From Dictyobacter vulcani (GTDB lineage: Bacteria; Chloroflexota; Ktedonobacteria; Ktedonobacterales; Ktedonobacteraceae): a stretch of DNA of 64,000 nucleotides. A model generated the notes under the pieces. It did not search any database and was not told the DNA's origin. It saw nothing but the letters and a program-made list of their open reading frames with translations. Numbering within the stretch: the stretch's first letter is position 1; every line of letters starts with the position of its first letter. The position numbers were made by a program, and so were the translations under genes. The DNA is taken from contig NZ_BKZW01000002.1 in the NCBI RefSeq assembly GCF_008974265.1, positions 1,488,001 through 1,552,000 of the forward strand, in the 5' to 3' direction. Of the stretch, positions 1 through 64,000 are shown piece after piece.

Positions 1-1476
1 GATGAAGATGACGCGGGCGCCATGCTGGATTGCCGCCTGAGCAATATTCTGGCGTTCGGCGCGCCGCGAAAAGGTGCCATCTACAATAACCGAGTAACCT
101 TGCTCCAGATATGCCTGTGCCCGGTTGTTCAGGGCGGCATAGGTGCGTCTGGTCCAGGAGGGATCGTAAATACCAGCGCCGAACTGTTCAGGCTGTGGCT
201 GTGCTGGATGCACGTGTGTGAGCTGTTTGCGAATGCTATCGGTTGAGAGCAGTCGATAGGCATATGCTTCCTGCAATCCCTGAGCGATGGAGCTTTTGCC
301 GCTCCCCATGATTCCTCCAATCATGATCAGGAGTGGCTGCGGCGACCATCTGCTATAGGCGAGCGCTAATGTGAAGAGCGTGCTGGCATCCTGGCTGGCC
401 TGTGCGCGCTGGGCAGGATTCACCTCTGGATCGTCCAGCAGGAACGAGGTAACTTTCCCGCGTACGCAGGCGCGATAGCAGGCATAGAACGGAAGAAGCT
501 TGCTGAGTCCTGTGTCTCCAGTCTCGGCGATATATTGCGTCAGAAAGATCGCTGCCAGATCGGGACGCTGGGCCGCATCTAGCTCCATACATAGGAAGGC
601 GACCTCACTGGCGACATCACCAAAGCGGATCCGCTCGTTGAACTCGATGCGGTCAAGCAAGATAATGCGTTTCAGGATTGGCTGGCCCTCTTCAGGCAAA
701 ACATACACGTGTTGTAGCCGCAGATCCCCATGGCAGTCCCGAATATGCTTATGCTGCACGCGCTGAAGGAACAATGCTTTTTCGTGTCTGAGAAACTGAG
801 AAACATAGTCTTGCAGGGCGGTATAGGCCTGGCGCGAAATCGTGCGACCAATATATGGATGCATCTGGCGAAAATTCTCATCCCAGTTTTCGCGGATCAC
901 CTCCATACTCCCCGCCTGTGCAATGTGTTCATTGGTTGGTGTGTTGGTATGGAATTGCGCGACCATGTGGGCCACCTCTGCCATTAACGCGGGCGTGACC
1001 TTACCTGCATCCAGCAGCGCATGCAGTGTGGCACTTTCCGGTAAACGGCGCATGACGACCGCATAATCGATCACGGTATCCAGTTCGTTTATACGGCCAG
1101 GGGCAGGCTCACATGTGGGAGCAAAGGTATGGCCAAAGGATATCCTCCCATCAAAGGTCTGAATGACTGGAGCCACCCCCAGATAGATGCCAGGAGCCAG
1201 TGGAGTGTTTAAGGCGACCTCCAACTGGCAGAAGTGACGACGTAGTTCAAGCGTCGAGTAGTCAAAAAAGCCAAAGTTGCGTGGCTTTTTCAGCTTATAG
1301 ACATAGTCAGGCGTGATCACGACCGCCGAGGCATGCGTCTGGATCAGATAGGGATCTTCCCCTTTTTCATATGTAAAAGGAAAAGCTTGCCGCTGGAGTA
1401 ATGCTTGTAGCATACAGGCAAAGACATACTCTGTCGCTTGCTCTGTATGCCTGTGGATCGAAGAATGGCCTGGCAT
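1..1476 (-). CDS. AAA-family ATPase fused to aminoglycoside-phosphotransferase-like domain (C-terminus cut by window edge)
   Basis: A reading frame of 492 codons is open from the ATG at 1476 to the window edge, so the C-terminus is missing. AAAGGA lies just upstream of the ATG. The N-terminal two thirds resembles an aminoglycoside/choline-kinase fold, with a catalytic-loop-like HGDL near residue 245 followed by DRIEF. A P-loop, GGIMGSGKSS, sits near residue 385 and starts a small ATPase/kinase domain (COG2187 plus COG0645 architecture). The substrate is unknown. It lies 48 bp downstream of a universal stress protein gene on the same strand, the same pairing as Rv2005c-Rv2004c of the M. tuberculosis DosR regulon. 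The fold is clear; the function is inferred. Confidence 0.85.
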   Translation of the reverse strand, partial: MPGHSSIHRHTEQATEYVFACMLQALLQRQAFPFTYEKGEDPYLIQTHASAVVITPDYVYKLKKPRNFGFFDYSTLELRRHFCQLEVALNTPLAPGIYLGVAPVIQTFDGRISFGHTFAPTCEPAPGRINELDTVIDYAVVMRRLPESATLHALLDAGKVTPALMAEVAHMVAQFHTNTPTNEHIAQAGSMEVIRENWDENFRQMHPYIGRTISRQAYTALQDYVSQFLRHEKALFLQRVQHKHIRDCHGDLRLQHVYVLPEEGQPILKRIILLDRIEFNERIRFGDVASEVAFLCMELDAAQRPDLAAIFLTQYIAETGDTGLSKLLPFYACYRACVRGKVTSFLLDDPEVNPAQRAQASQDASTLFTLALAYSRWSPQPLLIMIGGIMGSGKSSIAQGLQEAYAYRLLSTDSIRKQLTHVHPAQPQPEQFGAGIYDPSWTRRTYAALNNRAQAYLEQGYSVIVDGTFSRRAERQNIAQAAIQHGARVIFI

Positions 1477-1524
1477 AACGTTTTCCTTTCATCTCTTTAT
1501 ACTGCCGCAATCCTGAGTCCTGTT

Positions 1525-2562
1525 TTATGTAGGGAGCTGTTCGACTTTTGTCTGGACCGTGCCGGCTTGCGTCTGACTGACGCCTGTATGCACGACAAAC
1601 ATCGGTTGCTTTGTGGTATCCAGGACGCGTTCAGTGATACTACCCAGAGCCCAATGTTCGAGACCACTACGGCCATGGGTCGCCAGCGCCAGCATGTCGA
1701 TATGATCGGTATCCTGTATTTTTCCTGGCATTACATCCGCATCCTTTGCGACCTCAACCAGGGTTCCCGCCACATCCTCATGCACCAGGACCGTGGTGCT
1801 CACGTGCAGGTTGCGGTACATCGGATGGTTGGTCAGGATATCCTTTTTCACTTCTTCCAGGTAGAGATGTGTATCGGCGATGATGCGTTCTCGGGCCTCG
1901 GCGATAGCCAGGTGGGTTGTAATACGGACGTGTTTTTCTGGAAATGGTAATACCTCGACCAGGTGGAGCGTGGCCGTTTCAGGAGCCGCGAGAGCCGTTC
2001 CCAGTTGGATGGTAGGCTCGATAATCGATTCCGAGAGCCTGGACCCATCCAGTGCCACCATGATATGCAGCGGCTGTGGGGCTGTTGTCGAGAGAGCTAA
2101 CTGGTTTTCGTTTTCATCATGCAATACCAGCAAAGGAATGCTACTGATGCGCGTCAACTTATGGGCCACGCCACCTAACGCCCAGCGCTTTAGTCCGGTA
2201 TACCCATGGCTGCTGAGGATAATCAGATCAACGCCGGACTTGTTGGCGATCTCAAGGATCGTTTGAGCCGTACCAGTTGAGACAGTGGTTTGTACTTCAA
2301 CCTCGATGCCGGACAGGGGGTCAGACATGGCAACCTGCCGTAGATAGCTACGGGCCAGTTCAACTTCGGCCTCCAGGATCTGGTTATCTAACTGATCAGG
2401 AGCAGCCAGCACGTGTGGATAGCGCGTATATTCAATGGGTGGATAGGTAACGCGTACCAGGAGCAGAGAGGCACCGCTGGATCTGGCTATGCGTGCTGCG
2501 ACGGGGAGGGCGAGCTTCGCCCGGAGCGAACCGTCCAGAGGAACCAGGATTTTTTGAAACAT
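1525..2562 (-). CDS. Universal stress protein with two tandem USP domains
   Basis: 345 residues. The start at 2562 (MFQKILVPLDGS) is chosen because AGGAG lies 7 nt upstream and the USP fold begins there; the longer open frame to 2685 adds residues with no family similarity. Two USP domains follow one another. Each ends in the ATP-binding loop type G-x2-G-x9-G-S/T, seen as SSHGYTGLKRWALGGV in the first and ATHGRSGLEHWALGSI in the second. Such cytoplasmic nucleotide-binding proteins help cells survive hypoxia and arrest. It probably shares a transcript with the AAA/kinase gene 48 bp downstream. A perfect 9-bp palindrome lies in its leader. Confidence 0.9.
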   Translation of the reverse strand: MFQKILVPLDGSLRAKLALPVAARIARSSGASLLLVRVTYPPIEYTRYPHVLAAPDQLDNQILEAEVELARSYLRQVAMSDPLSGIEVEVQTTVSTGTAQTILEIANKSGVDLIILSSHGYTGLKRWALGGVAHKLTRISSIPLLVLHDENENQLALSTTAPQPLHIMVALDGSRLSESIIEPTIQLGTALAAPETATLHLVEVLPFPEKHVRITTHLAIAEARERIIADTHLYLEEVKKDILTNHPMYRNLHVSTTVLVHEDVAGTLVEVAKDADVMPGKIQDTDHIDMLALATHGRSGLEHWALGSITERVLDTTKQPMFVVHTGVSQTQAGTVQTKVEQLPT

Positions 2563-2592
2563 CGCATTTCTCCTCATATCGAAGGAAGTATT

Positions 2593-2612
2593 GTATGTAT
2601 CAAGATACATAC
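2593..2612. promoter_or_regulatory. Perfect palindrome, possible operator
   Basis: GTATGTATC-aa-GATACATAC is a perfect 9-bp inverted repeat with a 2-nt centre. It lies 31 bp upstream of the universal stress protein start at 2562. The size and symmetry fit a dimeric regulator site, but the binding factor is not identifiable here. Confidence 0.45.
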
Positions 2613-2735
2613 CATGTTTGTTCGTGGCTTTTATCTTAAATACTTCTATCGAAACAATACAGCGCTGATATCTCAACGCTGTCACTACAGTCGGGCCGAC
2701 CTCTCAAAGTCATCACAATTGTCCCGCGGTGCCTC

Positions 2736-4757
2736 TTAGGGATCTTTTTTGATATGGATAGCGCTGACCCGTAGCGCATTAAAGATCACCAGCACATCGA
2801 TCCCTTCCTGGAGAATCGCTCCGACTGCGGGAGGGATATAGCCAAAGGCCGCGAAGACCATGGCCACGCTACTCAAGCCCATCCCGATCCAGATACCTTG
2901 TTTGGCGATGCGCATGACGCGGCGGCCCAGAAAAACGGCTGTACTGACGCCCAGAATATTGCTGGAAAGCAAAACCGTATCAGCGGCGCTGGCGGCGGCC
3001 GTCAGTCCCTGTGTGCCTAAGGCCATGCCAACCGTCGCCGTCGCCAGAGCAGGAGCATCATTGATACCATCGCCGACCATCAATACCTTATGGCCAGCCG
3101 TTTCTAAGTCCTGTATCACATGCACTTTATCTTCGGGTAAGCAGCGAGCAACCACCCGATCGATGTTCGCCAGTTTTCCGACCTGTTGCGCAACCGTTTC
3201 GCTATCGCCAGTCAATAAGATAGTCTGAGTAATCCCCTCGCGTTTAAGTGTGGGACAGAGGTGCCGGATTTCCGGGCGTGGGATATCCTCCATGATGATC
3301 AGCGCCTCGATCGTGCCGTTGAGCGCGACAAAGCTACAAATTTGCCCCAGGGCGCGTCGGCGTTCTCTCTCCTCTAAGAGATATGCGGGCAACGGAATAT
3401 GCAACATTCCCATGAAGGTGCGGTTCCCGACCGCGACCTTGATGTTTTCCGGATGAGCAGGATGCTCTGGTTGCGTGTTTGAGATAGTGGCACATACTCC
3501 TTTGCCAAAAGTTTCTTCAAAGTCGTTGGTGCTAGAGAGAGCAATATGCCGCTCCTGGCCCGCATTCACAACGGCTGTGGCCAGAATATGGGTTGAGAGT
3601 TGTTCCACCGAGGCCGCGTAGTGCAGGATTTCTTCTTCTGTGTATGGACGTTGCTGCTGGCTGTCAGTGGCAACGAGGATGGATGAGACCTTTGGCATGC
3701 CCAGGGTAAGGGTACCAGTTTTATCAAAAACGGCCACGGTTACTTCACCCAGTTGTTCAATGGCCGCGCCGCTTTTGACGATAATGCCATTGCGGGCGGC
3801 AATATTGATACCAGACATAATGGCGATTGGTGTCGCCAGGATGAGGGGGCACGGGGTCGCGACCACCAGTACGGCCAGCGCATAGACCTGATTACCCGAT
3901 AGGATCCATGCCGCTGTAGCCAGTGAAATAGCCAGAAAGGTGAAGACAATACTATAGCGGTCTGCCAGGCGATGAATGGGCGCTTTTTGTTGCTGCGCCT
4001 CGGTCACCAGCCGTACAATCTGCGCGTACTTACTATCGGCACTGGGTTTGCTGGCCCGAACCTCTAGAATTCCATCCAGATTGACGCTGCCAGAAAGGAG
4101 TCCCATTCCCGTTACTTTCCGGACCGGCATGGGCTCACCGGTGAGATCGGCCTGACTGACATTGGATGCCCCCTGTACGATGACCCCATCCACCGGGACC
4201 AGTTCTCCCGGCTTGACCACCACGACCATGCCTGGTTGGACCGTTTCCACTGGAATATCGAGTAGTTGTTGATCCTGCCAGATGTGGGTTGTGCGTGGGG
4301 CGCGTTCGGCCAGTGCCGAGAGCGAACTGCTGGCGCGTCGCAGCGCATACGCTTCGAGTGCCTCACCTCCCGACATCATTAAGACCACGATGGCTCCTGC
4401 CAGATATTCACCTAACCAGAGCGAACCAATGATAGCAATAACCGCAATGACATCGATACTAAATTCCCTGTGCCAGAGCCTTTTAATAGTTTCCCACAGT
4501 AGAGGAATACCCCCCAAGATGATAATTGCGAGCAGGGACCAGTTGGCGAGATCACTGCGCTGCCCCAGCCAGAGGAGTCCGCTGACGATCAGCAGCAGGA
4601 GCGCTACCGTTGGTAGAGGATAACGTTTGAACTGGGACCAGTAGCGAGCATACCAGAACGACTGTGTGGTCTTTTCAGATTGTGGCGGCTCTGGCTGTGG
4701 CGCATGATTATTTTTGCTGGATGATACCTGTTTTTGTGCTACTTTGTTATGTGTCAT
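2736..4757 (-). CDS. Heavy-metal-translocating P1B-type ATPase
   Basis: 673 residues from the ATG at 4757 (AGGTG 7 nt upstream); a GTG at 4766 is an alternative. It pumps a transition metal across the membrane. Visible in order: a polar N-tail without a CxxC metal-binding domain, paired membrane helices, the actuator motif TGEP, the membrane motif TPCPLILATP (CPx type), the phosphorylation site DKTGT near residue 345, GDGINDAPAL, and two C-terminal helices. The N-domain motif usually reading SxxSxHPLA is STHILATA here, so the HP pair that contacts ATP in P1B enzymes is altered. Metal specificity cannot be read from the sequence. Universal stress protein genes flank it. Confidence 0.9.
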   Translation of the reverse strand: MTHNKVAQKQVSSSKNNHAPQPEPPQSEKTTQSFWYARYWSQFKRYPLPTVALLLLIVSGLLWLGQRSDLANWSLLAIIILGGIPLLWETIKRLWHREFSIDVIAVIAIIGSLWLGEYLAGAIVVLMMSGGEALEAYALRRASSSLSALAERAPRTTHIWQDQQLLDIPVETVQPGMVVVVKPGELVPVDGVIVQGASNVSQADLTGEPMPVRKVTGMGLLSGSVNLDGILEVRASKPSADSKYAQIVRLVTEAQQQKAPIHRLADRYSIVFTFLAISLATAAWILSGNQVYALAVLVVATPCPLILATPIAIMSGINIAARNGIIVKSGAAIEQLGEVTVAVFDKTGTLTLGMPKVSSILVATDSQQQRPYTEEEILHYAASVEQLSTHILATAVVNAGQERHIALSSTNDFEETFGKGVCATISNTQPEHPAHPENIKVAVGNRTFMGMLHIPLPAYLLEERERRRALGQICSFVALNGTIEALIIMEDIPRPEIRHLCPTLKREGITQTILLTGDSETVAQQVGKLANIDRVVARCLPEDKVHVIQDLETAGHKVLMVGDGINDAPALATATVGMALGTQGLTAAASAADTVLLSSNILGVSTAVFLGRRVMRIAKQGIWIGMGLSSVAMVFAAFGYIPPAVGAILQEGIDVLVIFNALRVSAIHIKKDP

Positions 4758-4775
4758 AAATTTCACCTACACGAC

Positions 4776-4820
4776 CCAACCAGTCAGTTGGCCTCTAAGC
4801 TCGTTGTGCTGACTGGTTGG
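4776..4820 (-). promoter_or_regulatory. Leader hairpin of the P1B ATPase
   Basis: CCAACCAGTCAG at 4776-4787 and its exact complement at 4809-4820 form a 12-bp stem with a 21-nt loop. It lies 19 nt upstream of the ATPase start. No T-run follows, so it could be an attenuator, an operator or an mRNA-stability element. Confidence 0.4.
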
Positions 4821-4868
4821 CTGATAATTCACAGGACTTTGTGCATAAAACAATTGGAATGTTGGATA

Positions 4869-5861
4869 CTATACTGTGCTCCTATCCTGCTGGTGTGCAT
4901 GGTTGATGCCATTGGGTAGTGGCGGCCGCACAATCAGCAATGGTAGCCGGGTCTGAGTAAGGATGCGTTCAGCGATACTGCCAGAAATCCAGCGATCCAG
5001 TTTATCGCGACCATGGGTTGTCATGGCCAATAACTGGCAGGACTGGTTGTTATCGCTCTCTTCAGCGTACTGGATGATCTCCTGAGCAATATCCGCGCTG
5101 GTACTCAGGCAGCCAGTGATCTCAATGCCGTCAGGTGGGGCCGCCGTTTGCTGCAGGCGCTTCACCACATCCTGGAGATAGGTCTGTGTCTGCTGGCTGA
5201 TAAGCTCCTGAAGATCAAGGTTATAAATCTCTCTGAAATTTTCTTCATTTGATGGACTCAGTGGCTCGATAATACGTAGTAGTTGTATTTCTGCATGCTG
5301 TGGTGGGGCACAGGCGGCGGCAATGGCCAGTGCTGGTTCGATAACCACTTCAGCCTGAGGTGAGCCATCCAGAGGAACACAAACGCGGAAGATGGCTTGT
5401 TCCGTGGGCTGCGCATTGAATGGCAGTGGATGCTCATCACGCTGAATCAATACGGGGACCGGACAAGAACGTGCGATCCTTTGCGCCACGCTTCCCAGCG
5501 CCCAGCGTTTCAGACCTGTATAGCCGTGACTGCATAAAACGACCAGATCGATATTGTGTTGTTTGACGACATCCAGGATGGCTAATGCAGGACTGCCGAC
5601 ATATATCTGGGTGGTCGTAGGAACATGCTCCAACATGCTGGAGGCTTTGATGTGGTTCAGATAGTTGAGCGCACCCTGTTCTTCAAGCCGCTGTATATGC
5701 TCCATCATGCCAACTGTTTGCATACTATAAATGCTCAATATTTCGACACTTCTCAGCAGGATAATGCTGCTGTGATGAGCACGTGCAATATGTGCGGCCA
5801 GCGCAACTGCTTGCTCAGAGCGTGGCGAGCCATCCAGCGGCACCAGAATGCGCTCAAACAT
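4869..5861 (-). CDS. Universal stress protein with two tandem USP domains
   Basis: 330 residues. ATG at 5861 with AAGGAG upstream, starting MFERILVPLDGS. Two USP domains; the first ends with the ATP loop CSHGYTGLKRWALGSV, the second with TTHGRDKLDRWISGSI, where the first glycine spacing is less canonical. The protein should be cytoplasmic and nucleotide-binding. It sits 58 bp downstream of a third USP gene and upstream of the P1B ATPase, all on the minus strand. The three copies differ clearly in sequence, so this is not a recent duplication. Confidence 0.9.
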   Translation of the reverse strand: MFERILVPLDGSPRSEQAVALAAHIARAHHSSIILLRSVEILSIYSMQTVGMMEHIQRLEEQGALNYLNHIKASSMLEHVPTTTQIYVGSPALAILDVVKQHNIDLVVLCSHGYTGLKRWALGSVAQRIARSCPVPVLIQRDEHPLPFNAQPTEQAIFRVCVPLDGSPQAEVVIEPALAIAAACAPPQHAEIQLLRIIEPLSPSNEENFREIYNLDLQELISQQTQTYLQDVVKRLQQTAAPPDGIEITGCLSTSADIAQEIIQYAEESDNNQSCQLLAMTTHGRDKLDRWISGSIAERILTQTRLPLLIVRPPLPNGINHAHQQDRSTV

Positions 5862-5919
5862 AGTCTGTTCTCCTTACCCTTGAAGGGGCTAACATTACCC
5901 CGGACTGCGTTAGCAGAGG

Positions 5920-6906
5920 TTATGGGGTTTCGCTGATGGCTACTTTGGGTTCTTGCTGGTCAAGCATTGCATACTGTGTCTCGGTAACTGATGGACGAAT
6001 GATCAGCATAGGGAGACGGCTCCCACCACGGACGCGTTCAGTGGTACTGCCTAATGTCCAGAGCGGATGACTGGTGATGCCATGGGTTGAGATGGCAATC
6101 AGGTCGCAGGCCCCGAAGACACCACTATTCTCCGCATCTTCACCATTTTCAGCCACGCGAATAATCGCATCGGCGGCATCTTTATTGACCGCGATCGACC
6201 AGGTTACAGGAATCTGCTGTTGCGCGACGATCGGAGCTATCTCACCGCATTTGAGACTGGTCGTGATCGTCTGGAGATAGAGCCTGGCCACATGTAATGT
6301 GTCGGTGCTGTGAATGACGCGTACCAGATGGATGGCACAGTTGGCAGACGTTGAAAGTGCATAAATGAGATCGGCCGCCGGTTCCAGCGCTGCTGCAGCA
6401 TGATTTGAGCCATCCAGGGGTACAAGTATACGCAGCGGCTGGGTCGGATCTGGGTGTGGTCCAAGCGGCAGCGCACTTTGATGGCGTAATAACAGGACTG
6501 GCACTCCAGCATACCTGGTAACTTTTTCCGCCACACTCCCCATGTTCCAACGCGACAGACCAGTATAGCCATGAGAATTAAGAATGATGATATCCGCTTG
6601 CTGGCGTTTGACTATTTCAAGAATAGTAGACGCTTCATGACCAATAGGAGCTTGAATCTCTGTCTGTATCCCCTGAAACTCAGCCTTTTTCGTTAGATTG
6701 ACCAGATATCTTTCAGCCTCAAATTTAGCCTGGGCTGGAAGTTCCTTCGCAAGGCTGGTCTGGGAAGCTGAAAACAAATTAAGATTAACCACACGCAACA
6801 AGATCAGTGTTCCAGCATGCATACGAGCCAGTCGTAGTGCCAGTGGAATTACGCGTTCAGCGTTGTACGAACCATCAAGTGGAAGAAGGATACGCTTAAA
6901 CATCAT
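5920..6906 (-). CDS. Universal stress protein with two tandem USP domains
   Basis: 328 residues, starting MMFKRILLPLDGS. Either ATG (6906 or 6903) fits the AAGGAG upstream. Two USP domains with ATP loops NSHGYTGLSRWNMGSV and STHGITSHPLWTLGST; the second is degenerate at the middle glycine. This is the first gene of the USP/P1B-ATPase run, so a promoter should lie in 6907-7188, an AT-rich 282-bp spacer in which no clear -35/-10 pair was identified. Confidence 0.9.
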   Translation of the reverse strand: MMFKRILLPLDGSYNAERVIPLALRLARMHAGTLILLRVVNLNLFSASQTSLAKELPAQAKFEAERYLVNLTKKAEFQGIQTEIQAPIGHEASTILEIVKRQQADIIILNSHGYTGLSRWNMGSVAEKVTRYAGVPVLLLRHQSALPLGPHPDPTQPLRILVPLDGSNHAAAALEPAADLIYALSTSANCAIHLVRVIHSTDTLHVARLYLQTITTSLKCGEIAPIVAQQQIPVTWSIAVNKDAADAIIRVAENGEDAENSGVFGACDLIAISTHGITSHPLWTLGSTTERVRGGSRLPMLIIRPSVTETQYAMLDQQEPKVAISETP

Positions 6907-7188
6907 TCTGCTCCTTTGCTTAAGAATGTAGGTATGCCTGCAGACATGCTCGTATGGATATTCCCACGATGCCTGGAATATCGACTATGCGCTATGTATA
7001 AGCAGATGTATATGGTCTATATGTTTACCATAGCGCAGCGATCTCTCAATGTCCTCTCATGCCTGACAGGTATCTCTCATTGCTATCACAATTCAGTAAA
7101 CGCCGTTTTCAGAGCACAAAAAAAAGATACCTGCATGCGTTGTGCCATACGGGAATCTTTTTTACTTTGATGCTGATTATATAAATAA

Positions 7189-7674
7189 TCAGCTCTGTTT
7201 GAGGACAAGTTTGTAGACAGGTTCCTGGTCTATTTCGGAGCCGGTGGGTTGGAAGCCGACGCTTATATAGAGCTGTTGAGCACGCGTATTTTCTGGATGG
7301 ACGGTCAGTTGTAGGGCGGCACATTGAGGATACTGTTGCTGGAGAAACTGTAGAAATAAGCGTAATGCTTGCTTGCCGTATCTCTGTCCCTGGTAGTGTT
7401 GATCGATGAAGAAATGATAGAGCCAGTAGTTGTCGCTGCTCTCTGGTTCATATGCCAGTTCCATAAATCCAATCATGGTGGTCGAGCTATAGAATACGTA
7501 AGGAATCCATGTCAGTCCGCCGGGCCGGACATACGCTTTGGCAAGCGCAATGGCGGCAATCGGCACATGATCTGCAATAAAGCGTTGTTGTTCTGTATGG
7601 ACTGTGAGCTTGAGGGCAGCACGCCAGTTTTCGTGTGTCACTTCACATAACGACAAATCTGATGGTTGGTTCAC
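7189..7674 (-). CDS. GNAT N-acetyltransferase, BltD/spermidine-acetyltransferase-like
   Basis: 161 residues. GTG start at 7674 with AGGAG 8 nt upstream. A single GNAT domain: GFMELAYEPESSDNYWLYHF forms the central strands, QGQRYGKQAL is the acetyl-CoA pyrophosphate loop, and HPENTRAQQLYISVGF is the terminal helix-strand. This pattern is closest to polyamine (diamine/spermidine) acetyltransferases of the BltD/PaiA type. It transfers acetyl from acetyl-CoA to an amine; the substrate is inferred only. The gene lies downstream of slipin on the same strand, separated by an inverted pair of a dispersed repeat. Confidence 0.8.
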   Translation of the reverse strand: MNQPSDLSLCEVTHENWRAALKLTVHTEQQRFIADHVPIAAIALAKAYVRPGGLTWIPYVFYSSTTMIGFMELAYEPESSDNYWLYHFFIDQHYQGQRYGKQALRLFLQFLQQQYPQCAALQLTVHPENTRAQQLYISVGFQPTGSEIDQEPVYKLVLKQS

Positions 7675-7692
7675 TTATCAGCTCCTGCTTTT

Positions 7693-7821
7693 CGTACCGG
7701 CAGCGCTGGTCGCTGCGGCCTGTTGGCGTACGAGCATGTCCCTGGGAGCGAGGACCCCTTCTGCTCTTCGTTTTGCCTGCTCGGACGTCCAATGATCGCA
7801 GCGACCAGCGCTGCCGGTACG
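7693..7821. repeat. Inverted pair of a ~44-nt dispersed REP-like repeat
   Basis: Two copies face each other: 7693-7736 (reverse) and 7778-7821 (forward). Their ends form a perfect 25-bp inverted repeat (7693-7717 with 7797-7821). The unit runs roughly TGCTCGTACG, ACAGG, GCAGCGACCAGCGCTGC, CGGTACG. Single copies recur at 37522, 39611, 53517 and 63625. The pair lies between slipin and the GNAT gene and could fold into a long stem. Confidence 0.75.
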
Positions 7822-7825
7822 TTGA

Positions 7826-8641
7826 TTATATCTCTTCTGTGTGTGAGTTGTGTGATGTTTCCTGGATTTGTGTGTTATTCTGGCGTTGCATCATCTGGAT
7901 TATTGGTGTGATTACGTCCATGGGTAGTGGAAAGATGATGGTTGAGTTTTTTTCGACGGCGATCTCGGTCAGGGTTTGCAGGTAACGGAGTTGGAGGGCG
8001 GACGGTTGAGAGCCGATGATGCTGGCGGCCTGGGCTAACTGGGTTGAGGCCAGCAATTCTCCCTGGGCATGGATGACTTTGGCGCGCTTTTCACGTTCCG
8101 CCTCCGCTTGTTTGGCCATGGCACGCTGCATCGAGTTGGGCAACTCGATATCCTTGGTTTCAACGGCCGTGACTTTGACACCCCAGCGCGACGTGTGCTC
8201 ATCAATAATCAATTGCAACTCACGGTTAATCTTGTTGCGATCCGCTAGCAACTCATCCATCTCTGATTGGCCCAGGACATTGCGTAAGGTTGTCTGGCTG
8301 ATCTGCGAGGTGGCTTGATTGAAGTTCATGACATTGACGATAGCCGCAATTGGATCAACCACATTGAAGTAGAGGACGGCAGTGACTTTGATCGTCACGT
8401 TATCGCGGGTGATGATCTCCTGTGGCGGTACTGTCAGGGTAACAATGCGTAGATCAACAGTAACCATGCGGGAAATGAAGGGTGGCACCAGAAAGATTCC
8501 TGGACCTTTCGCACCGATCAAACGTCCCAGCACAAAGACGATGCCGCGCTCATATTGTTGCACGATGCGAATAGCTGAGAGCGCGAAAAAGATCACAAGC
8601 AGAGCGATGGCAATAAGCACAGACAACACCAGTAAATTCAT
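7826..8641 (-). CDS. Slipin / SPFH (band 7) membrane protein
   Basis: 271 residues. Start ATG at 8641 (MNLLVLSVLIAIALL) with AAGGAG upstream; the longer open frame to 8731 has no family similarity. One N-terminal membrane helix is followed by an SPFH domain (QQYERGIVFVLGR, LTVPPQEIITRDNVT, VVDPIAAI) and a charged coiled-coil (AMAKQAEAEREKRAKV). Such proteins assemble into membrane rings that organise lipid microdomains and modulate proteases or channels. Slipins often pair with an NfeD gene; none is present here. The next gene downstream on this strand is the acetyltransferase. Confidence 0.88.
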   Translation of the reverse strand: MNLLVLSVLIAIALLVIFFALSAIRIVQQYERGIVFVLGRLIGAKGPGIFLVPPFISRMVTVDLRIVTLTVPPQEIITRDNVTIKVTAVLYFNVVDPIAAIVNVMNFNQATSQISQTTLRNVLGQSEMDELLADRNKINRELQLIIDEHTSRWGVKVTAVETKDIELPNSMQRAMAKQAEAEREKRAKVIHAQGELLASTQLAQAASIIGSQPSALQLRYLQTLTEIAVEKNSTIIFPLPMDVITPIIQMMQRQNNTQIQETSHNSHTEEI

Positions 8642-8829
8642 GGCACGTCTCCTTATGGCCTTAGGAGCACCAGCAGTAGATAAATGGAGGCAGAGCTGTG
8701 CAGATAAAGCTATACTTATTAGTATGCACACTCTCGTATGTGTTTGTCAATAAAAAGAGTAAGATATTTAATTTCATGGATTAATTTATTTGTGATGCCT
8801 CATTTTCTCTATTTTACTCTCCATCGAGA

Positions 8830-9231
8830 ATGAAATACTGCTGGAGAAGAACAACCATTCCTTTACATTTCGGCTTCCTTCGGATACGATACACAGTGCT
8901 TAAACAGATCTATGGACGAACCCTGGTTATTCCTATGACCTTATGGCATCGACCGTACTTTGACGAGATTATGGCTGGCCTGCGCCAGATTGATCCTACC
9001 ATCTACCATTTTTGTCTGACCGCCCGCAAAGAAACGCTGCTCAACCGTCTGACGCAACGCCAACATGAACACACCGAACAGGCACTGGCCTGGATCAACG
9101 AACGCATCGATCGTTGCCTGATCGCCTTTGATACTCCCGGCTTCTCCATCCAGATTCCCACCGATGACAAACAGCCAGCGGAAATCGTCGCAGAAATCCT
9201 TACTCGTATCAACTCCTCGCCCGGAATATAA
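8830..9231 (+). pseudogene. N-terminally truncated TmrB-like nucleotide kinase
   Basis: Open frame of 133 codons. From about residue 22 it resembles the C-terminal half of TmrB-type P-loop proteins (tunicamycin resistance): VIPMTL, YFDEIMAGLR, FCLTARKETLLNRLTQR and ERIDRCLIAF. The family P-loop and Walker-B region are missing and the first ~20 residues match nothing recognisable, so the protein cannot bind ATP in the usual way. A promoterless remnant is most likely. A nested inverted-repeat element starts 2 bp after its stop and may mark the rearrangement. Confidence 0.6.
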
Positions 9232-9233
9232 AA

Positions 9234-9593
9234 CGTAACGGCAGGTCCCCTTGAAAGACAATCGTGAACGCCGCTCAGTCGCGGCTAGCTCCGCTCACAC
9301 GATTGCAAGGTAGGGCTTGGGCCCAATACGTTTCGTTGAAGGAGATAAACTCAACGGTATGGCGTGGCGTCCTCTCCACGTATGATTCGCTGCTTTTCTC
9401 CACCATGTTTTTTATGGTCACAAAAGCGCTTCACCGAAACGTATTGGGTCTTGGGCCTGCGACGTGCTCACGTACGAGTAGGCACCATCCAGACGCGGCA
9501 TACTCTTTTGGTGCGTTCACCTCACCACCATCACGTGTGTGAGGAACATATCAGATGTGGGCGGGCCGCAGGCTCAAGACCTGCCGTTACGCT
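9234..9593. mobile_element. Nested inverted-repeat element, MITE-like
   Basis: About 360 bp with no convincing gene. Outer arms CGTAACGGCAGGTC (9234-9247) and its complement (9580-9593). An inner pair, CCCAATACGTTTCG (9330-9343) with its complement (9436-9449), and a local hairpin near 9261-9306 lie inside. Nested arms and lack of coding potential fit a nonautonomous element or a structured RNA. The remaining gap 9594-9870 is AT-rich and holds only the ribosome-binding site of the next gene. Confidence 0.5.
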
Positions 9594-9870
9594 GTCTGGT
9601 AGATTATATATTTGCGAAAAATAGTGTATAATTAGAAGAACACATAGAATTTTTTATGTGTGCTGCCCTTTTTATACCTCTTCCTCTTAATGAAAGGGTG
9701 CGCAAGCGATCCTCTCTACTATGCACTCATATTTTTCTGATCTGGTCCTCGCGCCTGTGTTTGGGCCTGCTTGCTAAGATGAATGTATCATCAGGATGAA
9801 GGACCAGACACATCTTTTTCTAGGTGAGTTTTTGGGTTCAGAATGAGCAGTTTCCGATCGGAGTAAAACC

Positions 9871-10122
9871 ATGCATGATTCCATAACGCAAATGCGGCTT
9901 TCGATGCGCTTAGAAAAATATTTGAGCGATTATACGGATAAAAATGTCAGAAAAGATACGCTGTACCGTGCTGAGTGGGATGCGGCCTGGCACAGAGCCG
10001 ACGTTGCTCGTACACAGAGTATCCTTACTCCAGAGATGGTTGATGATGTCCGGTTAGCATTGAATCAGCTAGAGACTACAAAAGGCATCCCTCCACTATT
10101 TTTTAAGCATACTGGTATTTAG
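9871..10122 (+). CDS. Hypothetical protein upstream of mgtA
   Basis: 83 residues, not recognised. ATG at 9871 with GGAG 9 nt upstream. The composition is charged and predicted soluble, with helical stretches (MRLEKYLSDYTDKNVRKDTL; TPEMVDDVRLALNQLE) and no cysteines or membrane segment. It ends 62 bp before the mgtA start in the same direction, so both may be co-transcribed. A role in controlling the ATPase is only a possibility. Confidence 0.55.
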   Translation: MHDSITQMRLSMRLEKYLSDYTDKNVRKDTLYRAEWDAAWHRADVARTQSILTPEMVDDVRLALNQLETTKGIPPLFFKHTGI

Positions 10123-10184
10123 CAGCAGTATGTGACATTACTACTGGTAATACATGCTTTATTGTTGTGTCTCTGGAGAGAATT

Positions 10185-12743
10185 ATGCAAAGTTCATTTA
10201 CTTCACAGGCCGCGCAGGAATCGTCTGGTCAAGAAAACGTGCCTTTACATACGCTGCCTGTGAAAAAGCTGTTTGAGCAGCTAGATAGTAGTGAACGTGG
10301 ACTAACAAGTGAGGAAGCGCGCAGGCGGCAGGAGAAATATGGGCCGAACGATACAACCGGAGTAAAGCGCAGCTCGGCAGTGGTCCAATTTCTCCGGCTC
10401 TTCTTGAATCCTCTGGTCGCCATTCTACTGGTGGCAGGATTGGTTTCAGCCATCCTGGGCGATCCTGTCAATGCCAGTATTATTATTTCTATTGTTATCC
10501 TCAGCAATATTTTGAATTTTGTCCAGACCTATCAATCCCAGAATGCGGTTGAGAAGCTGCGGGCCAACGTCTCGCCGAAGGCTACCGTGTTACGGGATGG
10601 AGCATGGACTGAGCTCCCACGGCGTGAACTCGTGCCGGGCGATATGATCCGCCTCGCCGCAGGAGATCTGGTTCCCGCTGATGCGCGTCTGGTCCAATCA
10701 ACCGATCTGCATATCCAGCAAGCCGCGCTGACCGGTGAATCATTGCCTGTCGATAAAAACGCGGATGACATTGAGGCGCCGACAGAAAGCTTTGCCGAGG
10801 TCCACAATTGTGTCTTTCTTGGTACCTCCGTGGTGAGTGGGAGTGGGACCGCCCTGGTTATCGCCATTGGTCGGGACACAGCCTTTGGGGATATCGCCGT
10901 GCGTCTGGCCAGTCGGGCACCTGAGACCGAGTTCCAGCGCGGCATTAAAGGCTTCGGACAGTTGATCATGCAGACGGTCTTCTTTTTGGTGTTCTTTATT
11001 GTCCTGGTTGGAGTACTTGGACGCCACCCGCCATTTGAGACGATGCTCTTCGCCATTTCACTCGCAGTGGGCCTTACGCCTGAATTCTTGCCGATGATCA
11101 CAACCGTGACCCTGGGACGCGGCGCTTTACGTATGGCAAAGCAGAAGGTCATCGTCAAGCATCTGGAATCCATCCAGAATTTTGGCAGTATCGACACACT
11201 GTGCAGCGATAAAACGGGGACACTAACCAGTGGTGAGACCAGGTTGGAAGGCCATCTTGATCTACACGGTCATGAATCTGAGCGTGTGTTGCTGTTTGGA
11301 TATTTGAACAGTGCGAACGAGACCGGGATCAAGAGTCCGCTTGATGAAGCTATTTTGCACTATCGCAAGCTTGATGTCAGTGCCTATCACAAGATTGGCG
11401 AGATACCGTTTGACTTTGAGCGGCGCAGTCTCTCTGTGGTGGTCCAGCATGAGGGCGAAACCTTACTGATCACCAAAGGCGCTCCTGAAAGCGTGCTGGA
11501 ACATTGTACCGCTTATGAAGGCGACGGCGAGCGCAGTGTGAGTGAGGAGTCACGGACAGCCTATGCGAATACCTATCGTGACCTGAGTCGCCAGGGATAT
11601 CGGGTGCTCGCCGTTGCCTATCGCTCTATTTCCCCGCAGGACAAATATCGTCCAACGGATGAGCAAGGACTGGTACTCTGTGGTTTCCTGACCTTTGCTG
11701 ATCCGCCTAAAGCCGATGTGGCACAGGTGCTACAGGCGCTCAAAAACGATGGGGTACAGGTCAAGATCGTCACCGGTGACAACGAATTAGTTACCCATCA
11801 TGTCTGTGAACTGGTGGGTTTAGAGAGTAGCAGAATCGTGCTGGGCAGTGAACTGGAGCATATGACCGATCCGGCGCTGGCTCAGGTCGTCGAGGAGGTT
11901 AATGTCTTCGCTCGTGTTTCGCCTGCGCAGAAGAATCGCATTATCCTGGCCCTCAAGAGTCGCAAGCACGTGGTTGGCTATATCGGTGATGGCATCAATG
12001 ATGCGCCATCATTGCATGCCGCAGATGTTGGAATCTCGGTCTCAACCGGCGTCGATGTCGCCAAGGACGCGGCCGATATCATCCTGCTCGAATCGAGTTT
12101 GCAGGTCCTGCATAATGGTATTTTGGAGGGGCGTAAAGCTTTTGGAAATGTCATCAAGTATTTGTTGATGGGAACCAGTTCAAACTTCGGAAATATGTTC
12201 AGTATGGCCGGAGCCTATGTCTTCCTGCCTTTCCTGCCCATGCTGCCAACGCAGATCTTGCTCAACAACTTTCTCTATGATCTGTCGCAGGTGACAATCC
12301 CAACCGATAATGTGGACGCCAGCTACATCAAAAAACCGCAGCACTGGGATATCGGCCTCTTCCGTAATTTCATGATCATTATTGGACCGATCAGCTCAAT
12401 CTTTGATTTCTTAACGTTCTTTATGATGTTGTGGATTTTCCACGCCGGCCCCGTGCTATTCCATACAGGGTGGTTCGTAGAATCACTCGCCACCCAGACA
12501 CTGGTCCTGTTTATTATTCGGACCGCAGGAAATCCGTTGCGAAGTCGCCCCAGTCGTATGCTAGCGATTACCACGCTCTTGATTGTCGCGATCGGCATCA
12601 TCCTGCCGTACACGCCACTGGCCGGTCCACTTGGCTTTACACCCTTGCCGCTCCTCTACTTCCTCTTCCTGATCGGCATGGTAATAACGTATCTCTTGCT
12701 CGTTGAACTGGTCAAGAGGCGCTTGATGAAGAGGTATGCTTGA
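10185..12743 (+). CDS. mgtA: Magnesium-translocating P-type ATPase (P3B)
   Basis: 852 residues from the ATG at 10185, which has GGAGAG 4 nt upstream; a GTG at 10167 is an alternative. It imports Mg2+ using ATP. In order: cation-ATPase N-domain (LTSEEARRRQEKYGPND), two membrane helix pairs, LTGESLPVDK actuator loop, SLAVGLTPEFLPM in the membrane core, DKTGTLTSGETRLEGH with the phosphorylated Asp near residue 342, LNSANETGIKSPLDEAI typical of MgtA, GDGINDAPSL, and six C-terminal helices. Length and motifs match full-length MgtA. No M-box-like leader is apparent in the short upstream spacer. Confidence 0.93.
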   Translation: MQSSFTSQAAQESSGQENVPLHTLPVKKLFEQLDSSERGLTSEEARRRQEKYGPNDTTGVKRSSAVVQFLRLFLNPLVAILLVAGLVSAILGDPVNASIIISIVILSNILNFVQTYQSQNAVEKLRANVSPKATVLRDGAWTELPRRELVPGDMIRLAAGDLVPADARLVQSTDLHIQQAALTGESLPVDKNADDIEAPTESFAEVHNCVFLGTSVVSGSGTALVIAIGRDTAFGDIAVRLASRAPETEFQRGIKGFGQLIMQTVFFLVFFIVLVGVLGRHPPFETMLFAISLAVGLTPEFLPMITTVTLGRGALRMAKQKVIVKHLESIQNFGSIDTLCSDKTGTLTSGETRLEGHLDLHGHESERVLLFGYLNSANETGIKSPLDEAILHYRKLDVSAYHKIGEIPFDFERRSLSVVVQHEGETLLITKGAPESVLEHCTAYEGDGERSVSEESRTAYANTYRDLSRQGYRVLAVAYRSISPQDKYRPTDEQGLVLCGFLTFADPPKADVAQVLQALKNDGVQVKIVTGDNELVTHHVCELVGLESSRIVLGSELEHMTDPALAQVVEEVNVFARVSPAQKNRIILALKSRKHVVGYIGDGINDAPSLHAADVGISVSTGVDVAKDAADIILLESSLQVLHNGILEGRKAFGNVIKYLLMGTSSNFGNMFSMAGAYVFLPFLPMLPTQILLNNFLYDLSQVTIPTDNVDASYIKKPQHWDIGLFRNFMIIIGPISSIFDFLTFFMMLWIFHAGPVLFHTGWFVESLATQTLVLFIIRTAGNPLRSRPSRMLAITTLLIVAIGIILPYTPLAGPLGFTPLPLLYFLFLIGMVITYLLLVELVKRRLMKRYA

Positions 12744-13067
12744 AAACCTCTTGCCTATCGACAGCAAAATTATAAACACCTATTTGTGTGGATTTATGGT
12801 ATTATTGACTTTTGTTGATTTTTATATTATGTATATTAAAGAAAGATTTTTTGATGATTAGTAGCATGTGCTATACAATGGATGAATTTAAGCGCGAGTA
12901 TCAGGAAATGTGCCTCTCTTGATTCTCTGCTTCTGTGGTAGGGCAGATGTGGGTGCCGGGTTGTCTACAGAGGGATCTGGATCTCATGCCTCGTGAACGC
13001 AGTTCGTATCTCCACCATACAGAACTTTCAAGCTTATGATGTTTCAGGTTGAGGGGAGAAAAGATTT
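12744..13067. other. Intergenic, AT-rich, no gene
   Basis: 324 bp between mgtA and the MauE-thioredoxin gene. TTGACT near 12806 followed by an AT-rich stretch could be a sigma-A-like promoter, but the spacing to a -10 box is imperfect. The strong ribosome site of the next gene (GAGGGGAG) lies at the right end. Confidence 0.4.
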
Positions 13068-14645
13068 ATGGCTGTCGCTTTACTGCTGGTACGACTCCTG
13101 CTCTCATTCATTTTCCTGCTTGCTGGCCTGGCCAAACTGGCTGATCTGGCGGGATCGCAAAAAGCCTTGCGTGATTTTGGGCTTCCGGACGTACTCGCCA
13201 GACCGCTGGGAAGCATATTACCTATTGTCGAAATTGTGCTTGCGGTCGGGCTTGCGTCGCGCGTCTGGTCCGGGTTGGCTGCTCCAGGAGCGCTGATACT
13301 GCTGCTCGTTTTTTGTGCAGGTATCGGCTATAACCTGGCCCGTGGACGTAAACCGGATTGTCACTGTTTTGGACAACTGTACTCAGCTCCAGCGGGTCCT
13401 GCGGCGCTTGGACGCAATGCTCTACTAGCGTTGCTGGCTCTGGCTGTGACCATATTTGGGAGCAGAAGCACCAGCATGAGCGCCACGAGCTGGTTTACTG
13501 CCAGGCCCATGTTGCAACAGCTTATGCTTCTGCTCGCGATTATCGTTGTGCCGCTGCTCATAGGCGGTGGCTGGCTATTACTGCAAGCACTGCGTCAACA
13601 AGGACTGCTGTTGCTGCGTCTTGATCGTGTTGAGAATCGCCTCGGGCAGGCTGGCATTTTGTTGGAGAAGACGCAAGAAGAAGAGTCTGGCACTGGATTG
13701 CCCGTTGGAGCACCGGCTCCAGCATTTTCAGGCAAAGGACTGGATGGCGAGATCATCTCCCTGCATGGCTTGCTGGCCGTTGGCAAGCCTGTGGTACTTG
13801 TCTTTACTGATCCTGACTGTGCTCCCTGTGCAGTGCTCATACCTGAGATCGGGCGCTGGCAGCGAGCATATGCCAGTAAGCTAACGGTGGCTTTATTGAG
13901 TCGCGGTACGGTTGAAGCTAATCGCGCGAAAACGTCTGAGCATCACATCACACGTATCGTGTTACAAAACAGTGACGAGCTTGACAAACTTTATGCCATC
14001 CATGGCACCCCCAGCGCGGTACTTGTCCATGCTGATGGTCTGATTGAGAGTCCGGTCGCCGCAGGTATAGAGAGCATACGGACCCTGGTAGCGAATACGG
14101 TACATCTACCCGTCTGGCGACGGCGGTTGCCTGTTGTCGTGGCAGGCAATAACAACAGCGCCGCTCCCGAACTCCAAGCACCCGCTATTGGTACACCCGC
14201 CCCGGCTTTCAGTCTGCCTGATTTGAACGGTGAGACGGTGGACTCGAACTCGTTGCGTGGTCAGCCAACGTTGTTACTCTTCTGGAATCCAGACTGTGGC
14301 TATTGTAAGAATATACTCCCAGACTTGCATGCATGGGAAGCCGAACCGCCTCAGGGAGCGCCGCGCCTGTTGATCATCTCGAGTGGAACGCTAGAGCAAA
14401 ACCGCTTGCTGGGCTTGCGCGCCCCTGTTTTGCTCGGTGAAGACACCAATGTGCGGGCACAATTTGGTGCCACCGGTACACCAATGGCCATCCTGATAGA
14501 TGCCCAGGGAAAGATCGCATCGGCCCTGGCGCAGGGATCATTTGAGGTACTGAGACTTGCCTATCAAAATCCAGCAGCAGATGGAGCACAATTCCCCGAT
14601 ACGCCCGACGAGAAGCAAATTCCTACCGTGAGTGAGCATCGGTAA
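13068..14645 (+). CDS. MauE-type membrane protein fused to two thioredoxin/TlpA-like domains
   Basis: 525 residues. ATG at 13068 with GAGGGGAG upstream. The N-terminal ~130 residues form four membrane helices of the MauE/DoxX type, carrying the loop cysteines of DCHCFGQL. One more helix (near residues 150-175) and a short coiled linker lead to two thioredoxin-fold domains: the first has FTDPDCAPC (CAPC) near residue 253, the second FWNPDCGYC (CGYC) near residue 410. Each domain has its conserved cis-proline loop (GTPSAVL; GTPMAIL). MauE proteins pass electrons across the membrane to an extracytoplasmic thioredoxin, so this is probably a self-contained disulfide relay. Confidence 0.85.
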   Translation: MAVALLLVRLLLSFIFLLAGLAKLADLAGSQKALRDFGLPDVLARPLGSILPIVEIVLAVGLASRVWSGLAAPGALILLLVFCAGIGYNLARGRKPDCHCFGQLYSAPAGPAALGRNALLALLALAVTIFGSRSTSMSATSWFTARPMLQQLMLLLAIIVVPLLIGGGWLLLQALRQQGLLLLRLDRVENRLGQAGILLEKTQEEESGTGLPVGAPAPAFSGKGLDGEIISLHGLLAVGKPVVLVFTDPDCAPCAVLIPEIGRWQRAYASKLTVALLSRGTVEANRAKTSEHHITRIVLQNSDELDKLYAIHGTPSAVLVHADGLIESPVAAGIESIRTLVANTVHLPVWRRRLPVVVAGNNNSAAPELQAPAIGTPAPAFSLPDLNGETVDSNSLRGQPTLLLFWNPDCGYCKNILPDLHAWEAEPPQGAPRLLIISSGTLEQNRLLGLRAPVLLGEDTNVRAQFGATGTPMAILIDAQGKIASALAQGSFEVLRLAYQNPAADGAQFPDTPDEKQIPTVSEHR

Positions 14646-14707
14646 AGGAAACTGCAGGCTTTATCACTGAACAATGTCATTATATGTGAAATGCAAACAA
14701 GAAAAAG

Positions 14708-14748
14708 ATCCATTCCGGACGCTTATAGGGAAAAGAACCGGAATGGAT
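14708..14748. terminator. Hairpin after the MauE-thioredoxin gene
   Basis: ATCCATTCCGG (14708-14718) pairs perfectly with CCGGAATGGAT (14738-14748), an 11-bp stem. Only a short T-run follows, so it is a plausible but weak terminator. Confidence 0.5.
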
Positions 14749-14817
14749 TTCCGCGTTGAAACCTCCTATGCTATTATGTTGCACGGATGCAATTTTATGT
14801 TAGCAAAGGATGTGCTA

Positions 14818-15170
14818 TGTGACACTCCGCACGCCCTGAAGGGGCGGCGGCTTCTTGCACTCCTACGTAGTCGGCCCCCTGAGTCGGTGCCTCGTTGAGG
14901 CAACTCGTTGAAGACCGTAGTGGGTGAGGAATACACTCAAGCACAGATCCACACATCTGCTCGCTTGAAGGGCGGTGCCATGCCTGTTCACCGTTTCATG
15001 CCGTACCCGACGGGTGTGCAGCCAACGTCGGGTGTTTGGCGACCTGGAAAGGGTGAACACCTTTCTCTTTCGAAAACTGATGCATGCATCAGTGGGAGGC
15101 TTTTCTTGAACGATTTTGCCTGGCAACACTTCCTAAGGCCGTACAGCCTGTGCTGTCGTGCCTTCGTTGC
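14818..15170 (+). mobile_element. Structured IS200/IS605-superfamily remnant, possibly a standalone omega-RNA (IscB/HEARO-like)
   Basis: About 350 bp with no convincing protein but rich in short stems: GCACGCCCTGAAGGGGCGGC at the left end, GGTGCCTCGTTGAGGCAAC, GTACCCGACGGGTGTGC, AAAGGGTGAACACCTTT, and the perfect 18-bp palindrome ACTGATGCATGCATCAGT at 15076-15093. This GC-rich run of hairpins resembles the noncoding end of IS605-type or IscB loci, whose omega-RNA precedes the nuclease gene. No iscB or tnpB follows. The assignment is pattern recognition and needs a covariance-model search. Confidence 0.4.
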
Positions 15171-15541
15171 ACCTATGCAGTATAATCCAACCATGCATTC
15201 TATGCAACAAGCAAGGGCTAAAGCCCAGGAGAAACCCGCCTATCCGCCTGGGTTTAAACCACAGCGGCTTGCGGCGGGTTACGCTTTTGTCACTCTTAAC
15301 ACTATTTGGTGCAGCGGCGGTCAGTATTATGCTGCTCGCGTATGCTCTGGAAGCTCGTTCTCATCTCTGGGTATTGATCTTTGCCTTCGCGTGCGCGGCC
15401 TCATCTCTGTATGGATGGCTCTCTGGAACCTGGCCTTTTGGGGTTGTCGAAGGTATCTGGGCATTGGTTGCCCTGCGGCGCTGGTGGCGTCTGCGTCTAT
15501 CCTTTGTTCCGCCTGACGAGCCTGCCTCGATGGTCGAATAA
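15158..15541 (+). CDS. Small two- to three-helix membrane protein, start disturbed
   Basis: The conserved-looking part is the last ~85 residues: LLSLLTLFGAAAVSIMLLA, HLWVLIFAFACAASSLYGWL and FGVVEGIWALVALRRWW, giving two to three membrane helices with a basic end. The family is unknown. The alternative frame starting at 15175 or 15202 (MQQARAKAQEKPAYPPGF, then KPQRLAAGYAF) looks more like a natural N-terminus and would need a frame change near 15285. Either the gene carries an indel or the element just upstream replaced its original start. Confidence 0.5.
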   Translation: MPSLHLCSIIQPCILCNKQGLKPRRNPPIRLGLNHSGLRRVTLLSLLTLFGAAAVSIMLLAYALEARSHLWVLIFAFACAASSLYGWLSGTWPFGVVEGIWALVALRRWWRLRLSFVPPDEPASMVE

Positions 15542-15666
15542 AGACAGAAATTATGGATGAAGATCGCATCCTGCTTTATTCCACTTTCGTATTAGTATTA
15601 ACAGACTTGTGCGTAAAAAACAGAACAGTATAAGCTTGTGGAGAGCCCGTGCTGTGAAAGGATACG

Positions 15667-16587
15667 ATGAAACAGCAATCTCTGCGTGTGTATATGTACT
15701 TATCGATAGCCGCAGCGCTGGTGACGATGGGGGTTAAGTTTATTGGTTATTTTCTGACAGGTTCGGTCGGACTCTTTTCGGACGCCGCTGAATCGGTCGT
15801 TAATCTGGTGGCGGCCCTGGTAGGACTGTGGGCGGTCACGCTGGCGGCGCGACCTGCTGATGCGGATCATACCTATGGGCATACCAAGTCTGAATATTTC
15901 TCTAGTGGCGTTGAGGGGGCGTTAATTCTGGTGGCGGCCCTGATCATTGCTGTTGAAGCTATTCCGCGCCTGTTGCATCCTGAACCAATTAGTCAGGCGT
16001 TTGTTGGTTTGTCCTTCTCGGTCTTTGGGGCCGTGATCAACGGTGTGCTTGCGTGGTTTATGTTACGTGCAGGCAAGAAGCAACGCTCTATTACCCTGGA
16101 AGCGGATGCACACCATCTCTTTGCTGACGTGGTCACAACTGTAGGCGTCCTGGTGGGAGTGCTCCTGGTGGCAATCACCAGATGGTATATCCTCGATCCA
16201 ATCGTAGCCTTGCTGGTCGCAGTCAACATCATCTGGACGGGCGTCAAACTGCTACGGCAAACAGGATTGGGCTTACTTGATACCGCATTACCAAAAGAAG
16301 ATCGGGACGCAGTCAACAAAGTCTTAGACACCTATCGCAAGCAGGGAATTGATTTTCATGCCCTGCGCAACCGCATGGCTGGCAGACGGCGTTTTGTCTC
16401 CTTTCATGTGATTGTGCCAGGAAATTGGACAGTGCTCAAGGGGCATTCCATCTGTGAGAAGATTGAACTGGAGATTTGTCAGGCCTTGCCAGAAAGCACC
16501 GTGTTTACTCATCTCGAACCAAAAGAAGATCCTGTCACCTTTGAAGATATTAATTTAGATCGAGAAACTCCTTCCCAGACAAACTGA
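15667..16587 (+). CDS. Cation diffusion facilitator (CDF) transporter
   Basis: 306 residues. ATG at 15667 after AAAGGATACG. It exports a divalent metal in exchange for protons. Six membrane helices precede a cytoplasmic ferredoxin-like domain (FVSFHVIVPGNWTVLKGHSI). The transport-site residues are seen as LFSDAAESVVN in helix 2 and EADAHHLFADVVTT in helix 5 (HxxxD). The helix-2 site reads DxxxS rather than the HxxxD or DxxxD of well-known zinc and iron CDF proteins, so the metal is uncertain. It is probably monocistronic, with a strong hairpin after the stop. Confidence 0.9.
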   Translation: MKQQSLRVYMYLSIAAALVTMGVKFIGYFLTGSVGLFSDAAESVVNLVAALVGLWAVTLAARPADADHTYGHTKSEYFSSGVEGALILVAALIIAVEAIPRLLHPEPISQAFVGLSFSVFGAVINGVLAWFMLRAGKKQRSITLEADAHHLFADVVTTVGVLVGVLLVAITRWYILDPIVALLVAVNIIWTGVKLLRQTGLGLLDTALPKEDRDAVNKVLDTYRKQGIDFHALRNRMAGRRRFVSFHVIVPGNWTVLKGHSICEKIELEICQALPESTVFTHLEPKEDPVTFEDINLDRETPSQTN

Positions 16588-16618
16588 TGTTCGTTATGAT
16601 CATTTTGTGTTGTTGAAT

Positions 16619-16660
16619 AAAGAGCTTGTCTGGTTATATGCAATATCAGGCAAGCTCTTT
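16619..16660. terminator. Terminator hairpin after the CDF gene
   Basis: AAAGAGCTTG (16619-16628) pairs perfectly with CAAGCTCTTT (16651-16660), and pairing can extend inward through CTG/CAG. The A and T ends would make it work in both directions. Confidence 0.65.
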
Positions 16661-16756
16661 GAGGCTATCTCTAGTCGCCGCTCGTAAAATAGCTAGAGGG
16701 CAGGTTTTATCCCTATGGGAAAGCTATGCCGCTATGTGTACGGCATGAAAATACAA

Positions 16757-16798
16757 TAGCGTATCCTGGACTGCCCTTGACCGATCCAGGATACGCTA
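16757..16798. promoter_or_regulatory. Strong hairpin upstream of the VIT-family gene
   Basis: TAGCGTATCCTGGA (16757-16770) and its exact complement (16785-16798) form a 14-bp stem with a 14-nt loop, followed by an AT repeat. It lies 67 bp before the VIT start, so it may be a second terminator for upstream transcription or a leader structure. Confidence 0.45.
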
Positions 16799-16865
16799 AA
16801 TATATATATATGTGTTAAGGCATTTTGAGGAACTGTCCTCAGCAGAAAATAAGCGAGGCGTAGTT

Positions 16866-17564
16866 ATGCCACAAACACCACATACTGAGAAACATTTCAC
16901 GGCTGGCGAGACAATTAGAGATATTGTGATTGGTATGTCAGACGGATTAACGGTTCCGTTTGCGCTGGCGGCCGGTCTGTCGGGCGCAGTCAGTTCGACG
17001 ACCATTATCATTACCGCAGGTCTGGCCGAGATCGCAGCAGGCTCGATCGCGATGGGACTAGGTGGTTATCTGGCCGCCCGTAGTGATGCTGAACATTATG
17101 CCAACGAGCGTCTGCGTGAGGTGCAGGAAGTTAAAGAGAAGAGCGATGCCGAGAAAGCGGAAGTCAGGGATGTCTTCACCTCGTACGGCCTCAATGAAAC
17201 CGAAAGTGCTCCTATTGTCGAAGCCCTCAGTAAACGTCCGGAGGCCTGGGTTGATTTTATGATGCGCTTTGAGCTTGGACTTGAGAAGCCAGATCCAAAA
17301 CGTGCGCTCACCAGTGCGCTGACCATTGCCGTATCTTATATCGTTGGCGGCTTGATACCGCTAAGTCCCTACTTTATTTTCTCACCAGCCACTACCGCGC
17401 TATTGTATTCGGTTATTGCCACTCTGATCGCCTTGCTTGTATTCGGCTATGTTAAAGGGCGCTTCACCGGTGCAAAACCTTTCAGAAGCGCGTTTCAAAC
17501 TGCACTTATAGGTGGGCTCGCCGCGGCCGCAGCCTTCATGATCGCACGCTTTATTTCCAGATAG
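16866..17564 (+). CDS. VIT1/CCC1-family iron/manganese transporter
   Basis: 232 residues from the ATG at 16866 (GAGG upstream); a GTG at 16812 gives an unsupported extension. Helix 1 reads IVIGMSDGLTVPFALAAGLS and the second helix ends in GSIAMGLGGYLAARSDAEHY, both hallmarks of the VIT family. A charged glutamate-rich cytoplasmic region follows (residues ~85-145), then three C-terminal helices. The family moves Fe2+ or Mn2+ out of the cytoplasm. With the CDF and P-type ATPase genes nearby, this area is rich in metal efflux. Confidence 0.88.
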   Translation: MPQTPHTEKHFTAGETIRDIVIGMSDGLTVPFALAAGLSGAVSSTTIIITAGLAEIAAGSIAMGLGGYLAARSDAEHYANERLREVQEVKEKSDAEKAEVRDVFTSYGLNETESAPIVEALSKRPEAWVDFMMRFELGLEKPDPKRALTSALTIAVSYIVGGLIPLSPYFIFSPATTALLYSVIATLIALLVFGYVKGRFTGAKPFRSAFQTALIGGLAAAAAFMIARFISR

Positions 17565-17641
17565 CGTCTGCTTCTCGTGTGATGTCCAGTATCCGTGTAT
17601 AACACATGCATACTGGACACCACACGAGAAAAATTCAGACG
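17565..17641. terminator. Bidirectional terminator between VIT gene and decayed alcohol dehydrogenase
   Basis: TCTCGTGTGATGTCCAGTAT (17573-17592) pairs with 17610-17629 with one mismatch in 20 bp. Outer CGTCTG/CAGACG add a further 6 bp. It begins at the VIT stop and lies between convergent genes. Confidence 0.7.
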
Positions 17642-18673
17642 AACCTCTATGCGCTTACTTTTTGCAGAGTCTACATCGAGCACGATACGATATTGTGCCT
17701 TTCCTGATTCCAGCCGCGCAAATGCCTCATTGACCTTGTTGAGCGGAAAAATGTTCAACCTGCGGCGCGATCTTATGACGCGTTGCAAACTGTAACATTT
17801 CGGCAATCGTGACGGTTGAACCCGTGGGAGAGCCGGCAATGCTGCGCTGGGCACCGATTAAATCGAAGACGGTAACGGGAACCGCCTCGGGCACGACGCC
17901 GACAAAATGTAAACGTCCTCGAGGGGCCAGGTGGCGATCAGTGCAGACCAATCAAGCGAGACATTGACTGTGACGAGCAGAAGGTCAAGTGAGCCGGCCA
18001 GGGATTGAATTGCGTCTGCCGTCTCGGCTGAGAGACCACACGATGTGCTCCAAGCGCCTTCGCATCCTCGAATTTTGCTTCGCTCGAAGTCAATGCTGTG
18101 ACCTCGCACCCCCAGCATTGGCGAATTGAAGGCCATGTGACCAAGCCCACCGATGCCAACTACTCCTACGCGTTGAGTAGGTCTGATATCAAATGTATAC
18201 AGAGGAGAAAAGACTGTGACCCCACCACACAGCAGGGGCCAGCGCGCTCGGGTCCAGTCCTCAGGAATAGGAATGGCCCAATCCCATTGGGCACGGACGC
18301 GATCAGCAAAGCCACCGTAATGTCCAATGATGGTTGGGAGCGCCTCGGCACAGAGATGCTGATTGCCTGAAAGGCACTGCTGACAGTGCATACAACTGGC
18401 GGCTGTCCACCCAATACCAACACGCTGGCCGAGCGTGAGCCCTTTGCTGTCAGCGCCCCGAGCAACCACCCGACCAATGACTTCATGACCCGGAACAAAG
18501 GGATAGACCGAGTTTCCCCAATCATTATTGAGAACCGAGATGTCGGAATGGCAGAGTCCACTGTATTCTACGGCGATCTCCACCTCATCTGGACCAAGCT
18601 CGCCTGCTTCGTATTCGTAGGGAACGAGGTCTTGTTTGGGACCATGAGCGGCCCAGGCATGTATAACGGACAT
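17642..18673 (-). pseudogene. Zinc-dependent alcohol dehydrogenase (YahK/AdhA-like), multiply frameshifted
   Basis: Starts well at ATG 18673 (AAGGTGG upstream) with an intact first ~165 residues: catalytic-zinc ligands in YSGLCHSDIS and PGHEVIGRV, structural-zinc cysteines in CMHCQQCLSGNQHLC, and the NADP site [12 protein letters not shown]. From there the protein hops between frames: after GLGHMA, after AHRVVS, after SALIAT, and again before PLNKVNEAFARLESGKAQYRIVL. At least four indels are needed to restore a ~345-residue enzyme. The pieces keep good similarity, so decay is recent or the sequence contains errors. Confidence 0.8.
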
Positions 18674-19121
18674 ATATTCCACCTTATCTATGTTGTGTGT
18701 TTTTACAAAGAATCGCTAAAGTAGTGGCGGCTCTCATCAGCCACTGCACTTCTTCTTCATAAGGGATGGAGGAGAAACTGAGGAGGAACCCGATTTGCGG
18801 ATCTTATTTCTGTCCTCACCTGCTACGATGGAGTCAGTCAACGCAGCAGGATCTCCTGCCTTGTAGTTGAGATGCATACGATAGCATCTTGTTCCTTTGT
18901 ATTGTAGGCCAGTGCAACCATAAAGTGCAAATAGAAATTCTGCAGGGTATTATAAAAATATTTATGTCAGCTTGTTCATTGGTACAGGTCAAATCCGGCC
19001 TTTTGTACGGTGTCCTGGTAGCGCAAATGAGGGATACTATCTGCATAGCCCGGAGGATGTGCAGGTAGAAGAAAGGTGGAAGTGATACATTATAAGAGCT
19101 AAGACAAAGGAGTTGAGAGTT
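18674..19121. other. Intergenic between divergent genes
   Basis: 448 bp between the decayed dehydrogenase and the glyoxalase-like gene. It should hold two divergent promoters. A short hairpin (AGTGGC at 18723 with GCCACT at 18740) is the only structure noticed. AAAGGAG at its right end is the next gene's ribosome site. Confidence 0.4.
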
Positions 19122-19805
19122 ATGCATATTCAAGCATTACAGCTACAGACAAAACATCTAGTTGAGCAGAAAGCATTTTATCATACTGTACTGGGTTTAC
19201 CTTTACTGGCTGAGACCGCTACATCTTTCAGCGTCCAGGCAGGCACTACCCGCTTGAGCTTTCAAGCAACCGAGCAAGAGGTGCATTATCATATCGCCTT
19301 TACCATTCCGAGCAATAAATTTGCGATGGCTAAAGCCTGGATTAGCCAACGTATGGCTTTACTACTCACAAAGAAAGCCGAAGACGAAATCTTGTTCCCC
19401 AACCTCAATGCGCGCTCATTCTATTTTGGTGACGCAGCCGATAACATTCTCGAATATATGGTGCACACTGGCCTGGATAACCAGACAGCAGGCGATTTCG
19501 GACCCGAGGATGTCTTGCGTGTCAGCGAGATTGGTCTACCAGTGGAAGACGTACCTGCCCTTGCAGAGCAGCTAGAAAAGCAACTGGGCATCGTATCGTA
19601 TCCCACGGCGAATGAGGTTTCCGCTGGTTTTGGCTATCTGGGTGATATCTTCGGGCAACTGGTCGTAGTGAAAGCCGGTCGTCCCTGGTTGCCCGGCGAA
19701 ACCATGCCCGCCATCGTCTCACCTGTCCATGTCGTGATTGAAGGCCAGCACGAGCAACAGCTTCAACTCTCACCCTATCCATATACGATTACGGCGCAAG
19801 CATAA
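19122..19805 (+). CDS. VOC-superfamily (glyoxalase/bleomycin resistance-like) protein
   Basis: 227 residues. ATG at 19122 is chosen over a TTG at 19113 because AAAGGAG abuts the TTG but lies 9 nt before the ATG. It has two betaalphabetabetabeta modules typical of vicinal-oxygen-chelate proteins: ALQLQTKHLVEQKAFYHTVL opens the first and VLRVSEIGLPVEDVPAL the second. Metal ligands are not obvious, so it may bind rather than convert its substrate. It stands alone with a strong terminator 21 bp downstream. Confidence 0.75.
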   Translation: MHIQALQLQTKHLVEQKAFYHTVLGLPLLAETATSFSVQAGTTRLSFQATEQEVHYHIAFTIPSNKFAMAKAWISQRMALLLTKKAEDEILFPNLNARSFYFGDAADNILEYMVHTGLDNQTAGDFGPEDVLRVSEIGLPVEDVPALAEQLEKQLGIVSYPTANEVSAGFGYLGDIFGQLVVVKAGRPWLPGETMPAIVSPVHVVIEGQHEQQLQLSPYPYTITAQA

Positions 19806-19826
19806 CCATAACGTCTCATGCCCAAT

Positions 19827-19868
19827 AAGAAGACTGATAGCTGGCGACCACCAGCTATCAGTCTTCTT
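19827..19868. terminator. Strong terminator after the VOC gene
   Basis: AAGAAGACTGATAGCTGG (19827-19844) and its perfect complement (19851-19868) form an 18-bp stem with a 6-nt loop. Confidence 0.8.
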
Positions 19869-19979
19869 CTATAAAAAGGCGAGCGCAGCAGGCATGAGTC
19901 GCCAGAATAATATAGTGCGTGTCCAGTATGTATGCAAAGTATTCAATGAAAGCGTGTGAAGAGTGAAAGTGGTAGCCAG

Positions 19980-19998
19980 ATAATCTTAAAGAGATTAT
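19980..19998. promoter_or_regulatory. Inverted repeat upstream of the hydrogenase operon
   Basis: ATAATCT-taaag-AGATTAT, 7-bp arms with a 5-nt centre, lies 34 bp before the first hydrogenase gene. Its position and symmetry fit a regulator site. The regulator is unknown. Confidence 0.4.
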
Positions 19999-20032
19999 TT
20001 TTGTTGATATTGAGCAGAGCAGGAGGCGGACC

Positions 20033-21175
20033 ATGCACTCCTCACCATCCATCAATGATCAGCTGATCATGCAATGTGAGCAGTTTGAGCAACTGCTACA
20101 AAGATTGCAGCAACGAGAATATCATGTGCTTGGTCCAACCGTGCGTAATCAGGCCATCGTTTATGATACCCTGACTTCAATTGCCGACCTTCCCAAGGGC
20201 TACACAGACGAACAGGACGGGGGAAGCTATCGGCTCAAGCAGCGCCACGACGATGCCTTCTTTGGATATGCAGTCGGTCCCCACTCCTGGAAACAATTTC
20301 TCCATCCTCCCATCACGCGCATATGGCGAGCAAAGCGTGACGGATCTTCGTTTCATATCGCCAAAGAGGATAAAGGCATTCCCAAATATGCCTTTATCGG
20401 AGTGCGCTCCTGTGAACTGCATGCTATTGCGATTCAAGATCGGGTGTTCTTGCAAGGTGCCTGCACAGATCCAGGCTATCAGGAGCGCAGGCAGGATCTC
20501 TTTATTGTGGCTATCAACTGTGGGCAGGCCGGTGGCACCTGTTTCTGTGCCTCGATGCAGACGGGACCACGCGCTACTTTTGGCTATGATCTGGCCCTGA
20601 CCGAGATCGTGGATACCCGGCAGCACTTCTTTGTGGTCCATATCGGTACAGAACTGGGCGCAGAGATGATGGATGGTCTGGTATGTCAGCAGGCCAGTCC
20701 AGACGATTTGCAGCGGGACGAACAGATTGTGGCCTGTACCGCGCAAACGATGGGGCGGCAGATGGCTACCTCGCCGGTTGAATTAAAAGGTTTGCTGGCG
20801 CGCAATCTGGAGCATCCACGCTGGGAAGAGGTTGCCGGGCGCTGTCTGTCCTGTACCAACTGTACCATGGTCTGTCCCACCTGCTTTTGTACTACGGTTG
20901 AAGATGTGATAGACCTGGCCGGTGAAGAGACAGAGCGGGTGCGCAAATGGGATTCCTGTTTTAACCTGGACTTCTCTTATCTGTATGGTGGAAGTGTTCG
21001 GGCCTCGGCTAAGTCGCGCTACCGACAGTGGATGACACATAAGCTTTCAACCTGGTATGACCAGTTTGGTTCCTCTGGCTGTGTTGGCTGTGGGCGTTGT
21101 ATCACCTGGTGTCCTGTAGCCATCGACATCACCGAGGAAGTGCGCGCAATCTATGACAGCGAGCAAAAGGAGTAG
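20033..21175 (+). CDS. hydB: NiFe hydrogenase beta subunit (4Fe-4S electron-transfer protein)
   Basis: 380 residues. ATG at 20033 with AGGAGG upstream. It resembles the Fe-S subunit of group 3b bidirectional hydrogenases (and anaerobic sulfite reductase subunit A). An N-terminal domain with [10 protein letters not shown] and [12 protein letters not shown] precedes two cluster motifs: [16 protein letters not shown] near residue 275 and [17 protein letters not shown] near residue 355. It should pass electrons between the hydrogenase core and the flavin subunit. It is the first gene of a tight operon: the next ATG follows 5 bp after its stop. Confidence 0.88.
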
Positions 21176-21180
21176 TAGCC

Positions 21181-21648
21181 ATGCCAGATTATGATCGGCT
21201 GCTGGCAGCCCACCCATTTTTCAATGAATTTCAAGCTGATTACCTGCATCAAATAGCCTGCCTGGCTACAACGGTATGTTATGAGCGCAACGCCTATATA
21301 TTTCATGAAGGGGATGCGGCCGAACAATTTTATCTGATTACTCGCGGTCATGTCATGCTTGAGACCTTTGGTGTCGAGAGAAGAGGATCCATTTCCATTG
21401 AGACGATTGAAGCCGGTGAGGTATTGGGATGGTCATGGTTATTTGCGCCCTACCGCTGGCATTTTAGCGCACGCACCCTGGAAGAGGTCGAGGTGATTGT
21501 GCTGGATGGTGTCTCTCTGCGCTACATGTGTGAAGCTGATCCCATGTTTGGCTATGCGCTGCTAAAACACATGGCGGTTATCATTATGCAACGGCTGCAA
21601 AGAACACGTTTGCAATTAATCGATATGTATCGAGCGGATGGTGGATGA
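21181..21648 (+). CDS. Stand-alone cyclic-nucleotide-binding domain protein in the hydrogenase operon
   Basis: 155 residues. ATG at 21181 with AAGGAG upstream. A single cNMP-binding/CRP-type beta-barrel: ERNAYIFHEGDAAEQFYLIT and IEAGEVLGWSWLFAPYRW. The usual phosphate-binding cassette (GExxxxxxRxA) is only partly kept, ending HFSARTLEEVEV. There is no helix-turn-helix after it, so it is not a DNA-binding CRP. Its stop overlaps the next gene (ATGA), so it is translated with the hydrogenase and may sense a ligand that controls the enzyme; this is inference. Confidence 0.82.
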   Translation: MPDYDRLLAAHPFFNEFQADYLHQIACLATTVCYERNAYIFHEGDAAEQFYLITRGHVMLETFGVERRGSISIETIEAGEVLGWSWLFAPYRWHFSARTLEEVEVIVLDGVSLRYMCEADPMFGYALLKHMAVIIMQRLQRTRLQLIDMYRADGG

Positions 21649-22487
21649 TGCTGGTAGAAAGAAATGATCCTATGCTGCCACGCTGGTATCGCATCCAGCA
21701 TAGACGTGAAGAACTCGCCAATACGTTTACCGTGACACTTGAACCGCAGGATCACGAGGATATTCCCGTCTTTGACTGTGGACAGTTTAATATGCTCTAT
21801 GTGTTTGGTGTCGGGGAAATACCGATCTCAATCAGTGGGGATCCTGCCCATCCTGCTCCACTTATCCATACCATACGCGCCGTTGGCAATGTCTCAAATG
21901 GTCTGCAGGGCTTGAAATCTGGCGCGCTGATAGGTGTGCGTGGACCCTTTGGTACTCCCTGGCCGCTGGCATTAGCTGAAGGAAAGGATTTGCTACTGAT
22001 TGCTGGCGGACTGGGTCTGGCACCTTTGCGCTCGGTGATGTATCACGTGATCGCACATAGAAAAGCCTATGGGCGCGTCACTCTGCTGTATGGTGCGCGG
22101 ACGCCCGAAGACATGCTCTATCGTCAAGAATGCGAACACTGGCGCGCGCACCTGGACCTCGATGTGGCGGTCACCGTTGATCGGGCTACGGAATCCTGGC
22201 GTGGTAGTGTGGGCGTCGTGACTCGACTGATTGCACACGCCCTGTTTGATCCTGCTAAGACACTGGCGTTTGTCTGTGGGCCCGAAGTCATGATGCGTTT
22301 TTGCGCCCAGGAACTTGAGAAATGTCGTGTTCCTGGCGAGCAGATTTTTATCTCGATGGAGAGGAACATGAAATGCGCCATTGGTTTCTGTGGGCACTGC
22401 CAGTATGGTCCCTTCTTTATTTGTAAAGATGGCCCGGTGTTGCCATATTATCAAGTAAAGGACTTACTGCGTAAACGGGAGATCTGA
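21645..22487 (+). CDS. hydG: NiFe hydrogenase gamma subunit (FAD/NAD(P)-binding oxidoreductase)
   Basis: 280 residues; the start overlaps the previous stop. Ferredoxin-reductase fold: FAD-binding barrel (residues ~15-105) including [10 protein letters not shown] and GPFGTPWPL, then the NAD(P) domain with [30 protein letters not shown] and [11 protein letters not shown]. The C-terminus carries cysteines in [20 protein letters not shown] for a 2Fe-2S cluster. It links hydrogenase electrons to NAD(P). Next gene begins 1 bp after its stop. Confidence 0.9.
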
Positions 22488-22488
22488 C

Positions 22489-23268
22489 ATGGTGAGTGAT
22501 GCGAAACCTAAACTTGCCGTCTGGAAATTTACGTCCTGTGACGGTTGTCAGTTGAGCTTACTGGACTGTGAAGAGGAATTACTGCCTCTGGCGAAAGAGG
22601 TAGAGATCGCCAATTTTCGAGAAGCATCCCGGGCCGTGATCAAGGGACCATATGCGCTGTCCCTGGTTGAAGGATCGGTCACCACCGCAGAAGAGGTTGA
22701 ACGCATCCAGCACATCCGGAGCGTATCTAAACGCGTGGTTACCATCGGAGCATGTGCTACCGCGGGCGGTATTCAAGCCCTGCGTAATTTTAAGGACGTG
22801 CAGGAATTTAGCGCTCTCGTCTACGCGAGCCCGCAATATATTGAGACCCTGAGTACCTCCACGCCGATTGCTCAGCACATCACTGTTGACTTTGAGTTAC
22901 AGGGATGTCCGATCAACAAACGACAGTTGTTAGAGGTCATCACTGCGTATCTCCATGACATCAAGCCCACGATACCCGCGTACAGCGTCTGTGTGGAATG
23001 CAAGCAGCGTGGCACTATCTGCGTGATGGTCGCGCACGGAACACCTTGCCTGGGTCCTGTCACCCATGCAGGGTGTGGCGCGCTGTGTCCGGCCTACAAC
23101 CGAGGGTGCTATGGTTGTTATGGTCCCAAAGAAACGCCCAATCTGGTATCACTGAGTCGACAATGTCGTCACATGGGCATGTCCACCGATCAAATCAGGC
23201 GCGAACTGCAGACCTTTAATGCGTATGCTGAACCCTTCCGGCGTGAGAGTCTGTCATATGAAAAATAG
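22489..23268 (+). CDS. hydD: NiFe hydrogenase small (delta) subunit
   Basis: 259 residues. ATG at 22489. Proximal-cluster motif [18 protein letters not shown] at the N-terminus, [12 protein letters not shown] and [12 protein letters not shown] in the middle, and a C-terminal cysteine-rich part ([37 protein letters not shown]) for further Fe-S clusters. The absence of a twin-arginine signal and the short length are as expected for cytoplasmic group 3 enzymes. The gene overlaps the large-subunit start by 11 bp, indicating translational coupling. Confidence 0.92.
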
Positions 23269-24550
23269 AAATATTATCGTGGATTATCTGGCGCGTGTAG
23301 AGGGTGAAGGAAGCCTCTTTATTAAGATCAGGGATGGCGCGATCAGCGATGTGAAATTGAAAATCATGGAGCCTCCACGCTTCTTTGAAGCCTTATTACG
23401 TGGCCGGGCCTGCACCGAAGCACCAGATATTACCGCGCGCATCTGTGGGATCTGTCCGGTTGCGTATCAGATGAGCGCAGTACATGCGCTGGAGGACGCC
23501 TGTCAGCTCAAGGTTGAAGGACAATTACGTGCGCTACGACGGCTGCTGTATTGTGGAGAATGGATAGAAAGCCATACCCTGCATGTCTATATGTTGCACG
23601 CCCCGGATTTTCTTGGCTACTCATCGGCCTGGCAGATGGCCCAGGACTATCCCGATATTGTGAAGCGTGGTTTGCAGATGAAAAAAGCTGGCAATGCGGT
23701 CATCGAATTTCTCGGTGGTCGGGCTGTGCATCCAGTCAATGTGCGCGTTGGTGGCTTCTATAAGCTAGCGACCCGGAGTGAGTTTGCTCCACTGGTAGAA
23801 CAACTAGGCCGGGGCCGGGATGCGGCGCTAGAAACGGTACGCTGGGTCGCGCAACTGCCATTTCCAGATTTCCAGCGGGACTATGAGTTCGTGGCGCTCA
23901 GTCATCCTGATGAATATGCCATGAATGAAGGTCGGCTGTGTTCAAATAAAGGATTGAATATCGCCGTACAGGACTATGATGATTACTTTATCGAGGAGCA
24001 AGTGCCGTATTCAAATGCGCTCCAATCCCGTATCAAGGGGCGCGGAGCCTATTTTACTGGCCCGATGGCGCGCTATAATCTGAACTTTGCTCGCCTCTCG
24101 CCGCTAGCCCAGGAAGCGGCATGTGCCGCTGGACTCGAAGAAAGCTGTCAGAATCCTTTTCAGAGCATTATCGTACGTAGCGTAGAGATCCTCTACGCCT
24201 TTGATGAGGCCTTGCGGATTATTGAGGAGTACGATATGCCAGTTCAGGCCTCACTTCCCTTTCAGCCTCGTGCTGCGACCGGTTATGCCTGTACCGAGGC
24301 ACCTCGGGGCACGCTTTATCATCGCTATAGCATTGATGATGAGGGCATCATTCTGAATGCCAGGATTGTTCCGCCAACCTCGCAAAACCAGAAGACCATT
24401 GAGCAGGATCTCAGGTACTATGTCGCCCAGGTGATCCATTTACCCGAGCAAGAACTGACCTGGAAATGTGAACAGGCAATTCGCAACTATGATCCCTGTC
24501 TTTCATGTTCCACGCATTTTCTGAAGGTTCATATTGAGCATGAGTCGTAA
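23258..24550 (+). CDS. hydA: NiFe hydrogenase large (alpha) catalytic subunit, group 3b-like
   Basis: 430 residues from the ATG at 23258 ([19 protein letters not shown]); an upstream in-frame ATG at 23219 lies inside the small subunit. Both nickel-ligand pairs are intact: [11 protein letters not shown] near residue 64 and [13 protein letters not shown] at the C-terminus. Cleavage after that His by the maturation protease would remove a short tail. RVEGEG marks the L1 region. The gene neighbours (Fe-S, flavin, small subunit) give the NAD(P)-coupled H2-producing or H2-consuming 3b arrangement. The direction in vivo cannot be read. Confidence 0.93.
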
Positions 24551-24592
24551 CAGCGCCAGACTGCAGCACGCTGGCACGGGAAGGTGGTGGGA

Positions 24593-25060
24593 ATGGCAAC
24601 GCGGATGCTTCTGGTTGGCATTGGTAATCCCTATCGCAGTGATGACAGGGTTGGCCTGCTGGTCATTCAGATGCTCAAGAGCAAGCAGTTGCCAGGGATT
24701 ACGTGTATTGAACACAACGGAGATGGGGCTGATCTGCTGGAAATCATGGCGCAAGCTGAGCGCGTGATCCTGATTGATGCCGTGAAATCCGGAGTAGTTC
24801 CAGGCACGATCCATCGGTTTGATATGCATACTACCTGGTGGCCATCAGCTATGACGTTCATCTCATCGCATGCCTTCGGAGTAGGAGAAGCCATCCAACT
24901 GGCCCGAGCCATCAAACAACTGCCAGCATATCTGCTGATATATGGTATTGAATGCAGCAATTTTGGCACAGGAACGGTGCTCTCACCTGTAGTGGAGCAG
25001 GCTGTGCCAGGAGTAGTTGACCTGATCCTGGAGGATATTCAGGCCAGCACGTTACGATAG
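24593..25060 (+). CDS. Hydrogenase maturation endopeptidase
   Basis: 155 residues from the ATG at 24593 (GGTGG upstream). It is the HycI/HyaD-type protease that trims the large-subunit C-terminus once nickel is inserted. Metal-sensing residues are present: GIGNPYRSDDRVG near the N-terminus, LIDAVKSG in the middle and SSHAFGVGEA. Placed 42 bp after the large subunit, it completes the operon. No hypABCDEF genes lie in the window, so these must be elsewhere. Confidence 0.92.
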   Translation: MATRMLLVGIGNPYRSDDRVGLLVIQMLKSKQLPGITCIEHNGDGADLLEIMAQAERVILIDAVKSGVVPGTIHRFDMHTTWWPSAMTFISSHAFGVGEAIQLARAIKQLPAYLLIYGIECSNFGTGTVLSPVVEQAVPGVVDLILEDIQASTLR

Positions 25061-25213
25061 CTGTCCAGAGTATTGAGTTATGAGAGTGTGGTGTCACCAG
25101 CGAGGTGTCTGCTTCGTGAATGGGGTGCAGTGGCCCTCTCTATTCACGAGGCAATAACAAGGGATCTGGTATGCGTTACTAATTTTGATGAGGGAATAAA
25201 GGAGAACTATCCT

Positions 25214-26381
25214 ATGCAGATACCATCCAGATTTGAAGTAAAGACGCTCATGGAAGAGTATCACGATCCATGCGTCTCATTGTTTCAACCCGTCGAGCAC
25301 GTTGGTCCGGAGACCCGGCAGAATCCGCTGCGGCTGCGCAATCAACTCCGTGAAGTCGAGAAGCAACTGGATCAGAATCCCCATTTTGCAACCAGGAAAG
25401 TTGAGCTCCTGAAGCCGTTGCTGAACCTGCTCAATGATGAAGATTTCTGGCTAGAAAGCGGTCAGGGGCTGGCCATCTTCCGTAATCTGGAACAGCTACA
25501 CTTCTATCTATCATCTACCTGAGAGCGTCAAAGAGCAGGTGGTGATCGCGCCCCATTTCTACCTCAAGCCCCTGCTTCCCTTTTTGATCAATGATGGACG
25601 TTTCTATATTCTGGCATTTTCTCAGAAAGAAATCAGATTATTGCAAGGGACGCGTTATACAATTCAGGAAGTACTCTTGCCAGAGCAGGTGCCTGAAAGC
25701 CTGGCTGTGACCTTGCAATATGATAAGCTACAAAAAGAACTCCAATACCACAGTACCGCCTCAGGTGCGCTGAAGGAAAAAGGCGGACGGCATGCCATGG
25801 TTTTTCATGGCAAAGGCGAGAGCGATGGAGCGACCGAACATCTGAACCGCTACTTTCATCAGATCAATCATGGCTTGCATGAATTCCTGCACGACGAAAC
25901 GGTTCCCATGGTGCTGGCAGGCGTAGAGTATATGATGGATGAGTATCGTAAGGGCAATACGTATCCCCACCTGGTTGCGGGTGGACTGGCTGGCAATCCA
26001 GATGAGATGTCGATTCAGACTATACACCAGCGGGTGTGGCCAATTGTTGAGCCGACGCTTTCACAGGCCCAACAGTCCGCACTCGCGCAATATCAGGAAT
26101 ATGCTGCGACAGAACAGGCTTCTAACAATATCAGTTTGATTGTGCCTGCGGCCCATGCAGGGCGTGTTGCCACCTTGTTTGTGGTCCGTGATCAAGAACA
26201 ATGGGGACACTTTGATCCTGCCACTGGATCAATAGAAGTGCATACCAGCGCAATGGCTGGCGATGATGACCTGCTAGAGCGAGCCGCCACCCAGACGATC
26301 TTGCATGGTGGATCTGTCTATGTGCTCGATCAGAGCACAGATATTGGCAATCAACTGGCCGCAGCAGTGTTTCGCTATTAA
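25214..26381 (+). pseudogene. BaeRF-family (archaeo-eukaryotic release-factor-like) protein, frameshifted by a 4-bp duplication
   Basis: ATG at 25214 with AAAGGAG 9 nt upstream. The first 102 codons (FEVKTLMEEYHDPCVSLFQP onward) stop at 25522. The frame beginning near 25514 (PESVKEQVVIAPHFYLKPLL) continues to 26381 with the eRF1-like core and a C-terminal HGGSVYVLD. The junction is TATCTATC at 25505-25512; removing one TATC restores FYHLPESV and a ~388-residue protein. BaeRF proteins are ribosome-associated-type domains often linked to dormancy (Rv2629 is a DosR gene). Slippage at the repeat could make this reversible. Confidence 0.8.
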
Positions 26382-26412
26382 GGTTGTATGCACTCACATC
26401 ATGGAATAGTGG

Positions 26413-27018
26413 CTAGCGGGTGACCGAGAGATGCATATCAGGGAAGAGCGCGCTATCAAGGCTGATGAATGGCGCCTTGATATACAAATTATAGAAGGTC
26501 TGGTCACCCGCAAAAATTCTGACGCCAAAGCGAGCATTGGACGAGATAGACTGGTTCTGGATGCGATCAAGACTCGCGCTTAGAGACTGGATATCCGTGC
26601 GGGTCCCAAACAGCCTGGCTGGTCTATTTCCATTCCCGGTTCTTAAGAGAAAAGTGACAGGGCCGATAAAGGGAAGATCGATCCGCTTGGAGATACGTAA
26701 ATTAAAAGCGGTCGCGTTGTCGGTGACGATGGCCACCGGCACATTATGGCCTGAATTCGAGAAGCCCAGCAGCAACGTGCTATTGGTAATGTCAAACCTA
26801 TCTGCTTGAATGGTAAATGGCAGCGGGAAATTTGCCGCAATGGCGAGATTTCCTGTCATCGCTTGCCAGACCAGGCCGGCGAGGAGTAGAAAGGCGATAA
26901 ACAGTACCGGCCAGAAAATTTTACGCCTGCTATAGCCAACCGTGACGACATCAACGGTCTCAACATTTTCGGGATATCCCTGTTTTCTCGGTGGAAAGCT
27001 GGAAAGTGTTTTCTGCAT
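26413..27018 (-). CDS. DUF6230-like membrane-anchored protein
   Basis: 201 residues from the ATG at 27018 (AGGAAGAG upstream). A cytoplasmic N-tail, one membrane helix (IFWPVLFIAFLLLAGLVWQA) and an extracytoplasmic beta-rich domain (FTIQADRFDITNSTLLLGFS, VAIVTDNATAFNLRISKRID). This matches the DUF6230 family known mainly from Actinobacteria, where it occurs next to DUF6114. Molecular role unknown. Last gene of a three-gene minus-strand operon. Confidence 0.65.
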   Translation of the reverse strand: MQKTLSSFPPRKQGYPENVETVDVVTVGYSRRKIFWPVLFIAFLLLAGLVWQAMTGNLAIAANFPLPFTIQADRFDITNSTLLLGFSNSGHNVPVAIVTDNATAFNLRISKRIDLPFIGPVTFLLRTGNGNRPARLFGTRTDIQSLSASLDRIQNQSISSNARFGVRIFAGDQTFYNLYIKAPFISLDSALFPDMHLSVTR

Positions 27019-27059
27019 AATCTCTCTTCCTTTTATCATCTGATAAAGACCTTTTATCG

Positions 27060-27656
27060 TTAGCGTGAAGACGTTGCCTGGTATTTGCGTAGATGCCAGC
27101 AACGCTTTTGACGAGATGGCCGTGCTAATAGCAGTTGATACTCAGTCCTGGAAAGTGTGAGGTTACGCCAGGCTACACCCTGCGCGCCCCCGATAATGCC
27201 AAAAATCATCCCGATACCGAAGCCGCCCGCCGCCGCCATCAGTGAAGCAAGGGCACAGATAATCGCCAGGATACCTGTTAGCAGGGCATAGGCTGGAAAG
27301 AATAATTGTAGGAGTCCCAGCACACACAGCATAGAGCCTACCAGCAGGCCGGCCCAGACCGTATTACCGGGTAGAAAGGCAAACTGCATCAATGCCAGCG
27401 GCCCCCAGAGTACCAGTATGCCTGCCAGTACAATCAAGCAGGAGCCTACCACTGGCCGTTGCTGGAGCCATAACCTGCGACAAGAGGGGAAATCAGCTAC
27501 AGGTACAGAAGTAGCGGCCGGTGCTAGCAGTAGCTTCTCAGGCTGCTCGGCGACCTCGACTGTGGTCGCATGTGACCTGATGTCTGCCGTTACTGCTGAC
27601 CCCGAAGATTTTTTTTTGCGTGATCGATGTGTGGTGCGTCGTGTCGCTGTTGCCAT
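27060..27656 (-). CDS. DUF6114-family membrane protein
   Basis: 198 residues from the ATG at 27656 (AAGGAGG upstream). A basic, Ser/Thr-rich N-tail of ~70 residues precedes four membrane helices. The block RRLWLQQRPVVGSCLIVLAG plus YALLTGILAIICALASLMAA and GGFGIGMIFGIIGGAQGVAW matches DUF6114. It lies between two DUF6230-like genes (50 bp and 41 bp gaps), so all three products probably form one envelope system of unknown function. Confidence 0.75.
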   Translation of the reverse strand: MATATRRTTHRSRKKKSSGSAVTADIRSHATTVEVAEQPEKLLLAPAATSVPVADFPSCRRLWLQQRPVVGSCLIVLAGILVLWGPLALMQFAFLPGNTVWAGLLVGSMLCVLGLLQLFFPAYALLTGILAIICALASLMAAAGGFGIGMIFGIIGGAQGVAWRNLTLSRTEYQLLLARPSRQKRCWHLRKYQATSSR

Positions 27657-27706
27657 AAATACCTCCTTCACGGATGAACGTTGAAGTCTTTTCGGGACCC
27701 AAAATG

Positions 27707-28504
27707 TTATTGCACGGAAAGCAGCATGTCTGGAATGTCAATGCCCAGAGCATCCAGTGATGTTAGTTTGATCGTAACATTGGTCAGTGTGATCGTAAGC
27801 TTTGATAAATCGGGCAGACCAGGTGGATTGATGGTCGGTGGCACAGGACTGGCTACAGGTAGTGGGTCTGGCGTAGACATAACGGTCCCTACCAGCGGAT
27901 GTTGTGTCTCCTCTGGATCCGCTTCTGTATCTGTGACCGGTGTTGCCTGTATATGGTAACTATTGGTGGCTGTCGAAAAGTCACTCTGCGAAGATCCTGG
28001 CGTCGCAGGAACGCTCCTACCGGCACGTATGGTTGGTGTGCCTGGTTGATCAGGTACATTGATTGGAGTGGTTGGAAGTTTACCAGAAATAATACTCTCC
28101 AACGGGATACCGATCACGTTCAGGCTGGTAAAATTCCCCTGGTCCGAGGTGATGGAAATAACGTGAGCACGAAGATTGGAGAAGCGGACCGGATTGTTTC
28201 CTGTGTTGGCGAATTGAAACGTCACCGTGCCGACAAATGGTAGCGACACCTGTTTGCTGAAGACCAGTTTGGTGGCGATCGCATCCAGGACGATCGCATC
28301 CGCCAGCGATCCTCCATTTTGCACCACACGCAGGTCCAGATGAAAATTAAATGCCTTGAAAGAACTGGCCGTTATCGTAAAAGGACCATTAGTATCGAGC
28401 GTTGTGGCGAAAGCCATGGGTGACCAGAGCAGCAAAGAGATGATGCACACAAATAACGAGATACTGGCCACAATCAAATATTCTACAGATCTAACACGTC
28501 CCAT
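27707..28504 (-). CDS. Secreted DUF6230-like protein with Pro/Thr-rich linker
   Basis: 265 residues. ATG at 28504 with AGGAAGAT upstream. Signal peptide (LIVASISLFVCIISLLLWSP, cleavage near AFA) followed by a beta-rich domain whose pattern FTITASSFKAFNFHLDLRVV echoes the downstream DUF6230-like protein, including LPFVGTVTFQF versus LPFIGPVTFLL. A Pro/Thr-rich linker (residues ~150-215) joins a short C-terminal beta segment. First gene of the operon. The paralogous outer genes flanking DUF6114 suggest they interact. Confidence 0.65.
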   Translation of the reverse strand: MGRVRSVEYLIVASISLFVCIISLLLWSPMAFATTLDTNGPFTITASSFKAFNFHLDLRVVQNGGSLADAIVLDAIATKLVFSKQVSLPFVGTVTFQFANTGNNPVRFSNLRAHVISITSDQGNFTSLNVIGIPLESIISGKLPTTPINVPDQPGTPTIRAGRSVPATPGSSQSDFSTATNSYHIQATPVTDTEADPEETQHPLVGTVMSTPDPLPVASPVPPTINPPGLPDLSKLTITLTNVTIKLTSLDALGIDIPDMLLSVQ

Positions 28505-29181
28505 ATCATCTTCCTAATCCAAAAATATATGCTTTGTATTATCCTATCGTACTATTTTTGCATTTATTGCATAAAAAAGCATGAATGTAGAGGTCATGTT
28601 GGGTGAGCAGGCGTGTAGATGCTGTGAAGGGTCAGGCAGATGGACATGGAGAGAGGTGATAGTTGGGAGCAAACTGGTTACGCTCGTGGGGTGACGTTCG
28701 CAGCCATGAAATCTTCCGTTACCGAACAGGGGTATCCTGTAGCATATTCTGATAAACTATCTTATTCTATGGTCTTTTATGTTAAAATAGGATAAATATT
28801 TCTTCGAATACAAGATTAATACCTTGAGTTTCTTTATGCATAAGTAAAATTATGTGTAATAATATGAAGGAGTACTTTTAGTTAATGTCATATGCATTTT
28901 TTGTGGATCATCTCTTAAGTATGGAGTAAGTGCCAGGTTAATCTTACTACATCCAGGAAACGCAAGTGTCACAGATGTGAGGTGTAAAAGTGAGAATATG
29001 CATAGTGCATTACGTATAGGTAGTTCATCTTATTGTGTACAAAATTTTTGTTGTTGGCCAAGGGGGTTATTATGGGAAGGATTTATTTCCTTGATCTCTC
29101 AACATTACTTACCTATTTCCAATATCAAGAATCCCCTGTGTCCTGAAAACCACGTTTAAGACAAGGAATATAACTGGTTAT
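28505..29181. other. Long intergenic region, no gene seen
   Basis: 677 bp between divergent genes. The open frame at 28977-29159 has no ribosome site and an unlikely composition. The stretch 28740-28870 is very AT-rich, with TAAAATAGGATAAAT-like -10 candidates. No strong inverted repeat was found. Confidence 0.5.
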
Positions 29182-29184
29182 GTG

Positions 29185-29598
29185 ATGATTGAAAAAGGCG
29201 CAGTTATTCGTTCGCTCGTGATGGATATGAGGGGTAATACGATAAGTCATGATCAGGAATATGAAGCCCTGTGGCAATCAAATGAATGGGAAGTGGTCTT
29301 ACCATCTGAGATACCGCCTCAACTACAACAAAGAACTACTGAACCACTTGCCCTGAATCCTCGGGCGATGCGGTCACATTCTTCTGAAGCTATCGTTATA
29401 TTGTTAAGCAAGAAACGCGACATCTCTGACCGGGAATTAGCCGATTTATCGGTGAAGCAGCGCATGCAATTGCGTATGGTTTTAACAATGATTAACGGGC
29501 AACGAACGAGTGACGAGCTTAAAGCAACTATCCACCTTCCAGGCCAACTCATCGACGAGATTCTTTTTTATCTTTTCTGTATTGATGCCATTGAATGA
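29185..29598 (+). CDS. Hypothetical protein with C-terminal winged-helix-like segment
   Basis: 137 residues from the ATG at 29185 (GTG 29182 also possible); the ribosome site is weak. Not recognised. The C-terminal ~55 residues (LSVKQRMQLRMVLTMINGQR, TSDELKATIHLPGQLIDEIL, LFCIDAIE) read like a small winged-helix module, with helix, turn and a hydrophobic end. The N-terminal half is charged and unstructured. It ends 16 bp before the HAMP-like gene, so the two form a pair; a cytoplasmic signalling partner is possible. Confidence 0.6.
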   Translation: MIEKGAVIRSLVMDMRGNTISHDQEYEALWQSNEWEVVLPSEIPPQLQQRTTEPLALNPRAMRSHSSEAIVILLSKKRDISDRELADLSVKQRMQLRMVLTMINGQRTSDELKATIHLPGQLIDEILFYLFCIDAIE

Positions 29599-29614
29599 GA
29601 AAAAGGAGCTAACT

Positions 29615-30626
29615 ATGAACGCAGCCTTATCCTGGTGGTTTCGTCTTTCACTTCCCAATCTCCCTACGGAAACACCCAGCCAACGAGAAAAAGCACGTTA
29701 CGCCCGCCTGACCAGTGGTTTTCTACTGCTGATTAGTCTGCTTTTTCTTCCAACCGCCTTTATCATGATTTTTGACTCACCGAAGAGTCCTTCTTCGCCT
29801 CCCATTGCGATGATCGTCGTACTTATTCTCTGCGGCGCTTTTATTTTTGGACGGATGGGACTCAATATTTTATCGGCCAGTTGTATTGTTTTCTACGATA
29901 TTTTTATGGTGACCGGCGTCCTTCTTAGTAATCCCTTAGATCCCTCGCTGCTTCCCCTCTTTGGAGCGTTCGTGCTGGCAACCATTATTGCCAGTGCCTT
30001 GATGCCGCGATTGCATCTATTATTGTCGGAATTATTTGCTGTCTAGACATTTCGTTTATCGCGTTTAATCCTTTCGTACCTCGGACCGCAGCCTTTCAAG
30101 CCATGCTCAACGACGGACTGTACACCGTAACCTGGCTGTACCCATTCTCGTACAAATTGTGATTGCGACGATCATGTTTGTGGTCATGACGATCCTGACA
30201 AAAGCGATCCGTCGAGCAGATAGAGCTGAAGAAGTTGTAGCGCTTCAACTTGAGTTAGCCGCTTCGCAACGTCAGCGTGCAGAAGAGCAGCGGCAACTCG
30301 AAGAAGGATTTCATCAAATAGCAGAAGTGCATGCGCGCGTCGCGAATGGTGATATGCGTGCCCGTGTCTCGCTTGAACAAGGACACGTATTATGGAGTGT
30401 GGCTGTTCCTCTGAACAACCTGTTAAATCGGATGCACCGGACGCAGAACGATACAGATATTTTGTTGCAGACCCAGCAAGTGGCCCAATATGTTGCCAGT
30501 TACATCCATCGGGCCCGTGTCACAGGCGAGCAAAATCCGCTTTCTGCTACCGGAACCGCACTTGATCCTGTGATCGTAGAAATTAATAAGGGTTTGCCAT
30601 CGGCCTATTCAAATAGAGGCAATTAG
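29615..30626 (+). pseudogene. Membrane protein with HAMP-like segment, two frame breaks
   Basis: Start ATG 29615 with AAAAGGAG upstream. Segment 1 (to ~30000) has three to four membrane helices. The frame then shifts near 30000-30030 to read DAAIASIIVGIICCLDISFI, and shifts again near 30140 to PILVQIVIATIMFVVMTILT, followed by a coiled coil (ALQLELAASQRQRAEEQRQL) and a HAMP-like part (EVHARVANGDMRARV). Joined, these give a ~335-residue membrane sensor-like protein. As sequenced it cannot be made in one piece. The reciprocal fit of the three segments argues for recent indels. Confidence 0.7.
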
Positions 30627-30665
30627 CAGTCCACATATTTTTTTGTGTACCTGTTTTGTTTGGTC

Positions 30666-30722
30666 ATTATGCTGTGGTGGAAATGCGTGCGCGTCGCGCA
30701 CGCATTTCCACCACAGCATAAT
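30666..30722. terminator. 57-bp near-perfect palindrome, bidirectional terminator
   Basis: 28-bp arms (30666-30693 and 30695-30722) are exact complements around a single central T. A-rich and T-rich ends flank it. It lies between convergent genes ending at 30626 and 30808, which fits a shared terminator. Confidence 0.75.
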
Positions 30723-30807
30723 AATTTTTGAGCGCCGTAGGCGCGAAAGTCTGTCGACGAAGTACCTCATGGAAGTGATTTTCAGACACACTCTAATAGT
30801 GATAATG

Positions 30808-31035
30808 CTACAGGCGGAAGAAACGTTCGAAGAGATGGAAATGCAAGATGCTGTACATGAGGATGGCCCAGACCAGTGTGGCACCGCCGATCAGCAGGTA
30901 TGTGCCAGGATCTAATGCCTGTAAGTTGAACAGCGTACGCAATGGTGCTATGGCGAGTATGCTGCTAAAGCAAAGGAGCAAGCCCAGCATCAGTAATGAA
31001 GGAAGCCAGTTGTTATACGTTCCTGGTTGACCTGG
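30808..31035 (-). pseudogene. Out-of-frame C-terminal end of the CtpE-like ATPase
   Basis: Reads NNWLPSLLMLGLLLCFSSIL, then YLLIGGATLVWAILMYSILH and a basic/aromatic end. These are the last two membrane helices expected for the ATPase upstream, which otherwise stops at 30990 without them. A one-base deletion near 31035 explains the split. Confidence 0.7.
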
Positions 31036-33269
31036 CCTGGCGCGGTTGGGGGCTCAACAAAAAGTACCAGTAGCAATCCACACAGGACCAAAAATACCGT
31101 GAGGGCTGTCTGTGCTAAGGGGATCGCGCCCTCACGATAGGGGTTGGTAGGTACCGGGAAGGTAAGAGTGGCAGGAATCAGAACAGCAAGATAGACCCCA
31201 AGAGCGATCAGACAGGTTATCAGGGATACAGGCATGACGAAACGCACCAGGGAGCGAATCAAACTCTGTCCCGCGGTGTGTCCTGGACGTGCCCAGTAGG
31301 CCAGAGCGAGAGTAGGGATGCCTACGGTAAAGAAGGTGAGCAATGACGTCTGGCGGGGTTGGAAGGGAAAGCCACCGATAAAGGTGATAGCGACCAGCAG
31401 TAGTGTCACAGAGGAGACGCGCGCTAAAAAGAGTTTCAAGATATCCTGCATACCGTTACGGATACGTTGTCCTTCATGCACGGCTGAAGGAAGGGAGGCA
31501 AACGTATCATTGAGGAGTACCAGGTCAGCAACGCCGCGCGTGGCCTGACTACCGCTCTGCATGGCGATGCCGAGATTGGCCTGTTTGAGTGAGAGCACAT
31601 CATTAACGCCATCACCGATCATAGCGATATAGTGATTGTTCTGGCGGAAAGTCTTGATCAAACGTTCCTTCTGGTGTGGGGTGATACGGCCAAAAATAGT
31701 GGTTTCCTCGGCTCTCTGCGCCAGTTGCGCATCATCTAACTGCTCCAGTTCTGTTCCTGTCATCACCTTGATCTTGTCATGGAGTCCTAATTGGAGCGCC
31801 AGGGCAGTAACGGTTTGAGGATGGTCGCCAGAGATAATTTTTAGCTGGACACCCAGGGCCATAAATTGTGCCAGGGTTTCGCGGGCCTCAGGACGAATGG
31901 TATCGCGCAAACTGAGCGCACCCAGAGGGATCAAGCCCGCAGGTAACGTGCCACCAGCATCCTGCGTTTGTAGGAAGACAGGTTCAGGATAGCGCGCAAA
32001 GAGCAGCACACGTAGTCCTTTTTCTCGCTCCGTCTCCATGAAGGTCCCCAGAGCGGCATCCGGAATCAAAAATGGCTGAAGCATTTCTGGCGCGCCCAGC
32101 ACATAGACACCTTGCATGACAGTATCCCCAAACACGAGCGCGCTCCACTTGCGTGCGGAAGAAAAAGCAATCTCCTGGCGTACAGGCAATCCCGGTCGTG
32201 CCTGCTCCTGACACGCGACTCTGATCGCATTACTGGTTGCATTCTGACTTGATACATGCATGCTATAGGTGCCAAGAAGCTCACGGAGCATGTCTTCATC
32301 AATAGCATATGGGTGTAATGCGGTCAGTTCAAGCTCATTGGTCGTCAGCGTTCCGGTTTTATCTGTGCACAGGATATCCACATGGCTCAGTGACTCGATG
32401 GCATTAAATTTTTGGACCAGTGCCCCTTTGCCAGCGAGGCGGACGGCCCCCAATGCATAGGCCACACTGATGGAAAGAAACAGACCATTTGGCACAATAC
32501 CGATGATCACCATTGCCATGCGCACTGTTTCCACGAGGGGAATCGTACTCACCACAGAGGCGGCAATCAGCAGCGTTTCCAGGAAAAGAGCGATCAGGAG
32601 CAGGACACGGATAATCAAAGCAATTTCACGCTGGAGCGGCGTGGCCATATCACGATAAGCACGCGCGCCCGCCGTAAGATTCCCGGCGACACTCTGGATA
32701 CCAATTTTGTCAGCGCGATACAATGTACGTCCCGTGACACAGAAGGTTCCAGCATAGAGGCGATCGCCTTTGCCTTTGCTGATCGGATCCGTTTCGCCGG
32801 TCAGCAAAGACTCATCGACCTCCACGCATCCCTCACCCACGATCGGTCCATCGACCACGATTTGATCTCCAGGATGTACCACCATAATATCATCCACCAC
32901 CACCGACTCTGGATGAATCTGCTGCTCGCGGCCATCGCGTAGCACCACAGCATGGGGGCGGGTCAGCAAGGCAATATGATCCAGCGTGCGCTTAGCGCGT
33001 ATCTCTTGAAACAAGCTGATCACCAGATTAAACGAAACCACCCCAACCGAGATCAACGCATCGAGATATTGGCCCAGGAGAACAAGAGCCAGTGCGATAG
33101 AGAAAAGAATAGTATTGACCGTATTAAACACATTTTCACGGATAATGCGTATATATGAGCGTCCTGTAGGGGGCGGTGGCACACAACCGAGTCCCTGAGC
33201 ACGCCGTTCCTCAACCTCATGTGTGCTTAATCCTCGCATCAACAATGTTTGATTCTGCTGGCTCTTCAT
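30990..33269 (-). CDS. CtpE-like cation-translocating P-type ATPase, C-terminus frameshifted
   Basis: 759 residues from the ATG at 33269; 33326 and 33239 are other possible starts and none has a strong ribosome site. Order: N-domain (GLSTHEVEERRAQGLG), two helix pairs, actuator LLTGETDP, core helix IVPNGLFLSISVAYALGAVR, phosphorylation site DKTGTLTTNE, GDGVNDVLSL, then C-terminal helices. The SxxSHVDILCTDKTG context resembles CtpE (Ca2+ uptake) rather than MgtA. The frame breaks near 31035 so the last two helices are lost or read in another frame. Confidence 0.82.
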   Translation of the reverse strand: MKSQQNQTLLMRGLSTHEVEERRAQGLGCVPPPPTGRSYIRIIRENVFNTVNTILFSIALALVLLGQYLDALISVGVVSFNLVISLFQEIRAKRTLDHIALLTRPHAVVLRDGREQQIHPESVVVDDIMVVHPGDQIVVDGPIVGEGCVEVDESLLTGETDPISKGKGDRLYAGTFCVTGRTLYRADKIGIQSVAGNLTAGARAYRDMATPLQREIALIIRVLLLIALFLETLLIAASVVSTIPLVETVRMAMVIIGIVPNGLFLSISVAYALGAVRLAGKGALVQKFNAIESLSHVDILCTDKTGTLTTNELELTALHPYAIDEDMLRELLGTYSMHVSSQNATSNAIRVACQEQARPGLPVRQEIAFSSARKWSALVFGDTVMQGVYVLGAPEMLQPFLIPDAALGTFMETEREKGLRVLLFARYPEPVFLQTQDAGGTLPAGLIPLGALSLRDTIRPEARETLAQFMALGVQLKIISGDHPQTVTALALQLGLHDKIKVMTGTELEQLDDAQLAQRAEETTIFGRITPHQKERLIKTFRQNNHYIAMIGDGVNDVLSLKQANLGIAMQSGSQATRGVADLVLLNDTFASLPSAVHEGQRIRNGMQDILKLFLARVSSVTLLLVAITFIGGFPFQPRQTSLLTFFTVGIPTLALAYWARPGHTAGQSLIRSLVRFVMPVSLITCLIALGVYLAVLIPATLTFPVPTNPYREGAIPLAQTALTVFLVLCGLLLVLFVEPPTAPGQVNQERITTGFLHY

Positions 33270-33540
33270 CTTCTGTCTGGCACACCCTCCTGGCTTGCTC
33301 GCCAATGTTTGCGTTAAAGATAGCATACATATCTCACAAAACGCTCTTCATCATGAGTATGAGACTCTCACCAGGATCACAATGATTTCTGACCCTCTTT
33401 GTGTAAAAGCCAGGGCCCAATGATTCTGTAACGCGAGATTGTTTTATAGGATGAGGAAATACAACAGGGAGGATAAATTTAACATTTTCGATTTATTGCA
33501 GCAGATATGTTGTAATGTTTGTTGGATGTTTGTCAATTTT

Positions 33541-33562
33541 GGATCAACTTTGGATCAACTTT
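33541..33562. repeat. Two 11-bp direct repeats (GGATCAACTTT)
   Basis: GGATCAACTTT occurs twice head to tail. A related three-unit array lies at 34740-34772. The 11-bp period places each unit on the same helix face, as in operators or iterons. It lies upstream of the IS605-type element. Confidence 0.55.
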
Positions 33563-33620
33563 GTACTTCTCTAGTAGCACTCTTTTACCGTATACTTACG
33601 CATATAAAAGGTTGTGGTGA

Positions 33621-33998
33621 GTCAGGTACCCCACGCCTCTGCGGCGGGGGCTTGGAGAAGGGGTGATTGCTGCCCGTCTTCTCCAGGTCCGGACCTGACC
33701 AGACCCAGCCAGGGGTGCTTGCACCCATCGGGCTACGATACCGGACGTGTCAAAGAACCTACCAACGCGTGCTTGCCAGCGCGTTGCTCTAGAACTTCTC
33801 AGTTAACCAGTCAGACGGGGTTCGAGGCAGTGCTGAGAAGATGTGCAGGCCGGTATCATCGTCGAGGCACACCTTACCTGGGAAACCAGTGGGGTTTGAC
33901 CGTTCCCACCAAAAACGGTCTCCCGCAAGGGACGACACACAAGGAACAGCAAACAGGAGGCGTGCTTCCTCCCCATGCCTGAAGGCAGGGGTACCCGC
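33621..33998 (+). mobile_element. IS200/IS605-type element lacking tnpB (nonautonomous)
   Basis: Left end: subterminal hairpin CCCCACGCCTCTGCGGCGGGG near 33629-33649. Right end: hairpin CCCCATGCCTGAAGGCAGGGG at 33971-33991. Between them are several stems (CTTCTCAG...CTGAGAAG; GACCGTT...AACGGTC) but no transposase or tnpB. The open frame across it has a spurious composition. TTAC just left of it (33595-33598) could be the target site. The right-end part resembles the omega-RNA scaffold of TnpB elements. The element boundaries are estimates. The surrounding 33270-33620 and 33999-34124 hold no gene. Confidence 0.6.
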
Positions 33999-34124
33999 AC
34001 GATTGAAGTGATGGAAGAGAACTAACCTGGAAGTATATACGCGATATACGTAAATATAGCAGGAAAATAGTGTGGCGTGTATTGGTGGGATAGCATGTGG
34101 TTCTCTGAAGAAAGGGATAATTTT

Positions 34125-34733
34125 ATGCATATTGCTTCAGCAAAGTGGACGAACCTGAATCGCATACATACTATACAAACAGCTTCATGGCTTGTGTGGC
34201 CTGCTACCCACTCTGAAGAAGATCAACGCTATCTGACATACATGTGTTATGTATCCGTTTTTCCAACGCGTCTTTACCCTCTTCCGATGGGAGAAGAGAG
34301 AGTGATACAGCGTTTACCACAAATAGCTCCCTGGCGTAATGAATGGGGACGTCCAGGAGATATGGCCTTTATTGCGATTGATACCATCACAAAGAAACGC
34401 TTAGGGGCTATCTGGTGTCGTCTTTTCCCTGAGGCAAGTGACTTTGTGCCCGGTTTTTGTAGCAGTAATATTCCAAATTTAGGTATTGCTGTTGATACTT
34501 ATGCTCGTCATCGGGGAATAGGTGGATCATTGCTCCGTTCGCTGAAACAGGCAGCCTATCAACAAGGCTATACTGCCCTTAGCCTGGGTGTGACAGCTAA
34601 AAATCCTGCCAGATTTCTGTATGAGCGCCATGGATTTAAGACCCAAAACGTACCAGCCTATCCTGATCCCATCACGATGTTAGTCGATTTAGGGGCAAAA
34701 GCAGACAAAAGTTATAAAAATTCTATTTGTTAA
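34125..34733 (+). CDS. GNAT-family N-acetyltransferase
   Basis: 202 residues from the ATG at 34125 (AAAGGG upstream); in-frame starts at 34077 and 34095 are less likely. GNAT core: GDMAFIAIDTITKKRLGAIW strands, then NLGIAVDTYARHRGIGGSLL with the acetyl-CoA loop RHRGIGGSLL, and NPARFLYERHGF at the end. The N-terminal ~60 residues contain IQTASWLVWPATHSEEDQRY and are not typical. Substrate unknown. It lies just right of the IS605-type element and has its own repeat array downstream. Confidence 0.75.
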   Translation: MHIASAKWTNLNRIHTIQTASWLVWPATHSEEDQRYLTYMCYVSVFPTRLYPLPMGEERVIQRLPQIAPWRNEWGRPGDMAFIAIDTITKKRLGAIWCRLFPEASDFVPGFCSSNIPNLGIAVDTYARHRGIGGSLLRSLKQAAYQQGYTALSLGVTAKNPARFLYERHGFKTQNVPAYPDPITMLVDLGAKADKSYKNSIC

Positions 34734-34739
34734 GTGTCC

Positions 34740-34772
34740 GGACAACATTTGGACAACATTTGGATAATCTTT
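34740..34772. repeat. Three 11-bp direct repeats upstream of the HTH gene
   Basis: GGACAACATTT, GGACAACATTT and GGATAATCTTT follow without gaps, a few bases after the acetyltransferase stop. The gap to the HTH gene at 34955 is otherwise AT-rich with a TATAAT at 34896. Operator use by the HTH/STAND regulator is possible. Confidence 0.55.
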
Positions 34773-34954
34773 GTTTTGTATGAGGAAGTAGAGCTAGAGA
34801 GAGGAAAAGCCTATTCATTCTATAAATGTTGTTGTAATACATCTATAAAGTACCTATTTATCGTAAGCGCATTGAATTTATGTGCTATAATCAGGGTGTT
34901 ATGTTATGTAGTGGATGATAACAAGCATCCTATTATTAAGCTGTAAAGAATAAA

Positions 34955-35341
34955 ATGACGTCTACGACAAATAGAGATTATAAGCCTTCTCTAGATGCGC
35001 TCACGCGTTTTCGTGAGGAGATCACGATTGCTCGCCGTAAGACGGGGCATTTGCAAAAGGAATTGGCAGATGCGTTGGGTATTGATGCCCAGGTACTGAG
35101 CCGCAAGCTCCATGGGGCAAAGCGGTCTTTGCTCACGCATGCCGAGGTAAAGCAAATTATTAAGGTACTGGCTGATTGGGATGGCATTACTACTCGTGCT
35201 GAGGCTGGCAAACTGCTCAAGTTGATGGGCTTAAAAGCAGAAAGTTTCTCTGAACTTGATTGGAAGTCTCCACCACTGGATAAGCTTGAGATAGCCTCAC
35301 CTCATACGCAGTCACCCAGAATAGTTTCCCCCGGCCAATAG
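34955..35341 (+). CDS. XRE-like helix-turn-helix protein
   Basis: 128 residues. ATG at 34955; ribosome site weak. Residues ~18-50 form a helix-turn-helix: [20 protein letters not shown], then [12 protein letters not shown], followed by a winged extension and a proline-rich tail. It stops 11 bp before the STAND ATPase, in a different frame. In related regulators an HTH of this kind is fused to the NB-ARC ATPase, so this may be the detached N-terminus of one protein. Confidence 0.7.
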
Positions 35342-35352
35342 CTCACCGCTCT

Positions 35353-37609
35353 ATGCCCTTTTTACCCAGTCCAGCAAACGCACTTATCGGCCGTGAATAT
35401 CATGTACAGTTGTTATTGGATCGACTACGACACATGTCGGTGCGCCTCGTGACATTATTTGGCATGGGTGGAGTTGGCAAGACGCGTCTGGCATTGGAGG
35501 TTGCTCATACGATCCAGCATGAATTTGCTGATGGTGTCTTTTTTATTCCTCTGACATCACTGCGTGAGGCCGCCCTATACCCTCAACGATTGTGCAAACA
35601 TTGCGCCTCATGGACCCAATCAAAGACAGTGATCCAGACAAGCAAAGCATTTTTTCACACGAAGATGTGCTTAAAACTTTCCTGCACAACAAAAAGCTCT
35701 TGTTTATATTTGATAATGTGGAGCAGATTCCAGAGATCGGCTCTTTTATCAGTGATCTGCTGCAGAGTGCCCGGGAAATCAAGATCATGGTGACAAGTCG
35801 AACGCTACTGCACCTGTATGGTGAATATGAATTTGATGTGCCACCATTAACTATTTGTGCTTCTGACCATGAAGCTCATCAAGACACCTTTGAACAGTTT
35901 GCTGCTATTCGCCTCTTTATTGAGCGGGCGGAGGCTGTCAATCCAGCCTTTCACATGACCAGGGAAAATGCCGTAACCATCTCGCGTATTTGTACGCGTC
36001 TGGATGGGCTTCCGCTGGCGATTGAACTGGCGGCGGCGCGTTCCAAGGTGTTACCCCTGACCAAAATTTTACAGTGGCTGACCAGCGGAATGGGTCAGAA
36101 TTTCCTGAGTACCAGTGCACATAACACATTACAGAGCCACCAGACATTACAGGCAACACTGAACTGGAGCTATGAACTGCTAAGTCCACAGTATCAGGCT
36201 CTTTTTCGTCGTTATGGCGTATTTGTTGGTGGCTGGACCCTTGAGGCTGCCAGGCTATTGTCATGCCTGACGTTGAGGGAAGCCCCATTGCCAGCGTGAT
36301 CGAGCAAATGGAGTTTCTCATCGGTCAGAGTCTGGTGAAACGCATGCGGTCAGACGAGATGGCCCCGAAAGATAATCTGGAGTCGCGCTTTCATCTGCTA
36401 GAAACGATTCGTGAATACGCGCTGGAGCAACTGGCAAGAGCTGGCGAGCAAGCGGATGTACAGAGACAGCATGCCAGCTATTATCTCTCGCTGGTCGAAA
36501 AAACCGAAGCCAGCTTATCTGGTGATGATTCAGCGGCTGCCGTCGCGTTATTTGTGCGCGAACAAGGAAATCTGCGTGCCGCGCTTGCCTGGGCGACTGA
36601 TCATGGTGAGAACGATACCGCTTTACGGATCAGCTGTGCCCTGGGACGATTTTGGGAAGCCCGGATGCAGTTCCATGAAGCTTTTCGCTGGATTGACGCT
36701 GTATTCAAGCTACAAGCAGATACACCTTTATCCGCCCGTGCCAATCTCTTGATGGGAGCCGCCCGGCTGGCGCTGTGGGAGATCGGCTGTGAGCGTTCCC
36801 GCGAACTGGCACAGGAAGCCCTGACGCTCTATGCCGCCGAAGGTAACCAGGTTGGTAGAACCTGGGCGTTATTCCACATTGGTGATACCTGGCATATCCA
36901 GGGAGATTACGTACTATCCAGCACCTACCTGGAGCAATGTCTGCAACTTCTCCACGCACAGCAGGACTGGCGTAACTACGCCTTTACCCTGAGCAGACTT
37001 GGAGCGCTGGCGACTCTGCGCGGCCAGATGCAGAAGGCGCGTGCCTGGCTGAGCGAAGCAAGGGAACTTCTCTATGAATACGATGAGCCAGGCTTGCAGA
37101 CTGTGACATTGGTTTACCTGGGGATCCTCACCTTTGTGCAGGGCGAACTGGTGCTGAGCAGCAACTATTTACGTGAAGGAATGCTCCTGGCCAGACAAAC
37201 GGGCAACCACTATATGCTGGCCGCTGATTTACTTGTGCTGGGTTGTGCCCTGGGTCGAATGTACGGGCCATTTTACACGGCCCACATCTGTAGCGCAGCC
37301 GAAATGCTTTACGCGAGCCTGAAGGCCAGCGTGCCAACAGCATACCGCCCACTCTATGACACCAATCTTGGCAGCTTACAGGCAAAAGTTGACAGAGTAA
37401 CCTGGGACATGTGGTGGGAGGAAGGTAAAGCCTTCTCTTTAGAAGAAATCTGTACGCTGGCCCTCTCTGCCGAGCGGAGCCAAAGAAGCCGAAGTACCGA
37501 TGCCCTCCCTCGGGCGCTGATTGCTCGACGCGGACAGGTCGCAGCGACCAGCGCTGCCGGTACGGGGCACTGTAACATTATGGTGCTATCATTCGTGCCG
37601 TGTGCGTGA
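35353..37609 (+). pseudogene. STAND (NB-ARC) regulator with TPR-like repeats, broken into three frames
   Basis: Piece 1 (from 35353): [20 protein letters not shown] and the P-loop [18 protein letters not shown]. The frame changes near 35585 to piece 2: [17 protein letters not shown] (Walker B), [10 protein letters not shown] (sensor), GLPLAIELAAARSKVLPL and a winged-helix part. It changes again near 36265 to piece 3: FHLLETIREYALEQLARAGE and ~300 residues of TPR-like helices. Whole, it would be a ~870-residue signal-transducing ATPase coupled to the HTH upstream. The last ~35 codons run through a dispersed repeat (37522-37564), so the original C-terminus has been replaced. Confidence 0.8.
37522..37564 (+). 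repeat. Dispersed REP-like repeat copy
   Basis: Starts TGCTCGACGCGGACAGG; its last 25 nt are identical to 7797-7821. It lies inside the 3' end of the STAND reading frame, encoding ARRGQVAATSAAGTG. Confidence 0.75.
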
Positions 37610-37675
37610 CAGAACGAAGCTTCCTGTACTGTTTGTCGAAACGCTAATTGCGTAGAGAAAAAAGGAGGAGTTCCC

Positions 37676-37976
37676 ATGTTGTGGTATTGTAAATTCAAGT
37701 GGCATGCACATACAACCCGTGACCAGGTGGCCAGGCGTGTAGTCCAGCAACACGATGCAGGTGCTAACCACCCGGAGCGTATTAAAGGCTGGTTCAATCT
37801 AGCCGGGGCGGGCAGGCTTCCTCCTGGTGGAGACAGATGATCCACATAAGTTAACAGCCTTCTTACAGCCGTATATGGATCTGATGGACTTCGATGTTCA
37901 CTCTGTCTACCCAATCGATTATGATCAACAGATCAATGAACTGCGCCAGGTGGTGCAGGTGGCAGCGCCCGTCTGA
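37676..37976 (+). pseudogene. DUF3303-like small protein, one frame break
   Basis: ATG at 37676 with AAAGGAGGAG upstream. It begins LWYCKFKWHAHTTRDQVARR and runs to NLAGAG, where the frame breaks near 37812. The second part reads GFLLVETDDPHKLTAFLQPY and DLMDFDVHSVYPIDYDQQIN and stops at 37976. Joined, it is a ~100-residue DUF3303-type alpha/beta protein of unknown function. One extra base in a G/C run explains the break. Both pieces are shorter than 60 codons, so simple ORF calling misses them. Confidence 0.65.
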
Positions 37977-38011
37977 TCTTGATTGCCGTGCTGGCAAAAT
38001 GGATCGGGCAA

Positions 38012-38054
38012 TACTACTGTGGTCGCGATAAAAAGGGCCGCGACCACAGTAGTA
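38012..38054 (+). promoter_or_regulatory. 16-bp stem directly before the phosphoribosyltransferase ribosome site
   Basis: TACTACTGTGGTCGCG (38012-38027) pairs perfectly with 38039-38054; loop 11 nt. GGGAGG follows immediately (38055-38060). It may end upstream transcription or control access to the ribosome site. Confidence 0.55.
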
Positions 38055-38067
38055 GGGAGGAACCGTG

Positions 38068-38748
38068 ATGGCAACGCAATTTCGTGATCGAACAGATGCA
38101 GGCGAACAACTGGCCGCCCGCCTGGCCGCGTATAGCAATCGTCCAGATGTGCTGGTGCTGGCATTACCGCGTGGTGGTGTAACGGTTGGCTTTGAGATCT
38201 CCCATCAACTGCATGCTCCCCTGGATGTGATGATCGTGCGTAAGCTTGGCGTCCCCGGACAAGAAGAACTGGCGCTGGGAGCGCTTGCCCCAGGCGGTAT
38301 ACGGGTTCTGAATGAAGATGTACTGCGTATGCGTGGCATCTCCAATGAAGTGATTGATGAGGTAGCTGCTCGCGAGCAACGTGAATTAGAGCGACGAGAG
38401 CGCCTCTACCGTGGCAATCGTCCAGCGTATGATGTACGTGGACGCACCGTGGTGCTGGTAGATGATGGTATCGCGACCGGAGCAACGATACGTGCCGCTA
38501 TCGCCGTCCTGAAACAGCAGCAACCTGCCCACCTGATCATCGCCGTTCCTGTCGCGGTAAAGATTACCTGTGATGAGTTCGCAGCGCAGGGATATGAGGT
38601 CGTCTGTCCTCTGCAACTGGAGACCCTCTATGCGGTGGGTAACTGGTATGAATATTTCCCGCAAACCAGTGACGAAGAGGTACACGACTTGCTTGAAAAA
38701 GCCTGCCATGAGCAAGATGCGTGGTTAGCGCAACACAAAAAAGGCTGA
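38068..38748 (+). CDS. Phosphoribosyltransferase-domain protein (COG1926)
   Basis: 226 residues from the ATG at 38068 (GGAGG upstream). PRPP-binding motif VVLVDDGIATGATIRAA near residue 130; N-terminal VLALPRGGVTVGFEISHQL and MIVRKLGVPGQEELALGAL are typical of COG1926. Substrate unknown. The hydrolase gene follows 125 bp downstream; in Rv0571c of M. tuberculosis (a DosR gene) the same two domains are fused in one protein. Confidence 0.88.
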   Translation: MATQFRDRTDAGEQLAARLAAYSNRPDVLVLALPRGGVTVGFEISHQLHAPLDVMIVRKLGVPGQEELALGALAPGGIRVLNEDVLRMRGISNEVIDEVAAREQRELERRERLYRGNRPAYDVRGRTVVLVDDGIATGATIRAAIAVLKQQQPAHLIIAVPVAVKITCDEFAAQGYEVVCPLQLETLYAVGNWYEYFPQTSDEEVHDLLEKACHEQDAWLAQHKKG

Positions 38749-38873
38749 GCATACTTTGCTATTTTTCAGCGAGCTTTTGGGATTTTCTCCGCCCTATAGT
38801 TTTTGGGATCATACAGCTATCCATATAGTGTGGCATTGATAGAGCATATTCAGCAATCATGGAGGAGGGAATG

Positions 38874-39554
38874 ATGGGCAAGCTTCAACTTGAGAAAATT
38901 GTACAGATACCAGCGGATAGCATTGCGCTTGAAGGTGCGCTTGTGATTCCCGAACATGCCGAGGGTGTGGTGACTTTTGCTCATGGGAGTGGAAGTAGTC
39001 GTCTGAGTCCCAGAAACACTTTTGTTGCTCAGCAGTTAAACAAAATCGGCATTGGCACACTCCTGATGGACCTACTCACTGAAGAAGAAGACGCGCGCTA
39101 TGAAACGCGTTTTGATATCGAGCTACTGGCTAATCGTTTGCTGCAAGTGACCTACTGGCTACAGAAGCAGCCAGACACCAGAAATCTGATACTCGGTTAC
39201 TTTGGAGCGAGTACAGGCGCTGCCGCTGCTTTGCGGGCAGCCGCAGCGTTGCCGGAAGCATCCATCAAAGCTATCGTTTCGCGTGGTGGACGTCCCGATC
39301 TGGCTGGAGGTGCGCTGATGCATATTCAGTCTCCGACCTTGCTGATTGTTGGTGGCAATGATGATATCGTCCTGCAACTGAACCGTGCGGCCTTTGCCAG
39401 TCTTCCTGGTGAGAAAGAGCTGGCAATTGTTCCAGGCGCGACCCATTTGTTTGAAGAACCAGGTGCTTTAGAGGAAGTTGCACGATTAGCCAGCAACTGG
39501 TTCAAAAAATATCTCCATATACTTGCGGCTCCTGGAAATGTGAATAGCCAGTGA
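38874..39554 (+). CDS. Dienelactone-hydrolase-like alpha/beta hydrolase
   Basis: 226 residues from the ATG at 38874, with AGGAGG 5 nt upstream; 38859 and 38871 are alternative ATGs. Nucleophile elbow GYFGASTGAAAAL (G-A-S-T-G), acid residue in VGGNDDIVLQLN, and histidine in VPGATHLFEEPG. The oxyanion side reads VTFAHGSGSSRLSPRN. It is the usual partner of COG1926 phosphoribosyltransferases. Substrate unknown. Confidence 0.85.
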   Translation: MGKLQLEKIVQIPADSIALEGALVIPEHAEGVVTFAHGSGSSRLSPRNTFVAQQLNKIGIGTLLMDLLTEEEDARYETRFDIELLANRLLQVTYWLQKQPDTRNLILGYFGASTGAAAALRAAAALPEASIKAIVSRGGRPDLAGGALMHIQSPTLLIVGGNDDIVLQLNRAAFASLPGEKELAIVPGATHLFEEPGALEEVARLASNWFKKYLHILAAPGNVNSQ

Positions 39555-39610
39555 GCAGGATGTCGAGGAGCGTGGCTATACGCGAGGGTTGCTGGTGCGC
39601 TAAATTTTGG

Positions 39611-39651
39611 TCGTACGGGAACAGGTTGCAGCCGTCAAGGCTGCCGGTACG
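39611..39651 (+). repeat. Dispersed REP-like repeat copy
   Basis: TCGTACGGGAACAGGTTGCA then CTGCCGGTACG at its end. It lies between the convergent hydrolases and overlaps the last codons of the minus-strand one. Confidence 0.75.
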
Positions 39652-40615
39652 TGGCGGTGGTATCGGGCCAGGTGCCGTTTGCGAGGGCGATGTATTTCTC
39701 GAAGTAAGCGGCGATCTGGTCCAGGGCCAGATGACCCTGGGCGGCTGGCAATTGATCTGCGAAGGCGTGCCAGCCATGGAACATACCTGCCATGGTGACG
39801 CATCTGGCTCTGACACCCGCAGTCGTGGCGAGCTCTTTGAACTTGTAGGCATCGTCATGGAGGAGTTCAAGTTGTCCAACTTGCAGAAAGAGTGCGGGTA
39901 GGCCATGCAGGTCAGCATACATGGGTGAGGCTAGTGGCTGGGCTGCTTCTGCCTGATTGACATACTGGCTGGCGGCGTACTCGAGTAGATCCAGGGAGAG
40001 GACTGTATCAGTGGTGAGCTGGCTTTTGCGGCGTAAACCGGTGGTGGTGAGGTCAAGCCAGGGTGAAATACATGCGGCCATGGTTGGTAATGGGATTTTT
40101 TGATCACGAGCCAGCAGTAATACTGCCAGTGCGATACCGCCGCCGGCTGCTGATCCCATGATGGCCAGGTTTTTATTGGCGTAGCCCTGTTCCTGTAGCC
40201 ATTGATAGGCCGTAAGCCCATCCTCAATGGGGGCTGGAAAAGGATGTTCCGGTGCCAGTCGATAGTCTATTTGTAGTATTCTGGTGCGGGTCATGGCGGC
40301 CAGCGCTGAGACAAGTACGCGATCAGTGTGCAGTGAGCCATTAATATAGGTGCCACTATGGAAATAGAGGATGGCCTGTTGTGTTCTGGCTGCTACAGGA
40401 ATAATCCATTCGGCCGCTAGATCCTGAATGGAAAAGGTTTTAATAGTTACCTCAGACTGCATGGTATACAGTGTCGGAATGGTCTCAAAAGCGGCACGAT
40501 ATTGTTCGATAGAAAGTGTGTCCAGTGGCTGTTCATGTATGTCCCGGAGTAGGGACGCGATCTTTTGTTGAATCTGTGAGGCATTGTTAGTATTAGCGCT
40601 GGTTTGATCTTCCAT
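39635..40615 (-). CDS. Alpha/beta hydrolase of the hormone-sensitive-lipase (Aes) family
   Basis: 326 residues. ATG at 40615 with AAAGGAAA upstream. Cap helices, then the oxyanion motif (usually HGGG) seen as ILYFHSGTYINGS and the nucleophile motif (usually GDSAGG) seen as IMGSAAGGGIALAVLL. The latter reads G-S-A-A-G, so the catalytic serine position is alanine or shifted by one. The acid and histidine regions are present (LLHDDAYKF; MFHGWHAFAD). Activity is therefore doubtful. The C-terminus is formed by a dispersed repeat. It follows the response regulator by 15 bp. Confidence 0.75.
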   Translation of the reverse strand: MEDQTSANTNNASQIQQKIASLLRDIHEQPLDTLSIEQYRAAFETIPTLYTMQSEVTIKTFSIQDLAAEWIIPVAARTQQAILYFHSGTYINGSLHTDRVLVSALAAMTRTRILQIDYRLAPEHPFPAPIEDGLTAYQWLQEQGYANKNLAIMGSAAGGGIALAVLLLARDQKIPLPTMAACISPWLDLTTTGLRRKSQLTTDTVLSLDLLEYAASQYVNQAEAAQPLASPMYADLHGLPALFLQVGQLELLHDDAYKFKELATTAGVRARCVTMAGMFHGWHAFADQLPAAQGHLALDQIAAYFEKYIALANGTWPDTTATYRQP

Positions 40616-40630
40616 GTTTAACCGTTTCCT

Positions 40631-41281
40631 TTATTTCCTGACGATACCCTCACGCCAGGCCAGGACAGCGGCCTGTGTACGGTCGGTCAGGTGAAGCTTA
40701 CTTAGAATATTGTTGACGTGGCTTTTTACAGTGCCTTCGCTGATAACCAGGTGATTGGCGATCATAGCATTACTGTATCCATTGGCAATCAGGCGTAGCA
40801 CTTCCAACTCGCGCTCACTGAGTTCGCGAAAAGGATTAAGTGCATCCCGCCGTTTCCCCTGTAACTCCTGGATTACACGGGAAGCGACACGCGGATGGAG
40901 AATAGCTTCCCCGCGTGCGGCTTTATAAATGGCGTTGACAATCTCCTCCCCTGCGGATTCTTTGAGCAAATATGACAGCGCTCCCGCCCTGATGGCGGGA
41001 AAAATATATTCATCCTGAGCATAAGAGGTCAGAACGACAATGTATGTTTGAGGATGGATCTTTTTCACACGTTGCGTGGTTTCAACACCATCTAAGCCCG
41101 GCATAGCCAGATCCAGCAGGAGCACATCTGGCTTCAGTGTCGTGACCAATTGCAGCGCTTCTGCACCTGAACCCGCCTCGCCAACGACTTGAATGTCTGT
41201 CCGGGTAGCTAAAAAAGCCTGGATCCCCTGGCGGACTACTATATGGTCATCAACAATGCAGACCCGAATCAGTGCTGTCAT
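40631..41281 (-). CDS. NarL/FixJ-family response regulator
   Basis: 216 residues. ATG at 41281 overlaps the kinase stop (ATGA). Receiver domain: acidic pair in VCIVDDHIVVRQG, phospho-acceptor Asp in PDVLLLDLAMPGLDG, Thr in VLTSYAQDEY, Lys in LLKESAGEE. C-terminal LuxR-type helix-turn-helix: LSERELEVLRLIANGYSNAM and GTVKSHVNNILSKLHL. It acts with the histidine kinase encoded just upstream, and possibly controls the ABC exporter of the same gene run. Confidence 0.93.
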   Translation of the reverse strand: MTALIRVCIVDDHIVVRQGIQAFLATRTDIQVVGEAGSGAEALQLVTTLKPDVLLLDLAMPGLDGVETTQRVKKIHPQTYIVVLTSYAQDEYIFPAIRAGALSYLLKESAGEEIVNAIYKAARGEAILHPRVASRVIQELQGKRRDALNPFRELSERELEVLRLIANGYSNAMIANHLVISEGTVKSHVNNILSKLHLTDRTQAAVLAWREGIVRK

Positions 41282-42336
41282 TTCTTCTCCACTTCTACTG
41301 GCACTGGAATACGTGCCTGGATGGATGTTCCCTTTGTTGAGCTCTCAAGTGTAAATAAGCCATCAATAGCTGCAATGCGCTCACGCATGTTGTGTAGTCC
41401 TAGACTGTGTTTTTGCTTACGAGTAATTGAAGGATTAAAACCATGTCCATCATCGGTGATACTGAAAGTGATTGTATGTGACTCATCTAGCAATAGTTTC
41501 AAGTATACATTATGGGCGTGACTATGGCGGGCGATATTTGACAGAGCCTCCTGGGTGACGCGAAAGATGGTCTGTTCAATGCCGGCGGGAAGAGAAATGA
41601 CTGGTTCTATATGCACAGATAGCGCGATAGCCGTACGCTGTGACCAATCGTGGCAGAGTTCTTCAAGCGCCGGCCCGAGTGTTTTATCCATCAAGGCTGG
41701 TGGGCGAAGCTCTTCTATGAGCGTGGCCAGTTCTTGTTGCGCTAGCAGGGCAAGCTTTTCGGCTTCGACAAGATGGCGATATGAGGCGTCGGCGTCTTGC
41801 TGAAAAAGGACACGGACGGCCGATAACTGCATCTGGACGGCAAACAGATGTTGCTTGACCGCATCATGTAAATCTTGTTTTAAGCGTGCCCGTTCCTCCA
41901 GGATCGCCAGTTTGCGTCGGGCTAACAACAAGAGTTGTAGTTGTTCTGCCATATGATTCAGGTCGGCACTTAATTGTCCCAGTTCATCGTGAATATGATC
42001 ATGAATAGTGTCTTGAAATTCTCCTCGACTCCATGCTTTTGTGGCCTGAGCAATCCGGCGCAGGCGGCCTGTAAGATGCCGGGCGATAAGCATGCCAGCG
42101 CCCGTCCCTAGAGAGCTGGCTAAGAAAATAAAGTAAAAGCCGTTCGGCTGCCAGTAACTCCATAAGATCGGGAATAGCCGTTCTGGTCGGATTGTGTTTG
42201 AATTCTGGATATCTTGCAGCACGGGAGCCAACGTGATCGTGCATTCAATCGTCAGGGCGGCAATAAATGTGACCAGCAGATACGACATGCTGAGCCGCCA
42301 GAAGAGACCACCAAAATGCCAATGCCATCTGCGCAT
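41278..42336 (-). CDS. Sensor histidine kinase (HisKA_3 type) with HAMP domain
   Basis: 352 residues. ATG at 42336 with AGGAT upstream. Two membrane helices (near residues 15-35 and 50-75) bracket a short extracytoplasmic loop, so it may sense the membrane itself. HAMP (RRIAQATKAWSRGEFQ), then the dimerisation/phospho-acceptor region ARLKQDLHDAVKQHLFAVQM with His in DLHDAVKQ, and the ATPase domain (QEALSNIARHSHA, ITDDGHGFNP, GLHNMRERI). Paired with the overlapping response regulator; 153 bp downstream of the FtsX-type permease. Confidence 0.92.
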   Translation of the reverse strand: MRRWHWHFGGLFWRLSMSYLLVTFIAALTIECTITLAPVLQDIQNSNTIRPERLFPILWSYWQPNGFYFIFLASSLGTGAGMLIARHLTGRLRRIAQATKAWSRGEFQDTIHDHIHDELGQLSADLNHMAEQLQLLLLARRKLAILEERARLKQDLHDAVKQHLFAVQMQLSAVRVLFQQDADASYRHLVEAEKLALLAQQELATLIEELRPPALMDKTLGPALEELCHDWSQRTAIALSVHIEPVISLPAGIEQTIFRVTQEALSNIARHSHAHNVYLKLLLDESHTITFSITDDGHGFNPSITRKQKHSLGLHNMRERIAAIDGLFTLESSTKGTSIQARIPVPVEVEKK

Positions 42337-42489
42337 AGCGTAAGATCCTCATATAACTATAGTTGTATTATTTTACGACGCTAATATCCTATTATAGCGA
42401 TTGGTGCACATATGATACTGGCAGTATATGACACTATTTACGCTCTATGCATCAGGAACTCATTACCGCTATTGAGATTTGTGAGCGTG

Positions 42490-44904
42490 TTATTCATAGC
42501 GCAGCAATTCAGCGATGTGTAAGCGCGCGGCATTTTTTAGCGGGATAATACTGGCCAGGGTGGCGATAGTTAGTAGAGACAGCAGTAGTAGTAGAAAAGC
42601 CAGAGGATCGACGATAAAGTCTACTGGCATCACAAACTGGCTAAACAGGCGTAAAAAGGCGTAGGCCAGGGGCAGTCCCAGCAGCGTTGCAGGCAGCCAG
42701 GCGATGAGTCCAAGTGAGAGGCCCTGTACCCAGAAAACCTGAGCTACGCGCCATGAGCTAGCCCCCAGGGTCCGTAACATACCTATTTCTCGCCGCCGTT
42801 CTAGTACTGCGGCGGTTAATTCATTGGCCAGACCGATCATGGCTGCACCGCCAACAATGGTCGCGACTCCATAGAGCAAAATGTAGGAGATAAACCAGCT
42901 ACGCTGATGACGCATAATTTCATCCTGCACCAGATAAACGTTGACTATTCCGCCGCCACGCTCTACTGAGCCACGCGTGGTCGCATCCATAGCTAGATTC
43001 CCTAGCTGCTGCGTGAGCGCCTGGATTGTGGTAGCTGAATGATCGGTTGCCTGGAGCAGGACACGAAAGGCTGCATCATTGACGGATTGTGCGGGGGCAC
43101 CCTGAAATTGATAGAGTGTATTGACAGGAACCACTGCGGCTCCCATTTGCCCCAGACCATTGACGTTCTCGTTGATGATACCAATAATGCGCCAGTTTAT
43201 GGCTTGATTGCTGGGATTAGTCACGCTGAGATTATCGCCGACAGCCAGGCCGGTGAGCGCTGAAAAATGCCGGCTAATGAGCACAACCTCGCGATCCTCA
43301 GGCCGTAACCAGCGTCCGCTGACGAGTTGATAGTGGTAGATTCTGGTCTGTGGCTCAATTCCCCAGAGTGCCAGATGTCCCCAGCGGGTGGTAACGCCTC
43401 CCTGTCCATAGCGCTCAAGGACGCGAATATGCTGGACCCTGGCCAGATCGTGTTTGAGGCTGCTGAACGTCATCTGGGGCCCTAGATCTACTTCAATATC
43501 GGCATGAAAGTTCGTAAAGACCGAGCCTACTGTATAGTTAATCGAAGTGGTCAAGATTTGCACCATTAAAAAGCTGGTTCCGGCGATGCTGAGCATAAAA
43601 ATAGTGAGCATAGCACGCCAGCGTTTGCGGAAGAGGCTGCGTAATCCCATCCACACGGTTTGCGAAATCCAGGTGAGCCGCCAGTCAAAACGCGTTAGTA
43701 ATGTATTGTCTCGTTCTGTACTAACCCCATATGTAGAAAGCGCCTCACGGATAGTGATGCGGGTACCATTCCACAATGGAAGTATTGCTGCCAGGATGGG
43801 CACGCCAAAGCCGACAAGCAGACCCAGCAGAATGAGATTGATGGGCAGGATAAATGGCCCTAACGCCAACGGAATCGCAGGTGCCAGTATGGAGGCCAGA
43901 GCATAGCCACCGGTAATCCCCAATATCAGTCCAGGGATGGTGGCTAGCGAGCTACAGATAATGATAAAAAGCAGGTAACTGCGCATAATCTGCCATTGGG
44001 TGCCACCCAGTGTTTTCATGGTAGCAATGATCGCTGTTTGTTCGGTAATCAAGGTGGTGACTGTATTGAAAATGAGGATGGCACTGACAAGTACCGCCAG
44101 GATGACCAGTGCGATGAGCAGCGTAAAAATGCCATTAATTTGTGACAACGGCACAATAGCAGGACCCGGGAAGGCCGTCACCAGCACACTTATATGTTGG
44201 CTGTGTAGGATCGTCTGGAGATCTCTAGCCGTCATATCAACCTGGCTGATATGCTCCACTTTATAATGAAGCATATATTGGCGGGCGGGACGATTGGGTT
44301 GATTGCTATTGGTCAGTACATCTAATTGACGTATGCCGTCTGCACTCATATATGCCTGGGCCTTACCGGAGGTAGCAGGATCGACGCCAGCGGTGCGGGC
44401 CATGCCTACCACGCGTAACTGCACCTGTCCATGGGTTGTATCGATACGAACCATGTCGCCAATGGCCGTAGGTGCCAGGGCGGTATCGCCATATTCCAGC
44501 ACAATCTCGCCTGCCTGAGGATAACGACCACTGATTAGTTCAAATGGAGCCAGCGCGGGTGTGTGCAAATCGGGATAACTGATAATTTTGAGCGCGGTAT
44601 AGCCTGGTGCTTGATGGATGCTCCAGAGGGTTGAGACTCGCGTCTCGAATTGAACCGCTTTGACATTGGGCACAGCTTTCAGCGCAGGTAGCAGGCCAGC
44701 ATCTAATCTGTCGACAACCATGGTAATATCCGGTTGGGTCGCCTGGCTCTCAATGGTATAGGCGAAAGCTGAAAAAAGGATGTCTTTGGTAAAAGTAATG
44801 CTGATCAGGCCAAACACCCCTACGAGAATACCGCTAATCAGCAGCAATGTGCGGGCTTTTCTTCTGTACATATCCGCCAGAATCTTTCTTGTGCTTGCGC
44901 TCAT
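42490..44904 (-). CDS. FtsX-family ABC transporter permease (MacB-like duplicated form)
   Basis: 804 residues. ATG at 44904 overlaps the ATPase stop (ATGA). It has an N-terminal helix, a MacB-PCD-like periplasmic domain (residues ~45-260), a block of three to four helices, a second periplasmic domain (residues ~440-650) and three C-terminal helices ending RLHIAELLRYE. This duplicated layout is that of large ABC exporters or mechanotransmission systems for lipids or peptides. Substrate unknown. Co-translated with the ATPase and followed by a two-component system. Confidence 0.88.
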   Translation of the reverse strand: MSASTRKILADMYRRKARTLLLISGILVGVFGLISITFTKDILFSAFAYTIESQATQPDITMVVDRLDAGLLPALKAVPNVKAVQFETRVSTLWSIHQAPGYTALKIISYPDLHTPALAPFELISGRYPQAGEIVLEYGDTALAPTAIGDMVRIDTTHGQVQLRVVGMARTAGVDPATSGKAQAYMSADGIRQLDVLTNSNQPNRPARQYMLHYKVEHISQVDMTARDLQTILHSQHISVLVTAFPGPAIVPLSQINGIFTLLIALVILAVLVSAILIFNTVTTLITEQTAIIATMKTLGGTQWQIMRSYLLFIIICSSLATIPGLILGITGGYALASILAPAIPLALGPFILPINLILLGLLVGFGVPILAAILPLWNGTRITIREALSTYGVSTERDNTLLTRFDWRLTWISQTVWMGLRSLFRKRWRAMLTIFMLSIAGTSFLMVQILTTSINYTVGSVFTNFHADIEVDLGPQMTFSSLKHDLARVQHIRVLERYGQGGVTTRWGHLALWGIEPQTRIYHYQLVSGRWLRPEDREVVLISRHFSALTGLAVGDNLSVTNPSNQAINWRIIGIINENVNGLGQMGAAVVPVNTLYQFQGAPAQSVNDAAFRVLLQATDHSATTIQALTQQLGNLAMDATTRGSVERGGGIVNVYLVQDEIMRHQRSWFISYILLYGVATIVGGAAMIGLANELTAAVLERRREIGMLRTLGASSWRVAQVFWVQGLSLGLIAWLPATLLGLPLAYAFLRLFSQFVMPVDFIVDPLAFLLLLLSLLTIATLASIIPLKNAARLHIAELLRYE

Positions 44905-45671
44905 GAATGTACCTCCTCCTGGCGGGAAGTGATCGTGGCCTTTGTTCCATGTGTATTGACAATCTGACCATCCAGTAGATCAATACGCGCCTGTGCGAGT
45001 GACGCAAGTTGTGGATCGTGCGTCACATAGATGACCGTTTTTCCCTGGGTGGTAAGGTTTGCCAATGTAGTAAAGATCGCGTGTGCTGTGCGAGAATCAA
45101 GATTACCGGTTGGTTCATCGGTAATCAGCACTGGTGGATCATTGGCTAAGGCCCGGGCGATGGCGACCCGTTGTTGCTGGCCACCAGAGAGTTCAGCAGG
45201 TAAGCGCTGAGCGAAAGAGCCTGCATCTACGATGCTCAGACATATCTGAGCCCGCTCGCGCCAGGCCTGGCGCGGAAGGTTACCGCCTCCACCTAATTCC
45301 AGGGCCAGTAACACATTTTCAATGGCCGTAAGGGTAGGGATGAGTTGAAAAAACTGAAAGATGATGCCGACATTACGCCCACGCCAGCGCGCCAGCGCAT
45401 TTTCGCTTTGAGCCTTCAACTCCTGACCAGCAAAAATGACGCTCCCCTCCGTTGGCCGGTCGATGCCAGTCAGCATATTCAACAGCGTCGATTTGCCACT
45501 ACCCGATGGACCATTAATCGTAAAGAGACTTTGCGTGGGCACGGTAAAGGTGATGTCATTAAGGAGCGTGGTCTTTTGAGCACGCGCCGTAATGACACGT
45601 GTAAGGTGCTCGACCTGGAGGAATGGAGATCCAGGTAACTGATAATCAGCATCTTTATCAAGATTGAGCAT
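44901..45671 (-). CDS. ABC transporter ATP-binding protein (MacB/LolD type)
   Basis: 256 residues from the ATG at 45671 (AAGGAT upstream); an upstream in-frame start at 45698 lacks support. Walker [18 protein letters not shown]-loop [11 protein letters not shown], signature [18 protein letters not shown], Walker [14 protein letters not shown]-loop YVTHDPQ. Energises the FtsX-type permease whose gene it overlaps. Confidence 0.93.
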
Positions 45672-46025
45672 GGAGATTGATCCTTTCTCAGGGAGCATAT
45701 TTTGACCTGAATGGTCATATTGCGATCCTTGAGAAAGTATAGGGGAATATAAACTTAAAGCTTTCTATCGGAAGTTAGATCGTGCCTCTATTTGAAGTTA
45801 GAAAGTATGTGGCGGATACGGCTGTTTGTATGCCTACCGGTAATTATACCGGGTGGTTACTCTTTTTTTGCATATAAAAACCCGGTAGACATAACCAGTA
45901 TATTTACAGGATAATTATCTCTTATTTCTCTTGTATACTCCCATAGCATAAAAAACATGCTACGTGGTTTCCACGATCCACACACTTTTTGTTGATTTTT
46001 GTTTCTATCAGGAAAGGAAACGTCC
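45672..46025. other. Intergenic between divergent genes
   Basis: 354 bp. TACCGGGT (45847-45854) pairs with ACCCGGTA (45880-45887) around a T-run, a possible regulatory stem. The ribosome site AAAGGAAA of the next gene is at the right end. Confidence 0.4.
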
Positions 46026-46565
46026 ATGTCTCGCATTTTCTCAAAAGTATCTGCTTCGTTTCTCATGCTCTTGTTAGCGCTTGTTATCGGCACACCGATG
46101 GCGCAAGCACACACTGCTGTGACTGCATCACAACCATCCTGTCGACAACTCGTTGTCTACTTGCATGGTAAAAATCCCGTAACCACAAAATGTCTGTCAA
46201 CCACGGCAACAAACTCTTCCCATACTGTCTCGCCACACACATCAAAAGTTGATTGTGGGAGTCGTGATGCGATGGTTATCTGGTCAGATGCCAATTTACA
46301 AGGATGGAGTATCTGTTTTGTCGGGACTGGTTTTGTCAATATGACCTCTTTCTCAGTCAATCCTTTCTGGAATTGGAATGATCAGGCTAGCAGTTATGGA
46401 ACTGGATGTTTAGATGGAATCTTTTATACCAATACCAATGGTTGGGGACAAAGCCAACCGTTTACAATGAAAACGACTGGAAACTTTGATGGCTATGCCG
46501 GTCACTTGCCCAATGATGCGCTTTCTTCGATCTACATCACCTCGGATCATTCGCCCAACTGCTAA
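46026..46565 (+). CDS. Secreted beta/gamma-crystallin-like (I36-type) protein
   Basis: 179 residues from the ATG at 46026 (AAAGGAAA upstream). Signal peptide SFLMLLLALVIGTPMAQA with an AxA cleavage site. The mature part has six cysteines and the pattern VIWSDANLQGWSICFVGTGF then SSIYIT, as in small secreted peptidase-inhibitor-I36/crystallin-fold proteins of Actinobacteria and Chloroflexota. Role outside the cell unknown. Single gene with a strong terminator 19 bp downstream. Confidence 0.7.
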   Translation: MSRIFSKVSASFLMLLLALVIGTPMAQAHTAVTASQPSCRQLVVYLHGKNPVTTKCLSTTATNSSHTVSPHTSKVDCGSRDAMVIWSDANLQGWSICFVGTGFVNMTSFSVNPFWNWNDQASSYGTGCLDGIFYTNTNGWGQSQPFTMKTTGNFDGYAGHLPNDALSSIYITSDHSPNC

Positions 46566-46583
46566 CCAACCTGCATATATGAG

Positions 46584-46619
46584 AGGCGAGAGGCGCAATG
46601 CAAATTGCGTCTCTCGCCT
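46584..46619. terminator. Terminator between crystallin-like and phosphoketolase genes
   Basis: AGGCGAGAGGCGCAAT (46584-46599) pairs with 46604-46619 with one G-T pair in 16 bp. Lies between convergent genes. Confidence 0.75.
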
Positions 46620-46644
46620 TTGACGTATGTTTGATGGATTGTAC

Positions 46645-49002
46645 TTATTCTGTCCAGTGCCAATCGCTAACCTCGGGCATGTCTTCAAGATTGGTGCGGA
46701 TATAGCTTTTGTGTCTGGCGAGCATATCGTTGCACTCTGCAATGAGCGGAGGCGTTAAGCCGTGGACGCGGGTTGCACGGCGCATGGCTTCAATACAGAG
46801 TTGATAGCGGCTCATGCCATTGAGTACGACCATGTCGAATGGTGTGGTGGTTGTGCCTTCTTCGTTGAAGCCACGTACATGGAAACGCGCAGGATTGGTG
46901 CGTCCATGGACGATTTCGTGGATCGCACGTGGATAGCCATGGAAGGCAAATACCACTGGCTTATCCGCTGTGAAATGGTCAACAAATGTCGTCTCATCCA
47001 GTCCATGTGGGTGTAAGAAAGATGGATAGAGCGTCATCAGGTCGACGACATTTACCACCCGGACCTTCAGTTCAGGGATATGATGGCGCAACCACCAGGC
47101 CGCTGCAATGGTTTCCAGCGTCGGAATATCGCCTGCACAGGCCATGACCACATCGGGTTCAACGTGTTCATCATTACTGGCCCAGTTCCAGGTCGATAAG
47201 CCACGGGTGCAGTGATCGATGGCATCCTGCTGGTTCAACCATTGGAGTTGCGGCTGTTTATCAATGACGATCAGGTTTACATAGTCGTGACTACGCAAGC
47301 AGTGGTCAGCGACCGAGAGTAAGCAGTTGGCATCTGGCGGTAAATAGATACGCGCAACACTGCCCTTTTTGGTGAGCATAGTATCAATCAAGCCAGGACC
47401 CTGGTGGCTAAAGCCATTGTGATCATTGCGCCAGCAGGTCGAGGTCAACAGGATATTCAGTGAGGAAACGGGTTGTCGCCACGGAAGCTTGATGCTCTCC
47501 TCAAGCCATTTGGCATGCTGGATGGTCATAGAGGCCGAGACCATGGCGAAGGCTTCATAGGTAGCAAACAGGCCATGGCGGCCAGTCAGTAGATAGCCCT
47601 CAAGCCAGCCCTGACATAGATGTTCGCTCAATACCTCCATGACGCGACCATCAGCAGAGACATGATCATCAGATGGACTGATCGCTTCGACGGAACAGCG
47701 ATTTTCAACCTCAAAGATATTGCCGAGGCGATTGGAATTGGTTTCATCAGGACAGAAGAAACGGAAATTCTGCTGTTCGGCATTGCGAACAAAGATGTCT
47801 CGCAACATTTTGCCGAGTTGACGCGTCGATTCGTGCAATTCCGTGGCCGGTTTTGTAACCTCTATCCCATAATCAGTAAATGCAGGCAGGTCCAGATCGA
47901 CCAGCAGTTTGCCACCATTCGCATTGGGATTGGCACCCATACGCCGATCACCCACCGGGACCAGTTGCGCGAGTTCCGGTACCAGGTGGCCCTGCTCATC
48001 AAACAACTCTTCAGGATGATAGCTACGCAGCCAGTTCTCAAAGATATGCATATGCTCCGCATTGGTGCGCACTTCCGCGACCGGGACCTGGTGAGCGCGG
48101 AACGTCCCCTCGATCGCCATTCCATCTACCTCTTTAGGACCTGTCCACCCCTTGGGTGTACGCAGCACAATTACCGGCCAGGCTGGTCGTTGTGTGGAAC
48201 CATGTTGACGAGCATCTTCCTGGTAGGAACGGATTTTTGCGTAGCAGACATCCAGGGTCGCCGCAAAGTCCTGATGGACCTGCATGGGCTCATCGCCCTC
48301 CACAAAATGGACATCATAGCCATGGCCTGAGAGTAGTTGATGGATATGTTCGTTACTGGCGCGCCCGAGCACCGTTGGTCCGGAAATCTTATAGCCATTC
48401 AAGTGTAAGATGGGGAGTACCGCACCATCGCGGCGTGGATTCAGAAACTGTAGACTTTTCCAGGCACCCTCAAGTGGAGCCGTCTCCGCCTCACCATCCC
48501 CAACCACCGCCGCTACAATCAGGTCAGGATTATCAAAGGCGGCTCCAAAGGCATGAGAAAGAACATAGCCTAACTCACCACCTTCATGGATTGATCCTGG
48601 AGTCGGGACGCTGACATGGCTGGGTACACCACCCGGCGTCGAGAATTGACGGAACAGATGCTGCATCCCCTCGGTGTCCTGCGATATCTTTGGATAGATC
48701 TCTGAATACGTGCCCTCCAGATATACATTCGCCAGCAGGGCAGGACCGCCGTGACCAGGGCCGGCGAGATAGATAATATTCGCATCGTGATCCTGGATCA
48801 GACGATTTAAATGAACATAAATCAGGCTCAGGCCCGGCGAGGTCCCCCAGTGTCCCAGCAGACGGGGCTTGATATGGTCCGGGCGTAAAGGCTCGCGCAG
48901 GAGTGGATTAGCCTGTAAATAAATCTGGCCGATGGTCAAGTAATTCGCTGCATTCCAATATTTGTGCATCAACTCAAGACGTCCCTGATCGACGTGAGAC
49001 AT
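46645..49002 (-). CDS. xfp: Xylulose-5-phosphate/fructose-6-phosphate phosphoketolase
   Basis: 785 residues, full family length. ATG at 49002 with GGAGGT upstream. Thiamine-diphosphate enzyme that splits xylulose-5-P or fructose-6-P with phosphate to give acetyl phosphate. Seen: [60 protein letters not shown] (diphosphate/Mg site) and, in the second half, [18 protein letters not shown]. Single gene, divergent from murB. It gives ATP through acetate kinase under fermentative conditions, fitting the hydrogenase nearby. Confidence 0.95.
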
Positions 49003-49094
49003 TTATACCTCCATATATTGCAGTCATCTTTTTATCCATGTCCTGAGCATAGGCGTCCTGGATCACAATCCGACTACATCGAGATGTAGTTATG

Positions 49095-49164
49095 TCACAT
49101 ATCAATCACAGCAGTAGTTGGTCAGGAAAGAAGATTGGATAGCTCAGGCGTGATTGATATGTGA
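49095..49164. promoter_or_regulatory. 15-bp inverted repeat in the xfp-murB divergent region
   Basis: TCACATATCAATCAC (49095-49109) and its exact complement (49150-49164) are 40 nt apart. They may be two operator half-sites allowing looping, or a stem in the xfp leader (93 bp before its start). The rest of 49003-49278 shows no gene. Confidence 0.5.
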
Positions 49165-49278
49165 TAGTAGAGGATGTTTTGTGTGCATTTTGTGATACTG
49201 CTCCTTTATACTCGCAGTAGAAAATGGATTACACTGAATATACCCAGGTTTCCTGCGGCATAGAAAGGAATCATTGTT

Positions 49279-50345
49279 ATGATATTCGATGCTGACCATG
49301 CCTACGAAATACTTTCCCCCCATTTTCAAAAGCGTGTTCATTGTCATGAATCGCTTGCGCAGCACAGTTCGTTTGGTGTCGGGGTGAAGCCGATCTCTGG
49401 ATTACTATTGAGAGCCAGAAAGAACTGGCAGACCTGATCAGCGTATGCTCGCAAGAACGCTGGCCCTTGCTGGTGGTTGGCGCAGGCACAAATATTTTGT
49501 ATGCTGACGCAGGGGTGCGGGGAATTGTGGCTCGCGTGAATCTGCATGATTATAGTATGGAAACCCAGGCCGATGGGACCGCGATAGTGACTGCTGAAGC
49601 CGGTATCCGTTGGAGTGAACTTATCCAGCGACTGGTGCCGCTTGGCTGGGGTGGATTAGAGTTCGGGATTGGCATTCCTGGAACTCTTGGCGCCGGAGTC
49701 GTCAGCAATGCCGGGGCGCATAACCAGGATCTGGGGCAGGCCCTGATCTGGATTGATGTCCTGGATGCACGCGGATGCAATGTCGCTGAAGAAGGCGAAT
49801 ATGCGCAGCCGTTGGTGCGGCGTTATTATCACGAGGATTTAGCGCTCGGCTACCGTCACAGCCGTTTCCGTGAGCAGCCGATAACGCAGATTGATCAAGA
49901 CGGACAGGTCATATTGACTTCCCATGGTCTGATTACGCCGGCCGAACTGATTATGACCGTGGCGTTACGCGTGCATCGACAGGATCCCGCAGAACTGTCC
50001 GCATTGCGCGATCAGCACGTGGAATATCGTAAGCAAATTGAGCCCTCCTACCGCCATCTAGGCTCCATTTTTAAAAACCCTCCCGGTACAACCGCGCACG
50101 ACCTGATCAAAAAGGCAGGTCTGGCAGGAAAGACACAGGGCAAGGCGCAGATCTCGGAACAGAATGCGAATTATATCCTGAATTTAGGCGGCGCAAGTGC
50201 GCAGGATATTGTCGATCTGATCGTGGAAGCACACCAACGGGTGCTCGCTCAATCTGGAGTTGCTCTGGTATTAAATATAGAACTGCTTGGGGAATGGGAC
50301 TCTCTCATTGGAACTGCTCCTGGCGCAATTGTAGCGCGTCAATAA
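49279..50345 (+). pseudogene. murB: UDP-N-acetylmuramate dehydrogenase (MurB), frame broken by one missing G
   Basis: ATG at 49279 with AAAGGAA upstream reads MIFDADHAYEILSPHFQKRV and on to SSFGVG, where GGGG at 49381-49384 breaks the frame; one extra G restores GEADLWITIESQKELADLIS. The rest is intact: LVVGAGTNILYADAGVRG (FAD site), GIPGTLGAGVVSNAGAH, YRHSRFREQ, GSIFKNPPG with the catalytic Ser loop, and AGKTQGKAQISEQNANYILN. MurB is essential for peptidoglycan, so a sequencing error in the homopolymer or a second copy elsewhere is likely. A start at 49467 would give only a truncated protein. Confidence 0.85.
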
Positions 50346-50379
50346 GCATATACATGAATAGGTCTGGCATGGTTTAAAA

Positions 50380-50425
50380 AAGCCAGTTCCCCAGAGCGTT
50401 TTTGGCTGCTCTGGGGAACTGGCTT
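50380..50425. terminator. Strong terminator after murB
   Basis: AAGCCAGTTCCCCAGAGC (50380-50397) pairs perfectly with 50408-50425; loop contains TTTTT. Confidence 0.8.
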
Positions 50426-50449
50426 CATGGTCGTGGAGAGAGGTGCGCA

Positions 50450-50820
50450 GCCTTCATGGCTAATACGTTTCACGTAAGCCTTTTTCTGGACGAGATTGAC
50501 GAAAGCATCTAAGCCGATCAGAGGCCCAGTGACTTCAAAGGATCAAGAAAAGCGAACAGGTAGGTTCGACCCTTTGGGTCGATTCGTGCCTGCATGATAT
50601 CCTTGCTTGACCATGAGCAAGCCTCTTCATGCCTTGCTTCACCGCTTTTTCACTTGCGTGATCCTGCGGAGGTGAGGGTATCGTAGAGGCAACCGAATCG
50701 ACCCAAAGGGTCGAACCTACACGTTTTACCTCTCTTGATCCTTTGAGAAGGTGTTCCTTCACCGTCATGCTATCATTTCAGCCATTCAATCCTTAAGTGA
50801 AAAGTATTAGCCATGAAGGC
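50450..50820. mobile_element. Foldback element with three nested inverted repeats
   Basis: Outer arms: 50450-50473 (GCCTTCATGGCTAATACG...) and 50797-50820, one mismatch in 24. Middle arms: TCAAAGGATCAAGA (50535-50548) with 50733-50746. Inner arms: 50560-50586 with 50694-50720, perfect over 27 bp (core TTCGACCCTTTGGGTCGA). No protein. Shares AATACGTTTC with the element at 9234-9593. Fits a MITE or foldback element. The rest of 50346-51012 has no gene. Confidence 0.55.
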
Positions 50821-51012
50821 GGCCGCTACAGATTCTCACTTGCTTCTCAGCGAAAATATACCCGCTTCACGAGGAAACCTGTTTGATGTCCTGTTTTCCT
50901 TGACTTTATCATCTTTCCTTGACTATAGTAGTCACTATAGGTAGCGCTAAATTCTGTCTTAGTGGGGCGTTTTTACGTAGTTCAGGATGGCTTATGACAA
51001 GTTGAAATACCG

Positions 51013-52935
51013 ATGTATACAGAGAAATATAACTCCTGTTTGTTTTACGCCGCGACAAAGGATCAGCATGAAAGTTTTAGTATGAGTGACTCTTTATTTG
51101 ATCAAATTATCGATAGCCTCGAAGATTATGCCATATTTACGCTGGACACAGAGGGAAAGATACATTCCTGGAACGCTAATGCAGAGCATATGTTTGGTTA
51201 TGCTGAGAATGATAGTATTGGAAAAAGCGTCGCGATGCTCTTCTGGCTGGAGGATGGAAGCGAAAAAACGCTCGAGGAAGATTTACTGCTCGTGGCACAA
51301 AATGGCCGCGAAAAAAGCGCACGCTGGTATCGGAGAAAAGATGGGGAAAAATTCTGGGCCAGAGATTTTCTTTTCCCGCTCACTGATGAAGAAGGGAATG
51401 TGCGGGGATTTACCAGGGGCGTACGTGATTTAACCGAAAAAAGACGCTATGAAGAAGAACAGAAAGCGCTGAGAAAAGAGCTAGCGACCGAGAAGCGCAA
51501 ATTAGTTGATGTGTTTGAGCGTGCTCCCGCTTTTATGGCCATTCTGCGTGGAAAAGACCATGTCTTTGAAATGGTAAACACGGCGTACTATCAGCTTGTC
51601 GGGCATCGAGACATTATCGGGAAATCTGTCAGGGAAGCCATTCCAGAGGTCAGTGATCAGGGTTATATAGAGCTACTGAATAGCGTCCTGGCAACTGGCA
51701 AGCCATTTATTGGTACCGAGATGAAAATTGGATTACAACGAATACCGGATGGCATTGTTGAAGAGCGGTATTTGAATTTTGTGTATGAACCATTGAAGGA
51801 TACCAAAAACAAGCATATCGGTATTGTTGCGCATGGCTATGATGTTACAGATCAGGTATTCGCCAGACACAAAGTAGAGCAACTAGCCCTCCAGGTAGAA
51901 CAACAGGCACGAACCTTCGACGTGACCCTCACAGCTTTGAAAGATTTTGTCTATACCTTTGATACTGCTGGAAGATTCACCTATGCTAATAGTTCATTGC
52001 TGCAATTGTTAGGGCTGACGCTGGATAAGATTGTGGGAAAAACCTTTCATGAATTACCTTATCCAGAAGAGCTTGCGACCATACTTCACACCCAGATTAA
52101 ACAGGTTGTATTAACGGGCAAAGTCGTCATTGACGAAACATCATATACCAGTCCGGGTGGAATCGACGGGTATTATGAGTATATTTTTGTGCCGGTTTTT
52201 GATAACGATAAGAAGGTTATCCTGGTTGCCGGCTCAACACGAGATATCACGACTCGTAAGCAACTGGAGAGCCAGAAAGATGATTTCATGGGGATTGTCA
52301 GCCATGAATTAAAGACACCGGTTACTAGTATCAAAGCGTTTACCCAGGTCTTGCAAAAGCGTTTTGCCAAAGCCGGCGATGAAAGGTCAGCGCTCCTACT
52401 GGGCAAAATGGATGCGCAAATAAACAAATTGACTTCGCTAATTGGCGATTTGCTGGACGTTACGAAGATCGAAGGTGGGCAACTCCAGTTCAATGAAGAT
52501 TTTTTTCATTTTGATGAACTTGTCAATGACGCGATTGAGGAAATCCAACGCACGACAAATAAGCATACTATAGAAAAACAAGGAACGACCCAAAAGATAA
52601 TTTACGGCGACAAAGACCGGATAGAGCAGGTGATGATTAACCTTTTAAGCAATGCGATCAAATACTCTCCCCGTGCAGACACAATTATTGTGAAAAGCAG
52701 CGTTGAAGATGACCAGGTGACCTTTAGTGTACAGGATTTTGGTGTGGGCATACCCAAGGAAAGACAGCAACAGGTCTTTGAGCGCTTCTATCGGGTCAGT
52801 GGCAATGAAACCATTCCAGGTATTGGCCTTGGATTGTATATTTCGGCGGAGATCATGAAACGGCAAAGAGGCACAATAGGGGTCGTGAGTGAACCGGGAG
52901 AGGGCTCAACTTTCTTCTTTAGCTTACCTGTGTAG
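51013..52935 (+). CDS. PAS-domain sensor histidine kinase, soluble
   Basis: 640 residues; ATG at 51013, with 51082 (MSDSLFDQIIDSL) a good alternative since the first PAS domain starts there. Three PAS domains (about residues 25-150, 165-285, 300-420), the first with FTLDTEGKIHSWNANAEHMF and its PAC end GFTRGVRDLTEKR. Then HisKA with GIVSHELKTPVTSIKAF and the ATPase domain: INLLSNAIKYSPRA, VQDFGVGIPKE, GIGLGLYISAEI. No membrane helix, so it senses a cytoplasmic cue. No response regulator is adjacent. Confidence 0.92.
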   Translation: MYTEKYNSCLFYAATKDQHESFSMSDSLFDQIIDSLEDYAIFTLDTEGKIHSWNANAEHMFGYAENDSIGKSVAMLFWLEDGSEKTLEEDLLLVAQNGREKSARWYRRKDGEKFWARDFLFPLTDEEGNVRGFTRGVRDLTEKRRYEEEQKALRKELATEKRKLVDVFERAPAFMAILRGKDHVFEMVNTAYYQLVGHRDIIGKSVREAIPEVSDQGYIELLNSVLATGKPFIGTEMKIGLQRIPDGIVEERYLNFVYEPLKDTKNKHIGIVAHGYDVTDQVFARHKVEQLALQVEQQARTFDVTLTALKDFVYTFDTAGRFTYANSSLLQLLGLTLDKIVGKTFHELPYPEELATILHTQIKQVVLTGKVVIDETSYTSPGGIDGYYEYIFVPVFDNDKKVILVAGSTRDITTRKQLESQKDDFMGIVSHELKTPVTSIKAFTQVLQKRFAKAGDERSALLLGKMDAQINKLTSLIGDLLDVTKIEGGQLQFNEDFFHFDELVNDAIEEIQRTTNKHTIEKQGTTQKIIYGDKDRIEQVMINLLSNAIKYSPRADTIIVKSSVEDDQVTFSVQDFGVGIPKERQQQVFERFYRVSGNETIPGIGLGLYISAEIMKRQRGTIGVVSEPGEGSTFFFSLPV

Positions 52936-52947
52936 CAACATAATGCC

Positions 52948-52978
52948 TTGACTTGCATTTGATTGTGTGCTATATAAT
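52948..52978 (+). promoter_or_regulatory. Sigma-A-like promoter of the OhrR-type regulator
   Basis: TTGACT (52948-52953) and TATATA (52971-52976) with 17-bp spacing, 41 bp before the regulator start. The following ATTGTATTCAAGTTAA is imperfectly symmetric and could be an autoregulatory site. Confidence 0.5.
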
Positions 52979-53018
52979 TGTATTCAAGTTAACTGGTAGA
53001 CGTGAGGGAGCAGGTAAG

Positions 53019-53477
53019 ATGATAGATAGAGAAGATGCAGCTAGAGGCAGCAATGTGACGATTAGTGATATGCTGTGTTTTGCCCTGTACTCGGCTTCGC
53101 GAGCCGCGATGGATGTTTATCGACCGTTGCTGGATGAATTAGGGCTGACCTATCCACAGTATCTGGTGATGATGGTATTGTGGGAACATGAGACCTGTTC
53201 TGTCAAAGAGATTGGCCAGATCCTCCACTTAGATTCAGGAACCCTCTCTCCGCTATTGAAGCGCCTGGAAGGGATAGGGTTTATCTCACGGCAGCGGAGA
53301 GCCAGTGATGAGCGCGTGGTAGATATCGGTCTTACTGAATCCGGTCGTGCATTGCAGACTCAGGCCAGTAAAGTACCTGAGCAGATCAGTTGTCAATATG
53401 GAATAGAGTTCGATGAATATCGTGAACTGCTGAGTCGCCTCAAAAAGCTCACCAACCACCTTTCGACAAACAGCTAG
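53019..53477 (+). CDS. MarR-family redox regulator of the OhrR type
   Basis: 152 residues from the ATG at 53019. The N-terminus MLCFALYSASRAAMDVYRPL with Cys20, the block LTYPQYLVMMVLWEHET, and LDSGTLSPLLKRLEGIGFIS with RASDERVVDIGLTE match OhrR, which senses organic hydroperoxides through that cysteine. A further cysteine at residue 125 (EQISCQYG) would make it a two-cysteine sensor that forms a disulfide. No ohr peroxidase gene is adjacent. Convergent with the secreted-protein gene. Confidence 0.85.
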   Translation: MIDREDAARGSNVTISDMLCFALYSASRAAMDVYRPLLDELGLTYPQYLVMMVLWEHETCSVKEIGQILHLDSGTLSPLLKRLEGIGFISRQRRASDERVVDIGLTESGRALQTQASKVPEQISCQYGIEFDEYRELLSRLKKLTNHLSTNS

Positions 53478-53516
53478 ATGGTATTTGAGAGGGACGTTGA
53501 CGAGCGGGGCCCTCCT

Positions 53517-53586
53517 TGCTCGGACGCCCACTGGTTGCAGCGGCAAGAGCTGCAGGTGTCGCGAACACGTCGCGACACCTGCAGCT
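53517..53586. terminator. Terminator hairpin containing a divergent REP-like repeat copy
   Basis: Starts TGCTCGGACGCCCACTGGTT (repeat family). AGCTGCAGGTGTCGCGA (53548-53564) pairs perfectly with 53570-53586, followed by TTTATTG. It ends both the OhrR-type gene and the convergent secreted-protein gene. Confidence 0.7.
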
Positions 53587-53608
53587 TTATTGTGTACGAT
53601 CAAAATCA

Positions 53609-54781
53609 TTACGGCGTGGCGGTGGCGGAGGGCTGATTTTTGTCCAGGTGTATATTGCCGCACATGATCGGGTTGTTTTGAACCTGATCATTGAGATGTG
53701 TGCCATAGTGTACCTGGGCGGCCAGATTATTGTCTGGAATTGATGTGACGTTTTTAAAGGTTTTACTCAGGTCGACTTTACCCTCTGAATCGGCGGTGAT
53801 GGTACCCAGATCATAGGCCACACTACCAATATTCTGACAGGTTCCTGAATATACGCGGACAGCATGGGTGGAATTTGGAGCCAATCCTTTTGCCTTGAAT
53901 TGTACTGACAGGGTACCCTTGGTCAGACTAAGTCGAGCCAGGCCTGTGCTATGCTCATTAGGACTGTTTGTTGGTCCCATGTTAGCTGTAAACGTGTTAC
54001 CGGTGGTACCAGTAGCCGTGCCAGTGGCGGGAGCTGTACCGGTGGCGGTAGCTGTGGCGCTGGAAGTCTTAGGCTGATATGATTTGATATTGCCACAAGC
54101 AATCGCGACTTTTTGTTCTGCCGTTTTAAGAGCTGAACCATTGTAAACACTGACATGCATATTGTTAGGGGTTGGTGGTGTGTTCACATGATTTATGGTC
54201 GCGCTACTTTTGATCTGTCCCGTGGCATCTGAGGTGAGCATGGTTGAGTAAAGACTCACTGCTGGCATAGCGGTTGGCGATGCTTGCGTGGCGGTGCCAG
54301 TAGCTGTCGCACCTGGAGTTGCCGTGGCAGCGGTATTGTCTTCAGCAGAGGTGCTATCCTCGGCAGAAGTATTGTCCTGAGTGGAAGTGTTGTCCTCATC
54401 AAAGGAGCTTTCCCCGGATGAACCCATGGCGGGGCAGGTGCCCTGTTCAATTTGTACGACATGCGTACTGTTTGGTTTGAAGCCACTCAAACTTGGATCC
54501 AGGGTCAGGGACTTTGTGTTTGCGTTATATGTCATGTGAATATAGCCGTAGGGTGTATGGCGCATAATAGCATGCGCAGTAACCGTGGCAGACGCCGTTC
54601 CAGTCGCCGCAGCGGTAGTTGTTGCCAGCGGGTCGGCTCCCGTGGTGGAAATGTGCGCTTCAGCCGCCTTCGTGTATGTGCTAAAGAGGAGCAACATACA
54701 CATAAGGATGAGCGTACAAAGAGTGATGCTGATGAAAGTGACACAAGAGATGGTTCTCTTCAGACCGGATGGTTTCAACAC
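53609..54781 (-). CDS. Large secreted protein with two related beta-domains and Thr/Ala-rich linkers
   Basis: 390 residues. GTG at 54781 with AAGGAG upstream. Signal peptide or anchor (FISITLCTLILMCMLLLFST). Two domains share a pattern, LTLDPSLSGFKPNSTHVVQI versus LSVQFKAKGLAPNSTHAVRV, each followed by EQGTC or YSGTC, as in CHRD-like beta-sandwiches. They are joined by Thr/Ala/Pro and Asp/Glu/Ser low-complexity linkers that contain short tandem repeats (NTSAED, GTATGT). Probably a cell-surface or extracellular protein; function unknown. Confidence 0.7.
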   Translation of the reverse strand: MLKPSGLKRTISCVTFISITLCTLILMCMLLLFSTYTKAAEAHISTTGADPLATTTAAATGTASATVTAHAIMRHTPYGYIHMTYNANTKSLTLDPSLSGFKPNSTHVVQIEQGTCPAMGSSGESSFDEDNTSTQDNTSAEDSTSAEDNTAATATPGATATGTATQASPTAMPAVSLYSTMLTSDATGQIKSSATINHVNTPPTPNNMHVSVYNGSALKTAEQKVAIACGNIKSYQPKTSSATATATGTAPATGTATGTTGNTFTANMGPTNSPNEHSTGLARLSLTKGTLSVQFKAKGLAPNSTHAVRVYSGTCQNIGSVAYDLGTITADSEGKVDLSKTFKNVTSIPDNNLAAQVHYGTHLNDQVQNNPIMCGNIHLDKNQPSATATP

Positions 54782-55149
54782 ATCATTTCTCCTTCGGTGA
54801 TGAACATGTCTACCGCGTTTGTACCTATGGAAGAGCAGTGAATGAAAAAAACGCCAGAATTACTGCTCAATTTATAAATGACGATCATGCTCTATTATGC
54901 AAACATTGTTTGGAAAACTGCAATATCAACAATATACGCGGCAAGCATCAGGCCTTTTAAAATAATGCACACACCAATCAGGAGTGCGCTCAATGCCGCT
55001 CAGTGAGCATGAAGCGTATATAATAGATGTCTATTGAATTGCCTTGTGCTGGACTTGGCTATATGAGTGATATAATGACCATGCCCACCGCATTTGCTGA
55101 ATGAAGAGAGGAAAAGCCATGTCCGGGTGTGCATGGTTGAGCATAGCCA
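54782..55149. other. Intergenic with promoter-like sequence and a 20-codon open frame
   Basis: 368 bp. TATAAT at 55071 with a TGGACT about 15 bp upstream looks promoter-like. AGAGGAAAAGCC then ATG at 55119 opens 20 codons that end just inside the J-domain gene start, a possible leader peptide or misplaced start. Confidence 0.4.
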
Positions 55150-55704
55150 ATGTATCTATTACACGTGAAAAATATTTATGATGTGGGGAATGATTATTAT
55201 ATGGTCCATATTGAGGACCACGGGATCAATTCACATAAGCGCGAGGTGCGAAAAGCTGTCAAGGAAGCTTTTGCAAGTTTGCGCAAAGCCATCAATACAT
55301 ACCGACTCCTGCCCGAGTATGCGGAACGCTATCGTAGCGATGAAAGATATAGTGTCAAAGGAAATTACTGGTGTCTGCATAAGCAGCTATTGCTCCAATT
55401 TGCCAGCTGGTTAGAATTTACAGCTCCGCTGGAGACATTGCTGTGGGAAGCTAAACTGCATGCGGAGCAGCAATATTACAGTTTTCATGAGCCATACCGC
55501 GTCTCGCAAGCCAATGTAGATAACGCATTGCGCTTCTTTGGTCTGGACCATAGCGCCACGCAAGAGGATCTGAAGCGGCAGTATCGCCAGCTCGTCAAGT
55601 TATATCATCCAGACACAGGCGGCGATGAAGCGACATTCAAAAAGCTCCAAACAGCCCATACAATTTTGAAAACCCACCTCAGGTCCAACACGCTTGTGAG
55701 CTAG
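55150..55704 (+). CDS. J-domain protein with C-terminal DnaJ domain
   Basis: 184 residues; ATG at 55150 with a weak ribosome site. The last ~65 residues form a J-domain: NALRFFGLDHSATQEDLKRQ then YHPDTGGDEATFKKLQTAHT with the HPD tripeptide that stimulates DnaK. The N-terminal ~115 residues are helical and charged (HKREVRKAVKEAFASLRKAI) and not recognised; they probably bind the client. J-domains at the C-terminus are less common than at the N-terminus. Confidence 0.8.
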   Translation: MYLLHVKNIYDVGNDYYMVHIEDHGINSHKREVRKAVKEAFASLRKAINTYRLLPEYAERYRSDERYSVKGNYWCLHKQLLLQFASWLEFTAPLETLLWEAKLHAEQQYYSFHEPYRVSQANVDNALRFFGLDHSATQEDLKRQYRQLVKLYHPDTGGDEATFKKLQTAHTILKTHLRSNTLVS

Positions 55705-55899
55705 AGAGATTATATTTAAATTGTGGAGTCTAAGATAGATAGAAAGAACGTAATATATATCAGCATTACTTTGATAAACAGGCAGAGATAGTGGCTCCAT
55801 TTTCATCTGTCCTTAATCATCAGCTTCTAGTATGGAAGCTGAATAGAGTATAGTCTCCATTTAACGTACAATGCAATGTATTAGAAAGAGTTTCACTGT

Positions 55900-56376
55900 A
55901 TGAACATGGCCCATATACACCTTCTGGTGAATCATTTCCCGATTATTGGTTCAATCTTTATCAGTATCATGTTTCTCATTGCCTTAATTTTCAAGAATGT
56001 TTTTCTACAAAAGCTCTCACTCTGGTTTCTGGTCGTTGTAGCACTTTTTACTGCAGTGGCCTATCAATCTGGAGATGGTGCGAAAAGTATTTTAGAAAAT
56101 GTGACTCGTGTACCGCAGGGTGTCATGCATGATCATGAATCGATGGCACGTGTTGGTTTAATCCTGATGTTTGTTGCTGGCGCAGTCTCATTGTTTGGCG
56201 TGATCTTCTACAGCCGTAAACCCACATTGCCCCGTTATCTCCAGATTATCGTAATGTCCATCCTGGTTGTGAGTGTGATAGTATTTATCTATGTGGGCTA
56301 CCTGGGTGGTCAGGTCAGTCATCCTGAAATTCGCTCTTTTATAGAGGTGCCCGGTTATTTATTAGGGCTCAACTAG
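55900..56376 (+). CDS. Four-helix membrane protein with conserved histidines
   Basis: 158 residues. ATG at 55900 with AAAGAG upstream. Helices: IHLLVNHFPIIGSIFISIMF, LWFLVVVALFTAVAYQSGDG, a third at VGLILMFVAGAVSLFGVIFY and a fourth at IVMSILVVSVIVFIYVGYLG. Histidines at the start of helix 1 (HIHLLVNHF) and in the loop GVMHDHESMARV could bind haem or metal, as in DUF2231-like proteins. No partner genes adjacent. The following 274 bp hold a T-rich terminator-like stem (GAGAAA...TTTCTCTTTTTT near 56500-56535). Confidence 0.65.
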   Translation: MNMAHIHLLVNHFPIIGSIFISIMFLIALIFKNVFLQKLSLWFLVVVALFTAVAYQSGDGAKSILENVTRVPQGVMHDHESMARVGLILMFVAGAVSLFGVIFYSRKPTLPRYLQIIVMSILVVSVIVFIYVGYLGGQVSHPEIRSFIEVPGYLLGLN

Positions 56377-56650
56377 CAGACTATCCCCTCCCATCCTGCT
56401 CCTCTGCAGGAATGTAAGCAGGAATTCCATGCGGGCGGAAAACCAGATCATCCGCTCGCAAATCGCAAGATTCATAGTTCTCCTGGTCCTTAAGTAGGAG
56501 AAAAAATCGTTCTTCAGGACGTTTCTCTTTTTTATCTGTTCCCTTACACTCTAAACAGGCACATTCGCTTCATATGACTGCGTAAGTAAACATGTGAGCG
56601 CTGTGAATGATTAGAAGCATGTGATAAGGCAACAATAGAAGGAGCAAACA

Positions 56651-57697
56651 GTGGTAGAACAAAGAAACGTTGATCCTGATTCTCCGTGTATTATACAAAC
56701 CGCTGGTTTAACTAAAGCTTTTGGTGTGCGTCTGGCGGTTGATGATTTAGATCTCAAGGTGATGCGCGGAGATATCTTCGGTTTCCTGGGTCCTAATGGT
56801 TCGGGCAAAACGACGACCATTCGGATGCTACTTGGTCTCGTACGTCCTACGGCAGGCAGCATACAACTCTTCGGACAAGAGCAGAGCCAGCATCTCTCCC
56901 AACTGCTTCCACGCATAGGTGCGATTATTGAAACCCCGGTCTTTTATCCTTATCTCTCAGGCCTTGATAATCTGCGCGTCGTGGCCCTACGTTCCGGTAT
57001 ACCGGCAGGTAGCAGATGTGATGCCCGTCTGGATGAAATTTTAACCCTGATCGATCTGAGTGCGCGTGCGAAGGATGCTTACCGTAAGTATTCACTTGGT
57101 ATGAAGCAGCGGCTAGCATTAGGTGCAGCCTTACTGACCGATCCTGAGCTGATTCTGCTTGACGAGCCCACAAACGGACTCGATCCCGCCGGTGTACATG
57201 AGATGCGTGAACTTATTCGCTGCCTGCCACAGATGGGGAAGACCGTTTTTCTTTCCAGTCATCTGCTCTACGAAATACAACTTGTCTGTAACCGCGTAGC
57301 GATCCTGAATGAAGGGCACCTGCTCTACCAGAGCACAGTGCAAGAGTTGCTGCAAAGGGAGGCGCAGATCGTGGTACGCATGAACACGCATACAGAGAGC
57401 GAGCAGACCTGGGCGTACCTGCAACATCTGAGCCAGCAGGAAGCATCCTGGCTGCATGACATCAAACGTGAACAGGATGCGCAAGGGAACGAAGTGTTTG
57501 CGATCAATGCTTCCAGCGCACGTTCGTCTGAGATAACGGCCCTGCTGGCACAGAAACACCTCTATGTTGCCGAGATCTATCAACGGCGCGAAAATCTGGA
57601 GGACCTCTTTCTCCAACTAACCAATATGCAAGGACCATCCTCATCCACTGCTAATGTACGGGCACCAGAGGATGCGCAGTTGGGATTGCATAAATAG
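56651..57697 (+). CDS. ABC transporter ATP-binding protein (CcmA/DrrA type)
   Basis: 348 residues. GTG start at 56651 with AAGGAG upstream. Walker A FLGPNGSGKTTTIRMLLG, signature YSLGMKQRLALGAALL, Walker B LILLDEPTNGLDPAG, H-loop LSSHLL. A C-terminal extension of ~120 residues follows, as in drug or lipid ABC-2 exporters. It pairs with the permease gene 49 bp downstream, which is now interrupted by an insertion sequence, so the transporter is probably inactive. Confidence 0.93.
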   Translation: MVEQRNVDPDSPCIIQTAGLTKAFGVRLAVDDLDLKVMRGDIFGFLGPNGSGKTTTIRMLLGLVRPTAGSIQLFGQEQSQHLSQLLPRIGAIIETPVFYPYLSGLDNLRVVALRSGIPAGSRCDARLDEILTLIDLSARAKDAYRKYSLGMKQRLALGAALLTDPELILLDEPTNGLDPAGVHEMRELIRCLPQMGKTVFLSSHLLYEIQLVCNRVAILNEGHLLYQSTVQELLQREAQIVVRMNTHTESEQTWAYLQHLSQQEASWLHDIKREQDAQGNEVFAINASSARSSEITALLAQKHLYVAEIYQRRENLEDLFLQLTNMQGPSSSTANVRAPEDAQLGLHK

Positions 57698-58474
57698 AGT
57701 TAAGAGAAGAAATATAAATATATATTGATGAGGAGAGGTTTTAGCCATGAGTTCTACGCCATCAACCCATAATGTTTCACCCGCAACATCTCTCATACAA
57801 CAGCGTGGTTATGTGCTTACAATCATCCACTTGATCAAGGCCGAGCTCTATATTGTGCGTAAACGAACTTTGACCCGGATATTGTTAGCTGTAGCATTAC
57901 TGATTATTCTACTGAGTACGCTGGAAAGTATCGTTTTCACCTATTATACGCGTGCCAGTAGTGCAGAAAGCTATAAGGTTTCCTATTGTATCAACGCCGG
58001 GATGCTGAATAATTGCCATCCGACAGCGACGCAGTTAGAGGTATATAAACAGCAGCAGGTGGTGAGTGTTTCTAACCCGCTGCGCCTGCCTGGCTCACTG
58101 AGTGGGATTGTTAAAACCACTCTATCAACGTTTTTACCTGTATTGATCATCATCCTGATTGGAATCCTGGTTGGGAGCGAATATAGTCTGGGTACTGTGC
58201 GGCTCATGTATACTCGCGGGCCGACGCGCATCCAATATCTATGTGCCAAGATGAGCGCAGCCGCCATCTGTATTCTCATCGCCTATGTGGTGTTGATTCC
58301 TTTTAACATCCTGTTGGGTCTGATGGCCAATCTGCTCTCTGGAATCCCACAATCTTTGACCTTTTTCAGTGCTACCTGGCTGCTGCACGCACTGCTTTTC
58401 AGTGCGATCGGCGCTTTTGGCTGGTTTGTCTGGTCTATGATGGCCCTCTGCTTTGCGATTATAGGACGCTCTAG

Positions 58475-59326
58475 GGTGTGTTTGCAAATCATAACCAAAG
58501 CAGAATAGAGGCAAGCGTGACCATAGCCAGGAAGTTGACCGCCCGCTTCTCATAGCGGGTGGCTACTCGCCGAAACTGCTTGAGACGATTGATCGTGCGT
58601 TCAACGCGGTTCCGCTTTTTATATACGGCTCGGTTAAATGGCCCGGTGCGCGTCTCGTCGCTGCGGCGGGGAATCGTGTAATCAATTCCTCGCTTTTTGA
58701 GGTACCGCCGGATCTTACGACTACTGTAGGCTTTGTCTCCCAGGACCCGCTTTGGCCGTAGCTTGGGACGGCCTCGTCCTGCTCTCTTGACAGCCCCTTG
58801 CTCCATCAGGCATTCGAATTTGGTCGTTTCATGGCGATGTCCTGCCGTAAGCACAACCGTCATCGGTTTCCCTTGACCTTCCACTCGCAAATGCACTTTC
58901 GTGCTGAAACCGCCTTGACTCTTGCCTAATGCTTCTTGATTTTGATCCCCCCTTTTGCTCCTGCTGCATGTTGGTGGGCACGAATCACGGTACTATCAAC
59001 GCTATGCGTTTCCCAATCAATGTGGCCTGCGGCATCGCTTTGTTGCTGCAGGGCTTGCAGGACGTGCTGCCAGATTCCCGCCTTGACCCAGCGATAAAAT
59101 CGGCTTGCCACGGTTCTCCACGGACCATATCGCTCGGGAAGATCTCTCCAAGGGGCTCCCGTCCGTAAAATCCAAAGAATGCCATTCAGAATCAGACGAT
59201 GATCATGTGCTGGACGACCCACATGGGGCTTTTGCGGCGGCAGCAAGGGGGCCAGCTTTTCCCATTGCTCATCGCTCAATTCGCCTCTTCTCATACTCCT
59301 TTCTATCGGCTATTTGCAAACACGCC
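58475..59326 (-). mobile_element. IS5-family insertion sequence (IS427 group-like), 852 bp, flanked by CTAG duplication
   Basis: Terminal inverted repeats GGTGTGTTTGCAAAT at 58475 and GGCGTGTTTGCAAAT (reverse) ending at 59326, one mismatch. CTAG at 58471-58474 and 59327-59330 is the target duplication. Two overlapping transposase frames on the minus strand. The intact ends and exact duplication show a recent insertion. Confidence 0.92.
58489..59294 (-). CDS. IS5-family DDE transposase made by -1 frameshifting
   Basis: The first frame begins at ATG 59294 (AAAGGAG upstream; MRRGELSDEQWEKLAPLLPP) and ends at 58926. The second continues from GDQNQEALGKSQGGFSTKVH to 58489. They join by a -1 slip on A4G6 at 58956-58947, giving ~268 residues. 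Catalytic residues: Asp in THSVDSTVIRAHQHAAG, Asp in VLGDKAYSS, Glu in NRVERTINRLKQFR. The first frame alone holds the DNA-binding domain and could repress transposition. Confidence 0.88.
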
Positions 59327-59634
59327 CTAGTGCTTCTGGTCTGGTGGCACCGCTGGCCTGGCTCTCGTTGGAGTCGGTATTTAGCCTGCTCATCATCAGG
59401 TTAGCAGGCAAGCTATCGGGACCTCTGGCCAATTTTGTTCAAGCCATTCCTGACTATCTGATCGTTACAAACATTTTATCCCTCCTGAAAAACCAAAGTC
59501 ATGTTATCATTGGAGATGACCAATCTACACTTTCGGATGGACATTGTTGGATAGTGTTATTGATCTACACCACCGTTTTCGTTGTACTGGCCTGCCTCTT
59601 TACGCAAAGGCGGGATGTAACCCATTAAAAAATT

Positions 59635-61167
59635 ATGAGACAGAAAAATAACGCGCATAAAAGCCACCTACACTGGCGCATGGCGAGATCTTACGTTATG
59701 GTAACGCTCGTCTCGGTACTGATCGTGGAGAGCCTGGCTTATATTCCCTTGACTTTTCTGATCAGGTCTTTCGTGGGCGAGCATATTGCTATGCCATTGC
59801 TCCATAGTCAGGGTTTGCTCTATGCAAGTGAGAGTGCTAATGTTCTCCAGAGATCGACTAATGAGCACGATCTCGCGTCATTCTTTATGCAAGAAGGAGA
59901 GGCACCAGTGCATATCATCGGTGCCTCTCCACCGATCCGGCCAACTACGACGCTCTATCCTGATAACAGGCCGTTACCATTCGGGCTGCTCTTTTCATCG
60001 GCCGGTCAGGTGCTGAGTAGTTCCTATCCCAAACGCTATCCACTTCATAGTCAAGCCGAACATGTCCTGCTGGATCGTGGATCACTGGTCACGCAGGCTT
60101 TACATGGCAAGAGCAGCATGGTAGCCCGCGATCTTGCCATGGGGCACGTAATCTGTATAGCAGAACCTGTCTGGGATATTCATCATCAGGTGATCGGGGC
60201 TATTTATATTCAGGCTCCCTTAGCATCATTCTTTAATATCAACGCCTGGCTTTTCCTCTTACTACTAAGTGGTCTGCTCCTGCTGATATTTACTATTCCT
60301 ATTGGAGGCATTTTTGGTTTTTTGACCACACGACGCCTGGTGAGCCGTATCCGTGGACTGGCACTGGTGAGTGAACAGTTTGCGCAGGGGGATGATCCAC
60401 CACAGCTACCGATCGCCATCCGCGACGAACTGGGACAATTAGAAGTACAATTTAATCAGATGGTTGCCCAACTCAAGGAGAGTACGAGCAAGCAACAGCA
60501 ACTGGTAGCACAGAATGCACGTCTGGAGGAACGAACACGTATTTCACGTGACCTGCATGATGCGATTTCGCAGGATCTCTTCTCGCTCCGTATGCTGTCC
60601 CGTGGCTTGCGCACTGCTATCGAGAGCCGTACAGATCTGCCAATGTATATCGAGACGCTTGAAGAGGTTGTGACGCATATGCAACGCGAGATGCGGGCGC
60701 TCTTACTCAAACTACGTCCAGGAAAGCTTGATGAGCTAGGATTTGTGGCGGCATTACAGGATATGGCTCGTAGCTATAGTGCGCGTGTGGGGATTGCTGT
60801 TGAGGCTATAATTCAACCTGTAGTACTCACTGTTCAAGCCGAACACATGTTATTCCGTATTGCGCAGGAAGCCTTGTCCAATGCTGTCCGTTATGCTGGA
60901 GCAAGCACGATTACTTTGAACCTGGAGTCCAAAGATAAAGAGATTATCTTCTCTATTACTGACGACGGCAAAGGCTTTGTCCTGGCGGAAGAGCAACAAT
61001 CCGGTGGTTTGGGGCTTCAGCTCATGCGGGAACGTGCGCAAGAGCTGAATGGGACCTTTGCGCTGGAGACTCGGCCAGGTCAGGGTACATGTATCAGGAT
61101 CACATTACCGTTATTGATTAGAGATGCTCATGGAGGGCCAGCGTATGATCCATCTACTCATCGTTGA
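59635..61167 (+). CDS. Sensor histidine kinase (HisKA_3 type) with extracytoplasmic domain
   Basis: 510 residues. ATG at 59635, 6 bp after the permease stop. Membrane helices near residues 20-40 and 205-230 enclose a ~165-residue sensor region. HAMP (SRIRGLALVSEQFAQGDDP), coiled coil, phospho-acceptor helix EERTRISRDLHDAISQDLFS, then the ATPase domain (QEALSNAVRYAGA, ITDDGKGFVLA, GLGLQLMRERAQ). Same layout as the kinase at 41278. Transcription from the ABC promoter would have to cross the insertion sequence. Confidence 0.92.
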   Translation: MRQKNNAHKSHLHWRMARSYVMVTLVSVLIVESLAYIPLTFLIRSFVGEHIAMPLLHSQGLLYASESANVLQRSTNEHDLASFFMQEGEAPVHIIGASPPIRPTTTLYPDNRPLPFGLLFSSAGQVLSSSYPKRYPLHSQAEHVLLDRGSLVTQALHGKSSMVARDLAMGHVICIAEPVWDIHHQVIGAIYIQAPLASFFNINAWLFLLLLSGLLLLIFTIPIGGIFGFLTTRRLVSRIRGLALVSEQFAQGDDPPQLPIAIRDELGQLEVQFNQMVAQLKESTSKQQQLVAQNARLEERTRISRDLHDAISQDLFSLRMLSRGLRTAIESRTDLPMYIETLEEVVTHMQREMRALLLKLRPGKLDELGFVAALQDMARSYSARVGIAVEAIIQPVVLTVQAEHMLFRIAQEALSNAVRYAGASTITLNLESKDKEIIFSITDDGKGFVLAEEQQSGGLGLQLMRERAQELNGTFALETRPGQGTCIRITLPLLIRDAHGGPAYDPSTHR

Positions 61168-61798
61168 TGACCATGTCGTTGTGCGCAAGGGATTGCGCCT
61201 GTTACTGGAACAACAAGCAGATATTATCGTGGTCGGCGAGGCCGGCGACGGTGGTCAGGCCATTGAGTTGGCCACTGAACTCTTACCAGACGTGATTTTG
61301 ATGGATCTCTTGATGCCCAGGATCGATGGCATCACGGCTATCCGACACATTAAGGGCATTCATCCTACTGGTTATATTATTGCGTTGACCTCCTCCTATG
61401 AGGATGAACAGCTTTTTGGTGCAATTCATGCCGGAGCATGCTCATATCTGATCAAAGATACTGATCCAGACGAATTAATCGAGACGATCCGCCGGGTCGC
61501 GGACGGTGATTGTAAGCTTGCCCCCAAAGTAGCTGAACGCCTCCTTGATGAGGTACGGCAGCTGTCAAAAAGCCGCGTCAATGAACTTACTGCTCGTGAG
61601 CTTGATGTCCTCAAAGAGATCGCGCACGGTCACTCAAATCGTGAGATTGCGCTCAACCTCTCAGTGAGTGAGCGTACCATCAAGACCCATGTATCCAATC
61701 TACTCTCAAAGCTCCATCTGGAAGATCGCACCCAGGCTGCTATTTATGCGCTACAGCATCATCTGGTACCCTTGAAAGAGGCGTTTCCGAAAAAATAG
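61145..61798 (+). CDS. NarL/FixJ-family response regulator
   Basis: 217 residues from the ATG at 61145 (GGAGGG upstream), overlapping the kinase end by 23 bp. Receiver: LLIVDDHVVVRKGLRLLLEQ, Asp in PDVILMDLLMPRIDG, Thr/Ser in ALTSSYEDEQ, Lys in LIKDTDPDEL. LuxR-type DNA-binding end: LTARELDVLKEIAHGHSNRE and RTIKTHVSNLLSKLHLEDRT. Likely controls the linked ABC exporter. Confidence 0.93.
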   Translation: MIHLLIVDDHVVVRKGLRLLLEQQADIIVVGEAGDGGQAIELATELLPDVILMDLLMPRIDGITAIRHIKGIHPTGYIIALTSSYEDEQLFGAIHAGACSYLIKDTDPDELIETIRRVADGDCKLAPKVAERLLDEVRQLSKSRVNELTARELDVLKEIAHGHSNREIALNLSVSERTIKTHVSNLLSKLHLEDRTQAAIYALQHHLVPLKEAFPKK

Positions 61799-61840
61799 CT
61801 TTTGTGTAATGTGGCGATGCAATTCCTGTTGAGATGGTGT

Positions 61841-62164
61841 TCAGGCGTTCGCTGCTGAGGAAACGACTTCACTCCATTGACGCAGTGGTTCAATATCAGT
61901 AAAGTTAGGAATATCCCCATAGATTTCCTGACCGTGTTGAGCAAGCGCGGCACCAAACTCTTCACCTGACTGCACCCAGAAATATGCAACGCCAATAAAT
62001 GCCGGAGCTGGCGCACCAGGCGCAGCCAGGTTTTTATGTACCTCGAAACGTACACAATTAGCGCCTAAAAGATGTGCAAAAAGAGGAACATGTTTATGGG
62101 CGAAGTAATCGAAATCGAACTTCTTACCTTGCTGAGCAGGATAAGCGACGGATGCACAGAACAT
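61841..62164 (-). CDS. EthD-family protein
   Basis: 107 residues from the ATG at 62164 (GAAGGAG upstream); 62179 is less likely. A ferredoxin-like alpha/beta fold with the family pattern FDFDYFAHKHVPLFAHLLGA and PAFIGVAYFWVQSGEEFGAA near the middle and end. EthD proteins support oxidative degradation pathways, but many are of unknown role. Single gene, convergent with the response regulator. Confidence 0.8.
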   Translation of the reverse strand: MFCASVAYPAQQGKKFDFDYFAHKHVPLFAHLLGANCVRFEVHKNLAAPGAPAPAFIGVAYFWVQSGEEFGAALAQHGQEIYGDIPNFTDIEPLRQWSEVVSSAANA

Positions 62165-62358
62165 AAAAATCTCCTTCAAAAATTCTCTACCAGTAAAAGA
62201 AAATCAGTGCTCTGGAAAGATGAAGTTGGATGTATGCAATTTTTTTATCTCCTAATGATTGTAGCACATAAATAAGCGCTAAGGAAGCTCATAGCTTATG
62301 GTATGATGAGAAGTGCTCTATTACTGGATAGATATGGATGTTACTACCCTGAAGTACC

Positions 62359-62904
62359 TCAACTATTTATCGCTGGAGGTGGTTGTTGATCTATTTTTTC
62401 GCGTTTTTTCCAACCATAGATAATACAAAGCAGGGATAATCCAAAACAGACAGCACTCAGCCAGAAGAAGAGCCATTTAATTTCTGATAAGGGAAAACTT
62501 GTCGTACTCAGGGCTGCGATACCCAGAATGAGATAGAGGAAAAGTTGAGTCCAATCACTTAACTGCTGACTGTGATGTAACGTTTCAGTTTGAAAATGGA
62601 GCCAGGAAGAAGATAATCTTGGATTCGCATCCGCAAGCAGCATTTTTTGATAGAGCCTTAAATTGGCCATTACGATATCATGATGAGCACTGAGAGCGCT
62701 TGTGACCAGAGCCAGAAAACCTACGCTAATGTCGAGATAGGTAAAGTATGGTTGTGCAAGGGAGGCAGCAATCAAGGTACTGGCTATTGTTACAAAGCCA
62801 AAGAGTATCTGGGTGCGGAGTTGAAGTCTGGCAGTGATTTCGCGTCCAATATCTCTATATAAATCATTACTGGCAATAGGTAATCGGACCTCTTCATTTG
62901 CCAT
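62359..62904 (-). CDS. Four-helix membrane protein, SLATT/DUF4231-like
   Basis: 181 residues from the ATG at 62904 (GAGGAG upstream). Two helix pairs: TQILFGFVTIASTLIAASLA with YLDISVGFLALVTSALSAHH, and WTQLFLYLILGIAALSTTSF with WLFFWLSAVCFGLSLLCIIY, joined by a charged helical loop. This resembles small SLATT-type proteins, which sometimes act with nucleotide-signal effectors. No effector gene is adjacent, so the assignment is tentative. Confidence 0.55.
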   Translation of the reverse strand: MANEEVRLPIASNDLYRDIGREITARLQLRTQILFGFVTIASTLIAASLAQPYFTYLDISVGFLALVTSALSAHHDIVMANLRLYQKMLLADANPRLSSSWLHFQTETLHHSQQLSDWTQLFLYLILGIAALSTTSFPLSEIKWLFFWLSAVCFGLSLLCIIYGWKKREKIDQQPPPAINS

Positions 62905-63065
62905 GACGTGCTCCTCATTCTTGTACCTTGAGTATGATATGAAATTTTGCACAATAAAGGCGCACTGATCCCGTCCACGAAGAACCAGAGCGCCTTATCA
63001 TTATTCTGCTGCCTGCATCATCAGATTAAGCGAACCTGATAGATGGCAGGTAGGGGTAGAGCATA

Positions 63066-63533
63066 TCAGTGTGGTCTTGCTCTCACACGAATGGTAACCA
63101 TAAAGTACCTGGTAGCTGGTTTCGTTTTTTCCCAGGAGCGCTGATAGGTAAGTAGCAGTTTTTCAGTGCCACTGGCGCTGGCATTAAAGACGAACTCCAT
63201 CGTGCCTGGAACGCCAACGTTATGCTCGTGGCCCGGTTGGGGCGTAGGAGTAATAAAGCGTTGGCTTAGTAATGTGAGGACAGTATTTGTTGGCGTTGAA
63301 ACCCTCCAGGAATAACCTGTGCTTGGATTCGAGGCGAGATGGATAATGATTTTGGTATTCTGATAGACCGTTTCGGTTTTTCCACTATCTGCCTCTGTCA
63401 GCATAAGTGGTGGACTCGGATAACGAAAAGCGCTGACCACCACAAACAAACAGCACAGAAAGATTGTGAGCGGTAATTTTCTCATGAGAGACACGAGTTG
63501 ATTATTTTTTCGAAAGCTTGTTATTATTTCCAT
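63066..63533 (-). CDS. Secreted chagasin-like cysteine-protease inhibitor (I42)
   Basis: 155 residues; the ATG at 63485 (MRKLPLTIFLCCLFVVVSAF, signal peptide) may be the true start. Family loops are present: SNPSTGYSWRVSTP (L4, NPTTGY-like) and GVPGTMEFVFNASASGTEKL (L2-like), ending LLLTYQRSWEKTKPATRYFM (L6, RPW-like). Such proteins block papain-type proteases outside the cell. The ribosome site is weak at either start. Confidence 0.8.
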   Translation of the reverse strand: MEIITSFRKNNQLVSLMRKLPLTIFLCCLFVVVSAFRYPSPPLMLTEADSGKTETVYQNTKIIIHLASNPSTGYSWRVSTPTNTVLTLLSQRFITPTPQPGHEHNVGVPGTMEFVFNASASGTEKLLLTYQRSWEKTKPATRYFMVTIRVRARPH

Positions 63534-63624
63534 GACGTTGTTTTATGCAACCTTTCTAGAATTTACCAACTAATGGTGCATATAATCAGTATACAGGTAG
63601 CAAAAAACGACTGGCTTTGAAGTT

Positions 63625-63668
63625 TGCTCGTACGGGAACAGGTTGCAGCGCCGAGCGCTGCCGCTACG
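63625..63668 (+). repeat. Dispersed REP-like repeat copy
   Basis: TGCTCGTACGGGAACAGGTT onward with GCGCTGCCGCTACG at its end. Overlaps the 3' end of the TPR gene, supplying its stop region. Confidence 0.75.
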
Positions 63669-64000
63669 ACGGGGTTGTTGGCAGCGTTTCTAGCCAGGAT
63701 TGAATTTCCTGATGTTTTGGTGATGCGAGTTGTTGATAAATCGATAGGCTTTGTTCTCCGTAGTGTCGTGCAGACGCTATATTGTTTTCCTGTCGGCGAT
63801 CTGTGCAAGTGCATAGGCTGAAGATGCGAGGGCATCTGGTTCGGTTGATTGCTCCTGGACAAGCAAAAGATGACATCTGGCATTAATGTAGTCTGTTTGT
63901 TCCAGGTAAAGTGTTCCTAATTCATGATGTATCCAGGCAATCATTTCACGATGGCCTATAGTGGTAGCGGTATTCAGCGCTTCCTGGAAATATTGTTCGG
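63664..64000 (-). pseudogene. TPR-repeat protein C-terminus, frameshifted, cut by window edge
   Basis: From the right edge the frame reads EQYFQEALNTATTIGHREMI and AWIHHELGTLYLEQTDYINA, TPR-like helices, to YALAQIADR, then stops at 63777. The neighbouring frame continues as RQENNIASARHYGEQSLSIY and stops at 63664. A one-base indel at GGAAAAC near 63787 splits a repeat that is otherwise perfect. Probably the end of a STAND/TPR regulator like that at 35353. N-terminus lies outside the window. Confidence 0.65.

Follow-up and report, generated by a model that had tools for sequence, protein, structure and literature searches.

A miniature IS605-type element in Dictyobacter vulcani carries a standalone TnpB-type guide RNA

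In TnpB systems of the ISDra2 type, the guide RNA (reRNA or omega-RNA) is the 3′ part of the tnpB mRNA. Its scaffold joins the tnpB 3′ end to the RE, a 3′ hairpin lies beside the RE end, the flank beyond RE serves as guide, and the sequence before LE is the TAM (PMC8612924). Palindrome-associated transposable elements (PATEs) have IS605-type ends but no transposase genes and are thought to move in trans; they have been described as ends only or as remnants (PMC7290912, PMC3119063). Examples are a Halanaerobium PATE-like sequence that has kept 58 nt of tnpB along with a complete RE (PMC7290912) and the core-deleted, ends-only forms of IS605 elements in Haloquadratum (PMC3119063). HEARO RNAs (RF02033) without iscB, finally, are nuclease-less copies of the IscB-type guide RNA, which is located at LE and has its guide at the 5′ end.

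The locus described here lies in a 64,000-nt stretch of the Dictyobacter vulcani genome, termed the window and numbered from its first base. In sequence and structure, the minus-strand RNA at 14819–15171 qualifies as a TnpB reRNA; its carrier is PATE-like. As in the ISDra2 type, a scaffold of tnpB 3′ end and RE is followed by a guide from the flank beyond RE, the TAM is the sequence before LE, and a 3′ hairpin lies beside the RE end. Unlike the ISDra2-type reRNA, it has no tnpB beside it and is likely its own transcription unit, driven from a promoter in LE. With the PATEs, the carrier shares IS605-type ends, the lack of transposase genes and the supposed movement in trans. In contrast to the known ends-only forms and remnants, it holds a full guide-RNA scaffold, bears the marks of structural selection, is present in 15 copies and belongs to a lineage found in two genera. 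The Halanaerobium sequence is possibly an analogue present in a single copy; its description makes no mention of a guide RNA (PMC7290912). HEARO copies without iscB provide a parallel in the same genome and window, whereas the RNA studied here sits at RE with a 3′-terminal guide and is not matched by the HEARO model. Our search of open-licence papers found no description of guide-RNA-only elements of this TnpB type. The locus comprises the following features:

14819–15288, minus strand: non-autonomous IS605-type element, delimited by the repeat ends, the reading frame of the empty site and a relative's empty site; LE at the higher coordinates, RE at the lower
15289–15292, minus strand: TAM/target TGAC (GTCA on the plus strand), host sequence directly before LE, as read from the copies
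15196–15288, minus strand: LE with an imperfect subterminal hairpin; 15203–15292 is ~95% identical to LE of the resident 2.15-kb tnpA-tnpB elements
15179–15207, minus strand: promoter-like TTGCAT-17-TATACT (−35 at 15207–15202, −10 at 15184–15179), read from the sequence and positioned as before tnpA in the long elements
14819–15171, minus strand: standalone TnpB-type guide RNA (reRNA), predicted transcript body of ~353 nt; conserved block, z −4.14
14819–15107, minus strand: reRNA scaffold (~290 nt), homologous to the tnpB 3′ end and RE of tnpB-bearing elements
14827–14850, minus strand: RE subterminal hairpin, which is also the 3′ hairpin of the reRNA (helix 13); shared unchanged with most resident long elements
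14798–14818, minus strand: putative guide, the host flank at the predicted RNA 3′ end, ATAGCACATCCTTTGCTAAC..., different at each copy
14707–14749, minus strand: host hairpin followed by CTTTTTCTT (T-run), possible transcript terminator; z −3.30, loop too long for the automatic scan
15289–15541, plus strand: body of a small host membrane-protein gene, its start codon split by the element (AT at 14817–14818, G at 15289); the joined flanks restore ATGTCACTCTTAACA in frame

With 14700–15300 as query, a repeat unit of 475 bp (14819–15293) was found 15 times in the own genome at 92–100% identity. At additional loci of this genome only the two ends match, ~2.15 kb apart, and these are tnpA-tnpB elements. 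Because both ends match those of the long elements, 15203–15292 was assigned to LE and 14819–14869 to RE. The mini-element of 470 bases (14819–15288, minus strand) is of IS605 type and non-autonomous, having kept LE and RE without tnpA and tnpB. Its autonomous relative's ends, its many insertion sites and the lack of a target-site duplication at the copies examined identify it as a PATE. As the initial annotation had proposed for an IS605-superfamily guide RNA, no nuclease gene lies beside it: tblastn detected no tnpA, tnpB or iscB in the window, nor any in the flanks of short copies. Since the own-genome copies have no adjacent tnpB, the RNA is called standalone. One short copy of Ktedonobacter racemifer (L069/L171) is located ~1.2 kb from a complete element. 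Plasmids gave no match, and viral contigs no exact match to the standalone-specific pattern. A lone ~72-nt RE fragment (L045 3283–3358; G000:C3:83291–83362) that is followed by a guide flank but lacks an adjacent LE is a remnant of a mini-element.

The resident ~2.15-kb elements encode a 136-aa Y1 transposase TnpA (PF01797, 3e-35; NF033573, 131 bits) as well as a TnpB-like protein, which has a TNB domain (PF07282, 45.3 bits) and in which the D..E..D pattern of RuvC is uninterrupted, both genes running opposite to the plus strand of the window. The tnpB gene encodes up to 504 aa and is broken in some copies; against the NCBIfam TnpB model the protein scores 97.3, just under the cut-off of 100. 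Further, the genome contains a second, different tnpB (L110, G000:C1:3932622–3933917) with its own reRNA (C1:3933913–3934196), which is 60% identical to the standalone scaffold. The L110 protein is a possible alternative partner nuclease for the standalone RNA.

On the minus strand, 14819–15171 folds with −140.3 kcal/mol (z −4.14), and none of 100 shuffles was equally good; the plus strand including the flanks gave a fold z of −3.33. It is confirmed that 14818–15170 is noncoding and structured beyond chance. The 353-bp alignments and the 15 copies show the span to be a real unit, and the borders first drawn around this hairpin-rich stretch proved almost exact. The plus-strand reading, however, has to be given up, as the conserved RNA lies on the minus strand. 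Loci in G025 and G023, genomes of another genus of the same family, aligned with 14818–15170 over 353 bp at 73–74%, and other copies gave shorter matches at 72–75%. The minus-strand stretch 15107–14819 can be aligned from end to end with the tnpB 3′ end and RE of tnpB-bearing elements, both from the own genome and from further genomes of this family. Related copies beside a nuclease gene, which had been anticipated, are thus present as tnpB-linked copies in both. Two ORFs, 14863–15129 (minus) and 14908–15516 (plus), were rejected as coding: they are not TnpB-like, and the block is accounted for as RNA.

The covariance model R2 was built from 26 tnpB-linked copies alone, with no standalone copy included. 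It matches the window copy over its full length (1–296) with 190.9 bits and E 6.2e-52; other standalone copies tested reached 137–209 bits. For the joint alignment of 39 RNAs, 63 consensus pairs are predicted, 40 of them with two-sided compensation. Paired cells amount to 94.0% compared to 74.2% in shuffled controls, and covariation to 0.525 compared to 0.173 shuffled and at most 0.122 slid. The RNA hence matches the RNAs of tnpB 3′ end and RE in sequence and structure; tnpB genes of the cognate type are found elsewhere in the genome rather than adjacent. Within the own genome, this reRNA family counts 29 full-length RNAs and one fragment, and by position 15 of the 29 are standalone while 14 follow tnpB genes or remnants.

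The initial annotation had suggested a possible IscB/HEARO-like RNA. This reading, an IscB omega-RNA (HEARO) that lost its nuclease, is refuted and has practically no probability left: HEARO (RF02033) gave no match at 14500–15500 up to E 10, the strong match to the tnpB-linked RNA model is on the other strand, and the ends belong to tnpA-tnpB elements. In its favor stand the other iscB-less HEARO copies of the genome, including one in the window at 33621. No other Rfam family matched 14818–15170 beyond chance, even at E 10; weak matches to mir-4889, snoZ242 and BcKCsr2 fell far under the gathering scores and were dismissed as chance. In the Rfam scan of the window, HEARO at 33621–33877 was the only family found. 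This standalone IscB-type omega-RNA (99.7 bits) sits between P-type ATPase and acetyltransferase genes on a mini-element of roughly 370 bp (33614–33990) with end hairpins. Seven HEARO copies of the own genome are without iscB and three with it. Standalone IscB omega-RNAs are known from Ktedonobacter.

In LE of the long elements, TTGCAA-17-TATACT is found just ahead of tnpA, and at the corresponding position the standalone Ktedonobacter copy L048 shows TTGACG-17-TATAAT, which scores 11/12 and has an extended −10. The promoter-like site of the window copy is weak by consensus (8/12) and lies below the cut-off of the automatic promoter scan, which returned nothing for the window. From this site, the RNA would start at ~15171, cover the scaffold and extend into the flanking DNA, which would supply the guide. 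The predicted start coincides with the beginning of the 353-bp conserved block. Downstream, the host hairpin and T-run at 14749–14707 could end the transcript.

In the phylogenetic tree, the standalone copies form a single clade with a support of 100/100, separate from all tnpB-linked ones, and the clade includes copies of the own genome as well as of another genus. Every record found to have the standalone-specific pattern belongs to Ktedonobacter (K. racemifer, K. robiniae, K. sp. SOSP1-85). When only standalone copies were tested against the structure derived from tnpB-linked ones, covariation was 0.236, with shuffled controls at 0.117 and slid ones no higher than 0.074; two-sided changes occurred at 15 pairs, of which 10 lie beyond the RE hairpin. 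This alignment was fitted to the tested structure and control (a) leaves relatedness in, a caveat lessened by the slid control and the pairwise test. In the latter, the window copy and the Ktedonobacter copies (71–74% identity) keep 61–64 of 73–75 pairs, whereas 46–48 are expected from independent change. These comparisons indicate that the RNA stayed under structural constraint after losing tnpB.

The element could instead be a dead deletion derivative (PATE) of IS605, in which only the DNA ends matter for TnpA acting in trans and the RNA-like interior is a passenger. Non-autonomous derivatives of this kind are known, as the Halanaerobium (PMC7290912) and Haloquadratum (PMC3119063) cases illustrate. 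Against it speak the compensatory changes that keep the structure between standalone copies of two genera, the fact that 10 of the 15 pairs with two-sided change fall outside the hairpin at RE on which TnpA depends, the conserved promoter position ahead of the RNA, and the retention of the full-length scaffold by one standalone lineage across genera. We therefore regard a dead derivative as unlikely.

As a separate observation, the two ends of the short element (14819–14869 and 15203–15292) share 95–96% identity with the ends of the resident long elements, and its interior is nearer to the Ktedonobacter standalone copies than to resident tnpB-linked reRNAs. This pattern gives the impression of an exchange of ends that adapted the element to the local TnpA.

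TGAC precedes LE in 13 of 13 long copies and in 10 of the 11 short copies parsed, the exception being L013 with TCAC; a TAM thus stands before LE, as in TnpB systems. L004 and L009 share the LE border of the window copy. The RE end always reads GTGTCAC and is followed by a flank that is different at every copy, so that the predicted RNA 3′ end falls on the RE border and the flank would be the guide. A guide just left of ~14820 had been suggested at the outset, and its place is correct; since the RNA runs on the minus strand, however, the guide forms the 3′ end (14818 downwards) and not the 5′ end. Joining the flanks yields ATG TCA CTC TTA ACA CTA in frame with the small membrane-protein gene, and the same-genus genome G003 has an uninterrupted homologue, i.e. 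the empty site. Consequently, the element is placed inside the start codon, beside GTCA (plus)/TGAC (minus). As the membrane-protein body is open from within LE (ORF 15158–15541), a fusion product is possible.

TAM plus guide of the window copy does not occur elsewhere in the own genome; at the occupied site itself, the guide is preceded by TCAC instead of TGAC. The lack of another TAM-adjacent match would also suit an RNA that binds TnpB for a function other than retention, be it as a decoy titrating TnpB or as a guide through which TnpB, or a relative without nuclease activity, would regulate host genes, and 15 standalone RNAs would indeed compete with 14 tnpB-linked ones for TnpB. There is, however, no sign of a fixed host target, and the guides differ per site, as transposition predicts, which makes such a role very unlikely in our view.

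We consider it likely that the locus is a miniature IS605-type transposon, which consists of nothing but its ends and a complete gene for a TnpB guide RNA and is moved and retained by TnpA and TnpB in trans. Homology, compensated structure, shared ends, TAM, empty site and 15 dispersed copies have been documented above, and action of the window RNA in trans is plausible. In the proposed mechanism, the LE promoter, which stands in front of tnpA in complete elements, would drive the ~353-nt RNA, whose body is the tnpB 3′-end/RE scaffold and whose last ~20 nt would be copied from DNA outside RE. TnpA of the 2.15-kb elements would excise and insert the mini-element in trans by single-strand peel-and-paste, following the ISDra2 model (PMC8612924). 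TnpB made elsewhere in the genome would load the window RNA, and the complex may then cut the empty site (TGAC plus guide) left after excision, upon which repair from the sister copy would restore the element, again as modeled for ISDra2 (PMC8612924). The element would itself escape cleavage at the occupied site, where RE has TCAC rather than TGAC. Points against this reading are the window copy's own promoter of only 8/12, the resident TnpB below the NCBIfam cut-off and the broken copies among the tnpB genes; the diverged scaffold, with its interior closer to the Ktedonobacter standalone copies, makes binding by the resident TnpB less certain.

The element thus probably persists by borrowing the enzymes of larger relatives in the same genome. 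We see even chances for a wider interpretation: a self-sustaining, guide-RNA-only lineage of mini-transposons that parasitises complete elements, using their TnpA to move and their TnpB to be retained by RNA guidance, its tnpA promoter turned into a guide-RNA promoter, with TnpB- and IscB-type guide-RNA-only elements coexisting in one genome. The locus suggests that a transposon can persist with no more than a guide RNA of its own. It would represent a natural two-part system with nuclease and guide unlinked, resembling a step towards the CRISPR-like separation of effector and guide. With 15 natural guides in one genome, it offers a directly testable case of a trans-acting reRNA, and some IS605 mini-elements would need to be reinterpreted as guide-RNA genes with a function.
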